A DNA stretch of 64,000 nt from Ilumatobacteraceae bacterium (GTDB lineage Bacteria; Actinomycetota; Acidimicrobiia; Acidimicrobiales; Ilumatobacteraceae): assembly GCA_024643255.1 (NCBI GenBank), contig JAHENF010000001.1, forward strand, positions 59,301 through 123,300, written 5' to 3'. Below the pieces are notes generated by a model that was not told the origin of the DNA, searched no databases, and saw only the letters and a list, made by a program, of their open reading frames with translations. The translations under genes were made by a program, and so were the position numbers. Each line of letters begins with the position of its first letter. Position 1 is the stretch's first letter. Positions 1 to 64,000 of the stretch are shown piece by piece.

Positions 1-1
1 G

Positions 2-109
2 TCGGGCGAGAACAAGAAGTGGGCGCGGGTGACGATCCTCGAAACGCTCAACCAGCGCATCGAGGACGGCATCACGCGCTGGGAGATGCTCAACACCCCG
101 ACCGGCTGA
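2..109 (+). CDS. C-terminal fragment of an unrecognised protein
   Basis: Only the last 35 codons are inside the window, ending in a TGA at 107-109. The visible tail is charged and probably helical (it reads KKWARVTILETLNQR and ends in EMLNTPTG). Composition and codon use match the neighbouring genes, so I take it as the end of a real gene running in from the left, convergent with trpC. I do not recognise the family from this short tail and assign no function. The 50-bp tandem repeat begins seven bases after the stop codon. Confidence 0.5.
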   Translation, partial: SGENKKWARVTILETLNQRIEDGITRWEMLNTPTG

Positions 110-115
110 GCCGTG

Positions 116-270
116 TCATCAACACACCTGCGATGAGGTTCCAGCGCAACAGGTGCGCCACAACCTCATCAACACACCTGCGATGAGGTTCCAGCGCGAC
201 AGGTGCACCACAACCTCATCAACACACCTGCGATGAGGTTCCAGCGCGACAGGTGCACCACAACCTCATC
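116..270. repeat. Three tandem 50-bp dyad repeats at a convergent gene end
   Basis: Three head-to-tail copies of a 50-bp unit lie at 116-165, 166-215 and 216-265, followed by the first five bases of a fourth. Copies two and three are identical; copy one differs at two positions. Each unit carries GATGAGGTT and, after a 21-nt loop, its complement AACCTCATC, so each transcribed copy can fold into a hairpin on either strand. CACCTG/CAGGTG inside the unit offers an alternative pairing. The array fills the space between two convergent genes. A related two-copy array lies at 43531-43630. A role in transcription termination or RNA 3'-end protection is inference. Confidence 0.9.
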
Positions 271-288
271 GCTGGGCGAGGCCGGTGA

Positions 289-1065
289 TCAGCCGATGAG
301 GTCGGCGATCGTCGAGGCCGGATCGCCGCTGGTCACGAGGGTCTCGCCGACGAGTACGGCGTCGTAGCCGGCGCTGCGCAGCGACCTGGCGTCGTCCGCA
401 CCGCGAACACCGGATTCGGCGACCTTGACCGCATGGTCGGGAATGACACCGGCCATGCGGACGGCGCGTTCGTGGTCGACCTGGAACGTGACGAGGTCGC
501 GTTGATTCACACCGACGAGCGTGGCCTCGGCGGCCAGCGCATGCTCCAACTCGCGTTCGTCGTGGATTTCGACGAGCACGTCGAGGCCGACATCGACCGC
601 CAGCGCGTGGAAGCCGACCAGCTCGGCGGGGTCGAGGGCCGCAGCGATCAGCAGGACACCGTCGGCTCCCATGATCCGGGCATCGAGCACGTCACGCTCG
701 GCGACGGTGAAGTCCTTGCGGATCACCGGCAGCGCGCAGGCAGCACGCGCGGCCTGGAGGTCGGCGACCGAACCGCCGAAGTGTTCGACATCGGTCAGCA
801 CCGACAGACACGCCGCTCCCCCGCGTTCGTACGACCGCGCCATCTCGGCAGGGTCGAGATCGGCGTTGAGGTCGCCCTTCGACGGCGAGCGCCGTTTGAT
901 TTCGGCGATCACGCCCAGCGAGCTCCGACCGGCCAGGGCGGCGCGGAATCCGCGGGTCGGCGGCATCGCTCGCGCCTGCTCGAGCAGCTGCTCGATCCGG
1001 CGCGTGTCGGCGGCGGCCGTCTCTCGATGACGTTCGAGGATCCGGTCGAGATAGGTCGCCGCCAT
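289..1065 (-). CDS. trpC: Indole-3-glycerol phosphate synthase
   Basis: This enzyme closes CdRP to indole-3-glycerol phosphate, the fourth step of tryptophan synthesis, in the cytoplasm. The 258 residues cover the complete (beta/alpha)8 barrel, the usual length for a monofunctional protein. Visible family motifs are IAEIKRRSPSKG with Glu55 and Lys57, IRKDF with Lys117, VEIHDE with Glu167, VNQRDL with Asn187 and the phosphate-binding AESGV near 216-220, so the catalytic set appears complete. It starts at ATG 1065, just upstream of a short monooxygenase-like gene on the same strand (7 bp gap). No other trp gene is in the window. Its 3' end faces the tandem dyad repeats. Confidence 0.95.
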   Translation of the reverse strand: MAATYLDRILERHRETAAADTRRIEQLLEQARAMPPTRGFRAALAGRSSLGVIAEIKRRSPSKGDLNADLDPAEMARSYERGGAACLSVLTDVEHFGGSVADLQAARAACALPVIRKDFTVAERDVLDARIMGADGVLLIAAALDPAELVGFHALAVDVGLDVLVEIHDERELEHALAAEATLVGVNQRDLVTFQVDHERAVRMAGVIPDHAVKVAESGVRGADDARSLRSAGYDAVLVGETLVTSGDPASTIADLIG

Positions 1066-1072
1066 CAGGGCG

Positions 1073-1378
1073 TCAGAGACCCTTGCCGCGCACCGCGGTC
1101 AGCATCGTCAGCTCGGGACGACCGGCGAGGATGCCGCCGAACGCGTTCATGATCTGCTTCATCACATCGCTGGTGCTGTGCGCCTGGAGCGCATCACCGT
1201 CGGTGTAGAGCTCGTACATGTAGGCGACGTTGGCGTCGTTCGGATCTTCGAGGAGCTGATAGAGCAGCGTGCCCGCCTCGGATCCGACGTGATCCAACAT
1301 CGGGGCGAGGCCTGCATAGAGGTCGTCGCGCTTTCCGTCGATACAGGTGAACTTGGCGATGATGGCAACGTGGCTCAT
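1073..1378 (-). CDS. Antibiotic-biosynthesis-monooxygenase (ABM) domain protein
   Basis: A 101-residue ferredoxin-like alpha/beta protein of the ABM / putative quinol monooxygenase type (YgiN-like). Family signs are the N-terminal strand VAIIAKFTCIDGKRDD, the central EAGTLLYQLLEDPND with YMYELYTDGDAL, and a helix with HSTSD near residues 65-75. Members act on quinols or aromatic compounds or have structural roles, so the substrate cannot be read from the sequence. I chose ATG 1378 (MSHVAI) over an upstream in-frame start because the extra 34 residues are arginine/serine-rich and do not look like part of the fold. It lies 7 bp upstream of trpC and may be cotranscribed with it. Confidence 0.75.
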   Translation of the reverse strand: MSHVAIIAKFTCIDGKRDDLYAGLAPMLDHVGSEAGTLLYQLLEDPNDANVAYMYELYTDGDALQAHSTSDVMKQIMNAFGGILAGRPELTMLTAVRGKGL

Positions 1379-1406
1379 GTGCGCCGACCGTAGCGGTTGT
1401 GATGAC

Positions 1407-2723
1407 TCAGAACCCCAAACGATCGCCGACCGTCGCGAGCAACTCGTCGATCGGCACACGGACCTGTTCGGTCGTGTCACGGTCGCGGATCGTGACCGCG
1501 CGATCGTCGAGCGAGTCGAAGTCGACCGTGACGGCGAGCGGCGTACCGATCTCGTCCTGGCGGCGATACCGCTTGCCGATGTTCTGGGTCTCGTCGTAGT
1601 CGACCATGTAACGCTCGGCCAGCAGCAGGCGGATCTCGTGGGCCAGCGGGGTCAACGTGTCCTTCTTCGACAGCGGGAGCACGGCGACCTTGTAGGGGGC
1701 GAGACGGGGATGCAGTCGCAGCACCGTGCGGGTCTCGTCGTTCACGACGTCCTCGTCGTAGGCCGCGAGCAGGAACGCGGCCATCGTGCGGGTCGCGCCG
1801 GCGGCCGGCTCGATCACGTAGGGGACGTAGCGCTCGTTGGTCTGCGGGTCGAAGTAGTCGAGGCGTTCGCCCGAGTGTTCGGCGTGCTGCTTGAGGTCGT
1901 AGTCCGATCGCTGGGCGATGCCCTCGAGCTCGTCGAAGCCCCACGGGAACGCGAACTCGACGTCGGAGGTGCCGGAGCTGTAGTGCGAGAGCTCGTCGTC
2001 GTCGTGGGCCCGCAGTCGCAACATCTCGGGCGGGATGCCGTGCTCGATGTACCAGTTGAGCCGTTCGTTGCACCAGTACTCGTACCACTGCGGCGATTCC
2101 GCAGGCGGGACGAAGAACTCGAGTTCCATCTGTTCGAACTCACGGGTCCGGAAAATCCAGTTCTGCGGGGTGATCTCGTTGCGGAAGCTCTTGCCGACCT
2201 GGGCGATGCCGAACGGCGGCTTCTTGCGCGACGTCTGCAGCACCTGGCCGAAGTTGGTGAACATGCCCTGGGCCGTCTCCGGTCGGAGATAGGCGTCGGC
2301 ACCGGTGCCCTCGACCGGGCCTGCCTGGGTCTTGAACATCAGGTTGAACTCGCGGGCCTCGGTGAACGCTCCCTTCGAGTTGCAGTTGGGGCACACGTCG
2401 GGATCGTCGAGCTTGTCGAGGCGGAACCGCTGCTTGCACTCGGTGCAGTCGACGAGCGGGTCGGTGAAGTTGGCCAGGTGCCCCGATGCCTGCCACACCT
2501 GGGGCGGGCTCAGGATCGCCGCGTCGATGAGCACGACGTCGTCGCGTTGCTGCACCATCGAGCGCACCCAGGCCTCCTTGACGTTGCGCAGCAGCAGCGA
2601 GCCGAGTGGTCCGTAGTCGTAGGTCGACCGGAAGCCGCCGTAGATCTCCGCCGACTGGTAGACGAAACCCCTGCGCTTGCAGAGGCTGACGATCTGTTCG
2701 AGGTCGGTGGCAGGCATAGACAT
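1407..2723 (-). CDS. glyS: Glycine--tRNA ligase, homodimeric type
   Basis: Class II aminoacyl-tRNA synthetase that charges tRNA-Gly in the cytoplasm; 438 residues, the length of the bacterial alpha-2 (eukaryote-like) enzyme rather than the tetrameric GlyQ/GlyS form. Visible motifs are the N-terminal YDYGPLGSLLL, a CxxC-x14-CxxC zinc-finger insertion (Cys93/96/111/114), RPETAQGMF near 147-155, motif 2 around FRNEITP and REFEQMELEFF near 180-204, and motif 3 EPAAGATRTM. The anticodon-binding domain fills the C-terminal third. Start ATG 2723 gives MSMPATD; a second ATG two codons on is possible. No Shine-Dalgarno is evident, so the mRNA could be leaderless. Confidence 0.96.
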   Translation of the reverse strand: MSMPATDLEQIVSLCKRRGFVYQSAEIYGGFRSTYDYGPLGSLLLRNVKEAWVRSMVQQRDDVVLIDAAILSPPQVWQASGHLANFTDPLVDCTECKQRFRLDKLDDPDVCPNCNSKGAFTEAREFNLMFKTQAGPVEGTGADAYLRPETAQGMFTNFGQVLQTSRKKPPFGIAQVGKSFRNEITPQNWIFRTREFEQMELEFFVPPAESPQWYEYWCNERLNWYIEHGIPPEMLRLRAHDDDELSHYSSGTSDVEFAFPWGFDELEGIAQRSDYDLKQHAEHSGERLDYFDPQTNERYVPYVIEPAAGATRTMAAFLLAAYDEDVVNDETRTVLRLHPRLAPYKVAVLPLSKKDTLTPLAHEIRLLLAERYMVDYDETQNIGKRYRRQDEIGTPLAVTVDFDSLDDRAVTIRDRDTTEQVRVPIDELLATVGDRLGF

Positions 2724-2816
2724 CGGAGGCTACCGAGCCCCCCATTCCGTTTGCGGTGCAGTTTGGTTGGGGTGGGTCAATCGAAACGCGCCACAAACGG
2801 GTTGTCGCGCTCGGGG

Positions 2817-3548
2817 TCAGTGCGTCTCGAACATCGCGACGGCCTTGAGGCGCCGCTCGATGTGGAACTCCAGCGCCCGGGTGGCGAGCGACGCCACCTC
2901 GTGGGTGGTCGGCGACTCCTCGCGTGCCAGTGCCGTCACGAGCCGGCCACCGAGGATCTCGCGCATCACCTCGAGCGCGCCAGGACTGATTGCCTGGCCG
3001 GAGCGACACGAGCGGCACAGCACCCCGCCTTCGTTCAGGTCGAACGCGACCAGCGGCGTCTCCGGCTCGGTCTCACCGCAACGCACGCAGCGGTCGAGTT
3101 CGGGCCGCATGCCCTCGTTCGCGAGGAGCTTCCAGTAGAACGCGGCCACGTTCAACGTCGACGGAGTCGTTGCGATCGTCCGCAACACTCCGACCAGCAT
3201 TCGATACAGCTGCGGGTTCGGCTCGCGTTCGAGGGAGAGCTGATCGACGGCCTCGATCGCCGCGAGGCCCTGGGACGCCCGATCGAGCGACGACAGCATC
3301 GGCGAGAGGGGCTCGACCGCCTCGGCCTGGCTCACGATGTCGAGCTCGCGCCCCCGATACAGCAGCAGTCGCACATGGCTCATCGGCTCCAGCCGGGCCC
3401 CGAACTTCGACTTCGTCTTGCGGACGCCCTTGGCGACCGCACGCACCTTGCCATTCTCCGCGGTGTGGAACACCACGATGCGATCGGACTCGCGCAGTTT
3501 GTAGGTGCGCAGCACGACGCCCGTGTCGCGATACAGCTCGCCCGACAC
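2817..3548 (-). CDS. recO: DNA repair protein RecO
   Basis: RecO loads RecA onto SSB-coated single-stranded DNA in the RecFOR pathway. The 243 residues begin with the typical OB-fold N-terminus (YRDTGVVLRTYKLRESDRI), followed by the helical C-terminal part with a zinc site of two CxxC pairs, CVRCGE and CRSC. The start is GTG 3548. In many actinobacteria recO is followed by the undecaprenyl diphosphate synthase gene; here the gene immediately upstream on the same strand (12 bp away) is a degenerate homologue of that synthase, and the intact synthase lies beyond it in opposite orientation. Confidence 0.93.
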   Translation of the reverse strand: MSGELYRDTGVVLRTYKLRESDRIVVFHTAENGKVRAVAKGVRKTKSKFGARLEPMSHVRLLLYRGRELDIVSQAEAVEPLSPMLSSLDRASQGLAAIEAVDQLSLEREPNPQLYRMLVGVLRTIATTPSTLNVAAFYWKLLANEGMRPELDRCVRCGETEPETPLVAFDLNEGGVLCRSCRSGQAISPGALEVMREILGGRLVTALAREESPTTHEVASLATRALEFHIERRLKAVAMFETH

Positions 3549-3560
3549 GATCGGATCGAC

Positions 3561-4172
3561 CTACGTCTCGTCGTCGAGGCCACCGAAGCGGCGCTCACGT
3601 CGGGCGAAGTCGGCAATCGCGTCGACGAGGTCGTCGGGGCGCAGCTCGTGCCACGCCATCGGGTGGAACACCAGCTCGCTGTACGCGAGTTCCCAGACGA
3701 GCGACGGGGGCAGCCGCGTCGAGGGACCGAGCACCACGATCAGGTCGGGCTCACAGTCGGCCGGCGCATACAGGGCCTCCGCGACGGTGGCCTCGTTGAC
3801 CGGCTCATCGTCCTGCAGCCGCTGCATCGCCTCGGCGAACCGTTGGCGACCGTCGCCGCAGGGATCGACGATGACATGACACGACCCCACCTGGCGTTCC
3901 CACCACTTCAGGTCGACCGGGTCCACCCCGGGCTCGAAGGCCCGCAGCGTGAGAAACGACGCCCCGGCCTGGTCGGCGACCTCGCCGAGCCGCTCGACAC
4001 GATCGTCCCAGCGCTGCTCGCCCAGCGCTTCCCAGTCGCGCAGCGTGCCGCCCACCACCATCACGTGGCGCAACAGCTGTCGGGTCGGGTCACCGACGCG
4101 CGCCGACGCCGGACTTCCGCCAGGTGCAGTTGACGTGAACGACGGTGCCACACCTCCATCCTTCCACGCCAC
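3561..4172 (-). CDS. Degenerate cis-prenyltransferase homologue, possible non-catalytic subunit
   Basis: A 203-residue protein with the cis-prenyltransferase (UppS) fold but altered active-site motifs. The first strand HVMVV (36-40) is followed by GGTLRDW where UppS has MDGNGRW, so the catalytic Asp is gone. FLTLRAF (73-79) matches the UppS strand before the FSTENW loop, and PDLIVVLGPST replaces the substrate-binding RTSGExR. In contrast LVWELAYSELVF (158-169) and C-terminal RRERRFGG (191-198) are well preserved. This is the pattern of NgBR/Nus1-like partner subunits: catalytic residues lost, C-terminal RxG (here RFG) kept. It runs divergently from the intact homologue with only 35 bp between starts and lies just upstream of recO. 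Start GTG 4172 is uncertain. Heteromer formation is inference. Confidence 0.75.
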   Translation of the reverse strand: MAWKDGGVAPSFTSTAPGGSPASARVGDPTRQLLRHVMVVGGTLRDWEALGEQRWDDRVERLGEVADQAGASFLTLRAFEPGVDPVDLKWWERQVGSCHVIVDPCGDGRQRFAEAMQRLQDDEPVNEATVAEALYAPADCEPDLIVVLGPSTRLPPSLVWELAYSELVFHPMAWHELRPDDLVDAIADFARRERRFGGLDDET

Positions 4173-4207
4173 GCGCCGCGAGCGTGGGCTGGCTAGCGTA
4201 GGACGCC

Positions 4208-4885
4208 GTGCCGACCGACTTCCCCGACCATGCGTTGCACGTCGCGTGCATCATGGACGGCAACGGCCGGTGGGCCGGCCGGCGCGGCCTCCCCCGCACG
4301 GAGGGCCACACCGAGGGTGAGGAGAACCTCGCCCGCCTCGTGCGCATCGCCGTTCGACGCAACATCGGATGGCTGACCGTCTTCGGATTCTCGACCGAGA
4401 ACTGGCAACGCCCACGTCCCGAGGTCCGCCACATCCTGGGTCTCCACGAGAAGCTGTTCGGACGCGTCGCCGAACTCAACGAGCTCAACGTGCGCATCCA
4501 ATGGATCGGCCGCCCGTTCGATTCACCGATGGCGCGCACTCCGAGGTACGTCCAGCGGGCGATTCGCAAGGCGATCACCGACACGGCCGGGAACACCGGC
4601 ATGGTGCTCACGGTGGCCTTCGACTACGGCGGGCGATCGGAACTCGTCGCGGCCGTCGAAGCCGCCCGTTCGAGCGGCGAGGGCGTGAACGTCGAATCGA
4701 TCGGCGAGCACCTCTACCTTCCGGAACTTCCGCCGGTCGACGTCCTCGTACGCACGAGCGGCGAGCAACGCGTGTCGAACTTCCTGCTCTGGCAGGCAGC
4801 CGGTGCGGCGATCTACTTCACCGACGCGGCGTGGCCCGACTTCGACGAAGCCGAACTCGACGCTGCGTTGGCACTCGCTCGATGA
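4208..4885 (+). CDS. uppS: Polyprenyl diphosphate synthase (cis-prenyltransferase), catalytic subunit
   Basis: Condenses isopentenyl diphosphate units with cis geometry to make the lipid carrier for peptidoglycan and other wall polymers. HVACIMDGNGRW (11-22, Asp17 catalytic), GFSTENW (60-66) and VRTSGEQRVSNFLLW (181-195) are intact. Two normal features are absent. The AYAEL motif carrying the metal-linked Glu (Glu213 in E. coli numbering) reads AGAAI, and the protein stops at DAALALAR, about 20-25 residues short, without the RRFGG tail. Both missing elements are present in the divergent neighbour. Start GTG 4208 precedes the fold by ten residues. The stop overlaps the next ATG (ATGA), so it is translationally coupled to the helicase gene. 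Confidence 0.88.
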   Translation: MPTDFPDHALHVACIMDGNGRWAGRRGLPRTEGHTEGEENLARLVRIAVRRNIGWLTVFGFSTENWQRPRPEVRHILGLHEKLFGRVAELNELNVRIQWIGRPFDSPMARTPRYVQRAIRKAITDTAGNTGMVLTVAFDYGGRSELVAAVEAARSSGEGVNVESIGEHLYLPELPPVDVLVRTSGEQRVSNFLLWQAAGAAIYFTDAAWPDFDEAELDAALALAR

Positions 4886-6765
4886 GCAGCGACCACGTCG
4901 CCACATCGCTCGCCCGCGTCACCGCAGCGCTCAGCAACGCCGAGGACCGTGCCGGGCAGCAGGAGATGGCGGAGTTGGTGACCGACGCGATCGTCGCGAA
5001 GCGCCATCTGATCGTGCAGGCCGGTACCGGAACCGGCAAGACGCTCGCCTATCTCGTGCCCGCGATCGAGGCCGATGCACGCATCGTCGTGGCCACCGCC
5101 ACCAAGGCGCTGCAGGATCAGCTCGCCACCAAGGACCTGCCGTTCCTCGCCGAACACCTCGGCGTCGACTTCGACTGGGCGATCCTGAAGGGGCGCAGCA
5201 ACTACGTCTGCCTCCAGCGTCTGCGTGAGATGAGTGCCGGCGATCAGGGGCAGCTCGAACTCGAGACGATGGCGGTGCAGACCAAGGTCGAGATCAAGCG
5301 CCTCGCCGAGTGGTCGGGCACCACCGAGACCGGCGACATGGCCGAGCTCGACTGGACGCCGTCCGACAATGCCTGGCGGGCCGTCAGCGTCGGCAGCGAC
5401 GAGTGCCCGGGCGCCGATCGGTGCCCGCTGGGCGACCCCTGCTTCGCCGAGCAGGCCCGCCGGCGGGCTGCGGCCGCCGATGTGATCGTCGTCAACACGC
5501 ACCTGTACGGCCTGAACGTGGCCAGCGGCGGCGCGATCCTGCCCGATCACGACGTGGTGGTCTTCGACGAGGCCCACGTACTCGAAGACATCATGAGCGA
5601 CACCGTCGGCGTCGAGATCGCCCCCGGACGATTCACGGCGCTGTCGGGCGTCATCCGACGAATCCTCGACGACCCCCAGCTCATCGGATCGATCGCCGAG
5701 ATCGCCGAGGGCCTGCGCGACGCCCTCACGCCGCACGTCGGAGATCGGCTCTCCACGCCGCTCCCCGACTCGGTCCAGGAGGTGCTGACCGACGCCCGAC
5801 TCCGGCTCGGCAGGGCGAACGAGGTGCTCGTCGCCATCGACACGCCCGTCGAGGACGCGAAGCAGCGCAAGCTGCGCGCCCAGACGATGACCGGTCGAGC
5901 GATCGAACAACTCGACATCGCGATCGAAGGCCGCGACGGGTACGTCGCCTTCGTGTCGGGATCACGGGAGTCGCCCCGCCTCGAGGTCGCGCCGCTCGAC
6001 GTCGGCCCCGCGATGACCGAGGGGGTGTGGTCGCAGCGCACCGCGATCCTGACGAGCGCGACGATTCCGACGTCGCTCGCCGCACGCGTCGGAATCGCGC
6101 CCGACGCCGTGACGGTCGCCGACGTCGGCAGCCCGTTCGACTACGAGGCCAACTCCCTGCTCTATTGCGCGATGCACCTCCCGAACCCGAACAGCGAGGG
6201 GTTCCGACCGGCGGTCCACGACGAGCTGGAGGCCCTGATCACCGCCGCGGGCGGGCGCACCCTGGCGCTGTTCACGAGTTGGCGGTCGATGGACGAAGCG
6301 GCCGAGGCGCTCCGCGATCGGATCGACATGCCGATCCTCACGCAGCGTGACCTTCCCAAGCCGGCGCTGATCAAGGCGTTCTCCGAGAGCGACGAGACCT
6401 GCCTGTTCGCGACGGCCGGGCTGTTCCAGGGCGTCGACGTCCCCGGCCAGACACTGTCGCTCGTGGTGATCGACCGGATCCCGTTTCCACGGCCCGACGA
6501 CCCCTTGTTGAGCGCCCGCCGCGAGCAGCTCGGCCCGACGGCATTCTCCGAGATCGACATCCCGCGGGCCTCGATGATGCTCGCCCAGGCCTGCGGTCGA
6601 CTGATCCGGTCGGCGACCGACCAGGGCGTCGTCGCCGTCATGGACCCGCGCCTCGGCACCGCCCGCTACCGGTGGGACATCGTCAAGGCGCTGCCGCCGA
6701 TGAAGCGGACCCGCAACCGCGCCGACGCGGAGGCCTTCCTCCGCAGCATCGCGACCGTCAGGTGA
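4882..6765 (+). CDS. DinG/XPD-family ATP-dependent DNA helicase
   Basis: A superfamily 2 helicase of 627 residues. Walker A is AGTGTGKT (47-54) and the Walker B DEAH box is at 229-232. Between them are four cysteines (Cys110, 175, 181, 187) in the arrangement NYVC and [14 protein letters not shown], typical of the iron-sulphur cluster of XPD/DinG helicases that unwind 5' to 3'. C-terminal motifs include [20 protein letters not shown] and the motif VI-like QACGRLIR. The start ATG 4882 overlaps the uppS stop. The 3' end overlaps the convergent aldolase by 8 bp. A likely role is R-loop or damaged-DNA processing, known for the family, not shown here. Confidence 0.92.
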
Positions 6766-7645
6766 TCGACGCGGCGTAGATGCCGTCGATCGTGGCGCTG
6801 AGGGTGGCGTCGAACTCGGCGTCGGACTGGCCGGCACTGAGTCCCTCGGTGAGGGCGCGCGAGAAGCTGGCGATCATCCCGTGGTTGCGCGACAGCCGAT
6901 CGTTGGCCTCGTCGCGGGGGTATCCGCCCGAGAGCGCCACCACGCGCAGCACGCGGGGATGGGCGATCAGTTCGGCGTAGAAGTCGTCGACGGTGGGGAT
7001 CGACAGCTTCAGCATCACCGGCTGGTCGGCAGAGAGCGTTCCGAGCTGCTCCAGGATGCTGTCGCGCAACAGTCCCTCGGCGGCTTGCTTCTCCGGGCTG
7101 TGGATGTCGACCTCTGGCTCGATGATCGGGACGAGGCCGGCCGCGACGATCTCCGCCGCGACCTCGAACTGCTGGGCGACGACCGCGTCGACACCGGCCG
7201 GGTTGGCCAATTGCACGACCGAGCGCATCTTGGTGCCGAAGACACCCAAGCCGACCGCGCGTTCGCACAGCGAGTCCAACCCGGGGATCGGCTTCATGAT
7301 CTGCGCGCCGTCGACGACATCCGCGAGACCCTTGTCGACCTTGAGGAACGGCACCACGTGCTTGGCGGACCAGAGGTACTCGGCCGACCCGAGACCCTCG
7401 ATCATGCGGTCCATCGTCTGTTCGAACAGGATCGCGCCGAGCACACGATCGCCGGTGAACGACGGTGACGTGACGATGCGTGTCCGCATCGCATGCATCA
7501 GATCGAACATTTCCTCGTCGGTCGACCACGCGTCGTCACCGATCCCGTACAGACCGAGCGCCTTGGGCGTGCTGCCCCCGCTCTGATCGAGGGCGGCGAT
7601 GAAGCCGTTGCCGGTGCGGACCTTCTGGAGCATCTCGTCGTTCAC
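6758..7645 (-). CDS. fda: Fructose-bisphosphate aldolase, class I
   Basis: Cleaves fructose 1,6-bisphosphate to dihydroxyacetone phosphate and glyceraldehyde 3-phosphate through a lysine Schiff base. Diagnostic stretches are [16 protein letters not shown] at the N-terminus, [22 protein letters not shown] and VMLKLSIP, whose lysine is the expected Schiff-base residue, then [11 protein letters not shown]. The chosen start, GTG 7645 (reading MNDEMLQKV), matches the usual N-terminus of the family and yields 295 residues; an in-frame GTG at 7672 would add nine. Its 3' end overlaps the helicase gene by 8 bp, tail to tail. Confidence 0.93.
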
Positions 7646-7720
7646 CCTCCCGACTGTAGCGAGATCGACCACCGCCCGGAGTGGGGCCGAAGGACCCTTC
7701 GATCGCTACCGTCGGCATCG

Positions 7721-8485
7721 ATGCCGCAACCACAGGTCGTTCACCTCGACGTCGCCGACGGGGTCGCGACGATCACCCTCGATTCGCAGCACAATCGCAA
7801 CGCGCTGTCGCGACAGCTCGTGAGCGAACTGCATCGCGCTCTCGACGCTGCCGAGGCCGCAGACACCCGGGCGATCGTGCTCACCCACCTCGGGCCGGCG
7901 TTCTGCGCCGGGGCCGACCTCAAGGAGCGCTCGACGCAGGGCAGCAGCCCATCGGACTCGAACCCCTTCGTCCAGGCACTCGAGCGGCTGATGGACAGCC
8001 GGCACCCCACGATCGCCGCCGTGAAGGGTGCGGTCCGGGCGGGAGGGATCGGGTTGATGGCGGCATGCGACCTCGTGGTGGTCGCCGACACGACGACGTT
8101 CGCGCTCACGGAGGTCCGCATCGGTGTTGCTCCTGCGATCATCTCCGTACCGATCCTGCGGCGTGTGACGCCGAGCCGGATCGCGGCCGCCATGCTCACG
8201 GGCGAGGCCTTCGACGCCCACGAAGCCCGTTCGATCGGGTTGGTGACGCACGTCAGCGACGACGTCGACGCCACGGTCGGCGTGCTCACCGCAGGCATTC
8301 TCGCCGGCGCCCCACGCGCCGTGGCCGAGACGAAGCGCCTGCTCCACACGGTGGGCGACATGGAACGAGCTGCCGCGTTCGAATCGATGGGCCGGCTGTC
8401 GAACGAGTTGTTCGAAGGACCCGAAGCTGCCGAGGGCATGGCCGCGTTCGTCGAGAAGCGCCCGCCGGTGTGGACGACACGATGA
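7721..8485 (+). CDS. Enoyl-CoA hydratase/isomerase family protein
   Basis: A crotonase-fold protein of 254 residues. The oxyanion-hole segments are visible as AFCAGADLKE (60-69) and VRAGGIGLMAACD, and the conserved TEVRIGVAP follows. It probably hydrates or isomerises an acyl-CoA thioester during fatty or branched acid degradation; the precise substrate cannot be read. Start ATG 7721 (MPQPQVV) sits immediately before the first strand; longer upstream frames read non-native sequence. The stop overlaps the start of the following hydrolase gene (ATGA), indicating cotranscription with it, and an acyl-CoA synthetase gene follows in the same direction. Confidence 0.88.
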   Translation: MPQPQVVHLDVADGVATITLDSQHNRNALSRQLVSELHRALDAAEAADTRAIVLTHLGPAFCAGADLKERSTQGSSPSDSNPFVQALERLMDSRHPTIAAVKGAVRAGGIGLMAACDLVVVADTTTFALTEVRIGVAPAIISVPILRRVTPSRIAAAMLTGEAFDAHEARSIGLVTHVSDDVDATVGVLTAGILAGAPRAVAETKRLLHTVGDMERAAAFESMGRLSNELFEGPEAAEGMAAFVEKRPPVWTTR

Positions 8486-9336
8486 CGGCGACGAAACGGC
8501 GGGTCGACATCACCACGCCCACCGGCATGCACATCGTCGCCGACGAGTGGGCCGGAACCGGGCCGGCCGTCGTGCTCGCCCACGGCGGCGGACAGACACG
8601 TCACTCGTGGGGCGGAACCGCCGGTGTGCTCGCCGACCACGGGCACCGGGTCGTGTCGATCGACCTGCGGGGCCACGGTGACTCGGACTGGGCACCCGAC
8701 GGCGATTACCACATGTCGGCATACCGCGATGATGCGTTGGCGGTCGTGCGATCGATCGGTGCACCGGTCGCCTGGGTCGGCGCCTCGCTCGGCGGCATGA
8801 CCGGGCTCCACGCGGTCGACGAAGCGCCGGAGCTGTTCTCATCCCTCGTCCTCGTCGACATCACACCGCGCCCGGCCGCGGCCGGCGTCAGTCGCATCCT
8901 CGAATTCATGGCGAGGGACGCCGACGACGGGTTCGCCACACTCGACGACGCCGCCGACGCGATCGCCGAGTACCAGCCGCATCGCCCGCGACCCGACGAT
9001 CTGTCCGGCCTCTCGAAGAACTTGCGGCTCGGCGAGGACGGCCGCTGGCGTTGGCACTGGGACCCCGCGTTCCTCAACATCCGTACCGGTGGCACCAGCG
9101 AGCACGCCAGGGATCGCCACCACGACGACCTGGAGCAGATCGCTCGCCGGCTGACCCTGCCGACGCTGCTGATCCGCGGCAAGCTCTCCGACCTCGTGAC
9201 CGAGGACGAGGTGACCGAATTCCTCGAAATGGTCCCCCATGCCCGATACGTCGACGTCGCGAACGCCGCGCACATGATCGCCGGCGACCGCAACGACGTG
9301 TTCACCGATGCGGTGGTGTCGTTTCTCGCCTCGTGA
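8482..9336 (+). CDS. Alpha/beta-fold hydrolase
   Basis: A 284-residue alpha/beta hydrolase. The oxyanion LAHGGGQTRHSW, the DLRGHGDSD loop and nucleophile elbow VGASLGG (Ser102) are clear, the acid residue probably lies in the LSDLVTEDE region, and the catalytic histidine is in NAAHMIAGD. The insertion between strands 6 and 7 (about 125-210) is a lid rich in His and Asp. Such proteins hydrolyse esters, thioesters or epoxides; the substrate is not evident. Coupled by ATGA to the enoyl-CoA hydratase and followed 47 bp later by an acyl-CoA synthetase, so a role in acyl metabolism is plausible. Confidence 0.88.
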   Translation: MTATKRRVDITTPTGMHIVADEWAGTGPAVVLAHGGGQTRHSWGGTAGVLADHGHRVVSIDLRGHGDSDWAPDGDYHMSAYRDDALAVVRSIGAPVAWVGASLGGMTGLHAVDEAPELFSSLVLVDITPRPAAAGVSRILEFMARDADDGFATLDDAADAIAEYQPHRPRPDDLSGLSKNLRLGEDGRWRWHWDPAFLNIRTGGTSEHARDRHHDDLEQIARRLTLPTLLIRGKLSDLVTEDEVTEFLEMVPHARYVDVANAAHMIAGDRNDVFTDAVVSFLAS

Positions 9337-9356
9337 CCGCGTCGTCTTGACGTGCC

Positions 9357-9367
9357 GTGTGACACAC
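9357..9367. promoter_or_regulatory. Short palindrome upstream of the acyl-CoA synthetase gene
   Basis: GTGTG-A-CACAC is an exact 5-bp-arm inverted repeat 16 bp upstream of the acyl-CoA synthetase start. TTGACG at 9347-9352 could be a -35 element. This is a plausible binding site for a regulator of acyl metabolism, but the palindrome is short and could be chance. Confidence 0.3.
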
Positions 9368-9383
9368 ATGCGAGACTGGGTGC

Positions 9384-11204
9384 ATGACCACGAGCCAAGA
9401 CCTGAACGATCGCATCGCAGGGCAGAACCTCGCCACGCGCTATCTCGCCAACGTCGCCCGCAACGGCGGCGTCGAGGTGCTGCGGTGGAAGGACGAAGCC
9501 GGGGCGTGGCAGTCGTGGACGCTCGACGAACTGACCGAGACCACCGCACGCCTCGTGACCGGGTTGGCCGCCCTCGGCGTCGGCAAGGGCGACACCGTGG
9601 TGCTGATGCTGCGGAACCGCCCGGAGTTCCACGCACTCGACCTCGCGGTGTTGTTCCTCGGCGCCACGCCTGTATCGATCTACAACTCCTCGGCGCCCGA
9701 ACAGATCGACTACCTCGTCAACGACTGCAGCGCCAAGGTGGCCGTCGTCGAGGACTCCGGATTCCTCGAGCGGTTCCTCAAGGTCCGTGAATCGCTGTCG
9801 ACACTCGAGCACATCGTCATGCTCGAGCAGTCCGACATCGCCGGCGATGCAGTGACCGACTACGCCACGCTCGTGGCATCCGAGCCCGCCGACCTGCAGG
9901 CGCACGCGCACACGGCGAGCCTCGACGACATCGCGACCATCATCTACACCTCGGGGACCACCGGGCCACCCAAGGGCGTCATGCTGTCGCATCGCAACAT
10001 CGCCTGGACACTCGAGTCGGTGGGCCAGTCGATGCGCGAGCAGACCGACATCGACGACTTCGCCGGCAAGAAGCATGTTTCGTACCTTCCGATGGCGCAC
10101 ATCTTCGAGCGGCTGCTCGGCCACTACTACCTGCTCGACTTCGCCTCCCAGGTTGCGTGCTGCCCCGAATCGTCCCAGCTCACGGCATATACCAGCGAGG
10201 TCCGCCCGAACGTGTTCATCGGTGTTCCGCGAGTATGGGAGAAGCTCTACGCGGGCGTCAACGCGGCGGTCGGAGCCGACCCGGACAAGGCGAAGGCGTT
10301 CAACGACGCCATCGACGCCGCGCTGCCGATCGTCGAGAAGATGACCCGAGGGACTGCGACCCAGGAGGAGATCGACACCTGGAACTTCCTCGACCAGGTG
10401 GCCTTCCAACCCGTTCGCGGCCTCATCGGCCTCGATGAGACCGAGATCTGCATCACCGGTGCCGCTCCGCTTCCCGCCGAGATCCTGTCGTGGTTCCGAG
10501 CGATCGGCGTCCCACTCACCGAGGGATACGGCATGTCCGAGACCACCGCGGTCCTGACCTGGGCGAATGACCCCAAGCCCGGTTGCGTCGGCCGTGCGGC
10601 GACCGGCGTCGAGCTCCAGATCGCCGAGGACGGCGAGGTCCTGTGCCGGGGCGGCAACAACTTCGTCGGCTACCTCGGTCAACCCGAGAAGACCGCCGAG
10701 ACGCTCGACGCCGACGGCTGGGTCCACACCGGCGACATCGGCCTACTCGACGACGAGGGATACCTGAAGATCGTCGACCGCAAGAAGGAGTTGATCATCA
10801 CCGCCGGCGGCAAGAACGTGAGCCCGGCCAACCTCGAAGCCGAATTGAAGATGATCCCGCTGGTCGGGCAGGCGTGTGCGATCGGTGAGCAGCGACCGTT
10901 CATGTCGGCCCTGGTCGTGCTCGACCCGGACGCCGGCGCCAGCTGGGCGCGCGCCCGCGGCCTGTCGGGCGACGATGCGACGATGACGGCCCTCGCCGAG
11001 AATCCCGAGGTGATCGCCGAGATCGACGACGGGCTGCGCGAGGTCATGTCCGGCTTCAACAACGCCGAGGCGGTCAAGAAGGTCAAGGTGCTCGGCGAGG
11101 AATGGCTCCCCGACTCCGACCTGCTCACGCCCACGTCGAAGCTCAAGCGACGCGGCATCCTCACCAGGTTCGCCGACGAGATCGACGCGCTCTACGCCAA
11201 GTGA
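9384..11204 (+). CDS. Long-chain acyl-CoA synthetase (AMP-forming)
   Basis: A 606-residue ANL-superfamily enzyme that activates long-chain fatty acids to acyl-CoA through an acyl-adenylate. The phosphate-binding loop reads TIIYTSGTTGPPKGVML (around residue 186-202), followed by YLPMAHIFER, the adenine motif TEGYGMSETTAV and the FACS-type VHTGDIGLLDDEGYLKIVDR with the C-terminal hinge. TPTSKLKRRGI near the end carries the catalytic lysine region. It has the long-chain architecture with the interrupted linker seen in FadD15-like enzymes. It follows the hydratase and hydrolase genes but has its own 47-bp upstream space with possible promoter elements. Confidence 0.92.
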   Translation: MTTSQDLNDRIAGQNLATRYLANVARNGGVEVLRWKDEAGAWQSWTLDELTETTARLVTGLAALGVGKGDTVVLMLRNRPEFHALDLAVLFLGATPVSIYNSSAPEQIDYLVNDCSAKVAVVEDSGFLERFLKVRESLSTLEHIVMLEQSDIAGDAVTDYATLVASEPADLQAHAHTASLDDIATIIYTSGTTGPPKGVMLSHRNIAWTLESVGQSMREQTDIDDFAGKKHVSYLPMAHIFERLLGHYYLLDFASQVACCPESSQLTAYTSEVRPNVFIGVPRVWEKLYAGVNAAVGADPDKAKAFNDAIDAALPIVEKMTRGTATQEEIDTWNFLDQVAFQPVRGLIGLDETEICITGAAPLPAEILSWFRAIGVPLTEGYGMSETTAVLTWANDPKPGCVGRAATGVELQIAEDGEVLCRGGNNFVGYLGQPEKTAETLDADGWVHTGDIGLLDDEGYLKIVDRKKELIITAGGKNVSPANLEAELKMIPLVGQACAIGEQRPFMSALVVLDPDAGASWARARGLSGDDATMTALAENPEVIAEIDDGLREVMSGFNNAEAVKKVKVLGEEWLPDSDLLTPTSKLKRRGILTRFADEIDALYAK

Positions 11205-11225
11205 TCGCGTGAGGGCGGCCGGCGC

Positions 11226-11912
11226 TCAGCCGGCCATCAGCCGATACCCGACCCCGCGTGACGTGACGATCAGCTTCGGATCGTCGGGATGGTCCTCGAT
11301 CTTCAGCCGCAGCCGACGGACGTGCGCGTCGACGAGGCGCGAGTCCCCGAGGTACTCGTAGCCCCAGACGCGTTCGAGCAGCTGATCGCGCGACAACACC
11401 GCTCCCGCATGGTCGGCGAACTCGCACATGAGCCGGAACTCGGTCTTGGTCAGATTGATCTCGTCGCCGCCCTTGAGCACGATCCCCTGCTCACGGCGCA
11501 CCTCGATGTCGCCGAAACGTGACGCCAACGGCGTGGTCGCCTTGCCCTGCAGCGCCATTCGGCGCAACGACGCTCGGATGCGTGCCGCGAGCTCCTTGGG
11601 AACGACAGGCTTGGTGACGTAGTCGTCCGCGCCTGCCTCGAGACCCGCCACCATGTCGTGGGTGTCGGTCTGCGCGGTGATCATGATGATCGGCACGATG
11701 CTCTCGGCGCGCAGGGCCCTGCAGACGTCGAATCCGGACATGTCGGGCAACCGCAGATCGAGCAGCACGAGGTCCGGCGGCGCCTGACGGAACGACTCCA
11801 GCCCGAGCGTTCCGTTCGGTGCCTGGCGGACCGAGTAGCCCTCGTCTTCGAGGGCCATCGACAGCGCCAGTCGGATTCCGTCGTCGTCTTCGATGAACAG
11901 CAGTGTTTCCAT
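11226..11912 (-). CDS. OmpR/PhoB-family response regulator, MtrA-like
   Basis: A two-domain DNA-binding regulator of 228 residues. In the receiver domain the acidic pair is Asp9/Asp10, the phospho-acceptor Asp52 is in LLDLRLPDMSG, Thr79 is in MITAQ and Lys101 in VTKP. The winged-helix effector domain follows (about 130-228) with the segments EFRLMCEFADHAG, RVWGYEYLGDSRLVDAHVRRLR and VTSRGVGYRL, which closely resemble MtrA. I chose ATG 11912 (METLLFIEDDDG) because it starts right at the first receiver strand. The histidine kinase and GerMN lipoprotein genes, equivalent to mtrB and lpqB, are divergent rather than downstream, which is not the standard order. Confidence 0.92.
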   Translation of the reverse strand: METLLFIEDDDGIRLALSMALEDEGYSVRQAPNGTLGLESFRQAPPDLVLLDLRLPDMSGFDVCRALRAESIVPIIMITAQTDTHDMVAGLEAGADDYVTKPVVPKELAARIRASLRRMALQGKATTPLASRFGDIEVRREQGIVLKGGDEINLTKTEFRLMCEFADHAGAVLSRDQLLERVWGYEYLGDSRLVDAHVRRLRLKIEDHPDDPKLIVTSRGVGYRLMAG

Positions 11913-12030
11913 GTGTGCGACCAGTGTGACGCCCTTCGCGACGCCCCGCCCGTCTTTGTTACCGAAATCGCACACTTCCCGCAACGGTCCGTCACACACG
12001 ATCGTCATGATCTCTCTTGTTCACGCTGCC

Positions 12031-12067
12031 CCGGTGAGGTACCTACCTCCCCCTGGTGCCTCACCGG
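12031..12067. promoter_or_regulatory. Inverted repeat between the divergent regulator and kinase genes
   Basis: CCGGTGAGGTACC and GGTGCCTCACCGG form arms of 13 bp with a single mismatch around an 11-nt spacer. The element lies in the 219-bp region between the response regulator (start 11912) and kinase (start 12132). It could be a two-site operator, for example for autoregulation, or an RNA hairpin in the kinase leader. Which of these holds cannot be decided from sequence. Confidence 0.5.
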
Positions 12068-12131
12068 CAGCGGGTGAACCCGCCCCGGAGCAGTCGCTCG
12101 GGGCAACTCCCGGAGCAGCCCGGGCCATGTC

Positions 12132-13559
12132 GTGGGAGTCGACCTGCAACACTCTGTCTTCGTGGCTCGGCGTCGGACTCTTCGTCTTCGCACGCGTGTC
12201 ACCCTCTTCTTTGCGTTCATCGCGCTCCTCGCCGGCGTCGTGCTGATCGGGGTGACCTACGGGTTCGCCCGCAGCAACCTGCTCGACGAGGACCAGGCCG
12301 CCGCCCAACAACAGGCGTTCGTCAACGCCGATCTCGTCAGGGCACAACTCACGACCGACCCTGGTGACATCGGAGCGTTCTTCGAGAACGAACTCCGCAC
12401 CGACCCCGACGGGTTCGCCGTGCTGAACTCGATCGAGCCGGGCGGCGATCGGGCCCTCACCGACCTGCGTCACCCGCTCACCGACTTCCCCGAGCCCTTG
12501 GTCGATTCGGTTCGCGCACGTCGATCGGCGATCCAGAACGAGACCATCGACGGAGCGCCGTACGTCACCGTCGGGGTCTACATCGCCGAGTACGACGCCG
12601 GCTACTACGAGGCGTTTCCGCTCGAGAACACCGAATCGACCCTCCGCGCCATCCTCACCGCACTGCTGCTCGGCGCTGCAGGGACCCTCGTGCTGGCCAG
12701 CCTGTTCGGGTTGGCGACCAGCCGACGGCTGCTACGCCCGCTCAGCCAGGTCGCCGACGCGGCCGAGGAGATCGCATCGGGCGGGCTCGACACCCGCCTG
12801 GCCCCGGAGTCCGATCCCGATCTCGACCGCCTCGCCGGTTCCTTCAACGAGATGGCCGATGCCGTCCAGACCCGAATCGAGCGCGAGGCGCGTTTCGCCT
12901 CCGACGTCAGCCACGAACTGCGATCGCCCATCACCGCGCTCGCCGCCGCCGTCGAGGTCCTCGACGCGCGCCGCGAGGACATCCCCGAACGCACCCAGCA
13001 GGCGCTCGACGTGGTCGTCAGCCAGGTGCGCCGATTCGACAGCATGGTCATCGACCTCCTCGAACTCGCACGACTCGACGCCGGAGCGACCGACTTGACC
13101 GTCGAGGAGTTGCGCCTCACCGACTTGACGCGCCGGGTTGCCGCCCGTTTCGGCGAACCCGACATCCCGATCGTGGTGGGCAACGGGACGCCAGCGTCGG
13201 TCGCGCTCGACAAGGTCCGATTCGAACGTATTCTCGGCAACTTGCTCGACAACGCACGAAACCACGGCGGCGGAGCTCTGCGAATCGAGCTGTCGCCCTC
13301 CGTCGACGGCCGGTTCCGCCTCGCCGTCGAAGACGCCGGGCCTGGAGTCGCCCACGGCGAACGCGATCGCATCTTCGAACGCTTCGCACGCGGCAGCGCC
13401 GCCCGTCACCGCATCGGAACGGGCCTCGGACTCGCGCTCGTCGCCGAGCACAGCGCGGCCATGGGCGGCAACGCATGGGTGGAGGACCGCGTCGGCGGCG
13501 GCGCCCGCTTCGTGGTCGAGCTGCCGGCCCATGTCGACACGTTCGGGGCTCCGACATGA
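12132..13559 (+). CDS. Sensor histidine kinase, MtrB-like
   Basis: A membrane histidine kinase of 475 residues, presumably the partner of the divergent response regulator. Predicted layout: transmembrane segment near 22-45, an extracytoplasmic sensor loop of about 130 residues, a second transmembrane segment near 172-195, a HAMP linker, then the H-box SDVSHELRSPITAL with His261 as phosphorylation site. The ATPase domain has N-box LLDNARNHGGG, G1 EDAGPGV, F-box RIFERFARG and G2 GTGLGLALV. Start GTG 12132 is provisional; a slightly later start would not remove the first membrane segment. The stop overlaps the lipoprotein gene start (ATGA), echoing the mtrB-lpqB coupling of other actinobacteria. 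Confidence 0.9.
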   Translation: MGVDLQHSVFVARRRTLRLRTRVTLFFAFIALLAGVVLIGVTYGFARSNLLDEDQAAAQQQAFVNADLVRAQLTTDPGDIGAFFENELRTDPDGFAVLNSIEPGGDRALTDLRHPLTDFPEPLVDSVRARRSAIQNETIDGAPYVTVGVYIAEYDAGYYEAFPLENTESTLRAILTALLLGAAGTLVLASLFGLATSRRLLRPLSQVADAAEEIASGGLDTRLAPESDPDLDRLAGSFNEMADAVQTRIEREARFASDVSHELRSPITALAAAVEVLDARREDIPERTQQALDVVVSQVRRFDSMVIDLLELARLDAGATDLTVEELRLTDLTRRVAARFGEPDIPIVVGNGTPASVALDKVRFERILGNLLDNARNHGGGALRIELSPSVDGRFRLAVEDAGPGVAHGERDRIFERFARGSAARHRIGTGLGLALVAEHSAAMGGNAWVEDRVGGGARFVVELPAHVDTFGAPT

Positions 13560-14227
13560 GGCGAACGGCATTCGCCACCGGCATCATGGTCGCCGGAGTC
13601 GTGGCGATCGCCGCGTGCGGGGTCCCCACCGGCGGCGACACGTTCGGCGAGATCCCACCCGACCAGATCCAGTTCGGCCTCGATGCCACGTCGACGACCA
13701 GCACCACCTCGACCAGCACGACGTTGCCCACCACCCCGGCAACGACGATGCTCGAGACGACGACCACGATCAGACTCGAGCCCGTGCAGATCTACTTCCT
13801 CTCACGAGGCCGCCTCCAGCCGATCACGATCGACCTGCCCCCAGGGTCCTCGCCGGACCAGGTGGCCGACGTCCTCGAGGCAGGTCCGCCCCCCGGCATC
13901 GCCCTCGACACGCTGATCCGCGACGGCCTGATCGTCAGCGCCGTCGAGACCGCCGGCGTCCTCGCCGTCGATCTCGACCCGGCCACCTTCGATCGTGTGC
14001 CGAGCTCCCAGCAGACCGAGGCGATCGGGCAGATCGTGCTCACGATGCTCAGCAGCCTGCGTGGTGTCGGCCAGGTCACCTTCACGCTCGGCGGTGAACC
14101 GATCCCGGTCAAGAAGGGCAACGGCCTGCTGTCCGACATCGGCGAACCGCTGTCGTACGACGACTACTCGAACCTCCTGGTCGCACCGCGATCGACGGAC
14201 ACGACGTCGACCACGACCGGTCAGTAG
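13556..14227 (+). CDS. GerMN-domain lipoprotein, LpqB-like position
   Basis: A 223-residue exported lipoprotein. The N-terminus is a signal peptide with lipobox IAAC (Cys21 lipidated), then a Thr/Ser-rich linker (about 45-75) with TTSTTST-type repeats, then a GerMN domain (about 78-200; VQIYFLSRGRLQPI, GLIVSAVETAGVLAVDL, EAIGQIVLTMLSSL). GerMN domains occur in LpqB, which modulates the MtrB kinase; the gene's ATGA coupling to the kinase supports the same role here, as inference. It lacks the large beta-propeller C-terminal part of true LpqB, so it is a short version. The 3' end overlaps era by 7 bp. Confidence 0.85.
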   Translation: MRRTAFATGIMVAGVVAIAACGVPTGGDTFGEIPPDQIQFGLDATSTTSTTSTSTTLPTTPATTMLETTTTIRLEPVQIYFLSRGRLQPITIDLPPGSSPDQVADVLEAGPPPGIALDTLIRDGLIVSAVETAGVLAVDLDPATFDRVPSSQQTEAIGQIVLTMLSSLRGVGQVTFTLGGEPIPVKKGNGLLSDIGEPLSYDDYSNLLVAPRSTDTTSTTTGQ

Positions 14228-15093
14228 CCCAGCCGCTCGACCCGCTCGGGCTTGCGCTGCCAGTCCTTGTCGACCTTGACCCGCAGTTCGAGGTACACCC
14301 CCTCGGGAAGTTGCGCTCGGGCCCGCTCGCCGACCTGCTTGAGGATCTGCCCGCCCTTGCCGATGACCATGCCCTTCTGGCTGTCGCGTTCGACGATGAT
14401 GTCGACGCGGATGTGCGGCCACTCCCATTCGACCACTTGCGTCGCGATCGAATACGGCAGTTCGTCACGGGTGACGGCGAGCAGTTGTTCGCGCACCAGT
14501 TCGGCCACCCAACGCTCCTCGGGAAGGTCGGACACCTCGTCGTCGGGGAAGTACTGCGGCCCCTCCGGGACCCGCTCGGTCAGATAGGCCACGAGTGCTC
14601 CGAGGCCGTCGCCGCTCACGGCGGAGACCGGGAAGTACTCCTGCGCGCCGAGCGCGCTCGCGGCCGTGAGCATCTTCAAGACCTGCTCACGGCTGGCCAC
14701 GTCGGTCTTGTTGACGATCACGATCGAGTTCGACATGTCGATGTGGTCGGCGACCCAGCGGTCGCCCGACCCGAACGGCGCTTTGGCGTCGAGCACCAGA
14801 CACGACACGTCGACGTCACCGACGCTGTCGAGCGCTGTCGCGTTCACCCGTTCACCGAGTGCGGTGACCGGTTTGTGCAGGCCGGGGGTGTCGACGAAGA
14901 CCAGCTGGCTCCCCGGTCGGGTCAGGACCCCCATGATCCGGTGCCTGGTGGTCTGTGGCTTGTCGGACACGATGCTGATCTTGTGGCCGCAGATCGCGTT
15001 GACGAGCGACGACTTGCCGACGTTCGGGCGGCCGACGAAGGTCACGAAACCCGATCGGAACACAGGAACCGTGCCGTCTGTTTCGTCGCTCAT
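14221..15093 (-). CDS. era: GTPase Era
   Basis: Era binds the 3' end of 16S rRNA and assists 30S subunit maturation. The 290-residue protein has G1 GRPNVGKSS (21-29), the switch region QTTRHRIMGV, G3 DTPGLH, G4 NKTD and a C-terminal KH domain with GMVIGKGGQILK. Length and order match the family. It starts at ATG 15093 (MSDETDG), 26 bp from the divergent MaoC gene. Era often lies near ybeY and phoH in bacteria; those two genes are also in this window (33.9-35.3 kb), but separated from era by about 19 kb. Confidence 0.95.
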   Translation of the reverse strand: MSDETDGTVPVFRSGFVTFVGRPNVGKSSLVNAICGHKISIVSDKPQTTRHRIMGVLTRPGSQLVFVDTPGLHKPVTALGERVNATALDSVGDVDVSCLVLDAKAPFGSGDRWVADHIDMSNSIVIVNKTDVASREQVLKMLTAASALGAQEYFPVSAVSGDGLGALVAYLTERVPEGPQYFPDDEVSDLPEERWVAELVREQLLAVTRDELPYSIATQVVEWEWPHIRVDIIVERDSQKGMVIGKGGQILKQVGERARAQLPEGVYLELRVKVDKDWQRKPERVERLGY

Positions 15094-15119
15094 CGGCTCA
15101 GTTTGCCAAGCTCGGTGCC

Positions 15120-15575
15120 ATGACCCGCACGATCAACGGAATCGATGAACTCAAGACCCTCGTCGGCGAGCACCTCGGTTACTCGCCGTACGTCGAGATC
15201 ACCCAGGAGCAGGTGAACACGTTTGCCGACGCGACCGGCGATCACCAGTGGATCCACGTCGACCCCGAGCGCGCCAAGGCCGGCCCGTTCGGCGGCCCGA
15301 TCGCCCACGGTTACCTGACACTGTCGCTCGGACCGATGCTGTCCCCGCAGGTCTTCATCGTGACCGGCATCTCGATGGGCGTGAACTACGGGGCAGGCAA
15401 GATCCGCTTCCCGTCCCCGGTCCCGGTGGGATCGAAGCTGCGCCTCGGCGCCACGCTGCTGTCGGTCGACGACGTCGCCGGAGGAGCCCAGGTGACGATG
15501 GAATTCGTGTTCGAGGTCGAGGGCGCGGCAAAGCCCTCGTGTGTCGCCGAGGTGATCTTCCGGTACTACGCGTGA
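15120..15575 (+). CDS. MaoC-family (R)-enoyl-CoA hydratase-like protein
   Basis: A single hot-dog-fold protein of 151 residues. The hydratase-2 active-site signature is clear: ATGDHQWIHVDPERA (38-52) with Asp41 and His46, then the HGYLTLSL helix (63-70), and a C-terminal strand ending in VIFRYYA. It likely hydrates trans-2-enoyl-CoA to the (R)-3-hydroxy form. Starting at ATG 15120, it is followed with a GTGA overlap by an acyl-CoA ligase gene, so the two are coexpressed, probably acting on the same acyl chain. Confidence 0.88.
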   Translation: MTRTINGIDELKTLVGEHLGYSPYVEITQEQVNTFADATGDHQWIHVDPERAKAGPFGGPIAHGYLTLSLGPMLSPQVFIVTGISMGVNYGAGKIRFPSPVPVGSKLRLGATLLSVDDVAGGAQVTMEFVFEVEGAAKPSCVAEVIFRYYA

Positions 15576-17224
15576 GCGGTCTCGGCCCCGCGGAGTTCAG
15601 CCTGGCCGAGGTCCACGAGGCGATCGCGGCGTCACGGCCCGACGACGACTGCCTCGTGTTCCGCGGCCGGCGGATCACGTGGGCCGAGCTGACCGAAAGA
15701 ACCCGCAGGCTCGCCAACCATCTGATCGGATGTGGACTGGGCGTCCACACGGAGCGCACCGAACTGGCCGGCCACGAGAGTGGCCAGGACCACCTGGCGA
15801 TCTACCTCCACAACGGCAACGAGTACCTCGAGGCCATGCTCGGCGCACTCAAGGCCCGCGTCGCTTCACTGAACGTGAACTACCGCTATGTGGCCGAGGA
15901 GCTGCTCTACCTGCTCAACGATTCGAACGCCAGCGCCGTCGTGGTCCACTCGGCGTTCACACCGACGCTCGCCGAGGTGCTCCCCAGGCTGCCCAACCTG
16001 CGCGTGATCCTGCAGGTTCCCGACGCCTCCGGGCACCCGCTGCTGCCGGGAGCGATCTGGTACGAGGACGCCCTCGCTGCCGCCTCGCCCGATCGACCCG
16101 CCGTCGAATGGAGCCCCGACGACCTGTACATGCTCTACACCGGCGGCACGACAGGGATGCCCAAGGGCGTCATGTGGCGAAACGGTGACGCGATGGTCGA
16201 GTGTTTCGGAGGCTCCAAGACGGCAGCCTCGATCGACGAGTTCGTCGCGGCCTCCACCGCCGCGAACAAGGCCCTGCTCGCTCCGCCGTTCATGCACGGA
16301 GCGGGGCACTGGATGAGCTTTCTCACCTGGCTCGGCGGCGGCACCGTCTTCGTGCAGTCGATCACCGATCGACTCGACCCCGTCGACATCTGGTCGTTGA
16401 TCGAACGCGAACAGATCAACTTCCTCCTGATCGTCGGCGACGCCTTCGCGCGACCACTGCTCGACGAACTCGACAGCCCGACCGGTGGTCGCGCCTATGA
16501 CCTGGCGTCGTTGAACGTCTTGCTGTCGGGCGGCGCACCGCTGTCGGCCAACCTGAAGGACGAGTTCCTCGCCCACCTGCCGACGTTGATGATCGTCGAC
16601 GGCCTCGGGTCGTCGGAAGCCGGTGGCCAGGTGTCGCAGGTGTCGACCGGCGGCGGCGCCACGACCGGCACCTTCGAGATCACACCGGGCAACGTCGTGC
16701 TCTCGGCGGCTCTCGATCGGGTGCTCGAAGCCGGCGATCCCGAGATCGGCTGGCTGGCAAAGACCGGGCGACTGGCCCTCGGCTACCTCGGCGACGCCGC
16801 GAAGACCGCCCGCACCTACCCGGTGGTCGATGGCGTGCGGTACGCGATCCCCGGCGATCGCGCCCGCCTGCTCGAAGGCGGCATCGTCGAACTCCATGGC
16901 CGCGACTCGGTCACGATCAACTCCGGCGGCGAGAAGATCTTCGCCGAGGAAGTCGAGGCTGCGATCAAGTCCCACCCCGGGGTCTACGACTGCGTGGTCG
17001 CCGGCCGCCCGAGCGAACGATGGGGCAACGAGGTGGTTGCGATCGTCAGGATCCGCGACGGCCACGACGTCGACGACGAAGCGCTGCGCGCTGCGGCGGC
17101 CCAACACATCGCCCGGTACAAGCTGCCCAAGGAGATCCGCTATGTCGACGAGATCGTCCGCTCACCGAGCGGCAAGGCCGACTACCGATGGGCGAAACAG
17201 GTCGCCGCCGAACCCGTAGCCTGA
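15572..17224 (+). CDS. Acyl-CoA synthetase (AMP-forming), FadD19-like
   Basis: A 550-residue ANL enzyme. The P-loop reads MLYTGGTTGMPKGVMW, a form typical of actinobacterial acyl-CoA ligases that act on steroid side chains or branched acids (FadD19-like; tentative). Other motifs are LLAPPFMHGAGHW, GLGSSEAGG, the TD-type YAIPGDRARL and the C-terminal catalytic SGKADYRW. The start is GTG 15572 inside the MaoC stop (GTGA); upstream in-frame sequence belongs to the other gene's shadow. Downstream, menG starts six bases after the stop, so this ligase may be cotranscribed with menaquinone genes without an obvious mechanistic link. Confidence 0.88.
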   Translation: MSGLGPAEFSLAEVHEAIAASRPDDDCLVFRGRRITWAELTERTRRLANHLIGCGLGVHTERTELAGHESGQDHLAIYLHNGNEYLEAMLGALKARVASLNVNYRYVAEELLYLLNDSNASAVVVHSAFTPTLAEVLPRLPNLRVILQVPDASGHPLLPGAIWYEDALAAASPDRPAVEWSPDDLYMLYTGGTTGMPKGVMWRNGDAMVECFGGSKTAASIDEFVAASTAANKALLAPPFMHGAGHWMSFLTWLGGGTVFVQSITDRLDPVDIWSLIEREQINFLLIVGDAFARPLLDELDSPTGGRAYDLASLNVLLSGGAPLSANLKDEFLAHLPTLMIVDGLGSSEAGGQVSQVSTGGGATTGTFEITPGNVVLSAALDRVLEAGDPEIGWLAKTGRLALGYLGDAAKTARTYPVVDGVRYAIPGDRARLLEGGIVELHGRDSVTINSGGEKIFAEEVEAAIKSHPGVYDCVVAGRPSERWGNEVVAIVRIRDGHDVDDEALRAAAAQHIARYKLPKEIRYVDEIVRSPSGKADYRWAKQVAAEPVA

Positions 17225-17229
17225 TCCGG

Positions 17230-17949
17230 GTGAGCGATCCCGAGCCGATCCGCCCGTCGTGGGACACCGACGATCTGCCGCAGGGCGAGGAGAAGGTCGC
17301 CGCCGTCCAGGGCATGTTCGATGCGATCGCTCCGAAGTACGACCGACTGAACCGCATCATCTCGTTCCGGCTCGACGTCCGATGGCGCCGACGAGCGGTC
17401 CGTGACCTCCAGCTGCCCGCGGGCAGCGTCGTGCTCGACCTCGCGAGCGGTACCGGCGACCTGTGCATCGATCTCGCCTCCACCGGGATCAGGCCGATCT
17501 CGATGGATCTCAGCTTCGGCATGCTGTCGGCCGATCGCTCGGGTGCACCCCGTGTCCAGACCGACATCCTTCGTCTGCCCGTGCCCGACGCCTCCGTCGA
17601 CGGTGTCACCTGCGGCTTCGCGCTTCGCAACCTGCTCGACCTCCCCACGTTCTTCGACGAGCTGGGTCGCGTGGTGCGCCCCGGCGGCCGCATCGCGCTC
17701 CTCGACGTGAGCGTGCCCGGCAACCGCATGGTGCGCTGGGGCAACGACATCTACTTCGGCAAGGTCGTGCCTCGCATCGGTGCGCTGCTGTCCGACGGCG
17801 CGGCGTACCGCTACCTGCCCAAGAGCGTCGCCTACCTGCCGACACCCGAAGCGATGTTGACAGCGCTCGCCGAGGCGGGCTTCACCGATGCGCGACACGC
17901 CCAGCTGTCGGGTGGCCTGACCCAGCTGATGGTGGGCACCCGTCGGTGA
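17230..17949 (+). CDS. menG: Demethylmenaquinone methyltransferase
   Basis: SAM-dependent methyltransferase of the UbiE/MenG family, 239 residues, which methylates demethylmenaquinone in the last step of menaquinone synthesis at the membrane. The SAM-binding motif is VVLDLASGTGDL (67-78). The family signature IAPKYDRLNRIISFRLDVRWR is recognisable (shown here by its parts at 33-53), as are CGFALRNL, RVVRPGGRI and the late PTPEAML. It starts at GTG 17230. The stop overlaps the menF start (GTGA), so the two are coupled. With no ubiquinone genes in sight, menaquinone is the expected quinone. Confidence 0.92.
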   Translation: MSDPEPIRPSWDTDDLPQGEEKVAAVQGMFDAIAPKYDRLNRIISFRLDVRWRRRAVRDLQLPAGSVVLDLASGTGDLCIDLASTGIRPISMDLSFGMLSADRSGAPRVQTDILRLPVPDASVDGVTCGFALRNLLDLPTFFDELGRVVRPGGRIALLDVSVPGNRMVRWGNDIYFGKVVPRIGALLSDGAAYRYLPKSVAYLPTPEAMLTALAEAGFTDARHAQLSGGLTQLMVGTRR

Positions 17950-19148
17950 AGGCGTTCACGCGTCCGCTCTCGGAGTTCACCGACACCCCACTCGATCTGA
18001 ACGACCTCGCCGCCGGCGATGGTCAGCTCTTCGTGCGCAATGCGGTCGGCATGGCCGGCCGTGGCATCGCCGCCCGCGTCGCGATCGACGACGCGCCGGC
18101 GTTCCTCGCGTCGCTCCCCCACGACTCCACCGTCAGCGCCGCCGCGCCGATCGCGCTCGGCGTGCTCGGATTCCGCCCGGGTTCGACCGCCGACATGGCT
18201 GTCCCAGAGGTGTTGGTCAGAAAGTTCGAGGACGGCACCGCGGCGGTGACGGTGTGCGGCGAACTCGACGACCACTCGATCCGGGAGGCACTCGTTCCGC
18301 GACCCGCGCCCCAACCGGTCGCGGCGAGCTACGGCATCGAACCCGCCGTCGACGTCGATCACTACCTGCGTGCGGTGGCCGCGGCCCGCGATGCCGTGCG
18401 GTCCGGCGAGCTCACCAAGGCGGTGATCGCCCGACCGATCGTGGTGCGATCGAGCGAACCGATCGACGTTCATGCGGTCCTGCGACGGTTGCGCGCCAGC
18501 TTCGGATCGAGCTACCGCTACTCGATCGACGGATTCATCGGCGCCTCCCCCGAACTGCTCGTCGAGGTGGACGGAGCCGTCGTGCGTTCACATCCGCTCG
18601 CCGGGACCGCGCCGCGCACCGGCGACGTCGACAACGACGCGCGCCTCGCCGCTGAGCTGGTCGCCAGCACGAAGAACCAGATCGAGCATCGCGTGGTCAT
18701 CGATGTCGTCCACGACACCCTCCTGCCCTGGGCCAGCTACCTCGACTGGGAACCGGAACCCTCGATCGTCCCGGTCGCCAACGTCCAGCATCTCGGCACG
18801 CGCATGGAGGGCATGCTGTCGCAGCCGGGACCGTCGGTGATCGAGTTGGTCCGGGCGCTCTCGCCGACGCCCGCCCTCGGTGGCCATCCCCGCGAGGAGG
18901 CGATCCAGCTGATCGAACGCGTCGAAGGCTTCGAGCGAGGTCGCTACGGAGGCGCGGTCGGCTGGGTGGATGCGCTCGGCAACGGAACATGGGCAGTCGC
19001 GATCCGCTGCGCCGAGCTGTCCGACGATCGACGGTCGGCCCGACTGGTCGCCGGGGGCGGCATCGTGGCCGACAGTGACCCTCTCGCCGAGCTCGCCGAG
19101 ACTCAGGCGAAGTTCCAGGCGATGCTCAGCGCCATCGTCCGTCCGTAG
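17946..19148 (+). CDS. menF: Isochorismate synthase
   Basis: Chorismate-utilising enzyme that converts chorismate to isochorismate, the first committed step of menaquinone synthesis. The C-terminal chorismate-binding core is visible: GELTKAVIARP with the family lysine, FIGASPELLVEVDG, SHPLAGTAPR, ASTKNQIEHRVVIDVV, LHPTPALGG-type SPTPALGGHPREEA and YGGAVGWVDALGNG. The 400 residues are normal for MenF. Start GTG 17946 lies within the menG stop. No siderophore genes are adjacent, and menD is directly downstream on the opposite strand (23-bp tail overlap), so the menaquinone role is well supported over EntC. Confidence 0.9.
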   Translation: MKAFTRPLSEFTDTPLDLNDLAAGDGQLFVRNAVGMAGRGIAARVAIDDAPAFLASLPHDSTVSAAAPIALGVLGFRPGSTADMAVPEVLVRKFEDGTAAVTVCGELDDHSIREALVPRPAPQPVAASYGIEPAVDVDHYLRAVAAARDAVRSGELTKAVIARPIVVRSSEPIDVHAVLRRLRASFGSSYRYSIDGFIGASPELLVEVDGAVVRSHPLAGTAPRTGDVDNDARLAAELVASTKNQIEHRVVIDVVHDTLLPWASYLDWEPEPSIVPVANVQHLGTRMEGMLSQPGPSVIELVRALSPTPALGGHPREEAIQLIERVEGFERGRYGGAVGWVDALGNGTWAVAIRCAELSDDRRSARLVAGGGIVADSDPLAELAETQAKFQAMLSAIVRP

Positions 19149-20817
19149 ACAGGGCGTCCACGACGGCGGCGTGCAACGCCGCATGGACCTGGACGTTGTG
19201 GTCGCGATCCGACGGGACACAACAGACCCACGGCCCGGGAACCTGGAGCTGTTCGACGAGTTCGTCAGCCGTCTGCACCGTCCGGGCGTCGAGCCCGTAC
19301 GCCGTCGCCAGCGCGACGGTGTCGAGCGAAAGGGGCGTGCCGAACAACTGCTCGAAGCGCTCGTGGACGAGGTCGGTCGCCTGCGGCAGGAACGAGAAGA
19401 TCCCGCCCCCGTCGTTGTCGATCACGACGATGCGCAGGTCGACGTGTCGCTGGGCGAGTGCGGTCAGGGCATTGCTGTCGTGGACGAACGCGAGGTCGCC
19501 GAGCAGGACGACCGACGCGGTTCCAGCCACCGCTCGTCCGAGTGCGGTCGACACGACGCCGTCGATGCCGTTCGCGCCACGATTCGAATGCGCTCGCGCC
19601 CGAGCACCGCCGAACCACTCGAGATCGCGCACCGGCATCGAGGAGGCGACCGTCAGCTGCGCATCGGCGGGCAGGTGATCGGCGACAGCGCGAGCGACCC
19701 CCGGCTCGGTCAGCTCGTCGAACTCGGCGAGCGTCGCCACGACAGCGCGCTCCGCGAGGTCCTGTGCCCGCGACCAACTCAGCGCCCACTCGGTGTCGGC
19801 AGCGATGTCAGCGGCAGTTCCGGCGCTGCGCACGGCATCGATCACGGCGTCGATCGCGCAGACCGCGGCGACGTCGTGGTCGGGGTCGATCACACCGGGT
19901 CCGCCCACCTGGACCAGGATCGTCCCGCTGGCGGTTGCCCGTGCCGTCCACTGTGCCAGCACCTTCGAGGCAGCCGGTCGACCGACCCGCACGATCACAT
20001 CGGGGCGATGTCGATCGGCGAACCCATCATGGCGCAGGATGGCATCGACGGTCGTCACCGCTGCAGGAAGGTGGCGCATCGCCGAAATCGGGTCCGCGAC
20101 GACCGGCCACCCGGTGGCTCGATGGAGCGCGACGACACGGTCTTCGTCGACGCCGCTACGCCCGCCGACGAGGATCAGGCCCCGCGGGCACGCCCCCCCG
20201 GCGGGGACCGCGTCGCTGCGACGCGTCGGCGGCGCCATCGGCCGGCGCTCGACCGGCTCGGGGAGTCGACCGCTCACGCCGATCAACGGCTCACGAAAGG
20301 CCAGATTCAGTTGGATCGGGCCGCGCTGGGCATGGGTCCACGCGTCGTCTGCGAGCTCTCGCCACAGCGACCGCTCGTCGGCGTCGGCGACCCCGGGATC
20401 GCGTGACCACACGACGTGGTTTCCGAACAGCTCGACCTGGTCGATCGTCTGGGGCGCTCCGACGCCGCGCAGCTCCTCGGGACGATCGGCGGTCAGCACG
20501 ATCATCGGCACCTCCGACAACCCTGCTTCGACGACCGCGGGAAAGAAGTTGGCCGCCGCGGTTCCGCTGGTGCACAACAACAGCGCGGGGACCCCGTCGA
20601 GCCCGATGCCGAGCGCGACGAAGGCCGCCGAGCGCTCGTCGTGGACGACGTGGGCCTGCAGCTCGGAACGAGCGGCGATCGCCAGCGCCATGGGCGTCGA
20701 CCGTGATCCGGGGGCGATCACTGCGTGACGCACCCCGCTTCGAATCCACTCGTCGACGAGCGTGGCGCAGAACGTCGCCTGCACATCCTGCGGGCGTGGA
20801 TTCTCGTCGCCGACCAT
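19126..20817 (-). CDS. menD: SEPHCHC synthase (MenD)
   Basis: Thiamine-diphosphate enzyme that joins isochorismate and 2-oxoglutarate to make SEPHCHC, the second step of menaquinone synthesis. The 563-residue protein shows the three-domain ThDP fold: RHAVIAPGSRSTPMALA (30-46), VVHDERSAAFVALG with the activating Glu62, then GVGAPQTIDQ, and the C-terminal ThDP-magnesium motif GDLAFVHDSNAL. I chose ATG 20817 (MVGDENPRPQ); upstream in-frame sequence to 20895 runs into the divergent DsbA gene. The gene is antiparallel to menF and menH and shares 23 bp with the end of menF. Confidence 0.93.
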   Translation of the reverse strand: MVGDENPRPQDVQATFCATLVDEWIRSGVRHAVIAPGSRSTPMALAIAARSELQAHVVHDERSAAFVALGIGLDGVPALLLCTSGTAAANFFPAVVEAGLSEVPMIVLTADRPEELRGVGAPQTIDQVELFGNHVVWSRDPGVADADERSLWRELADDAWTHAQRGPIQLNLAFREPLIGVSGRLPEPVERRPMAPPTRRSDAVPAGGACPRGLILVGGRSGVDEDRVVALHRATGWPVVADPISAMRHLPAAVTTVDAILRHDGFADRHRPDVIVRVGRPAASKVLAQWTARATASGTILVQVGGPGVIDPDHDVAAVCAIDAVIDAVRSAGTAADIAADTEWALSWSRAQDLAERAVVATLAEFDELTEPGVARAVADHLPADAQLTVASSMPVRDLEWFGGARARAHSNRGANGIDGVVSTALGRAVAGTASVVLLGDLAFVHDSNALTALAQRHVDLRIVVIDNDGGGIFSFLPQATDLVHERFEQLFGTPLSLDTVALATAYGLDARTVQTADELVEQLQVPGPWVCCVPSDRDHNVQVHAALHAAVVDALSTDGRWR

Positions 20818-20851
20818 CGTCCAGAGACGATAGGCGCATACCGTGTGCACC

Positions 20852-21565
20852 ATGACGGTGCACGAGGGAATTCCCGCCGACCGACCGACGATCACGATCG
20901 AGGTGTGGTCCGACGTCGTGTGTCCGTGGTGCTACATCGGCAAGCGGCGGTTCGCCGCCGGCCTCGATCTCGCCCGCCAGGATCTGGAGGCCGAGGGCGT
21001 CGACGTCGCCTTCGACGTGTCGTACCACCCGTATCAGCTCGACCCCACTGCGTCACCCGGCGTCTCGGGCCCGGTCGTCGAGGCGTACGCGAAGAAGTTC
21101 GGCGGCGTCGAACGCGCCGAGGCGATACTGGCCAACGTCACCGCCACGGCGGAAGGCGTCGGTCTGGACTTCCACATGGACAAGGCGCTGCGGGCCAACA
21201 CGCTGCTCGCTCATCGGGTCATCTGGCTCGCCGCCCAGCCCGACTCACCGATCCCGCAGGACGCGATGAAGGAGCGGCTCCTCCGCGCCTACTTCACCGA
21301 CGGCCTCGACATCGGCGATCCAGACGTGTTGGCCGACTGCGCCGCCGAGATCGGCTTCGAACGCGACGACGTGATGGCGTTCCTGCGCTCCGACCGCGGT
21401 ATCGCCGAGGTCCGCGACGAACTCGACCGCGCCCACGACAGCGGCATCACCGCGGTGCCCACGTACGTCATCGACGGGCAATGGGCGATCCCCGGCGCAC
21501 AGGAGCCCGAGACGTTCGCGAAGGTCCTGCACAAGATGGCCGCGAACGCGGTCGGCGCATCTTGA
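20852..21565 (+). CDS. DsbA-family oxidoreductase, FrnE-like
   Basis: A thioredoxin-fold protein of 237 residues in the FrnE/DsbA (2-hydroxychromene-2-carboxylate isomerase-like) family. The redox motif CPWC is at 24-27 in VWSDVVCPWCYIGKRRF, an extended helical insertion follows, and the cis-proline loop is AVPTYVIDG. There is no signal peptide, so it acts in the cytoplasm, probably as a disulphide isomerase or reductase of thiols. ATG 20852 is preferred; an in-frame GTG three codons earlier is possible. The stop overlaps the menH start (TGATG), so it is translationally coupled to a menaquinone gene although no direct role is known. Confidence 0.88.
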   Translation: MTVHEGIPADRPTITIEVWSDVVCPWCYIGKRRFAAGLDLARQDLEAEGVDVAFDVSYHPYQLDPTASPGVSGPVVEAYAKKFGGVERAEAILANVTATAEGVGLDFHMDKALRANTLLAHRVIWLAAQPDSPIPQDAMKERLLRAYFTDGLDIGDPDVLADCAAEIGFERDDVMAFLRSDRGIAEVRDELDRAHDSGITAVPTYVIDGQWAIPGAQEPETFAKVLHKMAANAVGAS

Positions 21566-22323
21566 TGCTCCACGACGCCGTCAGTGCCTCCGACCGCGTC
21601 GTCCTCGCCCACGGCTTCACGCAGACCGCACGGTCGTGGTCGATCTTCGAGGATCTCCTGCGCGAGCGGCTGCCCGGCGTCGACACGACCGCCGTCGACA
21701 TGCCCGGCCACGGTGATGCTCCCCCGCCGCCCGATGCGAACCTGTGGGCCAGCGCGCACCGCCTGGTCGACGCAGGCGGAACGGCGACCTACATCGGCTA
21801 CTCGATGGGCGGTCGCGTCGCCCTGCATGCGGCGCTGGCGGCACCGGAGCGGGTACTCGCCCTCGTCCTGATCGGTGCCACTGCAGGGATCGACGACGAG
21901 CACGAGCGCCGGGAGCGACGCACGGCCGACGAACGCCTGGCCGACCACATCGAGGATGTCGGGGTGGCGACGTTCCTCGACGAGTGGCTCGCCAACCCGC
22001 TGTTCGCCGGCCTGACCGAGGCCACGGCCATGCGCGCCGACCGCCTCCGCAACACGAGTGCCGGACTCGCCGCCAGCCTCCGCGCAACCGGGACCGGGAC
22101 CCAGACGCCGCTGTGGGATCGGCTCGGTGAGATCCAGGTCCCGGTGTTGATCCTGGCCGGTGAACACGACGCCAAGTTCACCGCCCTCGGTGAACGAATC
22201 GCTGGAGCGCTCGACGACTCGACGCTCGAGGTGGTCGCCGACGCCGGACATTCGGTGCATCTGGAGCAGCCGGAGGCAACCGCTGACGCCATCGTGCGTT
22301 GGTGGACCGTCGACCGTCGTTGA
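21565..22323 (+). CDS. menH: 2-succinyl-6-hydroxy-2,4-cyclohexadiene-1-carboxylate synthase (MenH)
   Basis: Alpha/beta hydrolase of 252 residues that eliminates pyruvate from SEPHCHC to give SHCHC. Typical MenH motifs are VVLAHGFTQTARSW (12-25), DMPGHGDA, nucleophile elbow IGYSMGGRVAL (Ser80), and the histidine in DAGHSVHLEQP. The arginine-rich RRERRTADERLA segment after strand 6 is typical of the MenH cap. The start ATG 21565 overlaps the DsbA-like gene's stop. The stop is 3 bp from the end of the convergent menA. The close match to family motifs and the surrounding men genes make this more likely than a generic esterase. Confidence 0.87.
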   Translation: MLHDAVSASDRVVLAHGFTQTARSWSIFEDLLRERLPGVDTTAVDMPGHGDAPPPPDANLWASAHRLVDAGGTATYIGYSMGGRVALHAALAAPERVLALVLIGATAGIDDEHERRERRTADERLADHIEDVGVATFLDEWLANPLFAGLTEATAMRADRLRNTSAGLAASLRATGTGTQTPLWDRLGEIQVPVLILAGEHDAKFTALGERIAGALDDSTLEVVADAGHSVHLEQPEATADAIVRWWTVDRR

Positions 22324-22326
22324 CGT

Positions 22327-23187
22327 TCAGAGCGCGAGGCCCACGGCGACCAGGAGCCCCCACGCCAGCTGCAGCTTGCCGGTCTCACCGAGCACCGGGA
22401 TCAGCGCCGGGCCCACTGCGCCGCGCAGCACCGCGCGCGCTGGCCGGATTGCCAGCGGGAGCGCGAGGAACGCGAGCACGACCGGTGGCCGCCAGACGGC
22501 GCCGACCGCGCAGAGCAGGAATGCCGACCCGATCAGCACGACGTAGAACCACCGCGTCCGTGCGTCGCCCAGCCGCACGGCGAGCGTCTGCTTGCCCACC
22601 TCACGATCGGTCGGGATGTCGCGGAGGTTGTTGATCACGAGGAGTGCACACGCGAGGGATCCGACCGCAGCCCCCATCACGAGCGACAGCGCCGTCACCG
22701 ACTCGATGGCGGCGTAGGTCGTCCCCGCTGTCGCCACGAGCCCGAAGAAGACGAACACGAACAGCTCACCGAGCCCCATGTACCCGTACGGCCTCGGACC
22801 GCCGGTGTAGAACCATCCGGCCGCGATCGCCGCGGCGCCCACCACCAGCAGGAGCAGCGAGGTCGACAGCGCAATCGCGAGTCCGCACACGGCGGCGACA
22901 CCGAACGACGCCATCGCCGCCCGCTTGACCGACGACGGGCTCGCGAGTCCGCTGGCCACGAGCCGCGTCGGGCCGACGCGAACGTCGTCGGTGCCGCGCA
23001 CTCCATCGCTGTAATCGTTGGCGTAGTTCACACCGACCTGCAACGACAGGCTGACCACGAGCGCCGCGACCACCCGCCACCAGGCGATGTCGCCTGGCTC
23101 GCCGACTGCCGCGGCCGCGCCGACGGCCACCGGAACGACTGCGGCAGGCAAGGTCCGGGGCCGCGCTCCGGTGATCCAACGATTCAT
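22327..23187 (-). CDS. menA: 1,4-dihydroxy-2-naphthoate polyprenyltransferase (MenA)
   Basis: UbiA-family integral membrane prenyltransferase, 286 residues and about eight or nine membrane helices, that attaches the polyprenyl tail to DHNA. The first Asp-rich motif is NYANDYSD (54-61) and the second is DIPTDREVGKQTLAVRLG, both binding magnesium-diphosphate. GPTRLVASG between them is characteristic of MenA. Start ATG 23187 is 20 bp from the divergent amidase start. The gene is tail to tail with menH. The prenyl chain it uses is made by a trans-prenyltransferase not present here. Confidence 0.93.
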   Translation of the reverse strand: MNRWITGARPRTLPAAVVPVAVGAAAAVGEPGDIAWWRVVAALVVSLSLQVGVNYANDYSDGVRGTDDVRVGPTRLVASGLASPSSVKRAAMASFGVAAVCGLAIALSTSLLLLVVGAAAIAAGWFYTGGPRPYGYMGLGELFVFVFFGLVATAGTTYAAIESVTALSLVMGAAVGSLACALLVINNLRDIPTDREVGKQTLAVRLGDARTRWFYVVLIGSAFLLCAVGAVWRPPVVLAFLALPLAIRPARAVLRGAVGPALIPVLGETGKLQLAWGLLVAVGLAL

Positions 23188-23207
23188 GTGTGGGCCATGA
23201 TGGGGGA

Positions 23208-24614
23208 ATGACGCAGCTGTGGCAACTGGGAGCGCTCGAATTGGCAGGATTGATCCGCACCGGGGAGGTGTCGAGCCGAGCGGTCGTCGAGGCGCATCTG
23301 GCCCGCGTCGAGCAGTGCAACGGTCATCTCAACGCCATCGTACGGCTGCTGCCCGACGAGGCGCTGGCCGCGGCCGACGCCGCTGACGCCGCTGTGGCGC
23401 GTGGCGATTCGCTCGGCCGGCTGCACGGCGTGCCGTGCAGCATCAAGGAGAACATCGACGTCGCGGGAACCCCCACGACCAATGGGGTCGAGGCGCTCGC
23501 CGACGCGATCGCGCCGCTCGACGCGCCCACCGTCGAGCGCATGCGGGCCGCCGGCGCCATCCCATTCGCCCGCACGAACCTGCCGGATCTCGGTCTGCGC
23601 GTGCACACCCATTCGCAACTGCACGGCCTGACCCGCAATCCGTGGAACCCGAATGTCACCGCCGGCGGATCGAGCGGTGGCGAGGCGTCGAGCATCGCGT
23701 CGGGGATGAGCCCGATGGGGGTCGGCAACGACATCGGCGGCTCGCTGCGCAATCCCGCTCACTGCTGTGGCATCACCTCACTCAAGCCCACGGTCGGGGT
23801 GATTCCGATGGCGACGGTCATCCCACCCGAGGACCTCGGCCTGTCGGGACAATTGATGGTTGTCGAGGGCCCGATGGCACGACGCGTCGCCGACGTGCGC
23901 GCCGGGCTCGAGATCCTGGCCGGCCAGCACTGGCGGGACCCGCGCAGCGTGACCGCGGTGCTCGCCGACTCGGCGCCGGGAGAACGGCTGTCCATCGCCG
24001 TGCTCACCGATCCGCCTGGGGGTGAGACCGATCCGGGCATCGCCGGCGCGATCCGGATGGTCGCCGACCTGCTCTCCGACGCGGGCCACGACGTCGTCGA
24101 GGCGACCCCGCCGAACTACGAGCGGACGATCGACCTGTGGCGGATGCTCATGATCGACGACGTGCGTGCGCAGAAGGAATTGTTGGGCCTCGTGTTGGGC
24201 GCCGACGCGATGTCGCTGCTCGAGCAGTTCGACCTCACGTCGGAGCCGACCAAGATCCCCGAGACGCACCTCATGCACGTCGAGCGGTATGCCCTCATGC
24301 GGGCCTGGGCGGCGTTCCACCAGGACTACCCGCTGCTGATCTCGCCGACCTGGGCGCAGCGGGCGTTCGAGCACGGCGCGGACCTCGATGTGACGACCGG
24401 AGTCGAGATGATGACCAACACGATCCGGCCGGTGCTGCCCTCGAACCTGCTCGGCACGCCGGCGGTGGTCACCCCTGCCGGAGTCGTCGACGGCCTGCCG
24501 GTCGGCGTGCAGGTGATGGGCGACCATTTCAGCGATCTCCGCTGCCTCACCCTCGCCGCCGAGATCGAGTCGTTGGTCGGCACGATCACGCCGATCGACC
24601 CGATCACACAATGA
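23208..24614 (+). CDS. Amidase signature family protein
   Basis: A 468-residue amidase with the Ser-cisSer-Lys triad: Lys80 in CSIKENIDVAGTPTTNG, the cis-serine in TAGGSSGGEASSIASG (151-166) and nucleophile Ser179 in NDIGGSLR. A GatA-like role is unlikely because gatB and gatC are not adjacent and the C-terminal third is divergent; the family hydrolyses diverse aliphatic or aromatic amides. ATG 23208 (MTQLWQLGA) is chosen; six extra in-frame codons are possible. It sits between menA and menE, divergent from the former and 27 bp upstream of the latter, so it may form a transcription unit with menE. Confidence 0.9.
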   Translation: MTQLWQLGALELAGLIRTGEVSSRAVVEAHLARVEQCNGHLNAIVRLLPDEALAAADAADAAVARGDSLGRLHGVPCSIKENIDVAGTPTTNGVEALADAIAPLDAPTVERMRAAGAIPFARTNLPDLGLRVHTHSQLHGLTRNPWNPNVTAGGSSGGEASSIASGMSPMGVGNDIGGSLRNPAHCCGITSLKPTVGVIPMATVIPPEDLGLSGQLMVVEGPMARRVADVRAGLEILAGQHWRDPRSVTAVLADSAPGERLSIAVLTDPPGGETDPGIAGAIRMVADLLSDAGHDVVEATPPNYERTIDLWRMLMIDDVRAQKELLGLVLGADAMSLLEQFDLTSEPTKIPETHLMHVERYALMRAWAAFHQDYPLLISPTWAQRAFEHGADLDVTTGVEMMTNTIRPVLPSNLLGTPAVVTPAGVVDGLPVGVQVMGDHFSDLRCLTLAAEIESLVGTITPIDPITQ

Positions 24615-24641
24615 ATTCGAGCACGCCATGAGTTCGCTCAC

Positions 24642-25688
24642 GTGACGGGCCGCCTCGTCGCCATCGACCAGCCCGGTGGCCCCGGGTTCGTCGATGAGCT
24701 CCAACGGATCTGGGAGGCGGGTGACGCCGCGTTCCCGGTCGATCAGCGTCTGCCGACCGCTGCGAAGACCGCGCTCTGCGACGCCATGCGTGTCGGTGAA
24801 GCCGTCGAATCCGACGATGCCCTCGTGATGGCCACCAGTGGATCCACCGGCGAGCCCAAGGGCGTCGTGTTGACCCATCACGCCGTCGCCGCGTCTGCCG
24901 AAGCGACCAGTCGGCGACTCGGGGTGACAGCTGACGATCACTGGCTCGCCTGTCTTCCCCTGTCGCACGTGGGCGGGTTGTCGGTGGTCACGCGGGCCCT
25001 CCACACCGCCACGCCGCTCACGGTGCTCCCGGGTTTCGACGCAACCGCAGTCGACGGCAGCGCTGCGACCCTCGTGTCGTTGGTGGCGACGGCCCTGCAG
25101 CGCGTCCATGCCGAGCGATTCCGTCTGATCGTGCTCGGGGGAAGCCGACCACCGGTGGACCGGCCGGCCAACACGGTCACCACCTACGGCATGACCGAGA
25201 CCGGCAGCGGTGTCGTGTACGACGGGGTGCCGCTCGACGGTGTCGACGTGCGCATCGATGTCGACGGCCAGATCGTGCTGCGCGGCCCGATGCTGCTGCG
25301 CAGCTATCGGGACGGCACGGCGCCGCTCGACGCCGACGGGTGGTTCGCGACCGGCGATCTCGGGCGATGGCTCGACGACGGTCGCCTCCACGTCGAGGGT
25401 CGACGGGGCGATCTGATCATCACCGGTGGCGAGAACGTGTGGCCCGAGGCCGTCGAGGCGGCGTTGATCGACCACCCCGACGTTCGCGACGTGCTGGTGC
25501 GTGGTGTCCCCGATCCCGAGTGGGGCCAGCTCGTCGAGGCCGTGATCGTGCCGGGCGACGCGGTGCCGACGCTCGAGTCGGTGCGCAACCATGTGAAACA
25601 GCACCATCCGGGCTTCATGGCGCCGAAGCGCATCGAGATCGTGTCGTCGCTCCCGCGAACGTCGATCGGCAAGCTGCGCCGCGGGTGA
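24642..25688 (+). CDS. menE: 2-succinylbenzoate--CoA ligase (MenE)
   Basis: A short ANL-superfamily ligase of 348 residues that activates o-succinylbenzoate for ring closure in menaquinone synthesis. The P-loop MATSGSTGEPKGVVLTHHA, CLPLSHVGGLSV, the adenine motif TTYGMTETGSGVVYDG, the FATGDLGRWLDDGRL hinge and catalytic TSIGKLRRG at the very C-terminus are visible. The compact size without the usual N-terminal extension and the men context favour MenE over a general acyl-CoA ligase. The start is GTG 24642. menB and menC, needed on either side of this reaction, are not in the window. Confidence 0.87.
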   Translation: MTGRLVAIDQPGGPGFVDELQRIWEAGDAAFPVDQRLPTAAKTALCDAMRVGEAVESDDALVMATSGSTGEPKGVVLTHHAVAASAEATSRRLGVTADDHWLACLPLSHVGGLSVVTRALHTATPLTVLPGFDATAVDGSAATLVSLVATALQRVHAERFRLIVLGGSRPPVDRPANTVTTYGMTETGSGVVYDGVPLDGVDVRIDVDGQIVLRGPMLLRSYRDGTAPLDADGWFATGDLGRWLDDGRLHVEGRRGDLIITGGENVWPEAVEAALIDHPDVRDVLVRGVPDPEWGQLVEAVIVPGDAVPTLESVRNHVKQHHPGFMAPKRIEIVSSLPRTSIGKLRRG

Positions 25689-25728
25689 CCGAGCGTCGTC
25701 GGTCAGCCGTGTCGGTTCGTCGTGTCGG

Positions 25729-26478
25729 TCAGCCCGCGGCGGCCACGCCGGCGCCGCCGTCGATCACGTAGGTCTCCCCCGTGATCCAGCTGGCGAGGTC
25801 GCTCGCCAGGAATGCCGCGAGGTTGGCGATGTCCTGCGGTTCGCCGAGTCGTTTGAGCGGCATGCGCGCCGCGAGTTGTTCGCCGAAGTTGTCGACGAGG
25901 ACTTGAGCGAAGTCGGTCGCGACGAGGCCGGGCGCGATGCCGACGACCCGGGTCGGGCCGAGCTCGGAGGCGAGCTGGCGTGTCATGTGGATCAGCGCTG
26001 CTTTGGTCAGGTTGTAGATGCCGAGCCCTCCCCCGTCGGTCCGCAGACCGCCGACGGACGCGATGTTGATGATCGCGCCCGGCTGCTCCTTGAACGACTG
26101 CTCCCACGCCGCTCGGCACCACAGCAGGGGTGCCTCGAGGTTGACCTGGAAGGTCTTGTCGTAGCGGCCCTTGTCGACGTCCAATGTCCGTCCGTAGTAC
26201 GGGTTGGTGGCCGCGTTGTTGACCAGGATGTCGAGCCCTCCGAAGCGCTCGATCGTGGCCGACACCGCCCGTTCGCCGGCGTCGGCGTCGCCGGCGTTGG
26301 CGGCGAAGATCTCGACCTCGCCGTCCATCTCGGCGGCGGCGGCCTCGAGCTGGTCCTGCTTGCGGCTGTTGATCATCACCTTGGCACCCGATGCCGCGAG
26401 CGACGCGGCGATTGCCTTGCCGATGCCCTTCGATGCGCCGGTGACGAGTGCGACCTTGCCGTCGAGTGAGATCTCCAT
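25729..26478 (-). CDS. SDR-family oxidoreductase
   Basis: Classical short-chain dehydrogenase of 249 residues with cofactor motif TGASKGIGKAIA, NNAATNP, catalytic Ser in IASVGGL, YxxxK as YNLTKAA and the C-terminal DGGAGVAAAG. The NSRKQ segment after strand 2 has an arginine, suggesting NADP(H). Members act on 3-oxoacyl or alcohol substrates; the substrate is not evident. I chose ATG 26478 (MEISLDGKVALVTG) because it begins right before the Rossmann strand; the upstream in-frame extension is arginine-rich shadow sequence of the neighbouring HNH gene. It is downstream of the HNH gene on the same strand, with 11 bp between them. Confidence 0.88.
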   Translation of the reverse strand: MEISLDGKVALVTGASKGIGKAIAASLAASGAKVMINSRKQDQLEAAAAEMDGEVEIFAANAGDADAGERAVSATIERFGGLDILVNNAATNPYYGRTLDVDKGRYDKTFQVNLEAPLLWCRAAWEQSFKEQPGAIINIASVGGLRTDGGGLGIYNLTKAALIHMTRQLASELGPTRVVGIAPGLVATDFAQVLVDNFGEQLAARMPLKRLGEPQDIANLAAFLASDLASWITGETYVIDGGAGVAAAG

Positions 26479-26489
26479 GGCCGCCGACG

Positions 26490-27884
26490 CTACGTCGGCG
26501 GTCCGGATCCGGGCGAACCCGTGAGGCCGGCGATGGCGGCAACGACCTCCGGTGTGTGTAGTCGGCAGAACTCGACCCGAACAGTTCGCCACGACGGCGG
26601 ATGCTCGTCGGCCAGCTGCAGCCGCCGACCCACGGGGGCCATCGGGGTCTCGTCTTCTCGATGGTCGACGACATTGCCGAATCGATCGCGTCTCGATGTC
26701 AGTCGGTTCGCAGACTTCCATGGGTTGTGAGTGCTGCACCTGGGTTTCGAGTTGTCCTGATCGGTCCCGCCGTCGTCGCGTTCCCACTCGGCGAGATGAT
26801 CGACGTGGCAGAGACGTGCGGGAACCGTGCAGCCGGGGTGAGCGCACGACTGCGCCAACAGCAGAGCCATCTCGCGGGCCACGCCCGTGAACAGGCGTCG
26901 CTTGCGTCCGGCGTCGACCACGACGCCAGCGCCGTCGATCACGACTCGGCGAACATGGCCGATCACCGCGGCAGCGAGCACGTCGTCAGGTGACAACCTC
27001 ACGCCGCCGTCGGACTCGATGCGCTCGACCGTGAGATCGACGTCAGCACCCGGAGCGGCATCGTTGCCGGCGACGCGACGTGTCACCAACCGTTCGAGCG
27101 TGGCTTGTCCGACCAGCAGGTTGATCACGGGCGTGGGGGCAACGCCGTCGGCCGGCGCAACCACCGCGGCCCGGAAGATCTCGACGAGTGCGTCGAATCG
27201 ACGTTGCCCATCGGTCCGTGGCAGGGCCGACGCCGGCGCGTCCGCGCCCGACTCGGCCGTCCGGGCGGCGACGTCCTTGCGGAACTCCGCCTCGACGAAT
27301 CGCTGGAAGATGCCGACCATCTCCGCGGTGACCAGGCCGGACCCACCCGACGCCCGAATGTCGAGCGACCCGTTGAGTTGCAGGACCGACGCCGTGCGGC
27401 GCTCCGCGGATGCGTCGTCGTCGCGTTGAGCACCGTCGAGGTCGGCCAGCGTCTCCCACCGGCGGGCGACCACCCTGAACTCCTCGTACGACAGCTGCTC
27501 GGCATGTTGCAGCAGCAACGACGACACCGAGTGAAGCTGGTCGCCGACACGCGGGTGTGTGCGGAGTCGCGCCAGCTCGTGCGCCTGCGCCGCGCCGATG
27601 TGCCCGTCGAGCAGAGCGGCGCCGAGACCGTCGAGAGCATTGCAGGCCGTCGCGAGCCGTCGCAGCCGGGTGGCCTCGGTGCTCGAACAGTTGGTCTGCG
27701 CCCGCATCCAGTGCTTCATCGTTCGGTGACCGTCGACGGTGTGGAGTGCCCGACGCTGGCCTTCGCCGACGATCGCTGCCATCTCGGCCTCGACACGCCT
27801 CCGTTCGAGCTCGAGCGCACGGAACCGCTCCGTCAATTCGTCGTCGGTGACGTCGAACAGGTGCTCAACGAGCGTCGAGTACAT
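26490..27884 (-). CDS. DUF222 / 13E12-type HNH endonuclease protein
   Basis: A 464-residue protein of the actinobacterial 13E12 repeat family: a long helical DUF222 region (about 20-300) followed by a C-terminal HNH nuclease module. The HNH zinc/metal residues are visible in CAHPGCTVPARLCHVDHL, GGTDQDNSKPRCSTHN and the following WKSANRL. Such proteins are repeated in many actinobacterial genomes and are linked with mobile or REP13E12-type elements, though a function is not established. No inverted repeats or integrase are visible next to it here. The ATG 27884 start gives MYSTLVEHLFDV. Confidence 0.88.
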   Translation of the reverse strand: MYSTLVEHLFDVTDDELTERFRALELERRRVEAEMAAIVGEGQRRALHTVDGHRTMKHWMRAQTNCSSTEATRLRRLATACNALDGLGAALLDGHIGAAQAHELARLRTHPRVGDQLHSVSSLLLQHAEQLSYEEFRVVARRWETLADLDGAQRDDDASAERRTASVLQLNGSLDIRASGGSGLVTAEMVGIFQRFVEAEFRKDVAARTAESGADAPASALPRTDGQRRFDALVEIFRAAVVAPADGVAPTPVINLLVGQATLERLVTRRVAGNDAAPGADVDLTVERIESDGGVRLSPDDVLAAAVIGHVRRVVIDGAGVVVDAGRKRRLFTGVAREMALLLAQSCAHPGCTVPARLCHVDHLAEWERDDGGTDQDNSKPRCSTHNPWKSANRLTSRRDRFGNVVDHREDETPMAPVGRRLQLADEHPPSWRTVRVEFCRLHTPEVVAAIAGLTGSPGSGPPT

Positions 27885-28060
27885 GAAGCAGACGCTATCG
27901 CACGCATGTACGAATCACAACCATCTCCACGAATTCGTGTTCGATCTTCTTCGGAGATCCAGAACCTGGTCCTCGACGGCGCACCAACCATCGATCCTCC
28001 GCGGACAGAGACCCTTGCTCCCTTTGGGTCGGCCTGGGAGGACCGGCTGAGGCAATCGGA

Positions 28061-28540
28061 TCAGGCCATGAGGGCGTCGTAGACGGCGGACACGAGCCGG
28101 TGTCGGCGCGTGTCGACATCTCCGCCGATCATGGGGTTCATGACGTAGCCGAAGCTCATCTGGGCATCCAGGTTGATGATCGCCAGCGAACCGCCCCACC
28201 CGCCCCAACCGCACTCGCGCCGGTATGGTCCGCACCCCGGGTTGAGAGCGAACCCCATGCCGAACTTCTGCGGCGAGAGGAGGTTCAGGTCGGGTCCCTC
28301 GTACTGCATGTCGAAGATGCGGGAAACACCCTCCTCCGACAGCATCGTCACGCCGCTGACGGTGCCACCGCAGGCGGTCGGTGTGTGGCACAGCGCCACG
28401 GAGCGGGCGTTGCCGTGACCGCCTGCGCTGGGGAACTCGGCGCGACGCCAGTCCTTGCGCCACGTGAGCTCGGGCAACCAGGGCGGGTTGTTGAACGTGC
28501 GGTACGGAATCGACGTCGGGTCGTCCGACCAACTGCGGTC
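28061..28540 (-). pseudogene. C-terminal remnant of a beta-lactamase-family serine hydrolase
   Basis: About 155 codons look like the C-terminal third of a class C beta-lactamase-family esterase: FNNPPWLPELTWRKDW, then ARSVALCHTPTACGG, GMGFALNPGC, FGWGGWGGS-like CGWGGWGGSLAIIN, and the final SFGYVMNPMIGG and VYDALMA. The family needs an N-terminal SxxK and a central YxN motif; neither is present, because the frame upstream of about 28540 reads unrelated sequence into the SDR gene that abuts it. There is no credible start. I read it as a deletion remnant, probably left when the SDR gene was brought next to it. A frameshift cannot explain it, since the missing part is not in another frame nearby. 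Confidence 0.7.
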
Positions 28541-28553
28541 GCTCCGCTGATGC

Positions 28554-29258
28554 TCAGGTGATCGACGGGTACAGCGACGTGAGATCTCCGGAGAGTGCGT
28601 CGTGGACCCGTCGACTGGCCGCGTCGGCGAGCACTTCGAAGTCTCCGGCTCGGAGGCCGGCCAGAGTCTGGCGGGCGACGTCGTCAGGTGACGATTTCGC
28701 AACATCGAGCCCGGCGGTCATGTCGGTGTCCATGAGACCGACGTGAAGTGCGAGAACGTGGATGTCTCGGGGCGTCAGTTCTTGACGCAACGAGTTGGTG
28801 AGCGACCAACTCGCCGCCTTGGCTGCGCAGTAGAGGGCAGTGCCCGGCATCGAGAGCCACGACAGCACAGACAGGACGTTGACGATCGCAGCGCTGCCGT
28901 TGCTCTGGAGCGCAGGCACGAAGGCTCGGGTCATGGCGAGGGTGCCGAACACGTTGGTGTCGAGCTCCCGGCGGAACTGCTGCATCGCGTCGTCGGCGAG
29001 CGCGGAGGTGGAGGTCGTGATCCCGGCATTGTTGATCAGCAAGGTGACGTCGCCGCATGCCTCGGCTGCGGCAGCCACCTCGCCGTGGTCGGTGATGTCG
29101 AGACGAATTGGCGTGACGCCGTCGGTGTCAACCGTGTCGGGGTCGCGGGCGCCGGCGTAGACCTTCGCCGCCCCCTGCTCGAGCAGCTCTCGGCAGAAGG
29201 ACGCGCCGAGTCCTCGGTTGGCGCCGGTCACGAGAGCGATGGATCCTTCGATGTTCAT
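28554..29258 (-). CDS. SDR-family oxidoreductase
   Basis: A 234-residue short-chain dehydrogenase. Motifs are TGANRGLGASF, NNAGITTS, the catalytic Ser region VLSVLSWLSMPGTALYCAAKAAS with YxxxK, and HVGLMDTDM, which replaces the usual PGxxxT. The substrate is unknown. The gene starts at ATG 29258 and is divergent from an MFS exporter, with 93 bp between them that hold two dyads. Shared control by the HxlR-type regulator encoded beyond the exporter is plausible. Its 3' end abuts a truncated hydrolase remnant. Confidence 0.87.
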   Translation of the reverse strand: MNIEGSIALVTGANRGLGASFCRELLEQGAAKVYAGARDPDTVDTDGVTPIRLDITDHGEVAAAAEACGDVTLLINNAGITTSTSALADDAMQQFRRELDTNVFGTLAMTRAFVPALQSNGSAAIVNVLSVLSWLSMPGTALYCAAKAASWSLTNSLRQELTPRDIHVLALHVGLMDTDMTAGLDVAKSSPDDVARQTLAGLRAGDFEVLADAASRRVHDALSGDLTSLYPSIT

Positions 29259-29315
29259 ATGACCCTCCGTAGGTGTCGAGATGTGCCGCGGACGACTGAT
29301 GTCACGCGCCGTTGA

Positions 29316-29330
29316 GTTGCATCATGCAAC
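29316..29330. promoter_or_regulatory. Operator-like palindrome between SDR and MFS genes
   Basis: GTTGCA-TCA-TGCAAC is a perfect inverted repeat of 6-bp arms in the divergent promoter region. It is a good candidate operator for a dimeric winged-helix regulator such as the HxlR-family protein encoded at 30820. Confidence 0.5.
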
Positions 29331-29337
29331 CTACTAT

Positions 29338-29351
29338 GAGAGTATCCTCTC
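29338..29351. promoter_or_regulatory. Second dyad directly before the MFS start codon
   Basis: GAGAG-TATC-CTCTC is an inverted repeat of 5-bp arms ending at the base before the GTG of the transporter. It includes the position expected for the promoter or leader, so binding here could block expression. No Shine-Dalgarno sequence is visible, in line with a leaderless or very short-leader transcript. Confidence 0.4.
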
Positions 29352-30791
29352 GTGACCACGCTCGTTCCCGCCACTGTTGCCTCGGCGCCGCGGTGGAAGC
29401 GGCACGGCCGACTCACATTGGCGATCGCCTCGCTTGCCTCCTTGGCAACATTTCTCGACACGACGATCCTGTTCGTGGCGTTCCCGGACATCTCGAGAAC
29501 GTTCGACACGGCATCGCCCTCGACCCTCTCGTGGGTGCTGAACGCGTACACGATCGTGTTCGCGGCGCTGCTGATCCCGGCGGGCAAGATCGCCGACCGT
29601 CTGGGCCATCGCAGGATCTTTCTCGTCGGGTCCATCGCGTTCACCGTTGCGTCGATGGCGTGCGGGCTCGCTCCGACGGTCGAGATCCTCATTGCGTTCC
29701 GGGTACTCCAGGCCGCCGGCGCGGCGATGCTGATCCCGTCGTCACTGGCGCTGGTGATGCGAGCCTTCCCTCGCGACGAGGTGCCTCACGCCGTCGCGAT
29801 CTGGGGAGCGACCGGCGGAGTCGCCGGAGCACTCGGCCCGACGCTTGGTGCCACGATCGTCGAACACCTCGACTGGCGGTGGGCGTTCTTCATCAACCTG
29901 CCGATCGGCCTCTTCACCGTCGTGGCGGGCAAGAAGGTGCTGCATGAATCGTCCGATCCCGACACACGCATCCCTGCGCCGTTCGGCGTCGTGCTGATCA
30001 TCGTGGCAGCGAGTGCCCTCTCCTACGGATTCGTCGGCTCCAACACGAATGGTTGGCTCTCGGTGCAGACCATCGGGGCGATCGGCATCGGGATCGTGGC
30101 CCTCGGGGTGTTCGTCGTGAACCAACGCACGACACGAGCGCCAGTGTTGGACCTCGACCTGTTCGGCATCAGCAACTTCCGCTGGGGCAACCTCGCCATG
30201 CTCGTGTTCGGTATCGCCTTCTCCTCGATGTTCTTCGGCTCGATCATCTTTCTCACCGACGTGTGGGGCTGGTCGATCATGAACGCCGGCCTCGGGATCG
30301 CCCCGGGCCCAGCGCTCGTCGCCGTCCTCGCACCGCGGATGGGCAAACTCGCCGGCACGATCGGGCAGCGACCGATCATCGTCGTCGGCGGACTGCTCTA
30401 TGCCGCCGGCGGCTTCTGGCGGGTCGTCATGCTCGGACCCGACGTGAGCTACTGGATCGACTACTTCCCGTCGATGATCCTCACCGGCATCGGTGTGGCG
30501 TGCTGCATACCGCAACTCTCCAGTGTCGTCGCCCAGGCGCTGCCGGCGAACAGGATCGGCGTCGGCGGAGCCGCGCTACAAGCGGTCCGCCAGTTCGGCG
30601 GCACGTTCGGCATCGCGATCACCATCGCACTTCTCACGGCAGTTGATGGCCTGACCGGTGCGCTCGTTGCATTCGATCGGATCTGGTGGATCGTCGTGAT
30701 CGGCGGCATCATTGTCACTCTGACCTCGATACCCCTGCGGACGGGGCGCAGCCTCCGAGCGCCTGTGGCCGCGGAAGCCGTGGCACCATGA
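29352..30791 (+). CDS. MFS drug-efflux transporter, DHA2-like
   Basis: A 479-residue major facilitator with the 14-segment DHA2 (EmrB/QacA) look. The motif LDTTILFVAFPDI in the first membrane helix corresponds to the family's LDxTIVNVALP signature; motif A follows as GKIADRLGHRRIF, and GATGGVAGALGPTLG corresponds to motif C of drug:proton antiporters. It probably exports a toxic hydrophobic compound. The start is GTG 29352. It is followed 28 bp later by an HxlR-family regulator gene, and is divergent from an SDR gene, a typical arrangement for stress-inducible detoxification. Confidence 0.9.
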   Translation: MTTLVPATVASAPRWKRHGRLTLAIASLASLATFLDTTILFVAFPDISRTFDTASPSTLSWVLNAYTIVFAALLIPAGKIADRLGHRRIFLVGSIAFTVASMACGLAPTVEILIAFRVLQAAGAAMLIPSSLALVMRAFPRDEVPHAVAIWGATGGVAGALGPTLGATIVEHLDWRWAFFINLPIGLFTVVAGKKVLHESSDPDTRIPAPFGVVLIIVAASALSYGFVGSNTNGWLSVQTIGAIGIGIVALGVFVVNQRTTRAPVLDLDLFGISNFRWGNLAMLVFGIAFSSMFFGSIIFLTDVWGWSIMNAGLGIAPGPALVAVLAPRMGKLAGTIGQRPIIVVGGLLYAAGGFWRVVMLGPDVSYWIDYFPSMILTGIGVACCIPQLSSVVAQALPANRIGVGGAALQAVRQFGGTFGIAITIALLTAVDGLTGALVAFDRIWWIVVIGGIIVTLTSIPLRTGRSLRAPVAAEAVAP

Positions 30792-30819
30792 TCATCACGA
30801 CTCGCATGGATCGGACATC

Positions 30820-31281
30820 ATGAAACGCAAGAGCTACAGCGATATGAATTGCTCGGTGGCCCAGTCGCTCGACGTCGTCGGCGACCCGTGGACGCTGCTC
30901 ATCGTGCGTGACGTGATGTTCGGATTCCGACGCTTCAACGACATCCAGGAGCGACTCGGCATCGCCCGCAACACACTCACCGATCGCCTCGGCACGCTCG
31001 TCGACCACGGCGTGCTGCGCAAGGACGCCTACCAGGACAATCCCGAACGCTTCGAGTACCGCCTCACCCAGAAGGGTCGCGAGTTGTCGCCGATCATCAT
31101 CACCCTCATGCAGTGGGGCGACGAGTGGTCCGATTTGCCGGAGCCGCCGGTTCACCTCATCGACCGTGACACCGGCCGCACCCTCGACCCGATCCTCGTC
31201 GACCGCACCACGGGCCGACCGCTCGCCGAGCTCAAGGTCCAGGCCGTCGGCACCGACCTGCGACCCGACGCCACCGCCTGA
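30820..31281 (+). CDS. HxlR-family transcriptional regulator
   Basis: A 153-residue MarR-like winged-helix regulator of the HxlR family. The family fingerprints are the N-terminal CSVAQSLDVVGDPWTLLIVRD with one Cys (Cys11) preceding the first helix, FNDIQERLGIARNTLTDRL in the recognition helix, and YRLTQKGREL in the wing. Some HxlR members sense electrophiles or redox state through that cysteine, so redox or quinone sensing is possible. The C-terminal tail of about 45 residues is an extra. It is downstream of the exporter and probably regulates the divergent promoters at 29259-29351. Confidence 0.9.
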   Translation: MKRKSYSDMNCSVAQSLDVVGDPWTLLIVRDVMFGFRRFNDIQERLGIARNTLTDRLGTLVDHGVLRKDAYQDNPERFEYRLTQKGRELSPIIITLMQWGDEWSDLPEPPVHLIDRDTGRTLDPILVDRTTGRPLAELKVQAVGTDLRPDATA

Positions 31282-31311
31282 CAGCGGGCCCAATTCGACC
31301 CGGGAGCAGCA

Positions 31312-32106
31312 ATGAACTGGAAGGGCCATGCCACGATCACACCGAACGGTGAGCGATCGTTCACGACGCACATCGACGATCGCTGGCTCGCGCTCAAGGG
31401 TGTCCACGGCGGGATCGTGGCCGCACTCATGACCGATGCGGTCGAAGCTGTCCTGCGCGAGCATGGAATCGGTGCCGAGACGACGCTGCGAGCGGCCACG
31501 TTCGGTTACGTCAACGCGAACGACATCGGCGGGTCCACGATCGACGTCGACATCATTCGACGCGGGCGCTCGATGGTCACCACGCACGCCACCGTCACGC
31601 AGAACGACGCAACGACCACAGTCGGGCGCTTCCATCACTCGACGTCGCGGCCCGGCCAACAGTTCAGCGACCTCGAGCCGCCATCGTCCAAGCCAGCTGG
31701 TGCGGTTCGGCTCGCTCCACCCTCCCCGAACCACTTCCGCAACGTCGATACCTACCTCCATCCCGACACGACGTTGTTCGGTGGCGCCGACCGAGCTGAG
31801 TGGATCGCCTGGTCCCGGCCACTCGAAGCCGATGCCTTCGACACGTCATGGCTCACGATGTTCGGCGACTACTTCCCTCCCGCGCTGTTTGCCAAAGTCG
31901 ACCAAGCCACACCGGCTGTCACGGTCGAGTACTCGATCCAGATCCATGACAACTCCGGGCAGTGGACCCTCGAGCCCGACCAGTACCTCGCCACAAGAAT
32001 GCACACCTTCCACTCCCATGACGGCTTCGCCGTCGAGGACGGATGGATCCACCACCCTGACGGAACTCTCCTCGCCACGGTCCGCCAGACCCGACTGGCC
32101 GGCTGA
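31312..32106 (+). CDS. TesB-like acyl-CoA thioesterase
   Basis: A 264-residue double hot-dog thioesterase. The N-terminal half has the segment LKGVHGGIVAALMTDAVEAVL, which matches the Asn/Gly-rich active-site helix of the family, and a second hot-dog begins near EWIAWSRPL with the conserved TVEYSIQIHDN and HSHDGFAVEDGWIHHPDGTLLAT. The acyl substrate is not evident. ATG 31312 is preceded by GGGAG at a good distance. It is 30 bp downstream of the HxlR gene and likely in the same transcript. Confidence 0.83.
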   Translation: MNWKGHATITPNGERSFTTHIDDRWLALKGVHGGIVAALMTDAVEAVLREHGIGAETTLRAATFGYVNANDIGGSTIDVDIIRRGRSMVTTHATVTQNDATTTVGRFHHSTSRPGQQFSDLEPPSSKPAGAVRLAPPSPNHFRNVDTYLHPDTTLFGGADRAEWIAWSRPLEADAFDTSWLTMFGDYFPPALFAKVDQATPAVTVEYSIQIHDNSGQWTLEPDQYLATRMHTFHSHDGFAVEDGWIHHPDGTLLATVRQTRLAG

Positions 32107-32397
32107 CGACCGCACGGCCAATCTTTCGGACCGAGCGGCCGGAAGTGCTGAGCCCGCAGACCGATCAGGACAACACCGGTCGGCACGCCAAACGACCGCT
32201 CCTGATGGGCGCGGTCGGTCGGTCGCCCGCCAGTCGGACCCGAGCGATATTCACGGAACTGAACACTGCGATCCGCGCATGAGTTCCGGCGAAGTGTTCG
32301 AGGTCAGGACGTGGTCGGCCCCCCATCGTGCCCACAATCGGATGCGATGGAGATGTCGACGTCGTGCCGTCAGGGGCATGCACGACGCCGACTTGGA
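32107..32397. other. Intergenic stretch without recognised genes
   Basis: A 291-bp region between the convergent thioesterase and VOC genes. Both strands have only short frames without family resemblance, no tRNA-like fold and no strong hairpin followed by T-rich sequence. I see nothing assignable in it; it may hold 3' ends of the two transcripts. Confidence 0.5.
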
Positions 32398-32790
32398 TCA
32401 GCTCCGGCTGATGTTCGAAGCGTCGTCGGCCTGCGGCTCCATCAGTTCGAGTCGATTGCCGAACGGGTCGTCGACGTACACACGGTCGTAGCCCTCGAGC
32501 GGTTCGTCGTCGGTGACACCGAACCCCGCCTGACGCAATCGATCGACGAGACCCGGAAGGTCGCTGACCAGCAGCGCAGGGTGCGCCTTACGGGCCGGTC
32601 GGAAGTCACGCTCGACGCCCAGATGGATCTTGATCCCGGGCTGCTCGAACCAGCAGCCGCCGCGTGCCGCCAGGTGCGGCGGTTTGGGAACCTGTGCGAT
32701 GCCGAGCACCCCGGCATAGAACGCCACCGCTGCGGCCTCCTCCCCCGCCGGCATCGCCAATTGCACGTGATCGATCGCCTCGACACCCAT
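32398..32790 (-). CDS. VOC-family (glyoxalase-like) protein
   Basis: A 130-residue vicinal-oxygen-chelate protein of two beta-alpha-beta-beta-beta modules. It starts with IDHVQLAMPAGEE, has FYAGVLGIAQVPKP, a strand GGCWFEQPGIKIHLGVE and ends with VYVDDPFGNRLELMEP, where His/Glu metal ligands usually lie (His8, His54 and Glu116 are candidates). Function is unassigned; families include glyoxalase, dioxygenases and resistance proteins. Start ATG 32790 shares one base with the end of the next upstream gene's stop codon, so expression is probably coupled to the DUF2510 protein. Confidence 0.88.
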   Translation of the reverse strand: MGVEAIDHVQLAMPAGEEAAAVAFYAGVLGIAQVPKPPHLAARGGCWFEQPGIKIHLGVERDFRPARKAHPALLVSDLPGLVDRLRQAGFGVTDDEPLEGYDRVYVDDPFGNRLELMEPQADDASNISRS

Positions 32791-33842
32791 CAGCTGACCA
32801 ACCCGACTCGCTGGGCATCGAGATGCTCGACGATCACGACCTGAGCGGGAGTGGTGACCAACACCGTGATGATGTTCGACACGATCTGCACGAACAGTAC
32901 GAACAGCAGCCAGGGAACGAAACCGATCGGCAACACGACGGAGTTGAGGACGCTGAGCGGCACCGTTGCTGCGCCCGCGATCAGGCCTGCGACGACGAGG
33001 CGTCCGACAACCGACCAGAAATGACCCTCGGTGAGATCCCAGCTCCGACGCAGCCCCAGACCCCACCCTCCGGTCGACGCGATCACGATTGCGAGCGACA
33101 GGCGTCCGACCAACCATCCCGACAGGACCACCGCGGCAATCATCCCGAACACAGCGGCGACGGCCACGGCGACACCGCCCGCGTCCACGGCCAACAGGAT
33201 CAGCATCGGCACGAACGCCGCCATCCCCACACCGACCGCGATCACAACGAGCGCGACGAAGGTGATGAACACGGCCGGCACCCTGCGCACGGCATCGGCG
33301 GCGTCGTCGGCACGCGACACCTCGTCGACCGAGCCCGCGTCGACGCGGGCGGCGACCCGGGCAGCCACCACCGTCGTCCAGATCCAGGCGATCATCAGCA
33401 CGACGCTCAACGCGATCATCCACGGGACGGCCGCCCGCAGGATGTCCCACCAGAGATCACCCAGTCGATCGAACTCGGCATCGGTCAACTCGACCGTGCG
33501 GTTCGAGCCGAACGATTCATCGAACTGCAGGAGCGAACGGATCTCACGCCCCTTGCCGCTGTTGAACACCGCCAGGAAGAACGCTGCGAGCAACACACCA
33601 CAGGCGAGCCAGACGACCGCGAGCAACCAGCCGACGCGCCGCGCCACCGCCTTCACGGCCCTGACGGCATCGCTGAACCAGGCCGAGAACGAATACGGGT
33701 CGCGATGCCCCGCCCAACCGGTCTGCGGGGCCCGCAGCTCGCTCCATGCGCTGCCATCCCACCAACGCCACGTCCATGCCTGCTCGGGATCCGGGTACCA
33801 ACCGGGCGGCGGCATCAGCGGCGGCGAGGTGGGTGCGGTCAC
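32790..33842 (-). CDS. DUF2510-domain integral membrane protein
   Basis: A 350-residue membrane protein. The N-terminus carries the short DUF2510 motif (PPGWYPDPEQAWTWRWWDG, residues 12-30), common in actinobacterial membrane proteins and cytoplasmic in orientation. About six transmembrane helices follow, near 73-95, 136-160, 190-217, 220-245, 275-300 and 303-327. The soluble loop after the first helix is acidic. The function is unknown and there are no transport or enzyme motifs. The gene lies between ybeY and the VOC gene on the same strand, 18 bp downstream of ybeY. Confidence 0.85.
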   Translation of the reverse strand: MTAPTSPPLMPPPGWYPDPEQAWTWRWWDGSAWSELRAPQTGWAGHRDPYSFSAWFSDAVRAVKAVARRVGWLLAVVWLACGVLLAAFFLAVFNSGKGREIRSLLQFDESFGSNRTVELTDAEFDRLGDLWWDILRAAVPWMIALSVVLMIAWIWTTVVAARVAARVDAGSVDEVSRADDAADAVRRVPAVFITFVALVVIAVGVGMAAFVPMLILLAVDAGGVAVAVAAVFGMIAAVVLSGWLVGRLSLAIVIASTGGWGLGLRRSWDLTEGHFWSVVGRLVVAGLIAGAATVPLSVLNSVVLPIGFVPWLLFVLFVQIVSNIITVLVTTPAQVVIVEHLDAQRVGLVS

Positions 33843-33860
33843 GGGGCGAACGTACCGGGT

Positions 33861-34364
33861 TCAGTCGTGGAGCTGGCGGAACCCGCTCGGCGCAGGCCCT
33901 CCCCAGTGATGCGCCTCGAGCAGCACGAGTTCGCGTTGGCGCATCTCGGCGGCTTCGGCGGCTTCGGCGTGGTCGTGGCCCAGGACGTGCAGGATGCCGT
34001 GCACCACCAGCAGCGCGATCTCGTCATCGAGTGTTCCGGCGTGGTGTGCGAACTGTCCAGCAGCCACCGCCGGACTGATCACGACATCACCGAGCAGCAC
34101 GGGGACGCCGGGCACGGGTTCGTCGTCCATCGGGAACGACAGCACATCGGTCGGGCCCGGCTTGTCCATGTACTGCTCGTTGAGCGCTGCGATCTCGGCG
34201 GCATCCACGAACGTCAACGTGAGCTCCCCGGTCGCGGCCTCGGTCCCGAGAGTCGCCTCCGCGAGACGCCGCCACCGATCGAGTTCGACGAGCACGTCGG
34301 GTGAATCACCGGCGCTGCGCTCGTCGGCGACCACGACGCTGGCGTCACGATCGCTTCGGGTCAC
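33861..34364 (-). CDS. ybeY: Endoribonuclease YbeY
   Basis: Zinc-dependent single-strand endoribonuclease that helps 16S rRNA 3'-end maturation and ribosome quality control. The 167-residue protein has the HGxLHxxGxDH motif HGILHVLGHDH with zinc ligands His122, His126 and His132, and the upstream signature PTDVLSFPMD (71-80). It is coupled to phoH by a 4-bp overlap at 34361-34364. The phoH-ybeY pair is conserved across bacteria, usually with era downstream; here era is elsewhere in the window. Confidence 0.94.
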   Translation of the reverse strand: MTRSDRDASVVVADERSAGDSPDVLVELDRWRRLAEATLGTEAATGELTLTFVDAAEIAALNEQYMDKPGPTDVLSFPMDDEPVPGVPVLLGDVVISPAVAAGQFAHHAGTLDDEIALLVVHGILHVLGHDHAEAAEAAEMRQRELVLLEAHHWGGPAPSGFRQLHD

Positions 34365-35335
34365 GTGGACGCCGCCTCCGCGTCGCGCTGTTCATACGCG
34401 GCAACGATGTCGGCGACGATCTTGTGACGCACCACATCGGATCCCGTCAGCCGCACGAACGCGAGCCCCTCGATTCCTGCCAACGTCTTCTCGAGGCTCG
34501 CGAGCCCGCTCTTGCCGTTCGGAACGTCGACCTGCGTGGTGTCGCCCGTGACGACGACGCGAGATCCGAACCCGATGCGGGTCAGGAACATCTTCATCTG
34601 CTCGGGCGTGGTGTTCTGGGCCTCGTCGAGGATGATGAAGCTGCCGTTCAACGTCCGCCCCCGCATGAACGCGAGCGGCGCCACCTCGACGACCTGACGC
34701 TCGAGCAGGCGCTGCACCGCGTCGGGGTCGAGCATGTCGTACAGCGCGTCGTAGAGCGGGCGGAGATACGGATCGATCTTGGCCATCAGGTCGCCAGGCA
34801 GGAACCCCAACCGCTCCCCCGCCTCGACGGCGGGCCTGGTCAGGATGATCCGCTGCACCTCCTTGGCCTGGAGCGCACGCACGGCCATCGCCACCGCCAG
34901 CCACGACTTGCCGGTGCCGGCAGGGCCCAGTCCGAACGTGATGACGTTCTCGGCGATCGCGTCGATGTACCGCTTCTGACCTGCGGTCTTCGGCTTGACC
35001 AGGCGTCCTTTCGCCCCGCGCAGCACCTGATGGGAGAGGATCTCGCTGGGCCGCTCGCTCGCCTCGACCATCGCCACCACCCGTTCGAGTGTGACGTCGT
35101 CGAGCTGCTGGCCGCTCTGCAGCAACGTCGAGAGCTCCTCGAACAAGCCGGCGACACCGACGACCACGTCAGGCTCCTCGCCGGAGATCCGGACCTCGTT
35201 GCCCCGGACGCTGATCTGGACCATCGGAAATCGCTGCTCGATGTCGCGCAGGTAGCGGTCGCGCGGACCGACGAGGGCGGTCATCACGTGGGTTCCGGGA
35301 ACGACGACGGTCGTGGTGGAGGTGCTCGTGGTCAT
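34361..35335 (-). CDS. phoH: PhoH-family ATPase
   Basis: A 324-residue PhoH-like P-loop ATPase with an N-terminal KH-like module (about 35-75; [14 protein letters not shown]). Walker A is GPAGTGKS (137-144), Walker B is FIILDEAQN, and FMRGRTLNG and GDTTQVD are family motifs. PhoH proteins are linked to RNA metabolism and phosphate stress; its conserved partnership with YbeY suggests RNA processing. The start ATG 35335 gives a short Thr-rich leader before the core. Coupled by overlap with ybeY. Confidence 0.93.
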
Positions 35336-35467
35336 GTGGGGACGTTCGGTGCGCCACGAACACGGCGTGTCGGGCCCCGATCAGGCTACTTGCCCCGGAG
35401 CCTGCACCGACAACAGCAAACCGCTGCCACCGACGCGGCGCGAGCGAGCACTACCGTCGTCAAGGCC

Positions 35468-36778
35468 ATGATTCGTCGACTACCGCTCGCGCTCATCGTC
35501 GGCCTCGTCGCGTTGGCGGTCTCCGCACCCGCCGCTCGTGCACAGGACCCAGGGCTCCGCAGCGCCGCCGATGCAGCCGGCATCGAATTCGGCAGCGCCA
35601 TCACCGCGGGTGCGCTGTCGGACGAGGCCTACCGCAATCTGCTCATCGACAACGTCAACATGGTGTCGACCGTCGACGAGCTCGACACGGCGGTCGTGCA
35701 ACCGCAGCCCGACGTGTACGACTTCGCCCGCGCCGACGAGGTCGTCGACTTCGCGGCCGCCAACGACATGACCGTGCGCGGCCATCGACTGGTCACCTCC
35801 GACGGGCTCCCCGACTGGATCGTCAACGGCACCTGGACCGCCGAGACACTCGCCGAGGTGCTGCGCGATCACGTGACGACTGTCGTGAGTCACTACGCCG
35901 AACGGAATCCGGGCGTGGTCACACAGTGGGACGTCGTCGACGAGGCATTTCTGCCAGACGGAACACTGCGCAACTCGATCTGGCGTCAGGTGATCGGCGA
36001 CGACTATCTGCAGATCGCATTCGAGGCGGCGAGCGCCGCCGATCCCTCGGCGCAGCTGTTCTACGACGACTTCTACGACGACCTGTCGGTCACCCAGGAC
36101 GCAGTCGACAACGGCGTGCCGATCGTGCCCGGGGCGACGACGGAACGTTCGTCGTGCGCCGACGTCGCCAAGTGCGTCGGCGTCCAGGCGGCGATCGCGG
36201 CCCTCGTCGATGCAGGCGTGCCGATCGACGGAATCGGTCTGCAGGCACGCATCCTGTCGCCGAATCCGCTCGACGTCCCGCAGTTCACGACCTGGGTGGA
36301 GGATCTCGGCCTGCGCTGGGCGATCACCGAGTTGGACGTACCACTTCCGGCGACCGAGATCACCAACGCCGACTCGCTCGCGTTCCAGGCGCAGGTCTAC
36401 TCCGACACGCTGTCGGCGTGCGTGGACTCCGCCGCCTGCGACACCTTCGTCACCTGGGGCGTGACCGACCGGCTGCCCCCCTCGCCGGACTCGACCGGCG
36501 GCGCATTCGGAGGAGCACTCTGGTTCGATGTCACCGACAGCCCGAAGCCGGCTTTCACCGCGATGCAGACCGTGCTCGACGCCTCCGCACCCACGGCCCC
36601 AATGACGTCGTCACCGTCGTTGAGCGACGCCACGATCGCCACAGCCACCCCGTCGACCACTGTCGAACCGGCGGTCGACAGTGGGAACGATGCGGGACCG
36701 ACCACCGGTCTGCTCATCGGAGGACTCGCGCTCGTCGTCGTCGCCGGCATCGTGTTCGCGTTGCGCCGTCGGCGTTGA
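35468..36778 (+). CDS. Secreted, membrane-anchored GH10-like glycoside hydrolase
   Basis: A 436-residue exported protein: signal peptide 1-25 (cleavage after ARA), a GH10 barrel (about 30-380), a Ser/Thr-rich linker (about 385-410) and a C-terminal membrane helix followed by RRRR, without LPxTG. GH10 catalytic glutamates are in place: acid/base Glu159 in QWDVVDEAF and nucleophile Glu288 in AITELDV. Two near-invariant features differ: the WDVVNE asparagine is Asp, and LVWH reads LVTS in RGHRLVTSDGLPDWI. So it may act on something other than xylan. Four cysteines could form disulphides. ATG 35468 fits the signal peptide. Confidence 0.83.
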   Translation: MIRRLPLALIVGLVALAVSAPAARAQDPGLRSAADAAGIEFGSAITAGALSDEAYRNLLIDNVNMVSTVDELDTAVVQPQPDVYDFARADEVVDFAAANDMTVRGHRLVTSDGLPDWIVNGTWTAETLAEVLRDHVTTVVSHYAERNPGVVTQWDVVDEAFLPDGTLRNSIWRQVIGDDYLQIAFEAASAADPSAQLFYDDFYDDLSVTQDAVDNGVPIVPGATTERSSCADVAKCVGVQAAIAALVDAGVPIDGIGLQARILSPNPLDVPQFTTWVEDLGLRWAITELDVPLPATEITNADSLAFQAQVYSDTLSACVDSAACDTFVTWGVTDRLPPSPDSTGGAFGGALWFDVTDSPKPAFTAMQTVLDASAPTAPMTSSPSLSDATIATATPSTTVEPAVDSGNDAGPTTGLLIGGLALVVVAGIVFALRRRR

Positions 36779-36814
36779 CGCCGCCTCGAACCCCACCCGA
36801 GACGACGGGATCGA

Positions 36815-37693
36815 TCAGGCGGCGCGATCGGCGTGTCGTCGAAGCTCGGCGACGAGTTCGTCCCATCGCGAACGGGGCAGGTCGTGTGCCATGTCGGGGT
36901 ACATGACGAGACGGCTACCGGGGACCGCCCGTGCGGTGGCGATGCCCCCGCTCGGTTTGACCAACGGATCGAGCAGTCCGTGCACCACGAGTGTCGGGGC
37001 GACGACCCTGCCGAGCGCCTCGGTGCGATCCGGGCTCGACATGACCGCGGCCGTCTGCCGGGCGACACCGTCCGGGCGGAAGCTGCGGGCCAGGTTCCGC
37101 TCGGCGAGCGCGCGTCGCTCGTCGGGGTCGTAGCCAGGACCGGAGATCAACGCATTGATGGCGACGGCGCGCTCGACGACGGTCTCCCTCGTCGGCGTGC
37201 CGAAGCGAGCGAGCTTCGGCAACAATCGTGGGGCGACCCTGCCGTGCGTGCGGTCGCCGGTGTTCGACATGATCGACGTCAGCGATCGGACCCGCTGCGG
37301 GTGGTCGATGGCGATCATCTGAGCGATCATGCCGCCCATCGACACCCCGACGACGTGCGCGGACTCCACCGACAGCGCATCGAGCAGCCCGACCGCGTCG
37401 GCCGCCATGTCGCCGAGGTCGTACGCGGCCTTGGGTGGCCGACGGGCGATCGTCGCGGCGACCGACCGAGCGGCCGATGGCGGGTCCCAATCGGTCTGGC
37501 TGCTGAGCCCGATGTCGCGATTGTCGAAGCGGATGACGCGGAAACCACTGTCGACGAGCTTGGCCACCAGTGCGTCCGGCCACGTGGTCAGCTGTTCGCC
37601 GAGCCCCATGACCAAGAGCATCGGTTCGCCGTCTCCGTCGACCTCGTACTCGATCGTGATGCCGTTTGCCATCGTCGATGCCATGTGGGCCAC
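36815..37693 (-). CDS. Alpha/beta-fold hydrolase
   Basis: A 292-residue hydrolase with LLVMGLGEQLTTW at the oxyanion strand, RFDNRDIGLS, nucleophile elbow VGVSMGGMIAQ (Ser118 region), LVVHGLLDPLVKP carrying the acid and MAHDLPRSRW with the histidine. The pattern is that of epoxide hydrolase/esterase-like and aclacinomycin methylesterase-like proteins. The substrate is not known. ATG 37693 (or ATG three codons later) is just downstream of the tRNA-Cys hairpin on the same strand. The gene is tail to tail with the GH10 gene, 36 bp apart. Confidence 0.86.
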   Translation of the reverse strand: MAHMASTMANGITIEYEVDGDGEPMLLVMGLGEQLTTWPDALVAKLVDSGFRVIRFDNRDIGLSSQTDWDPPSAARSVAATIARRPPKAAYDLGDMAADAVGLLDALSVESAHVVGVSMGGMIAQMIAIDHPQRVRSLTSIMSNTGDRTHGRVAPRLLPKLARFGTPTRETVVERAVAINALISGPGYDPDERRALAERNLARSFRPDGVARQTAAVMSSPDRTEALGRVVAPTLVVHGLLDPLVKPSGGIATARAVPGSRLVMYPDMAHDLPRSRWDELVAELRRHADRAA

Positions 37694-37722
37694 GGTAACG
37701 CCGGCGCGCCATGCGGGCGAAG

Positions 37723-37757
37723 AACCCCTGAGCAGGAGGATCTCCTGCTCAGGGGTT
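37723..37757 (-). terminator. 16-bp perfect hairpin at the 3' end of tRNA-Cys
   Basis: AACCCCTGAGCAGGAG, a 3-nt loop and its exact complement form an uninterrupted 16-bp stem. On the minus strand the hairpin begins at the last base of the encoded CCA and ends in GGGGTTCTTC. It is likely the transcript terminator or a 3'-trailer processing element for the tRNA. The T-tract is weak, so termination efficiency is uncertain. Confidence 0.6.
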
Positions 37758-37831
37758 GGAGGCGACGATGAGAATCGAACTCATGTACACGGCTTTGCAG
37801 GCCGTTGCCTAAACCACTCGGCCACGTCGCC
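37757..37831 (-). tRNA. tRNA-Cys (GCA)
   Basis: A 75-nt cloverleaf on the minus strand. The acceptor stem pairs GGCGACG with CGTCGCC, discriminator U is followed by encoded CCA, the anticodon stem ACGGC/GCCGT encloses loop CTGCAAA with anticodon GCA, and the T arm contains GTTCGATTC. U73 and GCA are the cysteine identity elements. It is a single gene with no other tRNA nearby, immediately followed by a long perfect hairpin. Confidence 0.95.
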
Positions 37832-37878
37832 AGTGAGGTGCCGAGGATAGCGCCGCCACCTCGAACTGGCTCAGTCGA

Positions 37879-38880
37879 TCATCGAGCGGCCTGCTCCGCG
37901 AACCACACGCCGAGACGCCGCAACCCCTCGTCGATCGACACGATGGGCCGATATCCGAGGTCGTCCCGCGCCGGACGAGGATCGAACCAATGCGCGGTCC
38001 CGAGCTGCTCTGCGAGGAACTGGGTCATCGGGGGTTCCTCGTCACGACGCACCATCGGCCACAGACGCTCGACCGCCGCTCCCACGCGTCGTCCGACGCG
38101 CAGGGAGACCTCTCGCGGCTCGAACGGCACACCCGCCGCACGACAGATCCCTTCGACCAGCTCGCGGATCATCCTCGGCTCGCCGTTCGACACCACATAC
38201 GCCCGTCCCGAACACCGGGCCTCGGGCGACACCGCGTCGAGCGCGGCGATCAGTGCTGCAACCGCATTGTCGATGTAGGTCGTGTCGACGAGCGCCCGAC
38301 CGCCGCCGACCAGTGCGAGGCGACCGGCGCGCGCCCGATCGACGATCCGCCCGACGAGCTGCGTGTCGCCCGGTCCCCACACGAGATGCGGGCGAACGGC
38401 CACCACTCCCAGCTCTTCCGACGCTGCGCCGAGCGCCAGGATCTCGGCCATCGCCTTCGACTCCGGATACCACGCTCGACGCCGTCCGAGCACCGGGGCA
38501 TCGGCTCCGCCACCCACGATCGGCTCGCCGCCGTGGGCGACCGACGGCGACGACACGTGCACGACCCGACCGATGTTCTGGCCGGTCGCAGCTCGGATGA
38601 CGTTGTCGGTGCCGTCGACGTTGATCGATCGGTACTCCTCCCAGTCGCCGACCACTCCGACCTTGGCGGCGACGTGGACGATCGCCTCGCAGCCGTCCGC
38701 AGCAGCCATCACGACATCGCGATCACGGATGTCACCGAGGTGTTGGGTCACCGCTGACCCTTCGCCGAGGCGAGTGGACCGGCTGCGCTGCAGGCACGTC
38801 ACGACGTCACCGCGCGCCGCAAGCGCCTCTACCACTCCCGCACCGATCAGACTCGACGCGCCCGTGACCAGCACCTTCAT
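37879..38880 (-). CDS. oleD: OleD-like NAD(P)-dependent 2-alkyl-3-ketoalkanoate reductase
   Basis: An extended SDR (3beta-HSD/epimerase-like) of 333 residues with the glycine motif VTGASSLIGAGVV at 5-17, HVAAKVG, SSPSVAHGG, YPESKAMAE (YxxxK) and VRPHLVWGPGD. The last motif, with the operon context, identifies it as OleD, which reduces the OleA beta-keto acid to a beta-hydroxy acid in head-to-head hydrocarbon synthesis. ATG 38880 (MKVLVTGAS) starts at the first strand. It is the last gene of oleA-oleBC-oleD, 5 bp downstream of oleBC. Confidence 0.88.
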   Translation of the reverse strand: MKVLVTGASSLIGAGVVEALAARGDVVTCLQRSRSTRLGEGSAVTQHLGDIRDRDVVMAAADGCEAIVHVAAKVGVVGDWEEYRSINVDGTDNVIRAATGQNIGRVVHVSSPSVAHGGEPIVGGGADAPVLGRRRAWYPESKAMAEILALGAASEELGVVAVRPHLVWGPGDTQLVGRIVDRARAGRLALVGGGRALVDTTYIDNAVAALIAALDAVSPEARCSGRAYVVSNGEPRMIRELVEGICRAAGVPFEPREVSLRVGRRVGAAVERLWPMVRRDEEPPMTQFLAEQLGTAHWFDPRPARDDLGYRPIVSIDEGLRRLGVWFAEQAAR

Positions 38881-38885
38881 GCGCG

Positions 38886-41477
38886 TCACGTCAATGATCG
38901 AACGCGTCGGCCGGCGAGGACATCGTCCGCCCACACCGCAACCGCCGCCCGATCGATCTTCGCGTTGTGCCGGATGTCGACCGGGAGTGCCGGTACGACC
39001 AGCACCGACGCCAGCGGACGATCGATTGCAGTGCGCGCCCGCTCGGCCATCGGTGCCTCGGCCACACCGGCGCTCGCTCCGGGCACCTCGAGCACGACGA
39101 CGAGCTGCTGGCTCCCGACCGGCCCCACGCCCACAGCGGCGCTGCGGCGCACGCCGAGCGCTCGTTCCACCGCCCGCTCCACCGGCACCGGCGTGATCGG
39201 CCCGTCCACGCCGTGAATCACGTGCACCGCACGACCCTCGACCCAGAGTCGCCCCTGGGCATCGAGGTGGCCGACGTCACCGGAACGATGCCATTCGCCG
39301 GAGCCGGGGCGGGCCGCACGCTCGGTGGCCCACAATCCGAGGTATCCGTCCGACACCCAGGGCGCTCGGACCAGGATCTCACCCATCGGCCAGGCCGCGA
39401 CCGCCTCGGGCAACTCGTCGGGGTCGAAACCGAGCGGCACGATGCGCACCTCGACACCGGAGACCGCAGGACCGACGCATACTCCCCCGTTGGGTTCGTC
39501 GGCTTCGGCCGCCGTGATCTCGGTGAGTTCGATGTCGGCGACCGGCAACACCTCGGTCATCCCGTACGGCGTGTGCAGGTTCGCTGCGGGTGCAAGTGCG
39601 GCCACCGCGCGCAACGTCTCCGAAGGGACCGGCGCACCCGCCGACAACACCATGCGGAGCCGTTCGAGCCCGAAACGCCGGCGTCCCATCGCGGTCGCAA
39701 CGACGTTGGCGAGCGCCGACGGCGAGGCGAAGGCGAGCGTCGCCCCGATCCGGACGCAGGCGTCATCGAGGATGTCGGCGGTCAGCTCCGCCGGCTTGGT
39801 CACGTCGCAGGCGGGCAGCGCCGTCGGGATGCCGAGCGCCGGGCCGTAGAGGGCGAACGGGGCGAACGCGGCGACCAGCCGATCCTCGGAGGTGATCGAG
39901 TAGGTCGTCGCCAGCGCGTCGCGTTGCGCCGCGAGCTGGCGATGCAGGTACCGCACCCCCTTCGCCGGCCCGGTCGCGCCCGACGTGAACAGCACGGCGG
40001 CGAGGTCGTCGGCCGACGGCTCCGGCGGCAACGTGTCGCCCGGGTCGGCGGTGACGAGATCGGCCACGTCGAGCTGCGACGCACGAGGCGCCCAGCGCAG
40101 CGCCGTCGCTGCCCCCAGCGAGCGTTTCGGACCGATCACCCACGCGGGACGAGTCGATCGAACCGCCCGCCCGAGCGCCTGCAACCCGAGGCCACGATCG
40201 GCGATGACGGTCACGCCACCTGCGCGCCACACGCCGTACACCGCCGACACCAGGTCGACTCCCGGCGGTGTGAGCATCGCCACGTGATCCCCCGGCCGCA
40301 GCCCCTGTCGCACGAGTTCGCCGGCGACCGCCTCGACGCGCCGGGCCAACTCGGAGAATGTGAGCGCATCGCCGGTCGCCAGGTCGACGAACGCCTCACC
40401 GTGGTCGTCGCGTCGCGACGAGATCGCCGACCACACCGAGTCGAACGTCAACGCCGCCACGCCGGCGCGATCTCCCGGACCGTCCGACGTCACCGCCGCA
40501 GCAAGGCGACCCACGACGAGGTCATCCAGCCAACTTCCCGCGATGCCCGCAACGTCGGCCTCGGCCATCACGAGATGATTCGAATTCGCGAAACGGTGCG
40601 TCGTGGTGTTGGGCAGGCGGGCAGCCAGATCGGCGGCGAAGTCGTCGTTGAACACGGGGTCCTTCGCGCCCCACGCCAACAGCACCGGCGCCTTGATGCT
40701 GCCCAGCCGCTCGGCCACCTCGGCGATCGCTGCCTGCGACGGGTGGTCGGAGCGCAACGGGACATCATCGACGAAATCGGCGATGGCCGCCCGGGAGGAC
40801 GCCGTCGGATACGGGGCGCGAAAGGCTGCCCGATCGGTCTTCGAGATCCGGCCGCGCGACAGTCGCGAGGTCCCCTCGACGAAGATCGGTGTGCCACGGC
40901 ACACGAGGTCGAGGATCGGCGCCCATGCCGCGAGACGGATGATTCCAGGCGCCTTACGGCCCTCGGGGATCGCGATTCCGGTGTTGCACAGGATCATGCC
41001 GGCCACCTGACGCGGGTCCTGCACCACCCAGCCCAGCGCGATCGCGCCGCCCCAGTCGTGCGCTGCGACAACGAGCGGCGACGAGCCGGGCAACCCGAGC
41101 GCAACGATCACGTCATCGAGATCCCGTACCCGGTCGGTGTAGCGGCGGCGCTCGACACGATCGCTGAACCCCATGCCGAGCTGATCGACGGCGATCACCC
41201 GGTATCGCCCGTGCAACTGCCGCAGAAATGTCGCCCATGCGTAACCCCACGTCGGGTTCCCGTGGACGCACAGGACGGTCGGAGTCGTCGCCGCGTCGGA
41301 CCCATCGGGCACCCCGGTGTCGAGCACATGCCAACGGTGGGTGCCACCGGTGTGGCTGACCACGTCGACGAACCTCGACCACTTCGGGTCGAGATTCCAT
41401 TGACGCCAGTCGTCATCGGTCGGAAGCTGCGGCGACCAGGACCGTGCGCCCCCGCCGGTGTCGACCGCTGCGGTCAC
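38886..41477 (-). CDS. oleBC: OleBC fusion: beta-lactone decarboxylase plus beta-lactone synthetase
   Basis: An 863-residue fusion. Residues about 15-310 are a haloalkane-dehalogenase-like alpha/beta hydrolase (OleB): CVHGNPTWGYAW, nucleophile Asp in VAAHDWGGAIAL and the histidine in FANSNHLVMAE. Residues about 345-863 are an ANL-superfamily enzyme (OleC): FTSGATGPAKGVRYLHR, TPYGMTEVLPVA, RSGDVGHLDAQGRLWVEGR and the C-terminal HNAKIDRAAV. OleC makes a beta-lactone from the 2-alkyl-3-hydroxy acid; OleB removes CO2 to give a cis-olefin. Natural OleBC fusions are known in actinobacteria. It overlaps oleA by 4 bp and is followed 5 bp later by oleD. Confidence 0.9.
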   Translation of the reverse strand: MTAAVDTGGGARSWSPQLPTDDDWRQWNLDPKWSRFVDVVSHTGGTHRWHVLDTGVPDGSDAATTPTVLCVHGNPTWGYAWATFLRQLHGRYRVIAVDQLGMGFSDRVERRRYTDRVRDLDDVIVALGLPGSSPLVVAAHDWGGAIALGWVVQDPRQVAGMILCNTGIAIPEGRKAPGIIRLAAWAPILDLVCRGTPIFVEGTSRLSRGRISKTDRAAFRAPYPTASSRAAIADFVDDVPLRSDHPSQAAIAEVAERLGSIKAPVLLAWGAKDPVFNDDFAADLAARLPNTTTHRFANSNHLVMAEADVAGIAGSWLDDLVVGRLAAAVTSDGPGDRAGVAALTFDSVWSAISSRRDDHGEAFVDLATGDALTFSELARRVEAVAGELVRQGLRPGDHVAMLTPPGVDLVSAVYGVWRAGGVTVIADRGLGLQALGRAVRSTRPAWVIGPKRSLGAATALRWAPRASQLDVADLVTADPGDTLPPEPSADDLAAVLFTSGATGPAKGVRYLHRQLAAQRDALATTYSITSEDRLVAAFAPFALYGPALGIPTALPACDVTKPAELTADILDDACVRIGATLAFASPSALANVVATAMGRRRFGLERLRMVLSAGAPVPSETLRAVAALAPAANLHTPYGMTEVLPVADIELTEITAAEADEPNGGVCVGPAVSGVEVRIVPLGFDPDELPEAVAAWPMGEILVRAPWVSDGYLGLWATERAARPGSGEWHRSGDVGHLDAQGRLWVEGRAVHVIHGVDGPITPVPVERAVERALGVRRSAAVGVGPVGSQQLVVVLEVPGASAGVAEAPMAERARTAIDRPLASVLVVPALPVDIRHNAKIDRAAVAVWADDVLAGRRVRSLT

Positions 41478-42499
41478 CAGACGATTTCGGTGAAGCTGGT
41501 GTTCAGCCCGGAGCCGATGCCCATGCAGAGCACACGGTCGCCGGTCTCGATCCGGTCGGCCACGCTCGCGAGGGTGATCGGGATCGCGGCGGGCCCGACG
41601 TTGCCGTACTGCGGGAACGTGAGCGGCGCCTTGTCGGGGTCGATCCCGAGACGCTCCGTCATCAACCGGGTGTGGACCTGGCTGACCTGGTGGATGATGT
41701 ACCAGTCCATGCCGACTTCCCAGTCGAAGTCGTGCCCGGAGTGCTTCCAGGCCGCTTCGCCCAGGTCGAGGCCTGCGACGAGCAGGCCATGCGTGTCGGT
41801 CGTCATCCGATCGAGATCACCGACGCAGAGACCATGGTGCTGCGTTCCCGCACGAGCGACACCGCCGACGAGCCGGTGCGCCTCGGGGTGCTCGTCGAGA
41901 CGACACAGCACCGCCGCAGCGGCACCCGACCCGAGGGTCAGCGAGGCGAACTCGGCGAACACGTCGGCAGCCTCGGTGGTCGGCTGCTGCAGGCGGGCGA
42001 TGGTGGTCTCCTGGGTGTATCGGCTGCCTTCGCCGTCGACGATCAACGCGTAGTCGATCGCCCCGGCGTCGATCGCCGCAGCGGCGATCTGCATGCCGTT
42101 GATGAATCCGAGACACGCATTGCCCACGTCGAAGTTCAGACAACTCGGCCCGAGCTGCAACTGGTGATGCACCGCGCAGGCGACCGACGGCTCGAGATGG
42201 TGTTTGCACACCGAGGTGGAGATGAGCATGCCAACCCGGCTCGGGTCGATGTCGGCCGCGTCGAGCGCGGCGCGACCTGCCATCGCGGCGGCCTGATCGA
42301 ACGTGACGCCTTCGGGCCACCAGCGGCGCGCCTCGATCCCGGCGAGCTCCGCGAGTGTTCCCGGCTTGAGCCCAGTGCGTTCGTAGGTCTCGGCGAGCTG
42401 TTCGTCGATCCACGCCGAGGTCACGATCTCCGGCGCTTCGACCGCTTCAACCGCCAGAACACCGACATTGCGGTGGGTGATCACAGAGTTCTCGTTCAT
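41474..42499 (-). CDS. oleA: OleA, acyl-CoA head-to-head condensing enzyme
   Basis: Thiolase-superfamily (KAS III-like) enzyme of 341 residues. Cys129 in GNACLGFINGMQ is the acylation site, His is in IIHQVSQVHT, and Asn in FPQYGNVGPAAIP. STSVCKHHLEPS contains the OleA-type glutamate (Glu103) that deprotonates the second acyl chain, a residue that distinguishes OleA from FabH. It condenses two fatty acyl-CoAs to a beta-keto acid, the first step of long-chain olefin synthesis. ATG 42499 is preceded by AAAGGA with suitable spacing. It is the first gene of the operon. Confidence 0.9.
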   Translation of the reverse strand: MNENSVITHRNVGVLAVEAVEAPEIVTSAWIDEQLAETYERTGLKPGTLAELAGIEARRWWPEGVTFDQAAAMAGRAALDAADIDPSRVGMLISTSVCKHHLEPSVACAVHHQLQLGPSCLNFDVGNACLGFINGMQIAAAAIDAGAIDYALIVDGEGSRYTQETTIARLQQPTTEAADVFAEFASLTLGSGAAAAVLCRLDEHPEAHRLVGGVARAGTQHHGLCVGDLDRMTTDTHGLLVAGLDLGEAAWKHSGHDFDWEVGMDWYIIHQVSQVHTRLMTERLGIDPDKAPLTFPQYGNVGPAAIPITLASVADRIETGDRVLCMGIGSGLNTSFTEIVW

Positions 42500-42586
42500 C
42501 GGCGGTCCTTTCCCATGGATCGGATCAGCCTACGCCATGATCGATGCCCCCACCCGGTCGCTCCGCGCCCTGTTGCGAGCAGTAGT

Positions 42587-42602
42587 TTCGGTCATCACCG
42601 AA
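42587..42602. promoter_or_regulatory. Palindrome between divergent oleA and SDR genes
   Basis: TTCGGT-CATC-ACCGAA is an exact inverted repeat of 6-bp arms, 18 bp upstream of the SDR start and 87 bp upstream of oleA. It could be a TetR-type operator for either gene. No regulator gene is adjacent. Confidence 0.35.
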
Positions 42603-42620
42603 CGATCGACAGGGGGCAAC

Positions 42621-43520
42621 ATGGAACTCGGACCGGGGAAGGTGGCCGTCGTCACCGGAGGTGCCAGTGGCATCGGGTTGGCGATGGCCAACGCGTTCGC
42701 TGCGGCAGGCGTTTCGGTGGTGCTGGCAGACGTGCAGGAGGACGCGCTCGCCGCGGCGGCGGTCGAGGTGGCAGCTCACGGCGTCGACACCCTGACCGTG
42801 GTCACCGATGTGAGCAAGGCGGATCAGGTCGAGGCGCTCGCGACGACCACCGTGGAACGATTCGGTGCCGTTCACGTCGTGTGCAACAACGCCGGCGTGT
42901 CCGGCGCGGCCGATTCCTGGGTCGGGCCCATCGAGAACTGGGAGTGGGTGATGGGCGTGAACTTCTGGGGGGTCGTGCACGGCGTCCGTGCCTTCCTGCC
43001 CCACGTCGCGATGTCTGGCGGAGGCCACATCGTGAACACCGCGTCGATCCTCGGCATCCTGCCGGCCTTCGGCGGTCCGTACGACGCGAGCAAACACGCT
43101 GTGGTCGCGCTGACCGAAGGTCTGTACCACACCGTCAATTCGGCAGGGCTGCCGATCGGTGTGAGCTGCCTGTGTCCGGGGTGGGTCCGTACCGGGATCC
43201 TCGATTCGGAGCGCAACTGGCCCAGCGAGTTCGGCGCCGCCCCCCAGCGCGACGTCGCAGCTCAGATCACGACCGATCACGTCAAACGAGCGATCGCCGA
43301 AGGAGCGCAGCCCGGTGCCGTGGCCGATCTCGTGCTCGACTCGATCCGCAACGACCGGTTCTGGGTCTTCCCCAGCCCGGAATTCCTCGAGGTGGCGATC
43401 GAACGGTTCCACACGATCGAAGAGGGCCTGAACCCCGTTCCCGCCGAGAACATCCCCGGTCTTCCGCCGCGTTCGCAGATGCTCGACGAGGTGATGGCGG
43501 CCATGCTCCCGCCGACCTGA
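42621..43520 (+). CDS. SDR-family oxidoreductase
   Basis: A 299-residue classical SDR. Visible are VVTGGASGIGLAMANAF, ADVQED with an acidic residue after strand 2 (suggesting NAD(H)), CNNAGVSG, NTASILGILPAFGGPYDASKHA with Ser and YxxxK, and CLCPGWVRTGI. The C-terminal 50 residues form an extended tail with FWVFPSPEFLEVA. ATG 42621 is preceded by AGGGGG at 42611-42616, which decides the start. Divergent from the ole operon; possibly acts on a related long-chain alcohol or ketone, but that is inference from position. Confidence 0.87.
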   Translation: MELGPGKVAVVTGGASGIGLAMANAFAAAGVSVVLADVQEDALAAAAVEVAAHGVDTLTVVTDVSKADQVEALATTTVERFGAVHVVCNNAGVSGAADSWVGPIENWEWVMGVNFWGVVHGVRAFLPHVAMSGGGHIVNTASILGILPAFGGPYDASKHAVVALTEGLYHTVNSAGLPIGVSCLCPGWVRTGILDSERNWPSEFGAAPQRDVAAQITTDHVKRAIAEGAQPGAVADLVLDSIRNDRFWVFPSPEFLEVAIERFHTIEEGLNPVPAENIPGLPPRSQMLDEVMAAMLPPT

Positions 43521-43530
43521 CCCTGCCCCC

Positions 43531-43630
43531 ACACCACCAGCGATGAGGTTCCGGCCCACCCCTCGCCCCACAACCTCATCACACCACCACCGATGAGGTT
43601 CCGGCCCACCCCTTGCGCCACAACCTCATC
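43531..43630. repeat. Two tandem 50-bp dyad repeats, related to the array at 116-270
   Basis: Two 50-bp units (43531-43580, 43581-43630) with three mismatches between them. Each contains GATGAGGTT and, after a 21-nt loop, AACCTCATC, the same arms, spacing and period as the array at 116-270; the loop sequence differs. The array starts ten bases after the SDR stop and ends 14 bp before the amidohydrolase stop, filling a convergent intergenic gap. A structural role at transcript ends is likely. Confidence 0.9.
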
Positions 43631-43644
43631 GCAAATGCGGATGT

Positions 43645-44664
43645 TCAGAGGCGATAGGTGCGTGCGGCGGTGCCGCGGAGCATGGCGTCACGTTCGTCGG
43701 CCGAGAAGTCGACGATCATCCTCTTGAAACCGTTCCACAGCACTCGATACGACAACGAACGTCGGTCGACCGGGAAGTTCGACTCGAACATGCATCGCTG
43801 CGGCCCGAAGTGTTCGATCGTGTGGATGTAGTAGCGGCGCTGGCTCGCGACGAACTCATCCGATGTGGGCGGTCGCTGCGCGGTGTGCCAGCCGAAGCCG
43901 TTGTCCGGCATCGCGAGCCCGCCGAGCTTCGCCACGACGTTGCCGCACGTCGCGATGTCGGCGATGTCAGCGGTCCACTGCTTGAAGATCTGCTCGCGCT
44001 GGGATGCGTAGGGCCCGACGCCCAGCGGTGTCCCGAAGTGGTCGAGCACGATCGTGGTGCCGGGCACGGCTCGGGCCATCTCCGCGAAGTCCTGGTTCTG
44101 GTAGTGGTAGTGCCACGTGTCGTAGGAGAGCCCTCGTTCGCCCAGACGCGCGACACCGGCGCGGAACGCAGGGTCCGCATACAGCCCTGCCGGGGCGCGA
44201 CCAGGGATCATCAGCACCTCCGGATGCAGTGCATGCGAACCGGCGTGACGGATGCCGCGCAGGCGGCCGTTCGACGCGGCGTGGTGAGCGTCGAGCACCT
44301 CGTCGAGATGCGCTGCGTCGGTGAGGTCGGCGTGGGCGACGATGCCGCCCATCAGGCGACGTGAGGCCCGTTCGGCTTCGGCGGTCACGAACGCCGTCTC
44401 GCCGACCGGCGCCAAGGGCTCGCCTGTGCCTCGCGCGTAGGCCGCACCGCACTCCACGAAGACGGTGTCCACCACGTGGTGACCACTCGCGAGGTCGGCT
44501 TCGAGATCGGCGAGCCCGTAGTGCATCCCCTCGCCGTGCGGCCAGAGATGATGGTGCGGGTCGATGATCGGCGCACCGGGATCGATGACCTCCTCGACGA
44601 CGGAGTCCAGCCACTCCGGGCCACCGGGTGTCGGGCGGTCGTTCGCGTGCCCCGAGTCGCTCAT
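43645..44664 (-). CDS. Amidohydrolase-2 family protein
   Basis: A 339-residue TIM-barrel hydrolase of the ACMSD-like amidohydrolase 2 group. The metal-binding HxH is in IIDPHHHLW (His37/His39), a second-strand FVECGAAYARG, GIVAHADLTD, GIRHAGSHALHPE, the central VLDHFGTPLGVGPYA and the C-terminal FESNFPVDRRS, with the aspartate that binds metal or activates water. The substrate is likely a lactone or carboxylated ring but cannot be named. Its start overlaps the stop of the P-type ATPase gene (ATGA), an unexpected operon partner. Confidence 0.88.
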   Translation of the reverse strand: MSDSGHANDRPTPGGPEWLDSVVEEVIDPGAPIIDPHHHLWPHGEGMHYGLADLEADLASGHHVVDTVFVECGAAYARGTGEPLAPVGETAFVTAEAERASRRLMGGIVAHADLTDAAHLDEVLDAHHAASNGRLRGIRHAGSHALHPEVLMIPGRAPAGLYADPAFRAGVARLGERGLSYDTWHYHYQNQDFAEMARAVPGTTIVLDHFGTPLGVGPYASQREQIFKQWTADIADIATCGNVVAKLGGLAMPDNGFGWHTAQRPPTSDEFVASQRRYYIHTIEHFGPQRCMFESNFPVDRRSLSYRVLWNGFKRMIVDFSADERDAMLRGTAARTYRL

Positions 44665-47375
44665 CGCGTTCGACCGTACTCCTTTGCCTCGGGGGGTCGC
44701 CGCACGAGCTTGTGGATCTCCATCGCGACCAGGATGCCGGTGGCCATCACGACGATGCGCACCCAGGCGCCCGGGCCGATCGGCTCCACGCGCAGCACGT
44801 ACTGGGTGAAGGGCAAGTACAGCGCGGCGACGTGCACGCCCAGTGCGGCCACGGTGGCGACGAACAGGAACGGATTCGACAACGGGTTCCGGTGGAGCAC
44901 CGAGTCGGTCTCCGATCGCGCGTTGCCGGCCTGGAAGACCTGGTAGACGACCATCGTGGTGAGTGCGACGGTCCGCGCGTCCATCAGCGAACCCGTGGCC
45001 TCGAGTTCCCATCGGAACATGATCAGCATGCCAGTGCCCATCACCAGCCCTGCGACGACGACGCGTTCCCACAGCATGCGATCGAGCACGCCACCACCGC
45101 TCGGTCGCGGCGGCCGCCGCAGGACGCCACGCTCCGCCGGCTCGAAGGCGAGCGCGATGTCCTGGAAACCGTTGGTGACCAGGTTCAACCAGAGGAGCTG
45201 GGCCGGGATGAGGACGAGCGGCCAACCGAGCCAGACGGCGACGATGATCGCGAAGACCTCCGCGGCACCGGTCGACACCAGGAAGAACGTGACCTTGCGG
45301 ATGTTGTCGAAGGTGATGCGGCCCTCCTCCACCGCGGCGACGATCGAGACGAAGTTGTCGTCCGACAGCACCATCTCACTGGCTTCCCGGGCGACATCGG
45401 TTCCCTCGGCACCCATGGCGATCCCGATCTGCGCCGCCTTGAGCGCCGGCGCATCGTTGACGCCGTCGCCCGTGACAGCGACGACCTCGCCGTTGGCCTG
45501 CAGGGCCCGGACGATGCGGAGCTTGTCCTCCGGTGACACCCGCGCGTAGACCGACGATCGACCGACCCGTTCGGAGAGCTCCTGGTCGTCGATGTTCGCC
45601 ATGTCGTCGCCGGTCATCGCGTCGTCTCCTGGCCTCGCGATCCCGAGGTCGACCGCGATCGAGCGAGCGGTCTCGACGTGGTCGCCGGTGATCATCACGA
45701 CCCGTATGCCGGCGTCCTGACACCCGGCGATCGCATCGCCGACGCCGTCGCGCGGTGGGTCGATCATCCCCTGCAGGCCCAGCAGGACGAGACCATCGGG
45801 TTCAACGAGATCGGATGGCGCGGCGAGTGGCTCCGGCAACGGGCGATACGCGAACGCGAGGACTCGTCGGCCGTTCGCCGCAAGTGCGTCGGCCGCTGCG
45901 GTCACGAGTCCCCGATCGAGCTCCACCGGCCCATCGTCGGTGAGCATGTCGGAGCACATCTCGACGAGCCGTTCGGGAGCACCCTTCACGAAGACCAGGT
46001 GCGCGTCGTGACGTGTCCGCACGCACGCGGAGTACCGCTGCGCGGGCTCGAACGGGATCTCGGCGAACACGGGGTAGGCGGCGCGGGCGTCGGCAGGCTC
46101 GATGCCGGCGGTCGATGCCGACAACAGCAACGCGATCTCGGTCGCGTCGCCGGTGGCCACCAACGCACCATCCGACCAGTGCAGGTCGGCCTCGTTGGTC
46201 AGCACGCCGGCGAGCAGCGTCAGGTGGAAGGCTCGGTCGGCATCGACCGCGGCCGGCTCGGATCCCTCGAGGAATGCGCCCTCCGGCGCGCCGCCGGCGA
46301 GCACGAACCGGCGGTCCGCGGTCCACAGCTCCTGCACGGTCATCCGGTTCTCCGTGAGGGTGCCCGTCTTGTCCGATCCGATCACCGTGGTGCTGCCGAG
46401 CGTCTCGACCGCCGCGAGCCGGCGCACGATCGCGTTCCGGCGCGCCATCTGCCGGACTCCGACCGCCAAGGTGATCGTGACGGCGACCGGCAAGCCCTCC
46501 GGGACGGCGGAGACAGCGAGCGCCACTGCGACGAGGAACATCTCCTCGATCGACTCGCCGAGCGCGACGCCGCTGACGAACGCCAGCAGGGCGGCGCCCG
46601 CGACGGCGACACCGATCACCTTGGCGAAGCGATCCATCCTCAACTGCAGCGGGGTGTCGCTGACCGCCTCGTTGCGCATCAGGCCGGCGATCGCACCGAG
46701 TTCGGTGGCGCCACCGGTGGCCACGACGACGCCGGCGCCACGTCCGGCCGTGACGGTCGCGCCGGTGTACCCCATGCAGGAGCGGTCCGAGAGGACCGTC
46801 GCGATGTCCGTCGATTCGACGTGCTTGGTGACCGAATCCGATTCCCCGGTGAGCAAGGACTCGTCGACCCTGAGCGCATTCACCGAGACCAGGCGGAGAT
46901 CGGCTGGAATCCGCATCCCCGATTCCAGCAGGACGATGTCGCCGGGGACCAGTTCGCGGCTGTCGATCTCGCGATCATGTCCGTCACGCAGCACACGAGC
47001 ACGCGGCACGACCAGCTGCATCAGCGATCGCACTGCACTCTCTGCCTTTCGTTCCTGCGTGAAGCCGATCGCAGCATTGAGGACGAGCACGGCTGCGATC
47101 ACACCTGCATCCACGTACTCCCCCAGCGCCATCGTGACGACGAACGCCGCCACCAGGATGAAGATCAGCGGGCTGCGGAATTGACCGGCGAAGACCGTCC
47201 AGGCGTGCGGCGACGACTCCTCGTCCATCTGGTTCGGTCCGAATCGTTCGAGGCGCGCCTCGACCTCGTGCGGGCTCAGGCCGTGGCCATCGGTCAGCAG
47301 TCGCCGTTGCGCGGCCTCGGCATCGAGCGCGTGCCACGCCGGCGTCGCCTGATCTGGGCTGACACGACTGCTCAT
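44661..47375 (-). CDS. Cation-transporting P-type ATPase, type II
   Basis: A 904-residue P-type pump. The cation_ATPase_N domain (about 10-75) precedes the actuator domain with LTGES; TM4 carries SAVPEGLPVAVTITLAVG as in SERCA/PMR1-type pumps; the phosphorylated Asp is in GSDKTGTLTENRMTV; the hinge is VTGDGVNDAPALK; the C-terminal four-helix membrane domain begins after FDNIRKVTFFLVS. Ca2+, Mn2+ or Na+/K+ are possible ions; PEGLP favours Ca2+/Mn2+. ATG 47375 (MSSRVSPDQATP) starts right before the N-domain; the longer frame upstream is low-complexity. Coupled to the downstream amidohydrolase by overlap. Confidence 0.92.
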   Translation of the reverse strand: MSSRVSPDQATPAWHALDAEAAQRRLLTDGHGLSPHEVEARLERFGPNQMDEESSPHAWTVFAGQFRSPLIFILVAAFVVTMALGEYVDAGVIAAVLVLNAAIGFTQERKAESAVRSLMQLVVPRARVLRDGHDREIDSRELVPGDIVLLESGMRIPADLRLVSVNALRVDESLLTGESDSVTKHVESTDIATVLSDRSCMGYTGATVTAGRGAGVVVATGGATELGAIAGLMRNEAVSDTPLQLRMDRFAKVIGVAVAGAALLAFVSGVALGESIEEMFLVAVALAVSAVPEGLPVAVTITLAVGVRQMARRNAIVRRLAAVETLGSTTVIGSDKTGTLTENRMTVQELWTADRRFVLAGGAPEGAFLEGSEPAAVDADRAFHLTLLAGVLTNEADLHWSDGALVATGDATEIALLLSASTAGIEPADARAAYPVFAEIPFEPAQRYSACVRTRHDAHLVFVKGAPERLVEMCSDMLTDDGPVELDRGLVTAAADALAANGRRVLAFAYRPLPEPLAAPSDLVEPDGLVLLGLQGMIDPPRDGVGDAIAGCQDAGIRVVMITGDHVETARSIAVDLGIARPGDDAMTGDDMANIDDQELSERVGRSSVYARVSPEDKLRIVRALQANGEVVAVTGDGVNDAPALKAAQIGIAMGAEGTDVAREASEMVLSDDNFVSIVAAVEEGRITFDNIRKVTFFLVSTGAAEVFAIIVAVWLGWPLVLIPAQLLWLNLVTNGFQDIALAFEPAERGVLRRPPRPSGGGVLDRMLWERVVVAGLVMGTGMLIMFRWELEATGSLMDARTVALTTMVVYQVFQAGNARSETDSVLHRNPLSNPFLFVATVAALGVHVAALYLPFTQYVLRVEPIGPGAWVRIVVMATGILVAMEIHKLVRRPPEAKEYGRTR

Positions 47376-47474
47376 TGGGCCATCTCCGTGCTCGCGCTCG
47401 CGACACCGGCGACCGCGCCACCCCAGCGCACCGCATGACGCATCCTTCGGCCAGAGTCGATCGTCCCGATCGTG

Positions 47475-47488
47475 CGGACGGCCGTCCG
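47475..47488. promoter_or_regulatory. 14-bp perfect palindrome in a divergent promoter region
   Basis: CGGACGGCCGTCCG is a perfect palindrome between the P-type ATPase and the hydratase genes. A possible promoter for the rightward operon is CTGACG at 47490-47495 with TACGGT at 47515-47520; its start would fall at or near the GTG 47528, suggesting a leaderless mRNA. The palindrome would sit directly upstream of the -35 element. Confidence 0.4.
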
Positions 47489-47527
47489 TCTGACGGTGGA
47501 TCACGCCACGAGAGTACGGTTCGATCG

Positions 47528-47965
47528 GTGGACACGCTCGACATCGCCGCGCTCGTTGGGCACCGATTCCCGGGGGGCGTGCGCACGATCGACCACTGGG
47601 AGAACTTCCTGCTGACCGACTGCACCGGGAGGGACCAGTTGGCCGACGACCTCGTCCATCCCATCGCGCTGTTCCACGTTCCACTACAGGGATCGGGGAC
47701 CTCGATTGCCGAGCTGTTCGAGCTCGGTGGAGCGACGGGTGCCGGTTCGGTCGGTCTCGAGGGATACGACTGGGAGTACTTCCGTTCACTCCGAGAAGGC
47801 GTGCCCTATGACACGCAGGGAGGCATCGTGTCCGCCGAGCCACTGACGACCGAGACCGGGCGCCGATATGACCGGGTGGTCTTCTCGATCGAGCTCACCG
47901 AGCCCGGAGGCGAGCTCGCCGCGAGGGTGACGAACACGTGGCGGTTCTACCGGGAGGGCCCATGA
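47528..47965 (+). CDS. MaoC/FAS1-type hot-dog dehydratase subunit
   Basis: A 145-residue hot-dog-fold protein resembling the N-terminal domain of MaoC-like dehydratases (FAS1-like, ChsH2/HTD2 type): HWENFLLTDCTGRDQ, HPIALFHVPLQGSG, the EYFRSLREGVPYDTQGG segment, and TRRYDRVVFSIEL-like strand near the end. On its own it lacks the DxxH motif, so it probably pairs with the next gene's product to make a heteromeric enoyl-CoA hydratase. GTG 47528 fits a leaderless transcript. It overlaps the next gene by 4 bp. Confidence 0.68.
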   Translation: MDTLDIAALVGHRFPGGVRTIDHWENFLLTDCTGRDQLADDLVHPIALFHVPLQGSGTSIAELFELGGATGAGSVGLEGYDWEYFRSLREGVPYDTQGGIVSAEPLTTETGRRYDRVVFSIELTEPGGELAARVTNTWRFYREGP

Positions 47966-48363
47966 CTACCCCCGGCGACTCGATTCCGCCGTGGACGATG
48001 GCGGTGGTCGATCCGCAGCGGATGAAGACGATGGCGGCGATTCTGCGCGATCCGTACCAGGTCCACTGGGACCGCGAGGCGACCACGGCGATGGGCCTCG
48101 AGGGCAAGGTGATCAACCAGGGTCCGCTCAACCTGTCGTACATCGCGAACATGTTGATGGCATGGCAGGGCGAAGAGAGCGTGCGTCGTCTGACGGTCAG
48201 CTTCGGCCGTCCGGTCCTCGACGGCGATCACGTCACCGCCCATGGAACGGTCACGTCGGTCGACATGGTCGGAGACGAACGGCATGCGTCCTGCGACGTC
48301 TGGCTCGAACGCGACGGGGAGACGGTCGTCACCGGCACCGCGGTCGTCGTGGTCGGGCCGTAG
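47962..48363 (+). CDS. MaoC-like hot-dog hydratase subunit
   Basis: A 133-residue MaoC-family protein. The hydratase motif reads YQVHWDREATTAMGLEG followed by the helix NQGPLNLSYIANML and the strand RLTVSFGRPVLDGD. The HWD-type motif is that of heteromeric two-subunit MaoC enzymes of actinobacteria acting on steroid or branched acyl-CoAs. The 4-bp overlap with the previous hot-dog gene supports a two-subunit hydratase. It is followed 25 bp later by an SDR gene, the expected next enzyme for a hydroxyacyl product. Confidence 0.72.
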   Translation: MTTPGDSIPPWTMAVVDPQRMKTMAAILRDPYQVHWDREATTAMGLEGKVINQGPLNLSYIANMLMAWQGEESVRRLTVSFGRPVLDGDHVTAHGTVTSVDMVGDERHASCDVWLERDGETVVTGTAVVVVGP

Positions 48364-48388
48364 GTCGTCGAGCACGAAGAGGAACGCC

Positions 48389-49153
48389 ATGGGACACCTT
48401 GCAGGACGCGTCGCGATCGTGACCGGGGCCGCTCGGGGCTTGGGCCGCTCGTTCGCCGAGCGCCTCGCCACCGAGGGGTGCTCGGTCGTCGTCACCGACC
48501 GCGACGAGTCGATCTTCGAGACCGCCCGCACGATCGGGTCAGCAGGACATCTGGGCGATGTCGCGGACGCCACCCATGTGCGCTCCGTCGTCGACGCCAC
48601 CGTCGCCGAGCACGGAACCGTCGACATCCTCGTCAACAACGCGGGTGAGGTGATCCAGTCGGGCCCGACCGACGACTGGGAACGCGCCGAGCGCGACTTC
48701 GACCGGATCATCGGGTCGAACACGAAAGGCGCGTTCCTCTTCGGGCGCGCCGTCGCCCCGATCATGATCGAAGGAGGCGGCGGCGACATCGTCAACATCT
48801 CGACCGATCACGTCAAGCCCTGCCCGGACTGCCACCCCCATCACGGCCACGGCTCGATGGATCTCTACAACGCATCGAAATGGGCCCTCAACGGGCTCAC
48901 CTTCGACTGGGCGAAGTCACTCGCCCGACACCACATTCGCGTCAACAACATCTGCATGGGTGCGACCGACACCGCGATGCTGCGCGGTTGGCTCGGCTCC
49001 GACCCCGACCCCGACGTGCTCGCGACGTGGATGCAGCCGGCGCAGATCGCCCAGATCCTCGTCGAACTGCTCGAGGAGGGCGATCGCACCGGCAACAGCA
49101 TCGGGCTGTACGCCGGCTACGACTGCGTGCTCCCCCCACCCGAGCATCGCTGA
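48389..49153 (+). CDS. SDR-family oxidoreductase
   Basis: A 254-residue classical SDR: VTGAARGLGRSFAERL, VTDRDES (acidic residue, NAD preference), NNAGEVIQSG, NISTDHVKPC with the catalytic Ser region, YNASKWALN, and NNICMGATDTAML. There is an insertion PDCHPHHGHGSMD rich in Cys and His before the YxxxK tyrosine, which is unusual and could bind a metal. Start ATG 48389 is preceded by AAGAGGA. It probably oxidises the hydroxyacyl product of the upstream hydratase pair, which is inference from gene order. Confidence 0.87.
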   Translation: MGHLAGRVAIVTGAARGLGRSFAERLATEGCSVVVTDRDESIFETARTIGSAGHLGDVADATHVRSVVDATVAEHGTVDILVNNAGEVIQSGPTDDWERAERDFDRIIGSNTKGAFLFGRAVAPIMIEGGGGDIVNISTDHVKPCPDCHPHHGHGSMDLYNASKWALNGLTFDWAKSLARHHIRVNNICMGATDTAMLRGWLGSDPDPDVLATWMQPAQIAQILVELLEEGDRTGNSIGLYAGYDCVLPPPEHR

Positions 49154-49169
49154 ACTGGTGGGATCCGGG

Positions 49170-50477
49170 TCACCACTCGACGGGGAGACGCCAGCAGGCG
49201 AACATCTCGCCGAGACGCAGCGAGCGCAGCACCGGCTCGGATCGCTCCGCCACCCGGATGCCGGGATGGGCATCGAGCAACATTCGCGACGCCTGCACGG
49301 CGACGTCGCGCACGAGTGCGTAGGTCGAGCGCGGCCGGTCCTTCGGGACGGCCGGATGCACCGACGGTCGACCGAGGCCCAACGCGATGCCCGACGGGAG
49401 ACCGTCGGCGCGGTACTGACCGCGAGGTTCGCGCTGGCACAGGTCGTCACGCTCGACGAGGAACGCGTCAGGATCGGCGAACACCCGTGGATCACGGTTC
49501 GCTGCCGCTGCCGAGCACTGCAGGAGCGCTCCGGCGGGGAGCAGGCGGCCGAACCGTTCGACCTCGTGGCGGGCGAATCGCGCGGCGTTGTGCACCGGCG
49601 GGCTGTGCCGCATCGTCTCGAGCCACGCGAATTTGACGAGTCGGCGATCGTGCCGGACGCCTTCGAGTTGCTCCGGGTTCGTCAAGAGCTGGAACCACAT
49701 GTTGGCGAGGCCGCCGTGCAGGGTCTCGTGGTCGGCCTCCCAGATGGTGGCGACGATGTCGGCGGCAGCGACCGGGCCGTCGTCGAGTTCGACCCTCACG
49801 GCGGCGCTGATGAGGTCGTCGCCGGGCTCGACACGACGCCGGTCGACGAGCGGTTCGAGGTACCGGGCAAGTTCCTCCGCAGCAGCCCACCCGTCGCGTT
49901 GCGCACGGGGGTCCCACCCGCAGCCGCGCTGCATCCGCCAGTACCGAGCGGCGAACCCGGGAAGATCGGCGCCCGGCAGATCGAGCACGGCACCCCACAG
50001 TTCGAGTGGCAGGCGGGCCGCGAAGGCGCTCGCCAGATCGGGTTTGCCGCCGGATTCGTCGTCGAGGTCGTCGATCATGCGCTCGACGATGGGCACGACG
50101 TGGGCATCGATCCGATTCGCCTGTGCCCACAGCACGGGCAGCTCGGCGCCGAGATCCCGCCCCAAGTCGGGCCGACCCGCGAACCATCGCTTGGAGCGCG
50201 ACTCGTAGTTCGCGTCGTCGGTGAGGATTGACGTGACGTCGTCGTAGCGCGTGATCCAGAACCGGTTGCCGACCCAGTCGCGGTAGCACGGATGGTGCTC
50301 GCGCAGGATCGTCAACAGCCGGTACGGCGCCGTGAGCATCTCGTCGCCGATCAGCTCTCGAGGCGCGAGCAGGTTGCTCGACTCGGCGACACGCTCGCGC
50401 TGGTACACCTCGTAGGTGCGGTAGCCGGCGGCGGGCAACGGCTCGTCGTCGTGCTCGGCGTAGCGGAGGTCGGTCAT
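49170..50477 (-). CDS. Cytochrome P450 homologue lacking the heme-ligand cysteine
   Basis: A 435-residue protein with a P450 fold: the K-helix ExxR is present as ETMRHSPP, the I-helix segment reads WEADHETLHGG, and the PERF-like NRDPRVFADPDAF follows. At the heme loop, where P450s have FGxGxHxCxG, it reads LGLGRPSVHP (366-375), with Val373 at the cysteine position; downstream sequence stays in frame and continues as an L-helix. No frameshift explains this. It therefore cannot bind heme in the normal thiolate way. It may be a partner or scaffold, as known for EryCII-like P450 homologues that assist glycosyltransferases. ATG 50477 overlaps the stop of the preceding P450 gene. Confidence 0.85.
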   Translation of the reverse strand: MTDLRYAEHDDEPLPAAGYRTYEVYQRERVAESSNLLAPRELIGDEMLTAPYRLLTILREHHPCYRDWVGNRFWITRYDDVTSILTDDANYESRSKRWFAGRPDLGRDLGAELPVLWAQANRIDAHVVPIVERMIDDLDDESGGKPDLASAFAARLPLELWGAVLDLPGADLPGFAARYWRMQRGCGWDPRAQRDGWAAAEELARYLEPLVDRRRVEPGDDLISAAVRVELDDGPVAAADIVATIWEADHETLHGGLANMWFQLLTNPEQLEGVRHDRRLVKFAWLETMRHSPPVHNAARFARHEVERFGRLLPAGALLQCSAAAANRDPRVFADPDAFLVERDDLCQREPRGQYRADGLPSGIALGLGRPSVHPAVPKDRPRSTYALVRDVAVQASRMLLDAHPGIRVAERSEPVLRSLRLGEMFACWRLPVEW

Positions 50478-51907
50478 CGTTCGGCGACGTCGAAGCGCAG
50501 CCACAGTTCACGGATCGAACCGAGGCCGATCGGGGCGAGCGCTGCACCGTCGAGATCCTTGGGCATGCGCTCCACCTCGATGCGCACGTTGCGGAACACC
50601 TCGCTCAGCACCTGCGACCCGATCACCGACTCCTGTTCGGAGATCCAGGCACCGGGACACAGGTGCGGCCCCACCCCGAAGGCCATGTGGCTGCTGCGTC
50701 CGTCCTTGTCATGGCCCGACCGGAGGATCTTGTCGCTGTAGAGGTCGGAGCGGAAGATGTCGAAGCGTTCGGGCTCGGCGAAGACGCTGTCGTCGTGGTT
50801 CGCCGACACGTCGACCATGTGCATGAGCGAGCCGGCCGGGATCACGATGCCGTGCATCTCGACGTCGAAGGTGTTGTGCCGAGGTTGGCCGCCGATCGAG
50901 GTGGAGTGCCGGAGCATCTCGTGGAACGCGGGACGCCAGAGGTCGGGGTCCTCGATGACGACGGCGTACTGCTCGGGATGCTGCAGGAGCAGATACCAGA
51001 GATTCATGATCGCCCCGCGCGTGGTCTCGCCGCCGCCGCCGACGACCAGCGCGACGAACGACGTGATCTCCTCGGTCGACATCACGTCGCCGTCGATCTC
51101 GGCGTGACACAGCTCGGAGATGATGTCCATGCAGATCTGCTCGCCTGCGTCGTCGTACAGGTACGTCGGTTCGGTCCGCCGCTGCCCGACGAGCGACGCC
51201 ACGTAGTGCTCGAGGTCGGCCCGGGCAACGAGTCCGTCGTGGTGGGTGTCGCTGCCGCCGAGCCCGGACATCATCGCGTCGTACCACCAGGTGAACTGCT
51301 CGCGGGCGTCCTGGGGGATGCCGAGCACCTGCGCGACCACGCTGATCGGGAACTCGTTCGCGAAGCACCGTCCGAGCTCGATGACGACGGTGTTGCCGTC
51401 GAACTCGACACCCTTCGGGTTGTCCGGTTCCCACCACTGCTCGATCAGGTCACGGGCGAGTTGACGCAGCGCCGGCAGCCGCTTGGTCAGCGCGGCCCCC
51501 ACGAGGTGACGTCCGTAGATGTTCCGACGGCGCCGGTGTTCGATGCCGCTCAGCTCGAGTTGGGTGTTGCCGAGGACACCCGACGACGAGCCCTTGGGAA
51601 TCGTGTTGAACCCGACCTCGTCGAAGTAGCCCGCCGCAATGTCGCGGTAGCGCGTGACGTAGTAGCAGTTGTGCAGCCGGTCGTGGAACACCGGATAGTG
51701 CTCGCGCAGGATCCGGTAGTACGGGTAGGGGTTACGTCTGAACTCGCTGCTGTCGAAGATCCGCGGGTCGATCAACGGGGTGCCGTCGTCGGCGTGGCCC
51801 ATGTCGACGGCCTCCCCGATCGGCATGTGAGCGAACGTCGTCCGCGCCCCGCCGGTCTCGTCGGGGTCGATCGTGGCGGCACGTACCGCGTCGAACGGGT
51901 TGGTCAC
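50474..51907 (-). CDS. Cytochrome P450
   Basis: A 477-residue P450. The I-helix has VVGGGGETTRGAI, the K-helix HEMLRHSTS, and the heme-binding loop is MAFGVGPHLCPGAW with the ligand cysteine, so it is expected to be catalytic. There is an N-terminal extension of about 40 residues before the FRRNPYPYYRILREH start of the core. The start GTG 51907 overlaps the stop of the upstream P450 (GTGA), and its own stop overlaps the next (ATGA), so the three are translationally coupled. No ferredoxin or reductase gene is next to them; electron partners must come from elsewhere. Confidence 0.92.
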   Translation of the reverse strand: MTNPFDAVRAATIDPDETGGARTTFAHMPIGEAVDMGHADDGTPLIDPRIFDSSEFRRNPYPYYRILREHYPVFHDRLHNCYYVTRYRDIAAGYFDEVGFNTIPKGSSSGVLGNTQLELSGIEHRRRRNIYGRHLVGAALTKRLPALRQLARDLIEQWWEPDNPKGVEFDGNTVVIELGRCFANEFPISVVAQVLGIPQDAREQFTWWYDAMMSGLGGSDTHHDGLVARADLEHYVASLVGQRRTEPTYLYDDAGEQICMDIISELCHAEIDGDVMSTEEITSFVALVVGGGGETTRGAIMNLWYLLLQHPEQYAVVIEDPDLWRPAFHEMLRHSTSIGGQPRHNTFDVEMHGIVIPAGSLMHMVDVSANHDDSVFAEPERFDIFRSDLYSDKILRSGHDKDGRSSHMAFGVGPHLCPGAWISEQESVIGSQVLSEVFRNVRIEVERMPKDLDGAALAPIGLGSIRELWLRFDVAER

Positions 51908-53190
51908 CGGGGGCCACCTGCCGGGCGGAAGCCGATCCGCAATTCCTTCAGCGCCCGCAGGAAGTAGTTGGGCGCGATCGTCAGATCGGTGTCGTCGAGG
52001 AACCACATCTCGTCCACCCGCCGAACCAACGCCTCGAAGCCGAAGAACAGTTCGCGGCGGGCAAGTGGCGCCCCCATGCAGAAGTGCGTGCCGAAGCCGA
52101 AGGCGAGATGCTTCCTGGCGTCGTCGCGGTCGAGGTCGAACCGTGCGGGTTGCTCGAAGGTCCGCTCGTCGCGATTGGCCGCGGCATAGCCGATCAGCAC
52201 GCTCGATCCGGCCGGGATGGTCACACCGTGCAACTGGACGTCGACGACGGCGGTGCGGGTGAGACGCTGCACGGGCGACTCGAGTCGGAGCACCTCTTCG
52301 ACGAGCGCGGGGAGATACGTGTCGGGATCGCTCTTGAGGCGATCCCACTGGTCGGGATGTTCGATCAACAATCGGACCCCGCCTGACAGCGCGTTGGTCG
52401 TCGTCTCCGAACCGCCGACGAAGGTGTCGGCCATCATCTCGGCGTGCAACTCCTCGTCGGTGAGGCAACGACCCCACTCCGGGATCGGCGTGTTGACGAG
52501 ATCCGAGAGCAGGGTGTCGTCGGGCTCGATCCGGAGCCGGTCGAAGATCGGCTGGAAGTAGTGCTGCGCCTCGATCTCCATCTCGGTCGACCAGACGACC
52601 TGCTCGGAGGTCTGCATCAGCCCGAGGCGTTGCACCCACGCATCGGTCCAGGCCTTGATCCGCCAGATGTCGTCCGGGTTGGCCCCCATCTGGACGCCGA
52701 TGACGATCAGGGGCAACGGCACGGCGAACTGGCTGACCCATTCGCACGTGCCGTCGTCGACGAACGCGTCGATCAACTCGTCGGCGACCCGGCCGATCTC
52801 GGGTTCCAACTCAGCGATGCGCTTCGGGCGGAACGCATGGTTGAACAGGTTGCGCATCTCGCGATGGTTGGGGTCGTCGCGTCCGGCGAGCGTCGGCGCC
52901 GGCACCCACCCCTTCTCCTCGTAGAGCGCGAGGATCTTCGGCGACATGGTGCGGCTGCGCTTGTTCGCCGTGCGCGAGTTGACGAAGCGTTCCGTGTCGG
53001 CCAGCACCGCACGGACATCGTCGTGGCGGGTGATCACGTAGCCCTGGAGTCGCTCGTCGAACCAGACGGGCGCATCGTCGCGCAGCGTGCGGTAGGCGCC
53101 GTACGGGCAGTCGTTGATCGCCGGGTCGAAGAAGTCGACGTCGGCGAGCGCGACGGGTTCGTCGATCGTCAGCTCGTCTGCATCCGACAT
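51904..53190 (-). CDS. Cytochrome P450
   Basis: A 428-residue P450 with the full set of motifs: DTFVGGSETTTNA in the I-helix, ALVEEVLRLESP in the K-helix, NRDERTFEQPARFDLDR and the heme loop LAFGFGTHFCMGAPLARREL. It resembles actinobacterial P450s of steroid, terpene or fatty acid oxidation; the substrate is unknown. ATG 53190 gives MSDADELTIDE. It is the first of three coupled P450-family genes and lies 62 bp downstream of an oxidoreductase gene on the same strand, which may be part of the same transcript. Confidence 0.93.
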   Translation of the reverse strand: MSDADELTIDEPVALADVDFFDPAINDCPYGAYRTLRDDAPVWFDERLQGYVITRHDDVRAVLADTERFVNSRTANKRSRTMSPKILALYEEKGWVPAPTLAGRDDPNHREMRNLFNHAFRPKRIAELEPEIGRVADELIDAFVDDGTCEWVSQFAVPLPLIVIGVQMGANPDDIWRIKAWTDAWVQRLGLMQTSEQVVWSTEMEIEAQHYFQPIFDRLRIEPDDTLLSDLVNTPIPEWGRCLTDEELHAEMMADTFVGGSETTTNALSGGVRLLIEHPDQWDRLKSDPDTYLPALVEEVLRLESPVQRLTRTAVVDVQLHGVTIPAGSSVLIGYAAANRDERTFEQPARFDLDRDDARKHLAFGFGTHFCMGAPLARRELFFGFEALVRRVDEMWFLDDTDLTIAPNYFLRALKELRIGFRPAGGPR

Positions 53191-53252
53191 CGTGAACCCC
53201 CAGTCCCCGCAGGGAGTGTAGAGACGCGCCGTGGTGATCTCGGCGTCGGAGA

Positions 53253-54305
53253 TCAGCGGCTGAACGCAGTCCCCCGACCGGCGATCAGCGGGAGGTCGAG
53301 GAACGTCTTGACGCCCGGGCCGGCGCCGACGACGTACGGGATCGCGTTGATCGCGTGCGCCGCTGTCGAGCCGAGGACATCGCGGTTCCACGAGTGCGGG
53401 AGCGTGAGGTGCATCTCGGGTTCGCCGGTGATCCTGATCGACCAGTCGCCGTGGGGCCAGTCGGGGGCGGCGTCGGCGTGCATCCGCCACACCGTCTCCT
53501 GATGCACGACGGCGCGCCCGGCCGTCATCGCTCGCCATTGCCACCGTTGTCCTGCGACGGTGCCGGCGGCGACCGTGCCGGCAGCGGTGGCCAGGTCGTC
53601 GGTCGCTACCCATGTCTCCATCTCGGAGGTGACCTCGTCGATGTGGGCCTCGATGCCGTCGGCCACCATTTGGACCGCCTCGGTGAAGAGTCCGTCGAGC
53701 CAGGTCCGATGGCGACCGGAGAGCGCCGCGAACTGCTCGGGCGTGCGGCCGAAGTTCATCATCTCGAACATGATCTCGGGTGACGGGTAGTACTGGAAGT
53801 TGCTGATCTCCTGGACGCCGATCTGGTCGATGCGCAGCGAGAGACCCGACATGAGCAACGGGAGGAGATCGCCGAACCACCCGGGGTTCGCGCCGGTGCC
53901 GTGGAACGCGACACCCCCGGCAGCGCACGCCTGCGACAAGCGGTCCATGACCTCGTCGCCGTACACCTTGGGGTACATGTAGCCGACGGTCGTGATCACG
54001 TGCTTGCCACTGGCGAGGAGGCGACAGAAGTTGTCGAGGTCGGCGCCGGGCCGGTCCCCGTACACGAGCGATGGCAACGGCATGTGCAGGACCACGTCGG
54101 CATCGAGGGCCACGATCTCGTCGACGTCGAGCGTCGCCGCGACGCCGAGGTCGGCGATGCCGGCGAGCGCACCGATGTCACGTCCGGCCTTGTCGGGGCT
54201 GTTGACGAGCAGTCCGACGATGTCCATGTCGGCGCGCGCCGCGACTGCAGCGATCGACGCGCGTCCCACGTTCCCGCTCCCCCACTGCACCACCTTGAAC
54301 GTCAT
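53253..54305 (-). CDS. DapB-like NAD(P)-dependent oxidoreductase
   Basis: A 350-residue protein with an N-terminal Rossmann domain of dihydrodipicolinate-reductase type (VVQWGSGNVGRASI at 5-18) and a C-terminal domain similar to 2,4-diaminopentanoate dehydrogenase. GKHVITTVGYMYP and GTGANPGWFGDLLP are typical of this group. Related proteins occur in actinobacterial gene sets with P450s and steroid or terpene catabolic genes, but the substrate is not known. ATG 54305 (MTFKVVQW). It lies just upstream of the three P450 genes and likely heads that operon. Confidence 0.85.
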   Translation of the reverse strand: MTFKVVQWGSGNVGRASIAAVAARADMDIVGLLVNSPDKAGRDIGALAGIADLGVAATLDVDEIVALDADVVLHMPLPSLVYGDRPGADLDNFCRLLASGKHVITTVGYMYPKVYGDEVMDRLSQACAAGGVAFHGTGANPGWFGDLLPLLMSGLSLRIDQIGVQEISNFQYYPSPEIMFEMMNFGRTPEQFAALSGRHRTWLDGLFTEAVQMVADGIEAHIDEVTSEMETWVATDDLATAAGTVAAGTVAGQRWQWRAMTAGRAVVHQETVWRMHADAAPDWPHGDWSIRITGEPEMHLTLPHSWNRDVLGSTAAHAINAIPYVVGAGPGVKTFLDLPLIAGRGTAFSR

Positions 54306-54326
54306 GGGACCAACGTAGGTGAGACG

Positions 54327-55268
54327 TCAACCGGCGAACGTCAGCGGCACGACCGTCTTGATGATCGGCGGACAGTCGGGACCGGTGCCGCATCCACCCG
54401 GGTCGTAGGCGACCAACTCGATCGGCCCGGGCGGGGCGTCGAGCGTGATCGTCACCTCGAAGCCGGCCCACGTTCCCCACGCTCCGGCGGTCACCGGTGC
54501 GACGCCGCCGATCTGTTGGCCGTTCGCCCAGACCTCGAGGGGGAACTGCGCCTCGTAGACGTCACCTTCACCGGTCACCGTGAAGGGGCTGCTCACGGTG
54601 GCGCCGTACGCAGGGCTGTCGATGATGACGCTGCCCGACAGCGCGCGGTCGACGTCCATCCTCGACTGGGGCTGATCGAGGACCAGACCCTCTCCGCCGA
54701 GGAACTCGATCGGACGGCCGTCCAGCCAGAACAGTGCTCGGTCGGCGTTGTCGAACTGGGTCGCGGTGAACACGACCTGGGCGACGCGCGCGGTCATCGA
54801 CAGCGAACCGCCGCCGCTCTCGAACTCGGAGCTCAGGTCGACCGTCGCCAGACCGTCGGCGAGGTTGACATCGAGCAGTTGCGTGCCCTCCGGCACGGCC
54901 GACACCAGCCCATCGGCCCGCTCGGCGTCGGTCGGGCCGGCGAGCAACTCGGTCATCGCTCCGCGCAGCACCGCCGGGCCTGCCACGAGGCGATGGACGA
55001 TCGCGAGGCGTTCTTCACGCAGGAAGTAGATCTTGACGTCGGTCATCGACGGCAATGTCGTGGTCGTGGATGGTTCCGGCGTCGTCACCGTCGTCGGGGC
55101 CGAGGGCGGCGCCGAGGTCGGAACCGGTGCATCACTCGTCGTGGCCACCGATTGGCTCGTCGACGGAGCCGATGACGCGGTCGACGTCGTGCCCGACTCG
55201 TTGCCCGAGCCGCACGAGGTCAATGCAACGAGGAACCCGACCGACAGCGCGAGGCGCAGCGACTTCAT
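54327..55268 (-). CDS. GerMN/Gmad2-domain lipoprotein
   Basis: A 313-residue exported lipoprotein: signal peptide with lipobox ending LTSC (Cys19), a Ser/Thr/Pro-rich linker (about 25-73), a GerMN domain (about 77-200; VKIYFLREERLAIVHR, GLVSAVPEGTQLLDVNL, VAQVVFTATQF) and a C-terminal Gmad2 immunoglobulin-like domain (about 213-313; VIIDSPAYGATVSSPFTVTG, FEVTITLD, ending VPLTFAG). Four C-terminal cysteine-containing turns include GGCGTGPDCPP. Likely anchored outside the membrane; function unknown. Preceded by a strong GGGAGG, which fixes ATG 55268. Divergent from the SARP regulator gene, 167 bp apart. Confidence 0.85.
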   Translation of the reverse strand: MKSLRLALSVGFLVALTSCGSGNESGTTSTASSAPSTSQSVATTSDAPVPTSAPPSAPTTVTTPEPSTTTTLPSMTDVKIYFLREERLAIVHRLVAGPAVLRGAMTELLAGPTDAERADGLVSAVPEGTQLLDVNLADGLATVDLSSEFESGGGSLSMTARVAQVVFTATQFDNADRALFWLDGRPIEFLGGEGLVLDQPQSRMDVDRALSGSVIIDSPAYGATVSSPFTVTGEGDVYEAQFPLEVWANGQQIGGVAPVTAGAWGTWAGFEVTITLDAPPGPIELVAYDPGGCGTGPDCPPIIKTVVPLTFAG

Positions 55269-55435
55269 CGCTCCTCCCTTCTGATCTCGATCATCACAGA
55301 AGGCTGTCCACAGCGCCAGAGCAGTACGTCACGGGGCCTGCGCCACGTGCTGCACCGGCGACGGCACCGTCTTGACCGCGACCGTCACCTGTGAGACCCT
55401 GATCGTGGCGGGCCGGGGGCACACGGAGGCACCGC

Positions 55436-56179
55436 GTGGAACAGTCGTCGTCTCAGGGAGTCGGATCGACCGTGGCCGCTGCCCGGCTCTCGCTCGAACT
55501 GCTCGGAGGATTTCGGCTGACGCGGCCCGACGGGGCGGGCGTCGATCTTGCAGCATCCGGCGAGCGGGTCCTGGCGTTCGTCGCGCTGCACGGACGACCG
55601 GTTCGGCGCTGCGTGGTCGCGGGTTCCCTCTGGCCCGAAAGCTCCGAGACGCGTTCGAGTGGTTCCCTGCGCTCGACGTTGTGGAGGATCAGCGAGTCCG
55701 CGCGATGCGCCGTCGATGCATCGGGGCCGAACCTGCGCCTGACGTCCGGAGTTGCCGTCGACGTCGATCAGCTCGTCGAGATCGCACACGACCTGGGACA
55801 TGGGATCGCGCCACCTGATGCCGTCTCGCTCATCGAACGGTTCGAGCACGACCTGCTTCCCGACTGGTACGACGAGTGGATCATCCTGCATCGCGAACGT
55901 TGGCGACAGATCAGACTGCACGCCCTCGAGTCGCTGGCCGACGTACTCCGCCGAGCGGGAGATTGCGCGATCGCCGCAGAGGCGGGCCTGGCCGCGCTGC
56001 GCGCCGACCCACTGCGCGAGACCGCTCACCGCGTCCTCATCCAGACGTATCTCTCCGAAGGAAACCGACCCGAGGCGCTCCGCCAATACCACGCGTACGA
56101 GATGGCGATGCGCGACGAACTGGGTCTGGCGCCGTCGTCGGAGATCGCCGCGCTGGCCGGCGTGGCCCCTGCCCGTTGA
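55436..56179 (+). CDS. SARP/AfsR-type transcriptional regulator (winged helix plus BTAD)
   Basis: A 247-residue regulator with an N-terminal OmpR-type winged helix (about 15-105; LELLGGFRLTRPDG, GSLWPESSETRSSGSLRSTLWRI) and a bacterial transcriptional activation domain of helical repeats (about 110-240; DVDQLVEIAHDL, WYDEWIILHRERW, HRVLIQTYLSEGNRPEALRQY). It is the short SARP form without an ATPase. SARPs activate clusters for secondary or specialised products. GTG 55436 is preceded by GGAGG. It stands 168 bp upstream of the papain-like protease gene and could activate it, which is inference. Confidence 0.87.
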   Translation: MEQSSSQGVGSTVAAARLSLELLGGFRLTRPDGAGVDLAASGERVLAFVALHGRPVRRCVVAGSLWPESSETRSSGSLRSTLWRISESARCAVDASGPNLRLTSGVAVDVDQLVEIAHDLGHGIAPPDAVSLIERFEHDLLPDWYDEWIILHRERWRQIRLHALESLADVLRRAGDCAIAAEAGLAALRADPLRETAHRVLIQTYLSEGNRPEALRQYHAYEMAMRDELGLAPSSEIAALAGVAPAR

Positions 56180-56347
56180 CCGCCGGCCACCGGTTCCCCG
56201 AGCCATCAGCGACCACCGTTCGTGTCGCCCTGATCACGCACCGTGACGCGAGCGCGACAGCGTGGTGACAGCGGTCCATCAGTCTCGGGGACACACATCG
56301 TGCGGTGGCCGACCTGGTCACCGGGCATCAACCGGAGGGAGGATGAC

Positions 56348-57466
56348 ATGGCAGAACCAGCCATGAAGCCAGTGGACCTGGACGAGGTGACCGCCAGCCT
56401 TGCGAGTGCGGGTCACCCGTGGGTGTCGGGCCAGACGTCGATGACGATCCTGACCGAGCAGGACCGCCGAATGCGCCTCGGGGTGGCGCTGCCGTCGGAG
56501 CCCGACACCGACCGCTTGATCGCGGCCGCGAGCGACCTGGCGTCGCCGACCGATGCGCTGTCGGCATCCTCGGTCGGAGCCCCTGCGTCATTCGACGCCC
56601 GCAACGTCGGAGGCGCCAACTACACGACGCCCGTCAAGGACCAGGGTTCGTGCGGTTCGTGCGTGGCGTTCGGCACGGTCGCCACGATGGAGACGACCGC
56701 CGCGTTCACGCGGGGCGCGCCCAACTTCGACCCTGACCTGTCCGAAGCGCATCTGTTCTACGTCCACGGCAAGAGCGATGGCGCGACGTGCGCCACCGGA
56801 TGGCTCCCGAGCCGGGCCTTCACGTTCTGCCAGAACGTCGGCGTCACCTTCGAGGACTACTTCCCGTACACGCCGGGCAACACGGGCGGCGCGAGCCTCA
56901 ACGCCGATTGGCCCAATCGCCTCGCTCGGGTCACCTCGTACAAGAACCTGACCGGCAATCCGGCTGCGATCAAGGAACACATCTCCACCCATGGAGCCGT
57001 GTCCGCCTGCTTCGTCGTGTACCAGGACTTCTTCAGCTACAGGACCGGGGTCTACCGGCACCTCACCGGCGCTTCCGCCGGCGGACACTGTGTGTCGCTG
57101 GTCGGCTACGACGATGCTCTGGGATGTTGGATCGCCAAGAACAGCTGGAGCACCGGCTGGGGCGATGGCGGGCACTTCAAGATCGGCTACGGACAGTGCG
57201 GCATCGAGACGTGGGAGGTCCACGGAGCCGACGCCGTGTCGCTGCGCATGTGGACCGGTCAGACCAAGGTCATCGGCTGCTATCACGCCAGTTCGGCTCG
57301 TAGCGGTTGGGTCTACGTGGAGAATCGAGGATGGCTGAAGGTGACCGCGGCGAACGACTCCGCTCACGAACTGATGCTCACCGATCTCGTCGCCTCGAAG
57401 GTCGGCAATCGTCCGGTCAACCTGTTCGAAAATGGCGGGACCGTCGAGATCTCGCACGTCTACTGA
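56348..57466 (+). CDS. Papain-like (C1A) cysteine protease with C-terminal extra domain
   Basis: A 372-residue peptidase. Residues 1-80 look like a short pro-region, 81-295 form the papain fold, and 306-372 an extra domain. Catalytic residues: Gln99, Cys105 in DQGSCGSCVAFG (the usual Trp after Cys is Val), His247 in GGHCVSLVGYD and Asn265 in AKNSWSTGWGDGG. There is no signal peptide. The last 67 residues resemble the next gene's product in the pattern W-x-Y...GW...VN-x(2)-E-x(2)-G. ATG 56348 is preceded by GGAGGGAGG, which fixes the start. The third gene of the cassette encodes a chagasin-type inhibitor of this peptidase class, so the pair probably works as enzyme and regulator. Confidence 0.88.
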   Translation: MAEPAMKPVDLDEVTASLASAGHPWVSGQTSMTILTEQDRRMRLGVALPSEPDTDRLIAAASDLASPTDALSASSVGAPASFDARNVGGANYTTPVKDQGSCGSCVAFGTVATMETTAAFTRGAPNFDPDLSEAHLFYVHGKSDGATCATGWLPSRAFTFCQNVGVTFEDYFPYTPGNTGGASLNADWPNRLARVTSYKNLTGNPAAIKEHISTHGAVSACFVVYQDFFSYRTGVYRHLTGASAGGHCVSLVGYDDALGCWIAKNSWSTGWGDGGHFKIGYGQCGIETWEVHGADAVSLRMWTGQTKVIGCYHASSARSGWVYVENRGWLKVTAANDSAHELMLTDLVASKVGNRPVNLFENGGTVEISHVY

Positions 57467-57479
57467 AGGAGGAAGCACG

Positions 57480-57893
57480 ATGACAACCAAGACACGACCC
57501 AGCGAAGCACCGGCGGAGACGGTGAACCGTCCGCGAGATCCGACGGCCGAGGAGCTCTCCATCGCACAAGGGGGAACCGGTGCGGCGGCAGCGGTGTCCG
57601 ACCTCGACCGACCGACGTTCGAGCCGCCCGGGAGCGCGGCCGGCGCGATGGCATCCGCCGCAGCCGCGGGCTGGCTGACGAACAAGCACGTGCTCATGCT
57701 CTGGCAGACGACCGCACCCACCGATGCCTGGGCGTACTACGACGGAGGCGTCGGTTGGAAGCGGTCGACCCAGGCCGGCGATGTGGCCGCCCGCGGCATG
57801 GGAGTGCTCACCGCCGGCGCACGCGCGAGCGGTGGCATCGTCAACGCCTACGAGGGAGCGGGCGGTGCCGTCGACGCGATCTATCTCTGGTGA
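57480..57893 (+). CDS. Small protein with leader-like N-terminus and protease-related C-terminal domain
   Basis: A 137-residue protein of no named family. The N-terminus has EELSIAQGG (24-32), resembling a double-glycine leader, then an Ala/Gly-rich stretch (33-65). The C-terminal part (69-137) shares with the protease's C-terminal domain the pattern W-x-Y, GW five or six residues later, VN-x(2)-E-x(2)-G near the end, and an aromatic last residue. It follows the protease gene by 13 bp with AAGGAGGAA as ribosome site and precedes the inhibitor gene by 12 bp. It could be the protease's natural substrate, a binding decoy or a delivered product. I am confident it is a gene, not of its function. 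Confidence 0.75.
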   Translation: MTTKTRPSEAPAETVNRPRDPTAEELSIAQGGTGAAAAVSDLDRPTFEPPGSAAGAMASAAAAGWLTNKHVLMLWQTTAPTDAWAYYDGGVGWKRSTQAGDVAARGMGVLTAGARASGGIVNAYEGAGGAVDAIYLW

Positions 57894-57905
57894 GCGACGC
57901 GATCC

Positions 57906-58256
57906 ATGAAGGTCGTCGACGTCACCGATCGAGGATCCGAACTCGAACTCGCAGCGGGCGAAACCTTCGAGGTACGGCTGTCGGACATCGCCGGCACCGG
58001 CTACCAGTGGGTGATCGTCGGTCAGCCCGACTCTGTCGAGTTGACCGACGAGGGCACGGCCGAAGGTGCAGACCCACTTCCCGGAGGTGAACGACTGCAT
58101 TCGTTCCGATTCGTCGCCAGCGGACCGACGCGCGGACGGATTGCGCTCGAGCTGCGTCGGTCCTGGGAGCGGGCCGAACCACCAGAGGACGCCTTCGAGG
58201 TCTTCGTGTCGACCGTGCCGGACGAGTCAGCGGTCGAAGACCGCGCGGACGAGTGA
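57906..58256 (+). CDS. Chagasin-family (I42) cysteine protease inhibitor
   Basis: A 116-residue immunoglobulin-like inhibitor. Chagasin-family loops are visible: ELAAGETFEVRL, the L4-type loop IAGTGYQWVI (29-38; NPTTGY-W in the family), HSFRFVASGPTRGRIAL, and LRRSWE (83-88) at the RPW-containing loop. This family blocks papain-like proteases by inserting three loops into the active-site cleft. No signal peptide, so it would act in the cytoplasm with the protease encoded two genes upstream. The last 30 bp overlap the convergent STAS gene. Confidence 0.82.
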   Translation: MKVVDVTDRGSELELAAGETFEVRLSDIAGTGYQWVIVGQPDSVELTDEGTAEGADPLPGGERLHSFRFVASGPTRGRIALELRRSWERAEPPEDAFEVFVSTVPDESAVEDRADE

Positions 58257-58547
58257 GGCATCGGAGATCTCCACCACACGTTCGGGTTCGAGCGCCACGA
58301 ACAGCTTCCCGCCACCGCTGCTGACCACTCCGGTCGCCGCTGCGAGCACCGCCATCGCGCCCTCGTCGACGAGCGTGACATGGCACAGGTCGATGATGAT
58401 CCGATCGACGCCCAGATCCAAAGCAGCGGTGAGGTCGGCATGGACGATCGGCGCGAGATGGCCATCGAACGATCCGTGCACGATCGCCAGGAATTCATCT
58501 CCGCAGACCATTGATCGATAGGTCGGTTCGCTCGCCCTGTCAGCCAT
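58227..58547 (-). CDS. STAS-domain protein with Glu at the phosphorylation site
   Basis: A 106-residue single STAS domain like anti-sigma-factor antagonists (SpoIIAA/RsbV). The core segment reads IIDLCHVTLVDEGAMAVL (51-68), aligned to DLSxVxxxDSSG of SpoIIAA. The normally phosphorylated Ser is Glu62, so the protein cannot be switched by serine phosphorylation and may be locked in a phospho-like state. No kinase or sigma factor gene is near. It lies 48 bp downstream of the DUF5995 gene and its 3' end overlaps the chagasin gene. Confidence 0.8.
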   Translation of the reverse strand: MADRASEPTYRSMVCGDEFLAIVHGSFDGHLAPIVHADLTAALDLGVDRIIIDLCHVTLVDEGAMAVLAAATGVVSSGGGKLFVALEPERVVEISDASLVRAVFDR

Positions 58548-58595
58548 TCGGATCGTCAGAATACGCGTCGACCACCCTGTCGGCGCGGTTCATCG

Positions 58596-59345
58596 TCATC
58601 GCGTCGAATGACCGGCGAGGATGTCGATGATCTCGGACGGGTGACGCTTCTCGGTCGCGCGGATCCCCAGCAGCCCCGTCGCCGCAAGCCTTCCCGGGCG
58701 TAGAATCCGTGACCCCAGTCGACTGACGCTCAGATCCTGATCGCGGATCCGTCGCGATGCAGTCTCGTGATCGTCCGAGGCGAGCGAGGTTGCGAACTGC
58801 CAGGCATCCCGACGTGCCCGAGCAATGCTGAAGTTGACGACCGCGCGGTCCGTGTCGCCGGTGACGTCATCGACGAACCGATAGAGCGGCGAGACACGGT
58901 TGAGACGATCCTGGACGGCCTTGACGAGTCCGGCCAGGATCTCGTTGATCTCCATGAAGTCGGCCTCGAGTTCGACGATCTCCGTTCCGGGAGCGACCGT
59001 TGCACACGCGATTCCGAGGTCGAGATTGATGTGGGCGTTCATGCCCAGGAGCAGATGTTGCAGCACGGTCGGTCGCCAGGTGCGCGCGGCCGAGAACGCC
59101 GTGTCCCACGAGTCGGTCGGTCGCTCACCGCGCCGGCTGAGCCGCACTGCTTCCAAGTACCGTCCGGCGAACGCTCTCGTCAGCGCGGCGAGGCGGTCTG
59201 GTGTCGCGAAGCTGCCGTCGGCCAGTCCACGTTCGATCGCCGTGGTCACACCGAGGTACATCGCCGCGAAGTAGCCGTTCGCGTCTCCACGATCACGCGC
59301 GTCCTCGACGACGGCGCGCATCTCGGAGACGAGTTCGTCGATCAT
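58596..59345 (-). CDS. DUF5995-family protein
   Basis: A 249-residue, mainly helical protein whose middle region has the DUF5995 signature HLLLGMNAHINLDLGIACA (residues about 97-115), with AFAGRYLEAV and YRFVDDVTGDTD around it. The Asn/His/Asp cluster in NAHINLD could form a metal or catalytic site. The family's function is unknown. It overlaps the start of the upstream HExxH gene's stop by 4 bp (59342-59345), so these two are coupled, and STAS follows 48 bp later. Confidence 0.75.
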   Translation of the reverse strand: MIDELVSEMRAVVEDARDRGDANGYFAAMYLGVTTAIERGLADGSFATPDRLAALTRAFAGRYLEAVRLSRRGERPTDSWDTAFSAARTWRPTVLQHLLLGMNAHINLDLGIACATVAPGTEIVELEADFMEINEILAGLVKAVQDRLNRVSPLYRFVDDVTGDTDRAVVNFSIARARRDAWQFATSLASDDHETASRRIRDQDLSVSRLGSRILRPGRLAATGLLGIRATEKRHPSEIIDILAGHSTR

Positions 59346-59932
59346 CCCGATCCCGGCAGACCCGGGAGTCGAGCGGCCACGACGTTCCCGTTGCTGTCAC
59401 GGAACTGCGCCTCGAACGCGTATGCCTCGGCTTCGAGTGGATTGCGGTGGTACGGGGTCGGCTGATCGATGTACTCCGGGAGCGCTCCCCCACCGTCGAG
59501 GTATCCGACACCGTAGGCCCGGGCGAAGCCGGTCTCGCCTCCGAGACGACGTGCCTGGTCGACGTGCACGAGTTCGTGGATCAGCTTGGTCAGATCGACA
59601 GGATCACGTTCATCGAGATCGTCGCGCCAGTAGATGGTGTTGCCGAACGTCATGGCGTAGACGGAGCCGCGTTCACTGAACCTGTTCGACGGCAGGCGAC
59701 ACCGTCGGCGGACCCGCACCTGACTCAGGTCGAGGTGCTCGAAGAGCGGATCGAGTCGTTCGATGGTCTCAGCGTCGAGGGGTCGGCTCGCACGACCGAT
59801 GTTGGCCATCTGCGCAGACCGCTTGGTCTCACGGAAGATGGTCACCCCCAACTCTGATCCGATCGGGACGGCGTTGCGCTTCCAGAGACCGAGTGCATCG
59901 ACGAGCGACCGTGTGGTCGACCACATGGACAT
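59342..59932 (-). CDS. HExxH-containing, DUF4157-like protein
   Basis: A 196-residue protein with a metallopeptidase-like HELVH (119-123) in LTKLIHELVHVDQARR. The order RPLDAETIERLDPLFEHLDLSQVRVRRR (50-77), AMTFGNTIYWRDDLD (93-107), HELVH resembles DUF4157 (eCIS core) domains, and PLEAEAYAFE follows. DUF4157 proteins are known from contractile injection loci and toxins, but none of the contractile apparatus genes are in this window. The gene is divergent from the TIR gene with 95 bp between them, and coupled to DUF5995. Confidence 0.7.
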   Translation of the reverse strand: MSMWSTTRSLVDALGLWKRNAVPIGSELGVTIFRETKRSAQMANIGRASRPLDAETIERLDPLFEHLDLSQVRVRRRCRLPSNRFSERGSVYAMTFGNTIYWRDDLDERDPVDLTKLIHELVHVDQARRLGGETGFARAYGVGYLDGGGALPEYIDQPTPYHRNPLEAEAYAFEAQFRDSNGNVVAARLPGLPGSG

Positions 59933-60027
59933 GTCACGATTCTGACACGCACGAACGCACGCTGTGGGAGTAATGTCACTCTTCGTCGCCTGACGGCAAG
60001 GAAGTGCACGTGCGAAGGGGGGTCCCG

Positions 60028-61035
60028 ATGCCGAGACTGCAGCAGGACAGGTTCAACGTGTTCGTGAGCCACAAGTCCGACGACAAGGAGCTCGCCGACC
60101 TCGTCGCCGACGAACTGCACCGCCTCGCACCAGACCTCGTCGAGTGTTGGGTGTCGGGGCAGGCCCTGACCGCCGGCGTGGACTGGGACCGCGAGATCAA
60201 GAAGCAGCTCGCCCAGAGCCACCTGCTCATCCTGTTGTTCACCACACCGCGCCACACCTGGGACTGGTGCCTCTACGAGGTCGGGCTCTTCGTGCGCTTC
60301 GACGCCGAGGACGTGGTGTCGGTCGCCTGCCTGTTCGACCCGAACGGGCTGCCACCCGCGCCGCTCAACCAGGTGCAATGTGTGCGTGCGCTGACCGAGG
60401 ACATCGCCAGACAGCTCGTGCGCCCCATCTGCACGCAGACCTGGAACATGTCCGACACGTGGCAGCGCGGTGCGCTCGTCCCCGACGTGGCAGACGACGT
60501 CGTCAACGCCGCAGCGGAGCGCATCGCCCGAGGCTTCAAGAAGATCATGGCCCGGTCCGCCTCGGGGCAAGGTCCCGAGGTCTACCGGTACCGCCCCTGC
60601 CACCGCATCGTCCTCGACCTCACACCGTGCGGGCCGAGCGACGCATGGGATGGGATCCCGCGAAATGCCAGGGTCGTCGAGGGGGTCGACGACACCACGA
60701 GCTACACCCTTTCGCTCTTCAGGGCTCACGACGGCAGATCGGCATGGACCTGGGGGGACCTCGTCGACGAGGTCGCTGGCCGTGATGCACCGTGGCTCCA
60801 CGACCTCGATCAGCACTTCGCGCAGAGCCTCACCCGCCACCTCTGGTCGCCGTCGATGGAGCTGATGGAGGTCTGGCAGCCGAACTCCGATCAACGACGC
60901 ACCTACCGTCCGACGATCTACGAAGTCGGGCGTCGGGTGAGCGACGACCGACCGGTGGAGACGACGATCCTGCTCCTCCCCGACGGTGTGCCGCCGACCG
61001 GTGAGCGCTCCGACGCAACACCGAGCCCATCCTGA
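60028..61035 (+). CDS. TIR-domain protein, probable NADase
   Basis: A 335-residue protein. Residues about 8-120 are a TIR domain: FNVFVSHKSDDKELADLVADEL (first 20 at 9-28), the WDREIKKQLAQSHLLILLFT strand-helix region and WDWCLYEVG with Glu84 at the position of the NADase catalytic glutamate. The remaining 200 residues match no family I know; they have RIVLDLTP, YTLSLFRAHDG and TYRPTIYEVGRRV strands and may be a sensor. TIR proteins of this type degrade NAD+ or make NAD-derived signals in bacterial immunity. ATG 60028 has GGGGGG five bases upstream, so it is preferred over the GTG at 60004. Confidence 0.83.
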   Translation: MPRLQQDRFNVFVSHKSDDKELADLVADELHRLAPDLVECWVSGQALTAGVDWDREIKKQLAQSHLLILLFTTPRHTWDWCLYEVGLFVRFDAEDVVSVACLFDPNGLPPAPLNQVQCVRALTEDIARQLVRPICTQTWNMSDTWQRGALVPDVADDVVNAAAERIARGFKKIMARSASGQGPEVYRYRPCHRIVLDLTPCGPSDAWDGIPRNARVVEGVDDTTSYTLSLFRAHDGRSAWTWGDLVDEVAGRDAPWLHDLDQHFAQSLTRHLWSPSMELMEVWQPNSDQRRTYRPTIYEVGRRVSDDRPVETTILLLPDGVPPTGERSDATPSPS

Positions 61036-61182
61036 TCGAACGCCAGGAGCGCTGCATCGACCGCAGCCTGTGACAACTGGCCTCTTCACACATCGCCCTG
61101 AGTCAACTACTCTCAGTTGTCAACGGGTCACTCTTCCAAGCCGTCGGGGACGGCCGTCGGTGCTCGGGGGAAGGGGTTCAGC

Positions 61183-61198
61183 ATGCACGATCGTGCAT
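61183..61198. promoter_or_regulatory. 16-bp perfect palindrome upstream of the M15-patatin-MBL operon
   Basis: ATGCACGATCGTGCAT is a perfect palindrome, 74 bp before the M15 peptidase start. It is a good candidate operator. It overlaps the start of a possible 30-codon ORF, so it could also affect translation. Confidence 0.5.
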
Positions 61199-61275
61199 CC
61201 GAGAACGCTGGTCGATGGGGACGTCGGCAGGCTCGAGGCCGGCCCGACGACCGTGCGAGCCGGAGGTCGACATGA
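61183..61275 (+). CDS. Possible 30-codon leader ORF before the M15 peptidase gene
   Basis: ATG 61183 has AAGGGG six bases upstream, and the frame of 30 codons ends in TGA overlapping the ATG of the next gene (ATGA), the coupling seen in many gene pairs of this window. The peptide (MHDRASENAGRW...) is Arg-rich, which is also what random GC-rich sequence gives, so coding is uncertain. If real, it could couple translation of the operon or act as an attenuator. Confidence 0.3.
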   Translation: MHDRASENAGRWGRRQARGRPDDRASRRST

Positions 61276-62351
61276 CCGACTACCCGACGTACGCGAACAA
61301 GCGCATCACCATCGACAAGATCGTCGCGTCCCACACATTCCAAGGCATGCACCCCACGATGCAGCAACGCGTGCGAGACCTGATCGAGGCCTCTGCAGGC
61401 AGGGTCGGCCTCGGCCAGGGTCTCCGCGAACCCAGCCAGCAGCTCCAGCTCTTCCTGAACCGACACGTCGTGGACCCGAACGGCAAGTACACGTACGCCG
61501 GCCAACGGTGGAGCCGACTCCCGGGTGTCGCCGCCGCGGCACCCCCCGGAAAGTCGATGCACGAGATCGGCCTCGCTGCCGACATGACCGGCGACATGGC
61601 CTGGTTGCACGACCATGTCGCACGATTCGACCTGCAGACATTCGAGGACGTCAACAACGAACCGTGGCATGTCCAGCCGAGCGAACTGCCCCGAGCGCGA
61701 TCGTCATACGAGTCACGACCGACGTGGGGACTCCCTCCCTGGGACGGCTCGCACGCCACGACCGGGGACGCCGCCCACACGGCGGGGATCATGGCGGGGG
61801 GCACGGCATCGAGACCGCTCACGCCGGCTCTCACCGCGCGCCCCGGCGACACCGGACCGGCAGTCGCCGTGCTGCTCGAGGCGCTGATCGCCAGAGGACT
61901 CATGCCGGATGCTCCCGGCAGCCGCAGCGGTCTCTACGGCCCCGAGCCGACTCGACTCGTCGAGGATTTCCAGCGCACGAGCGGCCTCGACGTCGACGGA
62001 GTCGTCGGACCACAGACCTGGGGCGCGCTCCTCCGACAGGTCAGACCCGGCGACCGCGGCGCTGACGTCGTCGTCCTCCAGGTCACCTTGATCGTCCGCG
62101 GGCTGATCGCCGAGACCGTCGGCAACCGTGACGGCGTCTACGGATCGGCCACACGGGACGTGATCCGTCAGTTCCAGGGGCTGGCGGGCCTGGCGGCCGA
62201 CGGCGAGGTCGGGCCGAAGACCTGGACCGTCCTCATCGGAGCGAGAACACCGGTCGCGTCCCGGACCCGAGGCGCGACGACGCCGGACGATGGGGTCGAT
62301 CTCGACGACCTCGACGTGCTCACCGCCTACGACGGTCTCCCGGCCGAGTGA
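61272..62351 (+). CDS. M15-type (VanY-like) peptidase with two peptidoglycan-binding domains
   Basis: A 359-residue protein. The N-terminal M15 peptidase (about 10-140) has the zinc motif SMHEIGLAAD with His97 and Asp104, and EPWHVQP with Glu130 and His133. Two PG_binding_1 repeats follow (about 195-255 and 258-325), each ending in DGxVGPxTW. The architecture matches D-Ala-D-Ala carboxypeptidases or endolysin-type muramoyl peptidases. No signal peptide, so it needs another export route or acts after lysis. ATG 61272 is preceded by GGAGG. Its stop overlaps the patatin gene by 4 bp. Confidence 0.88.
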   Translation: MTDYPTYANKRITIDKIVASHTFQGMHPTMQQRVRDLIEASAGRVGLGQGLREPSQQLQLFLNRHVVDPNGKYTYAGQRWSRLPGVAAAAPPGKSMHEIGLAADMTGDMAWLHDHVARFDLQTFEDVNNEPWHVQPSELPRARSSYESRPTWGLPPWDGSHATTGDAAHTAGIMAGGTASRPLTPALTARPGDTGPAVAVLLEALIARGLMPDAPGSRSGLYGPEPTRLVEDFQRTSGLDVDGVVGPQTWGALLRQVRPGDRGADVVVLQVTLIVRGLIAETVGNRDGVYGSATRDVIRQFQGLAGLAADGEVGPKTWTVLIGARTPVASRTRGATTPDDGVDLDDLDVLTAYDGLPAE

Positions 62352-63811
62352 CCGCCATGTCCGACGGAGCCTCGGCATCCACCGAACGTGACATCGCAGT
62401 GGCCTTGTCCGGCGGCGGCCATCGTGCGACCGTGTTCGGCCTCGGCGCGCTGCTCGCGATGGCCGACGCAGGGCTCTGCGATCGAACGGCCTCGATCAGT
62501 TCGGTGTCGGGCGGATCGATCGCAAACGGCGCCGTGATGGTCGGGCCGGACTACGGGACTGCGCCCGTCGAGGAGATCGAGGCGCACATCGCCCGCACGG
62601 TGCAGTCGATCGCTGAGCGCGGCGTCCTGCAGGGTGGAGCGCCCGCGACCAGGTGGTACCTGCGTTCGTTCATCGCGGCCATCACACTGACCGTCGTCGC
62701 GTTCGTCGTCGCCGTCGTGGCGGGCATTGCGAAGTGGCCGGTCGTCGTGGCAGGCGCCGTCGCGGTGATGTTCGTGTTCGGCTGGCTGACCCTGTGGTTG
62801 TTCTCCCAGCGATCGTCGGCCACCGAGCGAGCGATCGACAAGGAGCTCCTGGGCGCTGCGCACACCAGCCTTGCCGCCCAGCAGGCCCGCAACCTGAGCG
62901 TCCACCATGTGATCTGCACCACCGATCTGCAGGGAGGCACGACGTTCTACTTCAGCAACCGAATGGTCTACGGATGGGAGTTCGGTGGGACGACACGGCC
63001 GACCGAGGTGCCGCTCTCGACCGCCGTCCAGGCATCGGCCTGCGTGCCGGGGGCATTCCGCGCTCGAGCCGTGGGCCTCGACCGGCTCCACCTCGTGCCA
63101 GGAACGCTCACCGCCGACGATCACCCATCACACGGGGAGGTGACGGTCGATCGGATCGTCGTCGTCGACGGAGGTGTCTACGACAACATGGCCGACAGTT
63201 GGGAGTACGGCTTCGCCGACCGTGCAGCGAGATGGCCCGGACTCGTCGGCGCTCAATCGCGACCGGCGCAGCAACTCGTCGTCGTGAACGCATCGTCGGA
63301 CTGGAACAGCCTGCGACCGATGCCGGGCGGAGGGCTCCGTTTCGAACTGGACGCATTGATGCGGTCCAAGGACGTGCAGTACGACGTGTCGACGTCGCAT
63401 CGTCGCCAGGCCCTCGGGCAGCTGTTCGCCACGGCGGCAGACGACGATGGCCTCGACGGCGTGTTCGTCCAGATCAAGGACAGCCCGTACCGGCTCGTCG
63501 ATCGTTTCACCAACGAGCCGGGGCGGACGCCCCTGGATCGGAACCGCTGGGCCGACGAGGCTCGCTCGTTCCTCGACCGATACGGCCTGTCGATGTCGGC
63601 ATGGGACGACATCGCCAAGGCGTCATCGTCCGTGCCGACGACGTTGAAGCCGCTCGGGGCCGAAGTCTGCGCCGCATTGTTGGAACACGGATACATGCTC
63701 GCGACCACGAACCTCCACGTCATCTTCGGCCATGGTGACATGACGAGAACGATCGAGCGAACTCGATTCGCGCGGCTCGCACGCAGCGAGACGACAGGAA
63801 CCCGGCGATGA
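62348..63811 (+). CDS. Patatin-like phospholipase with two membrane helices
   Basis: A 487-residue protein. Patatin features: oxyanion loop VALSGGGHRATVFGLG (18-33; GGGxR-type with His), nucleophile Ser54 in SSVSGGSIANG and catalytic Asp274 in VVVDGGVYDN. Two adjacent hydrophobic helices, about 107-127 and 131-153, are inserted between the nucleophile and the rest of the lipase domain, which is unusual and would place the enzyme on the membrane. It would hydrolyse membrane lipids. The start is GTG 62348 or ATG 62357. It overlaps both neighbours by 4 bp, so M15, patatin and MBL genes are one coupled unit. Confidence 0.87.
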   Translation: MTAMSDGASASTERDIAVALSGGGHRATVFGLGALLAMADAGLCDRTASISSVSGGSIANGAVMVGPDYGTAPVEEIEAHIARTVQSIAERGVLQGGAPATRWYLRSFIAAITLTVVAFVVAVVAGIAKWPVVVAGAVAVMFVFGWLTLWLFSQRSSATERAIDKELLGAAHTSLAAQQARNLSVHHVICTTDLQGGTTFYFSNRMVYGWEFGGTTRPTEVPLSTAVQASACVPGAFRARAVGLDRLHLVPGTLTADDHPSHGEVTVDRIVVVDGGVYDNMADSWEYGFADRAARWPGLVGAQSRPAQQLVVVNASSDWNSLRPMPGGGLRFELDALMRSKDVQYDVSTSHRRQALGQLFATAADDDGLDGVFVQIKDSPYRLVDRFTNEPGRTPLDRNRWADEARSFLDRYGLSMSAWDDIAKASSSVPTTLKPLGAEVCAALLEHGYMLATTNLHVIFGHGDMTRTIERTRFARLARSETTGTRR

Positions 63812-64000
63812 GCACGGTGACGGTGCGGGCATTGCCGGCTGCCTGCGGCGACTGCCTCGTCATCGAGTACGGATCGACCGGCACCCGGCCGCATCGGATA
63901 CTGATCGATGGAGGCCTGAAGAGCAGCTACGACGAAGGGCTCGGCAAGTACCTCAGCGAGTCCGCTGATCAGCCGACCGAGTTCGACGTCGTGGTCGTCA
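63808..64000 (+). CDS. Metallo-beta-lactamase-fold hydrolase, N-terminal part
   Basis: Only the first 64 codons are inside the window. VTVRALPAACGDCLVIEYG and HRILIDGGLKSSYDEGLGKYL match the N-terminus of ComEC-like MBL-fold proteins, often found in bacterial conflict gene clusters. The HxHxDH metal motif should lie just beyond the end. ATG 63808 overlaps the stop of the patatin gene (ATGA). Confidence 0.7.
   Translation, partial: MSTVTVRALPAACGDCLVIEYGSTGTRPHRILIDGGLKSSYDEGLGKYLSESADQPTEFDVVVV

Follow-up and report, generated by a model that had tools for sequence, protein, structure and literature searches.

A divergent pair of UppS homologues with complementary residues, a candidate two-subunit polyprenyl diphosphate synthase of the bacterial family Ilumatobacteraceae

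The DNA analyzed here, a stretch of 64,000 nucleotides from an Ilumatobacteraceae bacterium (the window), carries two divergently oriented homologues of the cis-prenyltransferase UppS. Subunit A, the putative catalytic member, is encoded on the plus strand (4208..4885, 225 aa), and subunit B, the putative noncatalytic member, on the minus strand (3561..4172, 203 aa); both assignments are based on motifs and AlphaFold2 models. The PF01255 profile matches A over positions 1 to 208 of 219 and B over positions 126 to 219 only. The recO gene (2817..3548, minus strand) lies directly downstream of B and is followed by glyS (1407..2723, minus strand). The other neighbor of the pair is a DinG/YoaA-type helicase gene (4882..6765, plus strand) with Helicase_C_2 and DEAD domains, for which the best NCBIfam matches were YoaA (509 bits) and DinG (319 bits), both below the cut-off. 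Its ATG overlaps the stop codon of A by four bases in the window (ATGA), an arrangement that may couple the translation of the two genes. An earlier interpretation of the letters alone (the sequence-only reading) had placed both open reading frames at these positions and had described complementary defects in their products, and both points were confirmed.

The annotated starts of A and B are divided by a short spacer (4173..4207), and the promoters would lie within it or overlap the ends of the coding sequences. Between the matched domains, the spacer is 14 bases in two other loci, L040 and L143; with a divergent spacer this short, the promoters probably overlap coding sequence. A promoter scan of the window detected no sigma-70 consensus within positions 4050 to 4350. 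To judge from an AAGGA-like site upstream of it, a GTG at 4151 may be the true start of B. The N-terminal W-K-D-G-G-V stretch of B, present in the window and similar in several relatives, resembles a ribosome-binding site preceding a later start.

The residues of A and B were compared across 157 loci selected around A or B, comprising the window, 35 of 37 loci from a sample of the family, one further locus, and 120 more. With matches required to reach 200 bits (A) or 90 bits (B), both genes were present in 149 of the 157 loci, and 8 lacked one partner in the stretch. The 149 pairs come from 149 genomes, a selection that favors adjacent pairs because the loci were picked around A or B; since the species are related, the 149 recurrences are not independent events. 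E. coli residue numbers were checked against an alignment to 1jp3.

Subunit A keeps the catalytic motifs of UppS and lacks its C-terminal end. The window protein contains MDGNGRW (4253..4273, plus strand; D17 corresponds to E. coli D26), FSTENW (4388..4405, plus strand), and RTSGEQR (4751..4771, plus strand; R182 and R188 correspond to E. coli R194 and R200). It has AGAAI (4799..4813, plus strand) in place of the E. coli AYAEL, reading WQAAGAAIYF where E. coli UppS reads WQIAYAELYF, and it terminates in ..LDAALALAR with no RRFGG. These features, all reported by the sequence-only reading, are evident in the translation of the window. The equivalents of E. coli D26, N28, R30, H43, S71, E73, N74, W75, and R77 are invariant in 149/149 A proteins, and those of R194, E198, R200, S202, and W207 in the 148/148 with data, among them R182, E186, and R188 of RTSGEQR. 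By motif, we equate the invariant E64, N65, and R68 of the FSTENW loop with E81, N82, and R85 of human DHDDS. A C-terminal motif of the form R-[F,Y,L,K,M,W,V,I]-G after the WP was found in none of the A proteins (148 with data), which end 15 to 28 residues past that WP. A looser R-x-G string occurs near the end of two A proteins; the example in L054 is out of register with RRFGG. In four genomes (G012, G125, G157, and G158), the PF01255 match to A extends a few profile positions beyond the TGA stop, which may be a remnant of a lost tail or chance.

The Tyr corresponding to E. coli Y211 is kept in 0/148 A proteins with data. The Glu corresponding to E213, whose loss from A was part of the sequence-only reading, is missing from the window protein and from 136/148 A proteins in total; the loss is not universal, as 12/148 carry the Glu, 11 of them in an identical FMLWQSxGxEVYF context. 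The universal defects of A are the missing Tyr, two residues before the Glu site, and the missing RxG tail. The further idea that this Glu is linked to the metal is at most tentative, given these 12 proteins and the human structure, in which, according to the accessible part of PMC7573591, the catalytic Asp is the only protein ligand of Mg. With the Asp loop, FSxEN, and RTSGE kept and RxG absent, A bears the hallmark of a catalytic subunit.

Subunit B presents the reverse pattern. The window protein has no MDGN loop and reads VLGPST where RTSGE is expected; it contains WELAYSELVF (WELAYSEL at 3672..3695, minus strand, with W160, E161, Y164, and E166), and its C-terminus, RRERRFGGLDDET, includes RRFGG, the RxG tail (3579..3593, minus strand, with R194, R195, F196, and G197). 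This division, a lost catalytic Asp loop and RTSGE alongside a retained LAYSEL and RRFGG, had been proposed from the window and recurs in all 149 pairs. Neither MDGN nor RTSGE occurs in any of the 149 B proteins. In contrast, W160, E161, Y164, E166, R192, R194, R195, F196, and G197 are invariant in 149/149, and the last G of RRFGG is kept in 148/149. Of the 19 B positions kept in at least 147/149, ten fall within W160 to V168 and R192 to G198; the residues proposed for donation in trans are thus the invariant ones. A C-terminal likeness to PF01255 (126 to 219) together with RxFG in 149/149 is the hallmark of a noncatalytic partner, and the first 33 residues of B, inspected by eye, contain no stretch resembling a membrane anchor. 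Among 23 UppS proteins of the order (22 from other families and one from the family genome G013), MDGN and Y.E are present in 23/23 and the RxG pattern in 22/23, and the W-E of WELAYSELVF is the form found in 18/23. Neither A nor B has the catalytic loop and RxG together in one chain, the hallmark of homodimeric UppS.

A and B are arranged head to head, start to start, in 149/149 pairs. All 80 named loci examined contain B, and 76 of them also contain A; the two were divergent in 76/76. The head-to-head pair is present in Ilumatobacter nonamiensis YM16-303 (L078) and in Desertimonas flava SYSU D60003 (L143). In a few genomes the genes are apart: A and B are about 10 kb from each other in G147, 2.3 kb in G080, and unlinked in G017, and both genes persist in all three. 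At one locus (L100), no A is present in the 4 kb upstream of B. In G029, A and B sit at the termini of two different contigs, apparently because the assembly broke there and not because the genes are separated; either explanation could apply to G221 and G079.

To determine which genomes carry A, B, or a complete UppS, 61 genomes of the order were sampled: 37 Ilumatobacteraceae and 24 others, one from each of 24 families. All 24 genomes from the other families have one whole-profile PF01255 match (1 to 219). Of the 37 family genomes, 32 have two matches; two (G030 and G036) have B without A, in both cases with B at a contig end; two (G013 and G024) have one complete UppS each; and one (G006, 77% complete) has no match. 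The window genome (91.6% complete, 100 contigs) and three single-contig genomes of 4.8 to 5.0 Mb (G014, G020, and G154) contain exactly two PF01255 matches each, A and B; the separate complete uppS that would speak against a heteromer was sought in these four genomes and found in none. The same four have two or three PF00953 genes each, encoding MraY/WecA-type proteins. MraY/WecA-type glycosyltransferase-4 enzymes use the carrier lipid. Among the matches listed for 198 sampled genomes of the phylum, two candidate split pairs (in G677 and G692) were rejected, each being a single reading frame that the profile matches in two adjacent segments; independent splits may yet exist among the other genomes with two matches.

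A wider search used a B profile built from an alignment of 32 proteins, with calls made across the family at E values up to 1e-36. B was detected in 194/221 Ilumatobacteraceae genomes and in 76/79 of those of high quality (completeness of 90% or more, contamination of 5% or less). The three high-quality genomes without a called B are G013 and G024, which have a complete UppS, and G094, in which a B containing a stop and unknown bases is flanked by intact A and recO. When 397 genomes of the order were searched, the matches listed comprised 18 family members at 166 bits or more and others at no more than 109.2 bits, which is the level of ordinary complete UppS against this profile. Among the best 80 of 349 B matches, 29 are labelled Ilumatobacter, Ilumatobacteraceae, or Desertimonas; nearly all others carry Acidimicrobiia- or phylum-level labels, and one is labelled Acidobacteria (compare the family genome G129). 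The A/B pair is a trait of one family, Ilumatobacteraceae (Acidimicrobiales). The same division in 149 pairs, together with the frequency of B across the family, shows that the pairing noticed in the window is family-wide and not chance, and among the family genomes examined A and B co-occur with no complete enzyme replacing them. In one draft genome (G084), the A-type matches listed number two, as do the B-type matches counted; this genome may be a mixed bin or may hold a real second pair.

Among the family matches listed, whole-profile PF01255 proteins occur only in G013, G024, G235, and G160, and all four lack B at threshold. Those of G024 (L026/L069), G235 (L171), and G160 (L170) are of a divergent type, with an RTS[SA]E..FFPW[HQ]-like motif and an R-rich end, that is also present in G038 (L027) and G053 (L028); neither recO nor the helicase gene lies in the stretch fetched around it. 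In genus g23, the divergent type is found in two of three genomes and B in none of the three, so this UppS may have replaced the A/B pair there. The divergent UppS of G160 (genus g13, 72% complete) may reflect transfer or contamination, replacement being another option.

The gene neighborhood points to the locus from which the pair arose. In 21/24 genomes of the order's other families, recO lies directly downstream of a complete uppS on the same strand, and in 6/24 the helicase gene is divergently upstream of uppS (flanks of about 1.5 kb). In Ilumatobacteraceae, recO lies directly downstream of B in 33/33 fetched loci, and A is on the helicase side, reading towards the helicase gene. The family genome G013 has the order helicase-uppS-recO-glyS (L068, also L023) with one complete UppS (4946-5752 in L068) that contains both WELAYSELVF and RRFGG; G013, placed in Ilumatobacteraceae, is a candidate for a lineage that precedes the split.

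Phylogenetic trees were built from bacterial rows, with none archaeal or eukaryotic. In the 67-row tree, A forms one clade (100/100) on a long stem (1.46), and the A clade and the order's UppS form a supported set (97/89; the bootstrap had not settled) with the UppS of other classes outside. In the 55-row tree (106 columns), B likewise forms one clade (100/100), nested among the UppS of the order (97/93) on a long stem (2.01). The best reading of these sequence comparisons is that the uppS of the order itself gave rise to A and B through an inverted duplication and the loss of complementary parts, independently of the eukaryotic pair.

The structures of A and B were predicted as single chains. 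The AlphaFold2 model of A (pLDDT 87), a standard UppS fold, matches E. coli UppS 1x06 with a Z score of 27.2 and an rmsd of 2.0 over 214 residues at 42% identity. The model of B (pLDDT 86.5), a reduced version of this fold, matches E. coli UppS 2e9a with a Z score of 12.2 and an rmsd of 3.5 over 154 residues; its best fold match is a plant relative (Z score of 12.5, rmsd of 3.4 over 154 residues). NgBR, the noncatalytic subunit of the human enzyme, is absent from the 50 best fold matches listed for B, which is no argument against kinship of fold. Helices number five in the B model and nine in the A model; between strands 73-77 and 98-103 of B, nothing resembles the helices that A has at 63-92. 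Since the product tunnel of UppS and DHDDS is bounded by helices alpha2 and alpha3 (PMC7573591, accessible part), B probably lacks a full tunnel.

That a noncatalytic partner supplies RxG in eukaryotic NgBR/DHDDS enzymes, on which the sequence-only reading drew, is borne out by the available text of PMC7573591: the NgBR C-terminus reaches across the dimer interface into the active site of DHDDS, where phosphate at the IPP site is bound by RxG backbone nitrogens, and loop E81/N82/K84/R85 of DHDDS pairs with this C-terminus. From this geometry and the loop equivalence given above, the two invariant blocks of B are expected to reach the active site of A. Coupling between A and B was estimated by mean-field DCA on the 149 concatenated pairs (at 80% identity, an effective number of about 65). 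The elements predicted by the human complex to form the interface accounted for 2/20, 9/50, 12/100, and 23/200 of the top couplings, against a base of 5.7%; the corresponding fractions under a shift null were 0.32, 0.042, 0.08, and 0.047. This two- to three-fold interface enrichment, judged by the shift null only, is weak and no more than suggestive.

These results support the heteromer interpretation, and we infer that the heteromer is obligate. In our proposal, Ilumatobacteraceae would have a single polyprenyl (undecaprenyl-type) diphosphate synthase, with A and B as its two obligate subunits. A would bind FPP, IPP, and Mg and perform the chemistry, and B, presumably incapable of catalysis, would dimerize with A using the face by which cis-prenyltransferases ordinarily pair. 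The RRFGG tail of B would cross the interface into the active site of A and complete the IPP site, with the WELAYSE segment packed near the FSTENW loop of A, yielding one active site per dimer instead of two. The pair would have a single origin, a head-to-head duplication of an ancestral uppS that stood upstream of recO. B would descend from the copy that stayed in place and A from the one next to the helicase gene, and each would have lost the parts its partner provided. We assign a probability of roughly 0.83 to this reading of A/B as an obligate two-subunit synthase, the family's sole maker of carrier lipid, with a single origin by duplication.

Alternatively, A could be a self-sufficient homodimeric synthase that works without RxG, with B a regulatory or structural paralogue that tunes it. 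A has the full catalytic set and a model with a confident UppS fold, and RxG is dispensable in places: in the accessible portions of the sources, Methanosarcina MM_0014 is described as active without it (PMC8131916) and yeast Nus1 as having Asn for Arg in its RxG (PMC8131916, PMC7573591). However, MM_0014 has a C-terminal TLGG that can close the active site (PMC8131916), whereas A ends shortly past its WP with no motif of the R-x-G form searched. Moreover, B is invariant exactly at the site-completing residues and has lost the purely catalytic ones, a pattern that argues against a mere tuning role. Of the 77 high-quality family genomes that lack a complete UppS, 76 carry B at threshold and the 77th has the damaged B, which likewise speaks against self-sufficiency of A. 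We consider a self-sufficient A unlikely.

It is still less probable, and indeed scarcely plausible, that B is a degenerating duplicate that will end as a pseudogene, retained only through an operon shared with recO. Of 67 close pairs, 40 were usable for dN/dS, with medians of 0.05 for A and 0.14 for B; mean column identity was 69% for A and 38% for B. B evolves about three times faster, and damaged B genes occur in the draft genomes G028 (an in-frame TAG) and G094. Nevertheless, both genes are under purifying selection: the dN/dS of B is well below 1, reaching 0.42 in the largest of the 40 pairs. The near-invariant positions of B and its presence across the high-quality genomes argue in the same direction, and the only high-quality candidate for loss that was seen is G094, where the stretch is draft sequence with unknown bases.

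A third reading, in which A/B is an accessory enzyme and a nonhomologous or unrecognized enzyme makes the carrier lipid, is equally hard to credit. An actinomycetotal genome of another family (G646, rated 99% complete) has no PF01255 match, perhaps owing to an assembly gap, and both the product and the essentiality of A/B are presumptive. To our knowledge, all bacterial carrier synthases are PF01255 proteins. Against an accessory role, all 14/14 control genomes have PF01255, the three single-contig genomes hold no PF01255 gene other than A and B, and B occupies the place upstream of recO that a complete uppS holds in most relatives. A chimera or assembly artefact is ruled out by recurrence of the pair in named isolates and single-contig genomes.

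Taking A and B as subunits of one enzyme, we consider it likely that a whole family replaced homodimeric UppS by an independently evolved obligate heteromer with one site per dimer and a shared divergent promoter region. Heteromeric cis-prenyltransferases have so far been described from eukaryotes and one archaeon. A/B would offer a bacterial case with close single-gene outgroups, a recognizable ancestral locus, and a one-gene relative within the family, and it is present in the named isolates I. nonamiensis YM16-303 and D. flava SYSU D60003. It could be used to test how a homodimer with a shared active site turns into an obligate heteromer and whether heteromers go with product length. A product over C70 is a trait given for eukaryotic heteromeric members; if our reading is true, A/B would break the textbook link of bacterial, medium-chain enzymes with homodimers and of long-chain enzymes with heteromers. 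Annotation could mislabel the two genes, A as truncated UppS and B as a mere fragment.

Homodimeric cis-prenyltransferases are described for bacteria and plants and heteromeric ones for fungi, metazoa, and plants (PMC7839719, in the part available). We found no bacterial heteromeric cis-prenyltransferase in the openly accessible literature, subscription papers being mostly outside the search. The closest parallel by division of labor is human DHDDS/NgBR (NUS1; PDB 6z1n and 6w2l). Like DHDDS, the catalytic subunit A is similar to UppS; like NgBR, B is cis-prenyltransferase-like in its C-terminus and has RxG, which in NgBR enters the partner's active site (PMC7839719 and PMC7573591, accessible parts). 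Unlike DHDDS, A has no extra C-terminal domain, and unlike the eukaryotic pair, A and B group with Acidimicrobiales UppS, in trees without eukaryotic rows. The B profile matches NUS1 at an E value of 7e-6 versus 2e-21 for bacterial UppS, and the A profile matches DHDDS at 7e-41 versus 3e-62. The closeness to bacterial UppS, the grouping, and the missing anchor and extra domain make an origin separate from that of the human pair likely.

A prokaryotic two-gene enzyme has been described in Methanosarcina mazei, the MM_0618/MM_1083 heteromer (Emi et al. 2019, as cited in PMC8131916), which the accessible part of PMC8131916 says makes C45-50 products, probably destined for the glycosyl carrier. 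Like A/B, it is encoded by two genes in a prokaryote; unlike A/B, it is archaeal, and it is compared here by description only. Bacterial homodimeric UppS (E. coli 1jp3/1x06 and M. tuberculosis Rv2361c), the presumed ancestor of A/B, has the same fold and active site as A. In these homodimers the catalytic loop and RxG reside in one chain, whereas in Ilumatobacteraceae they are divided between two genes.
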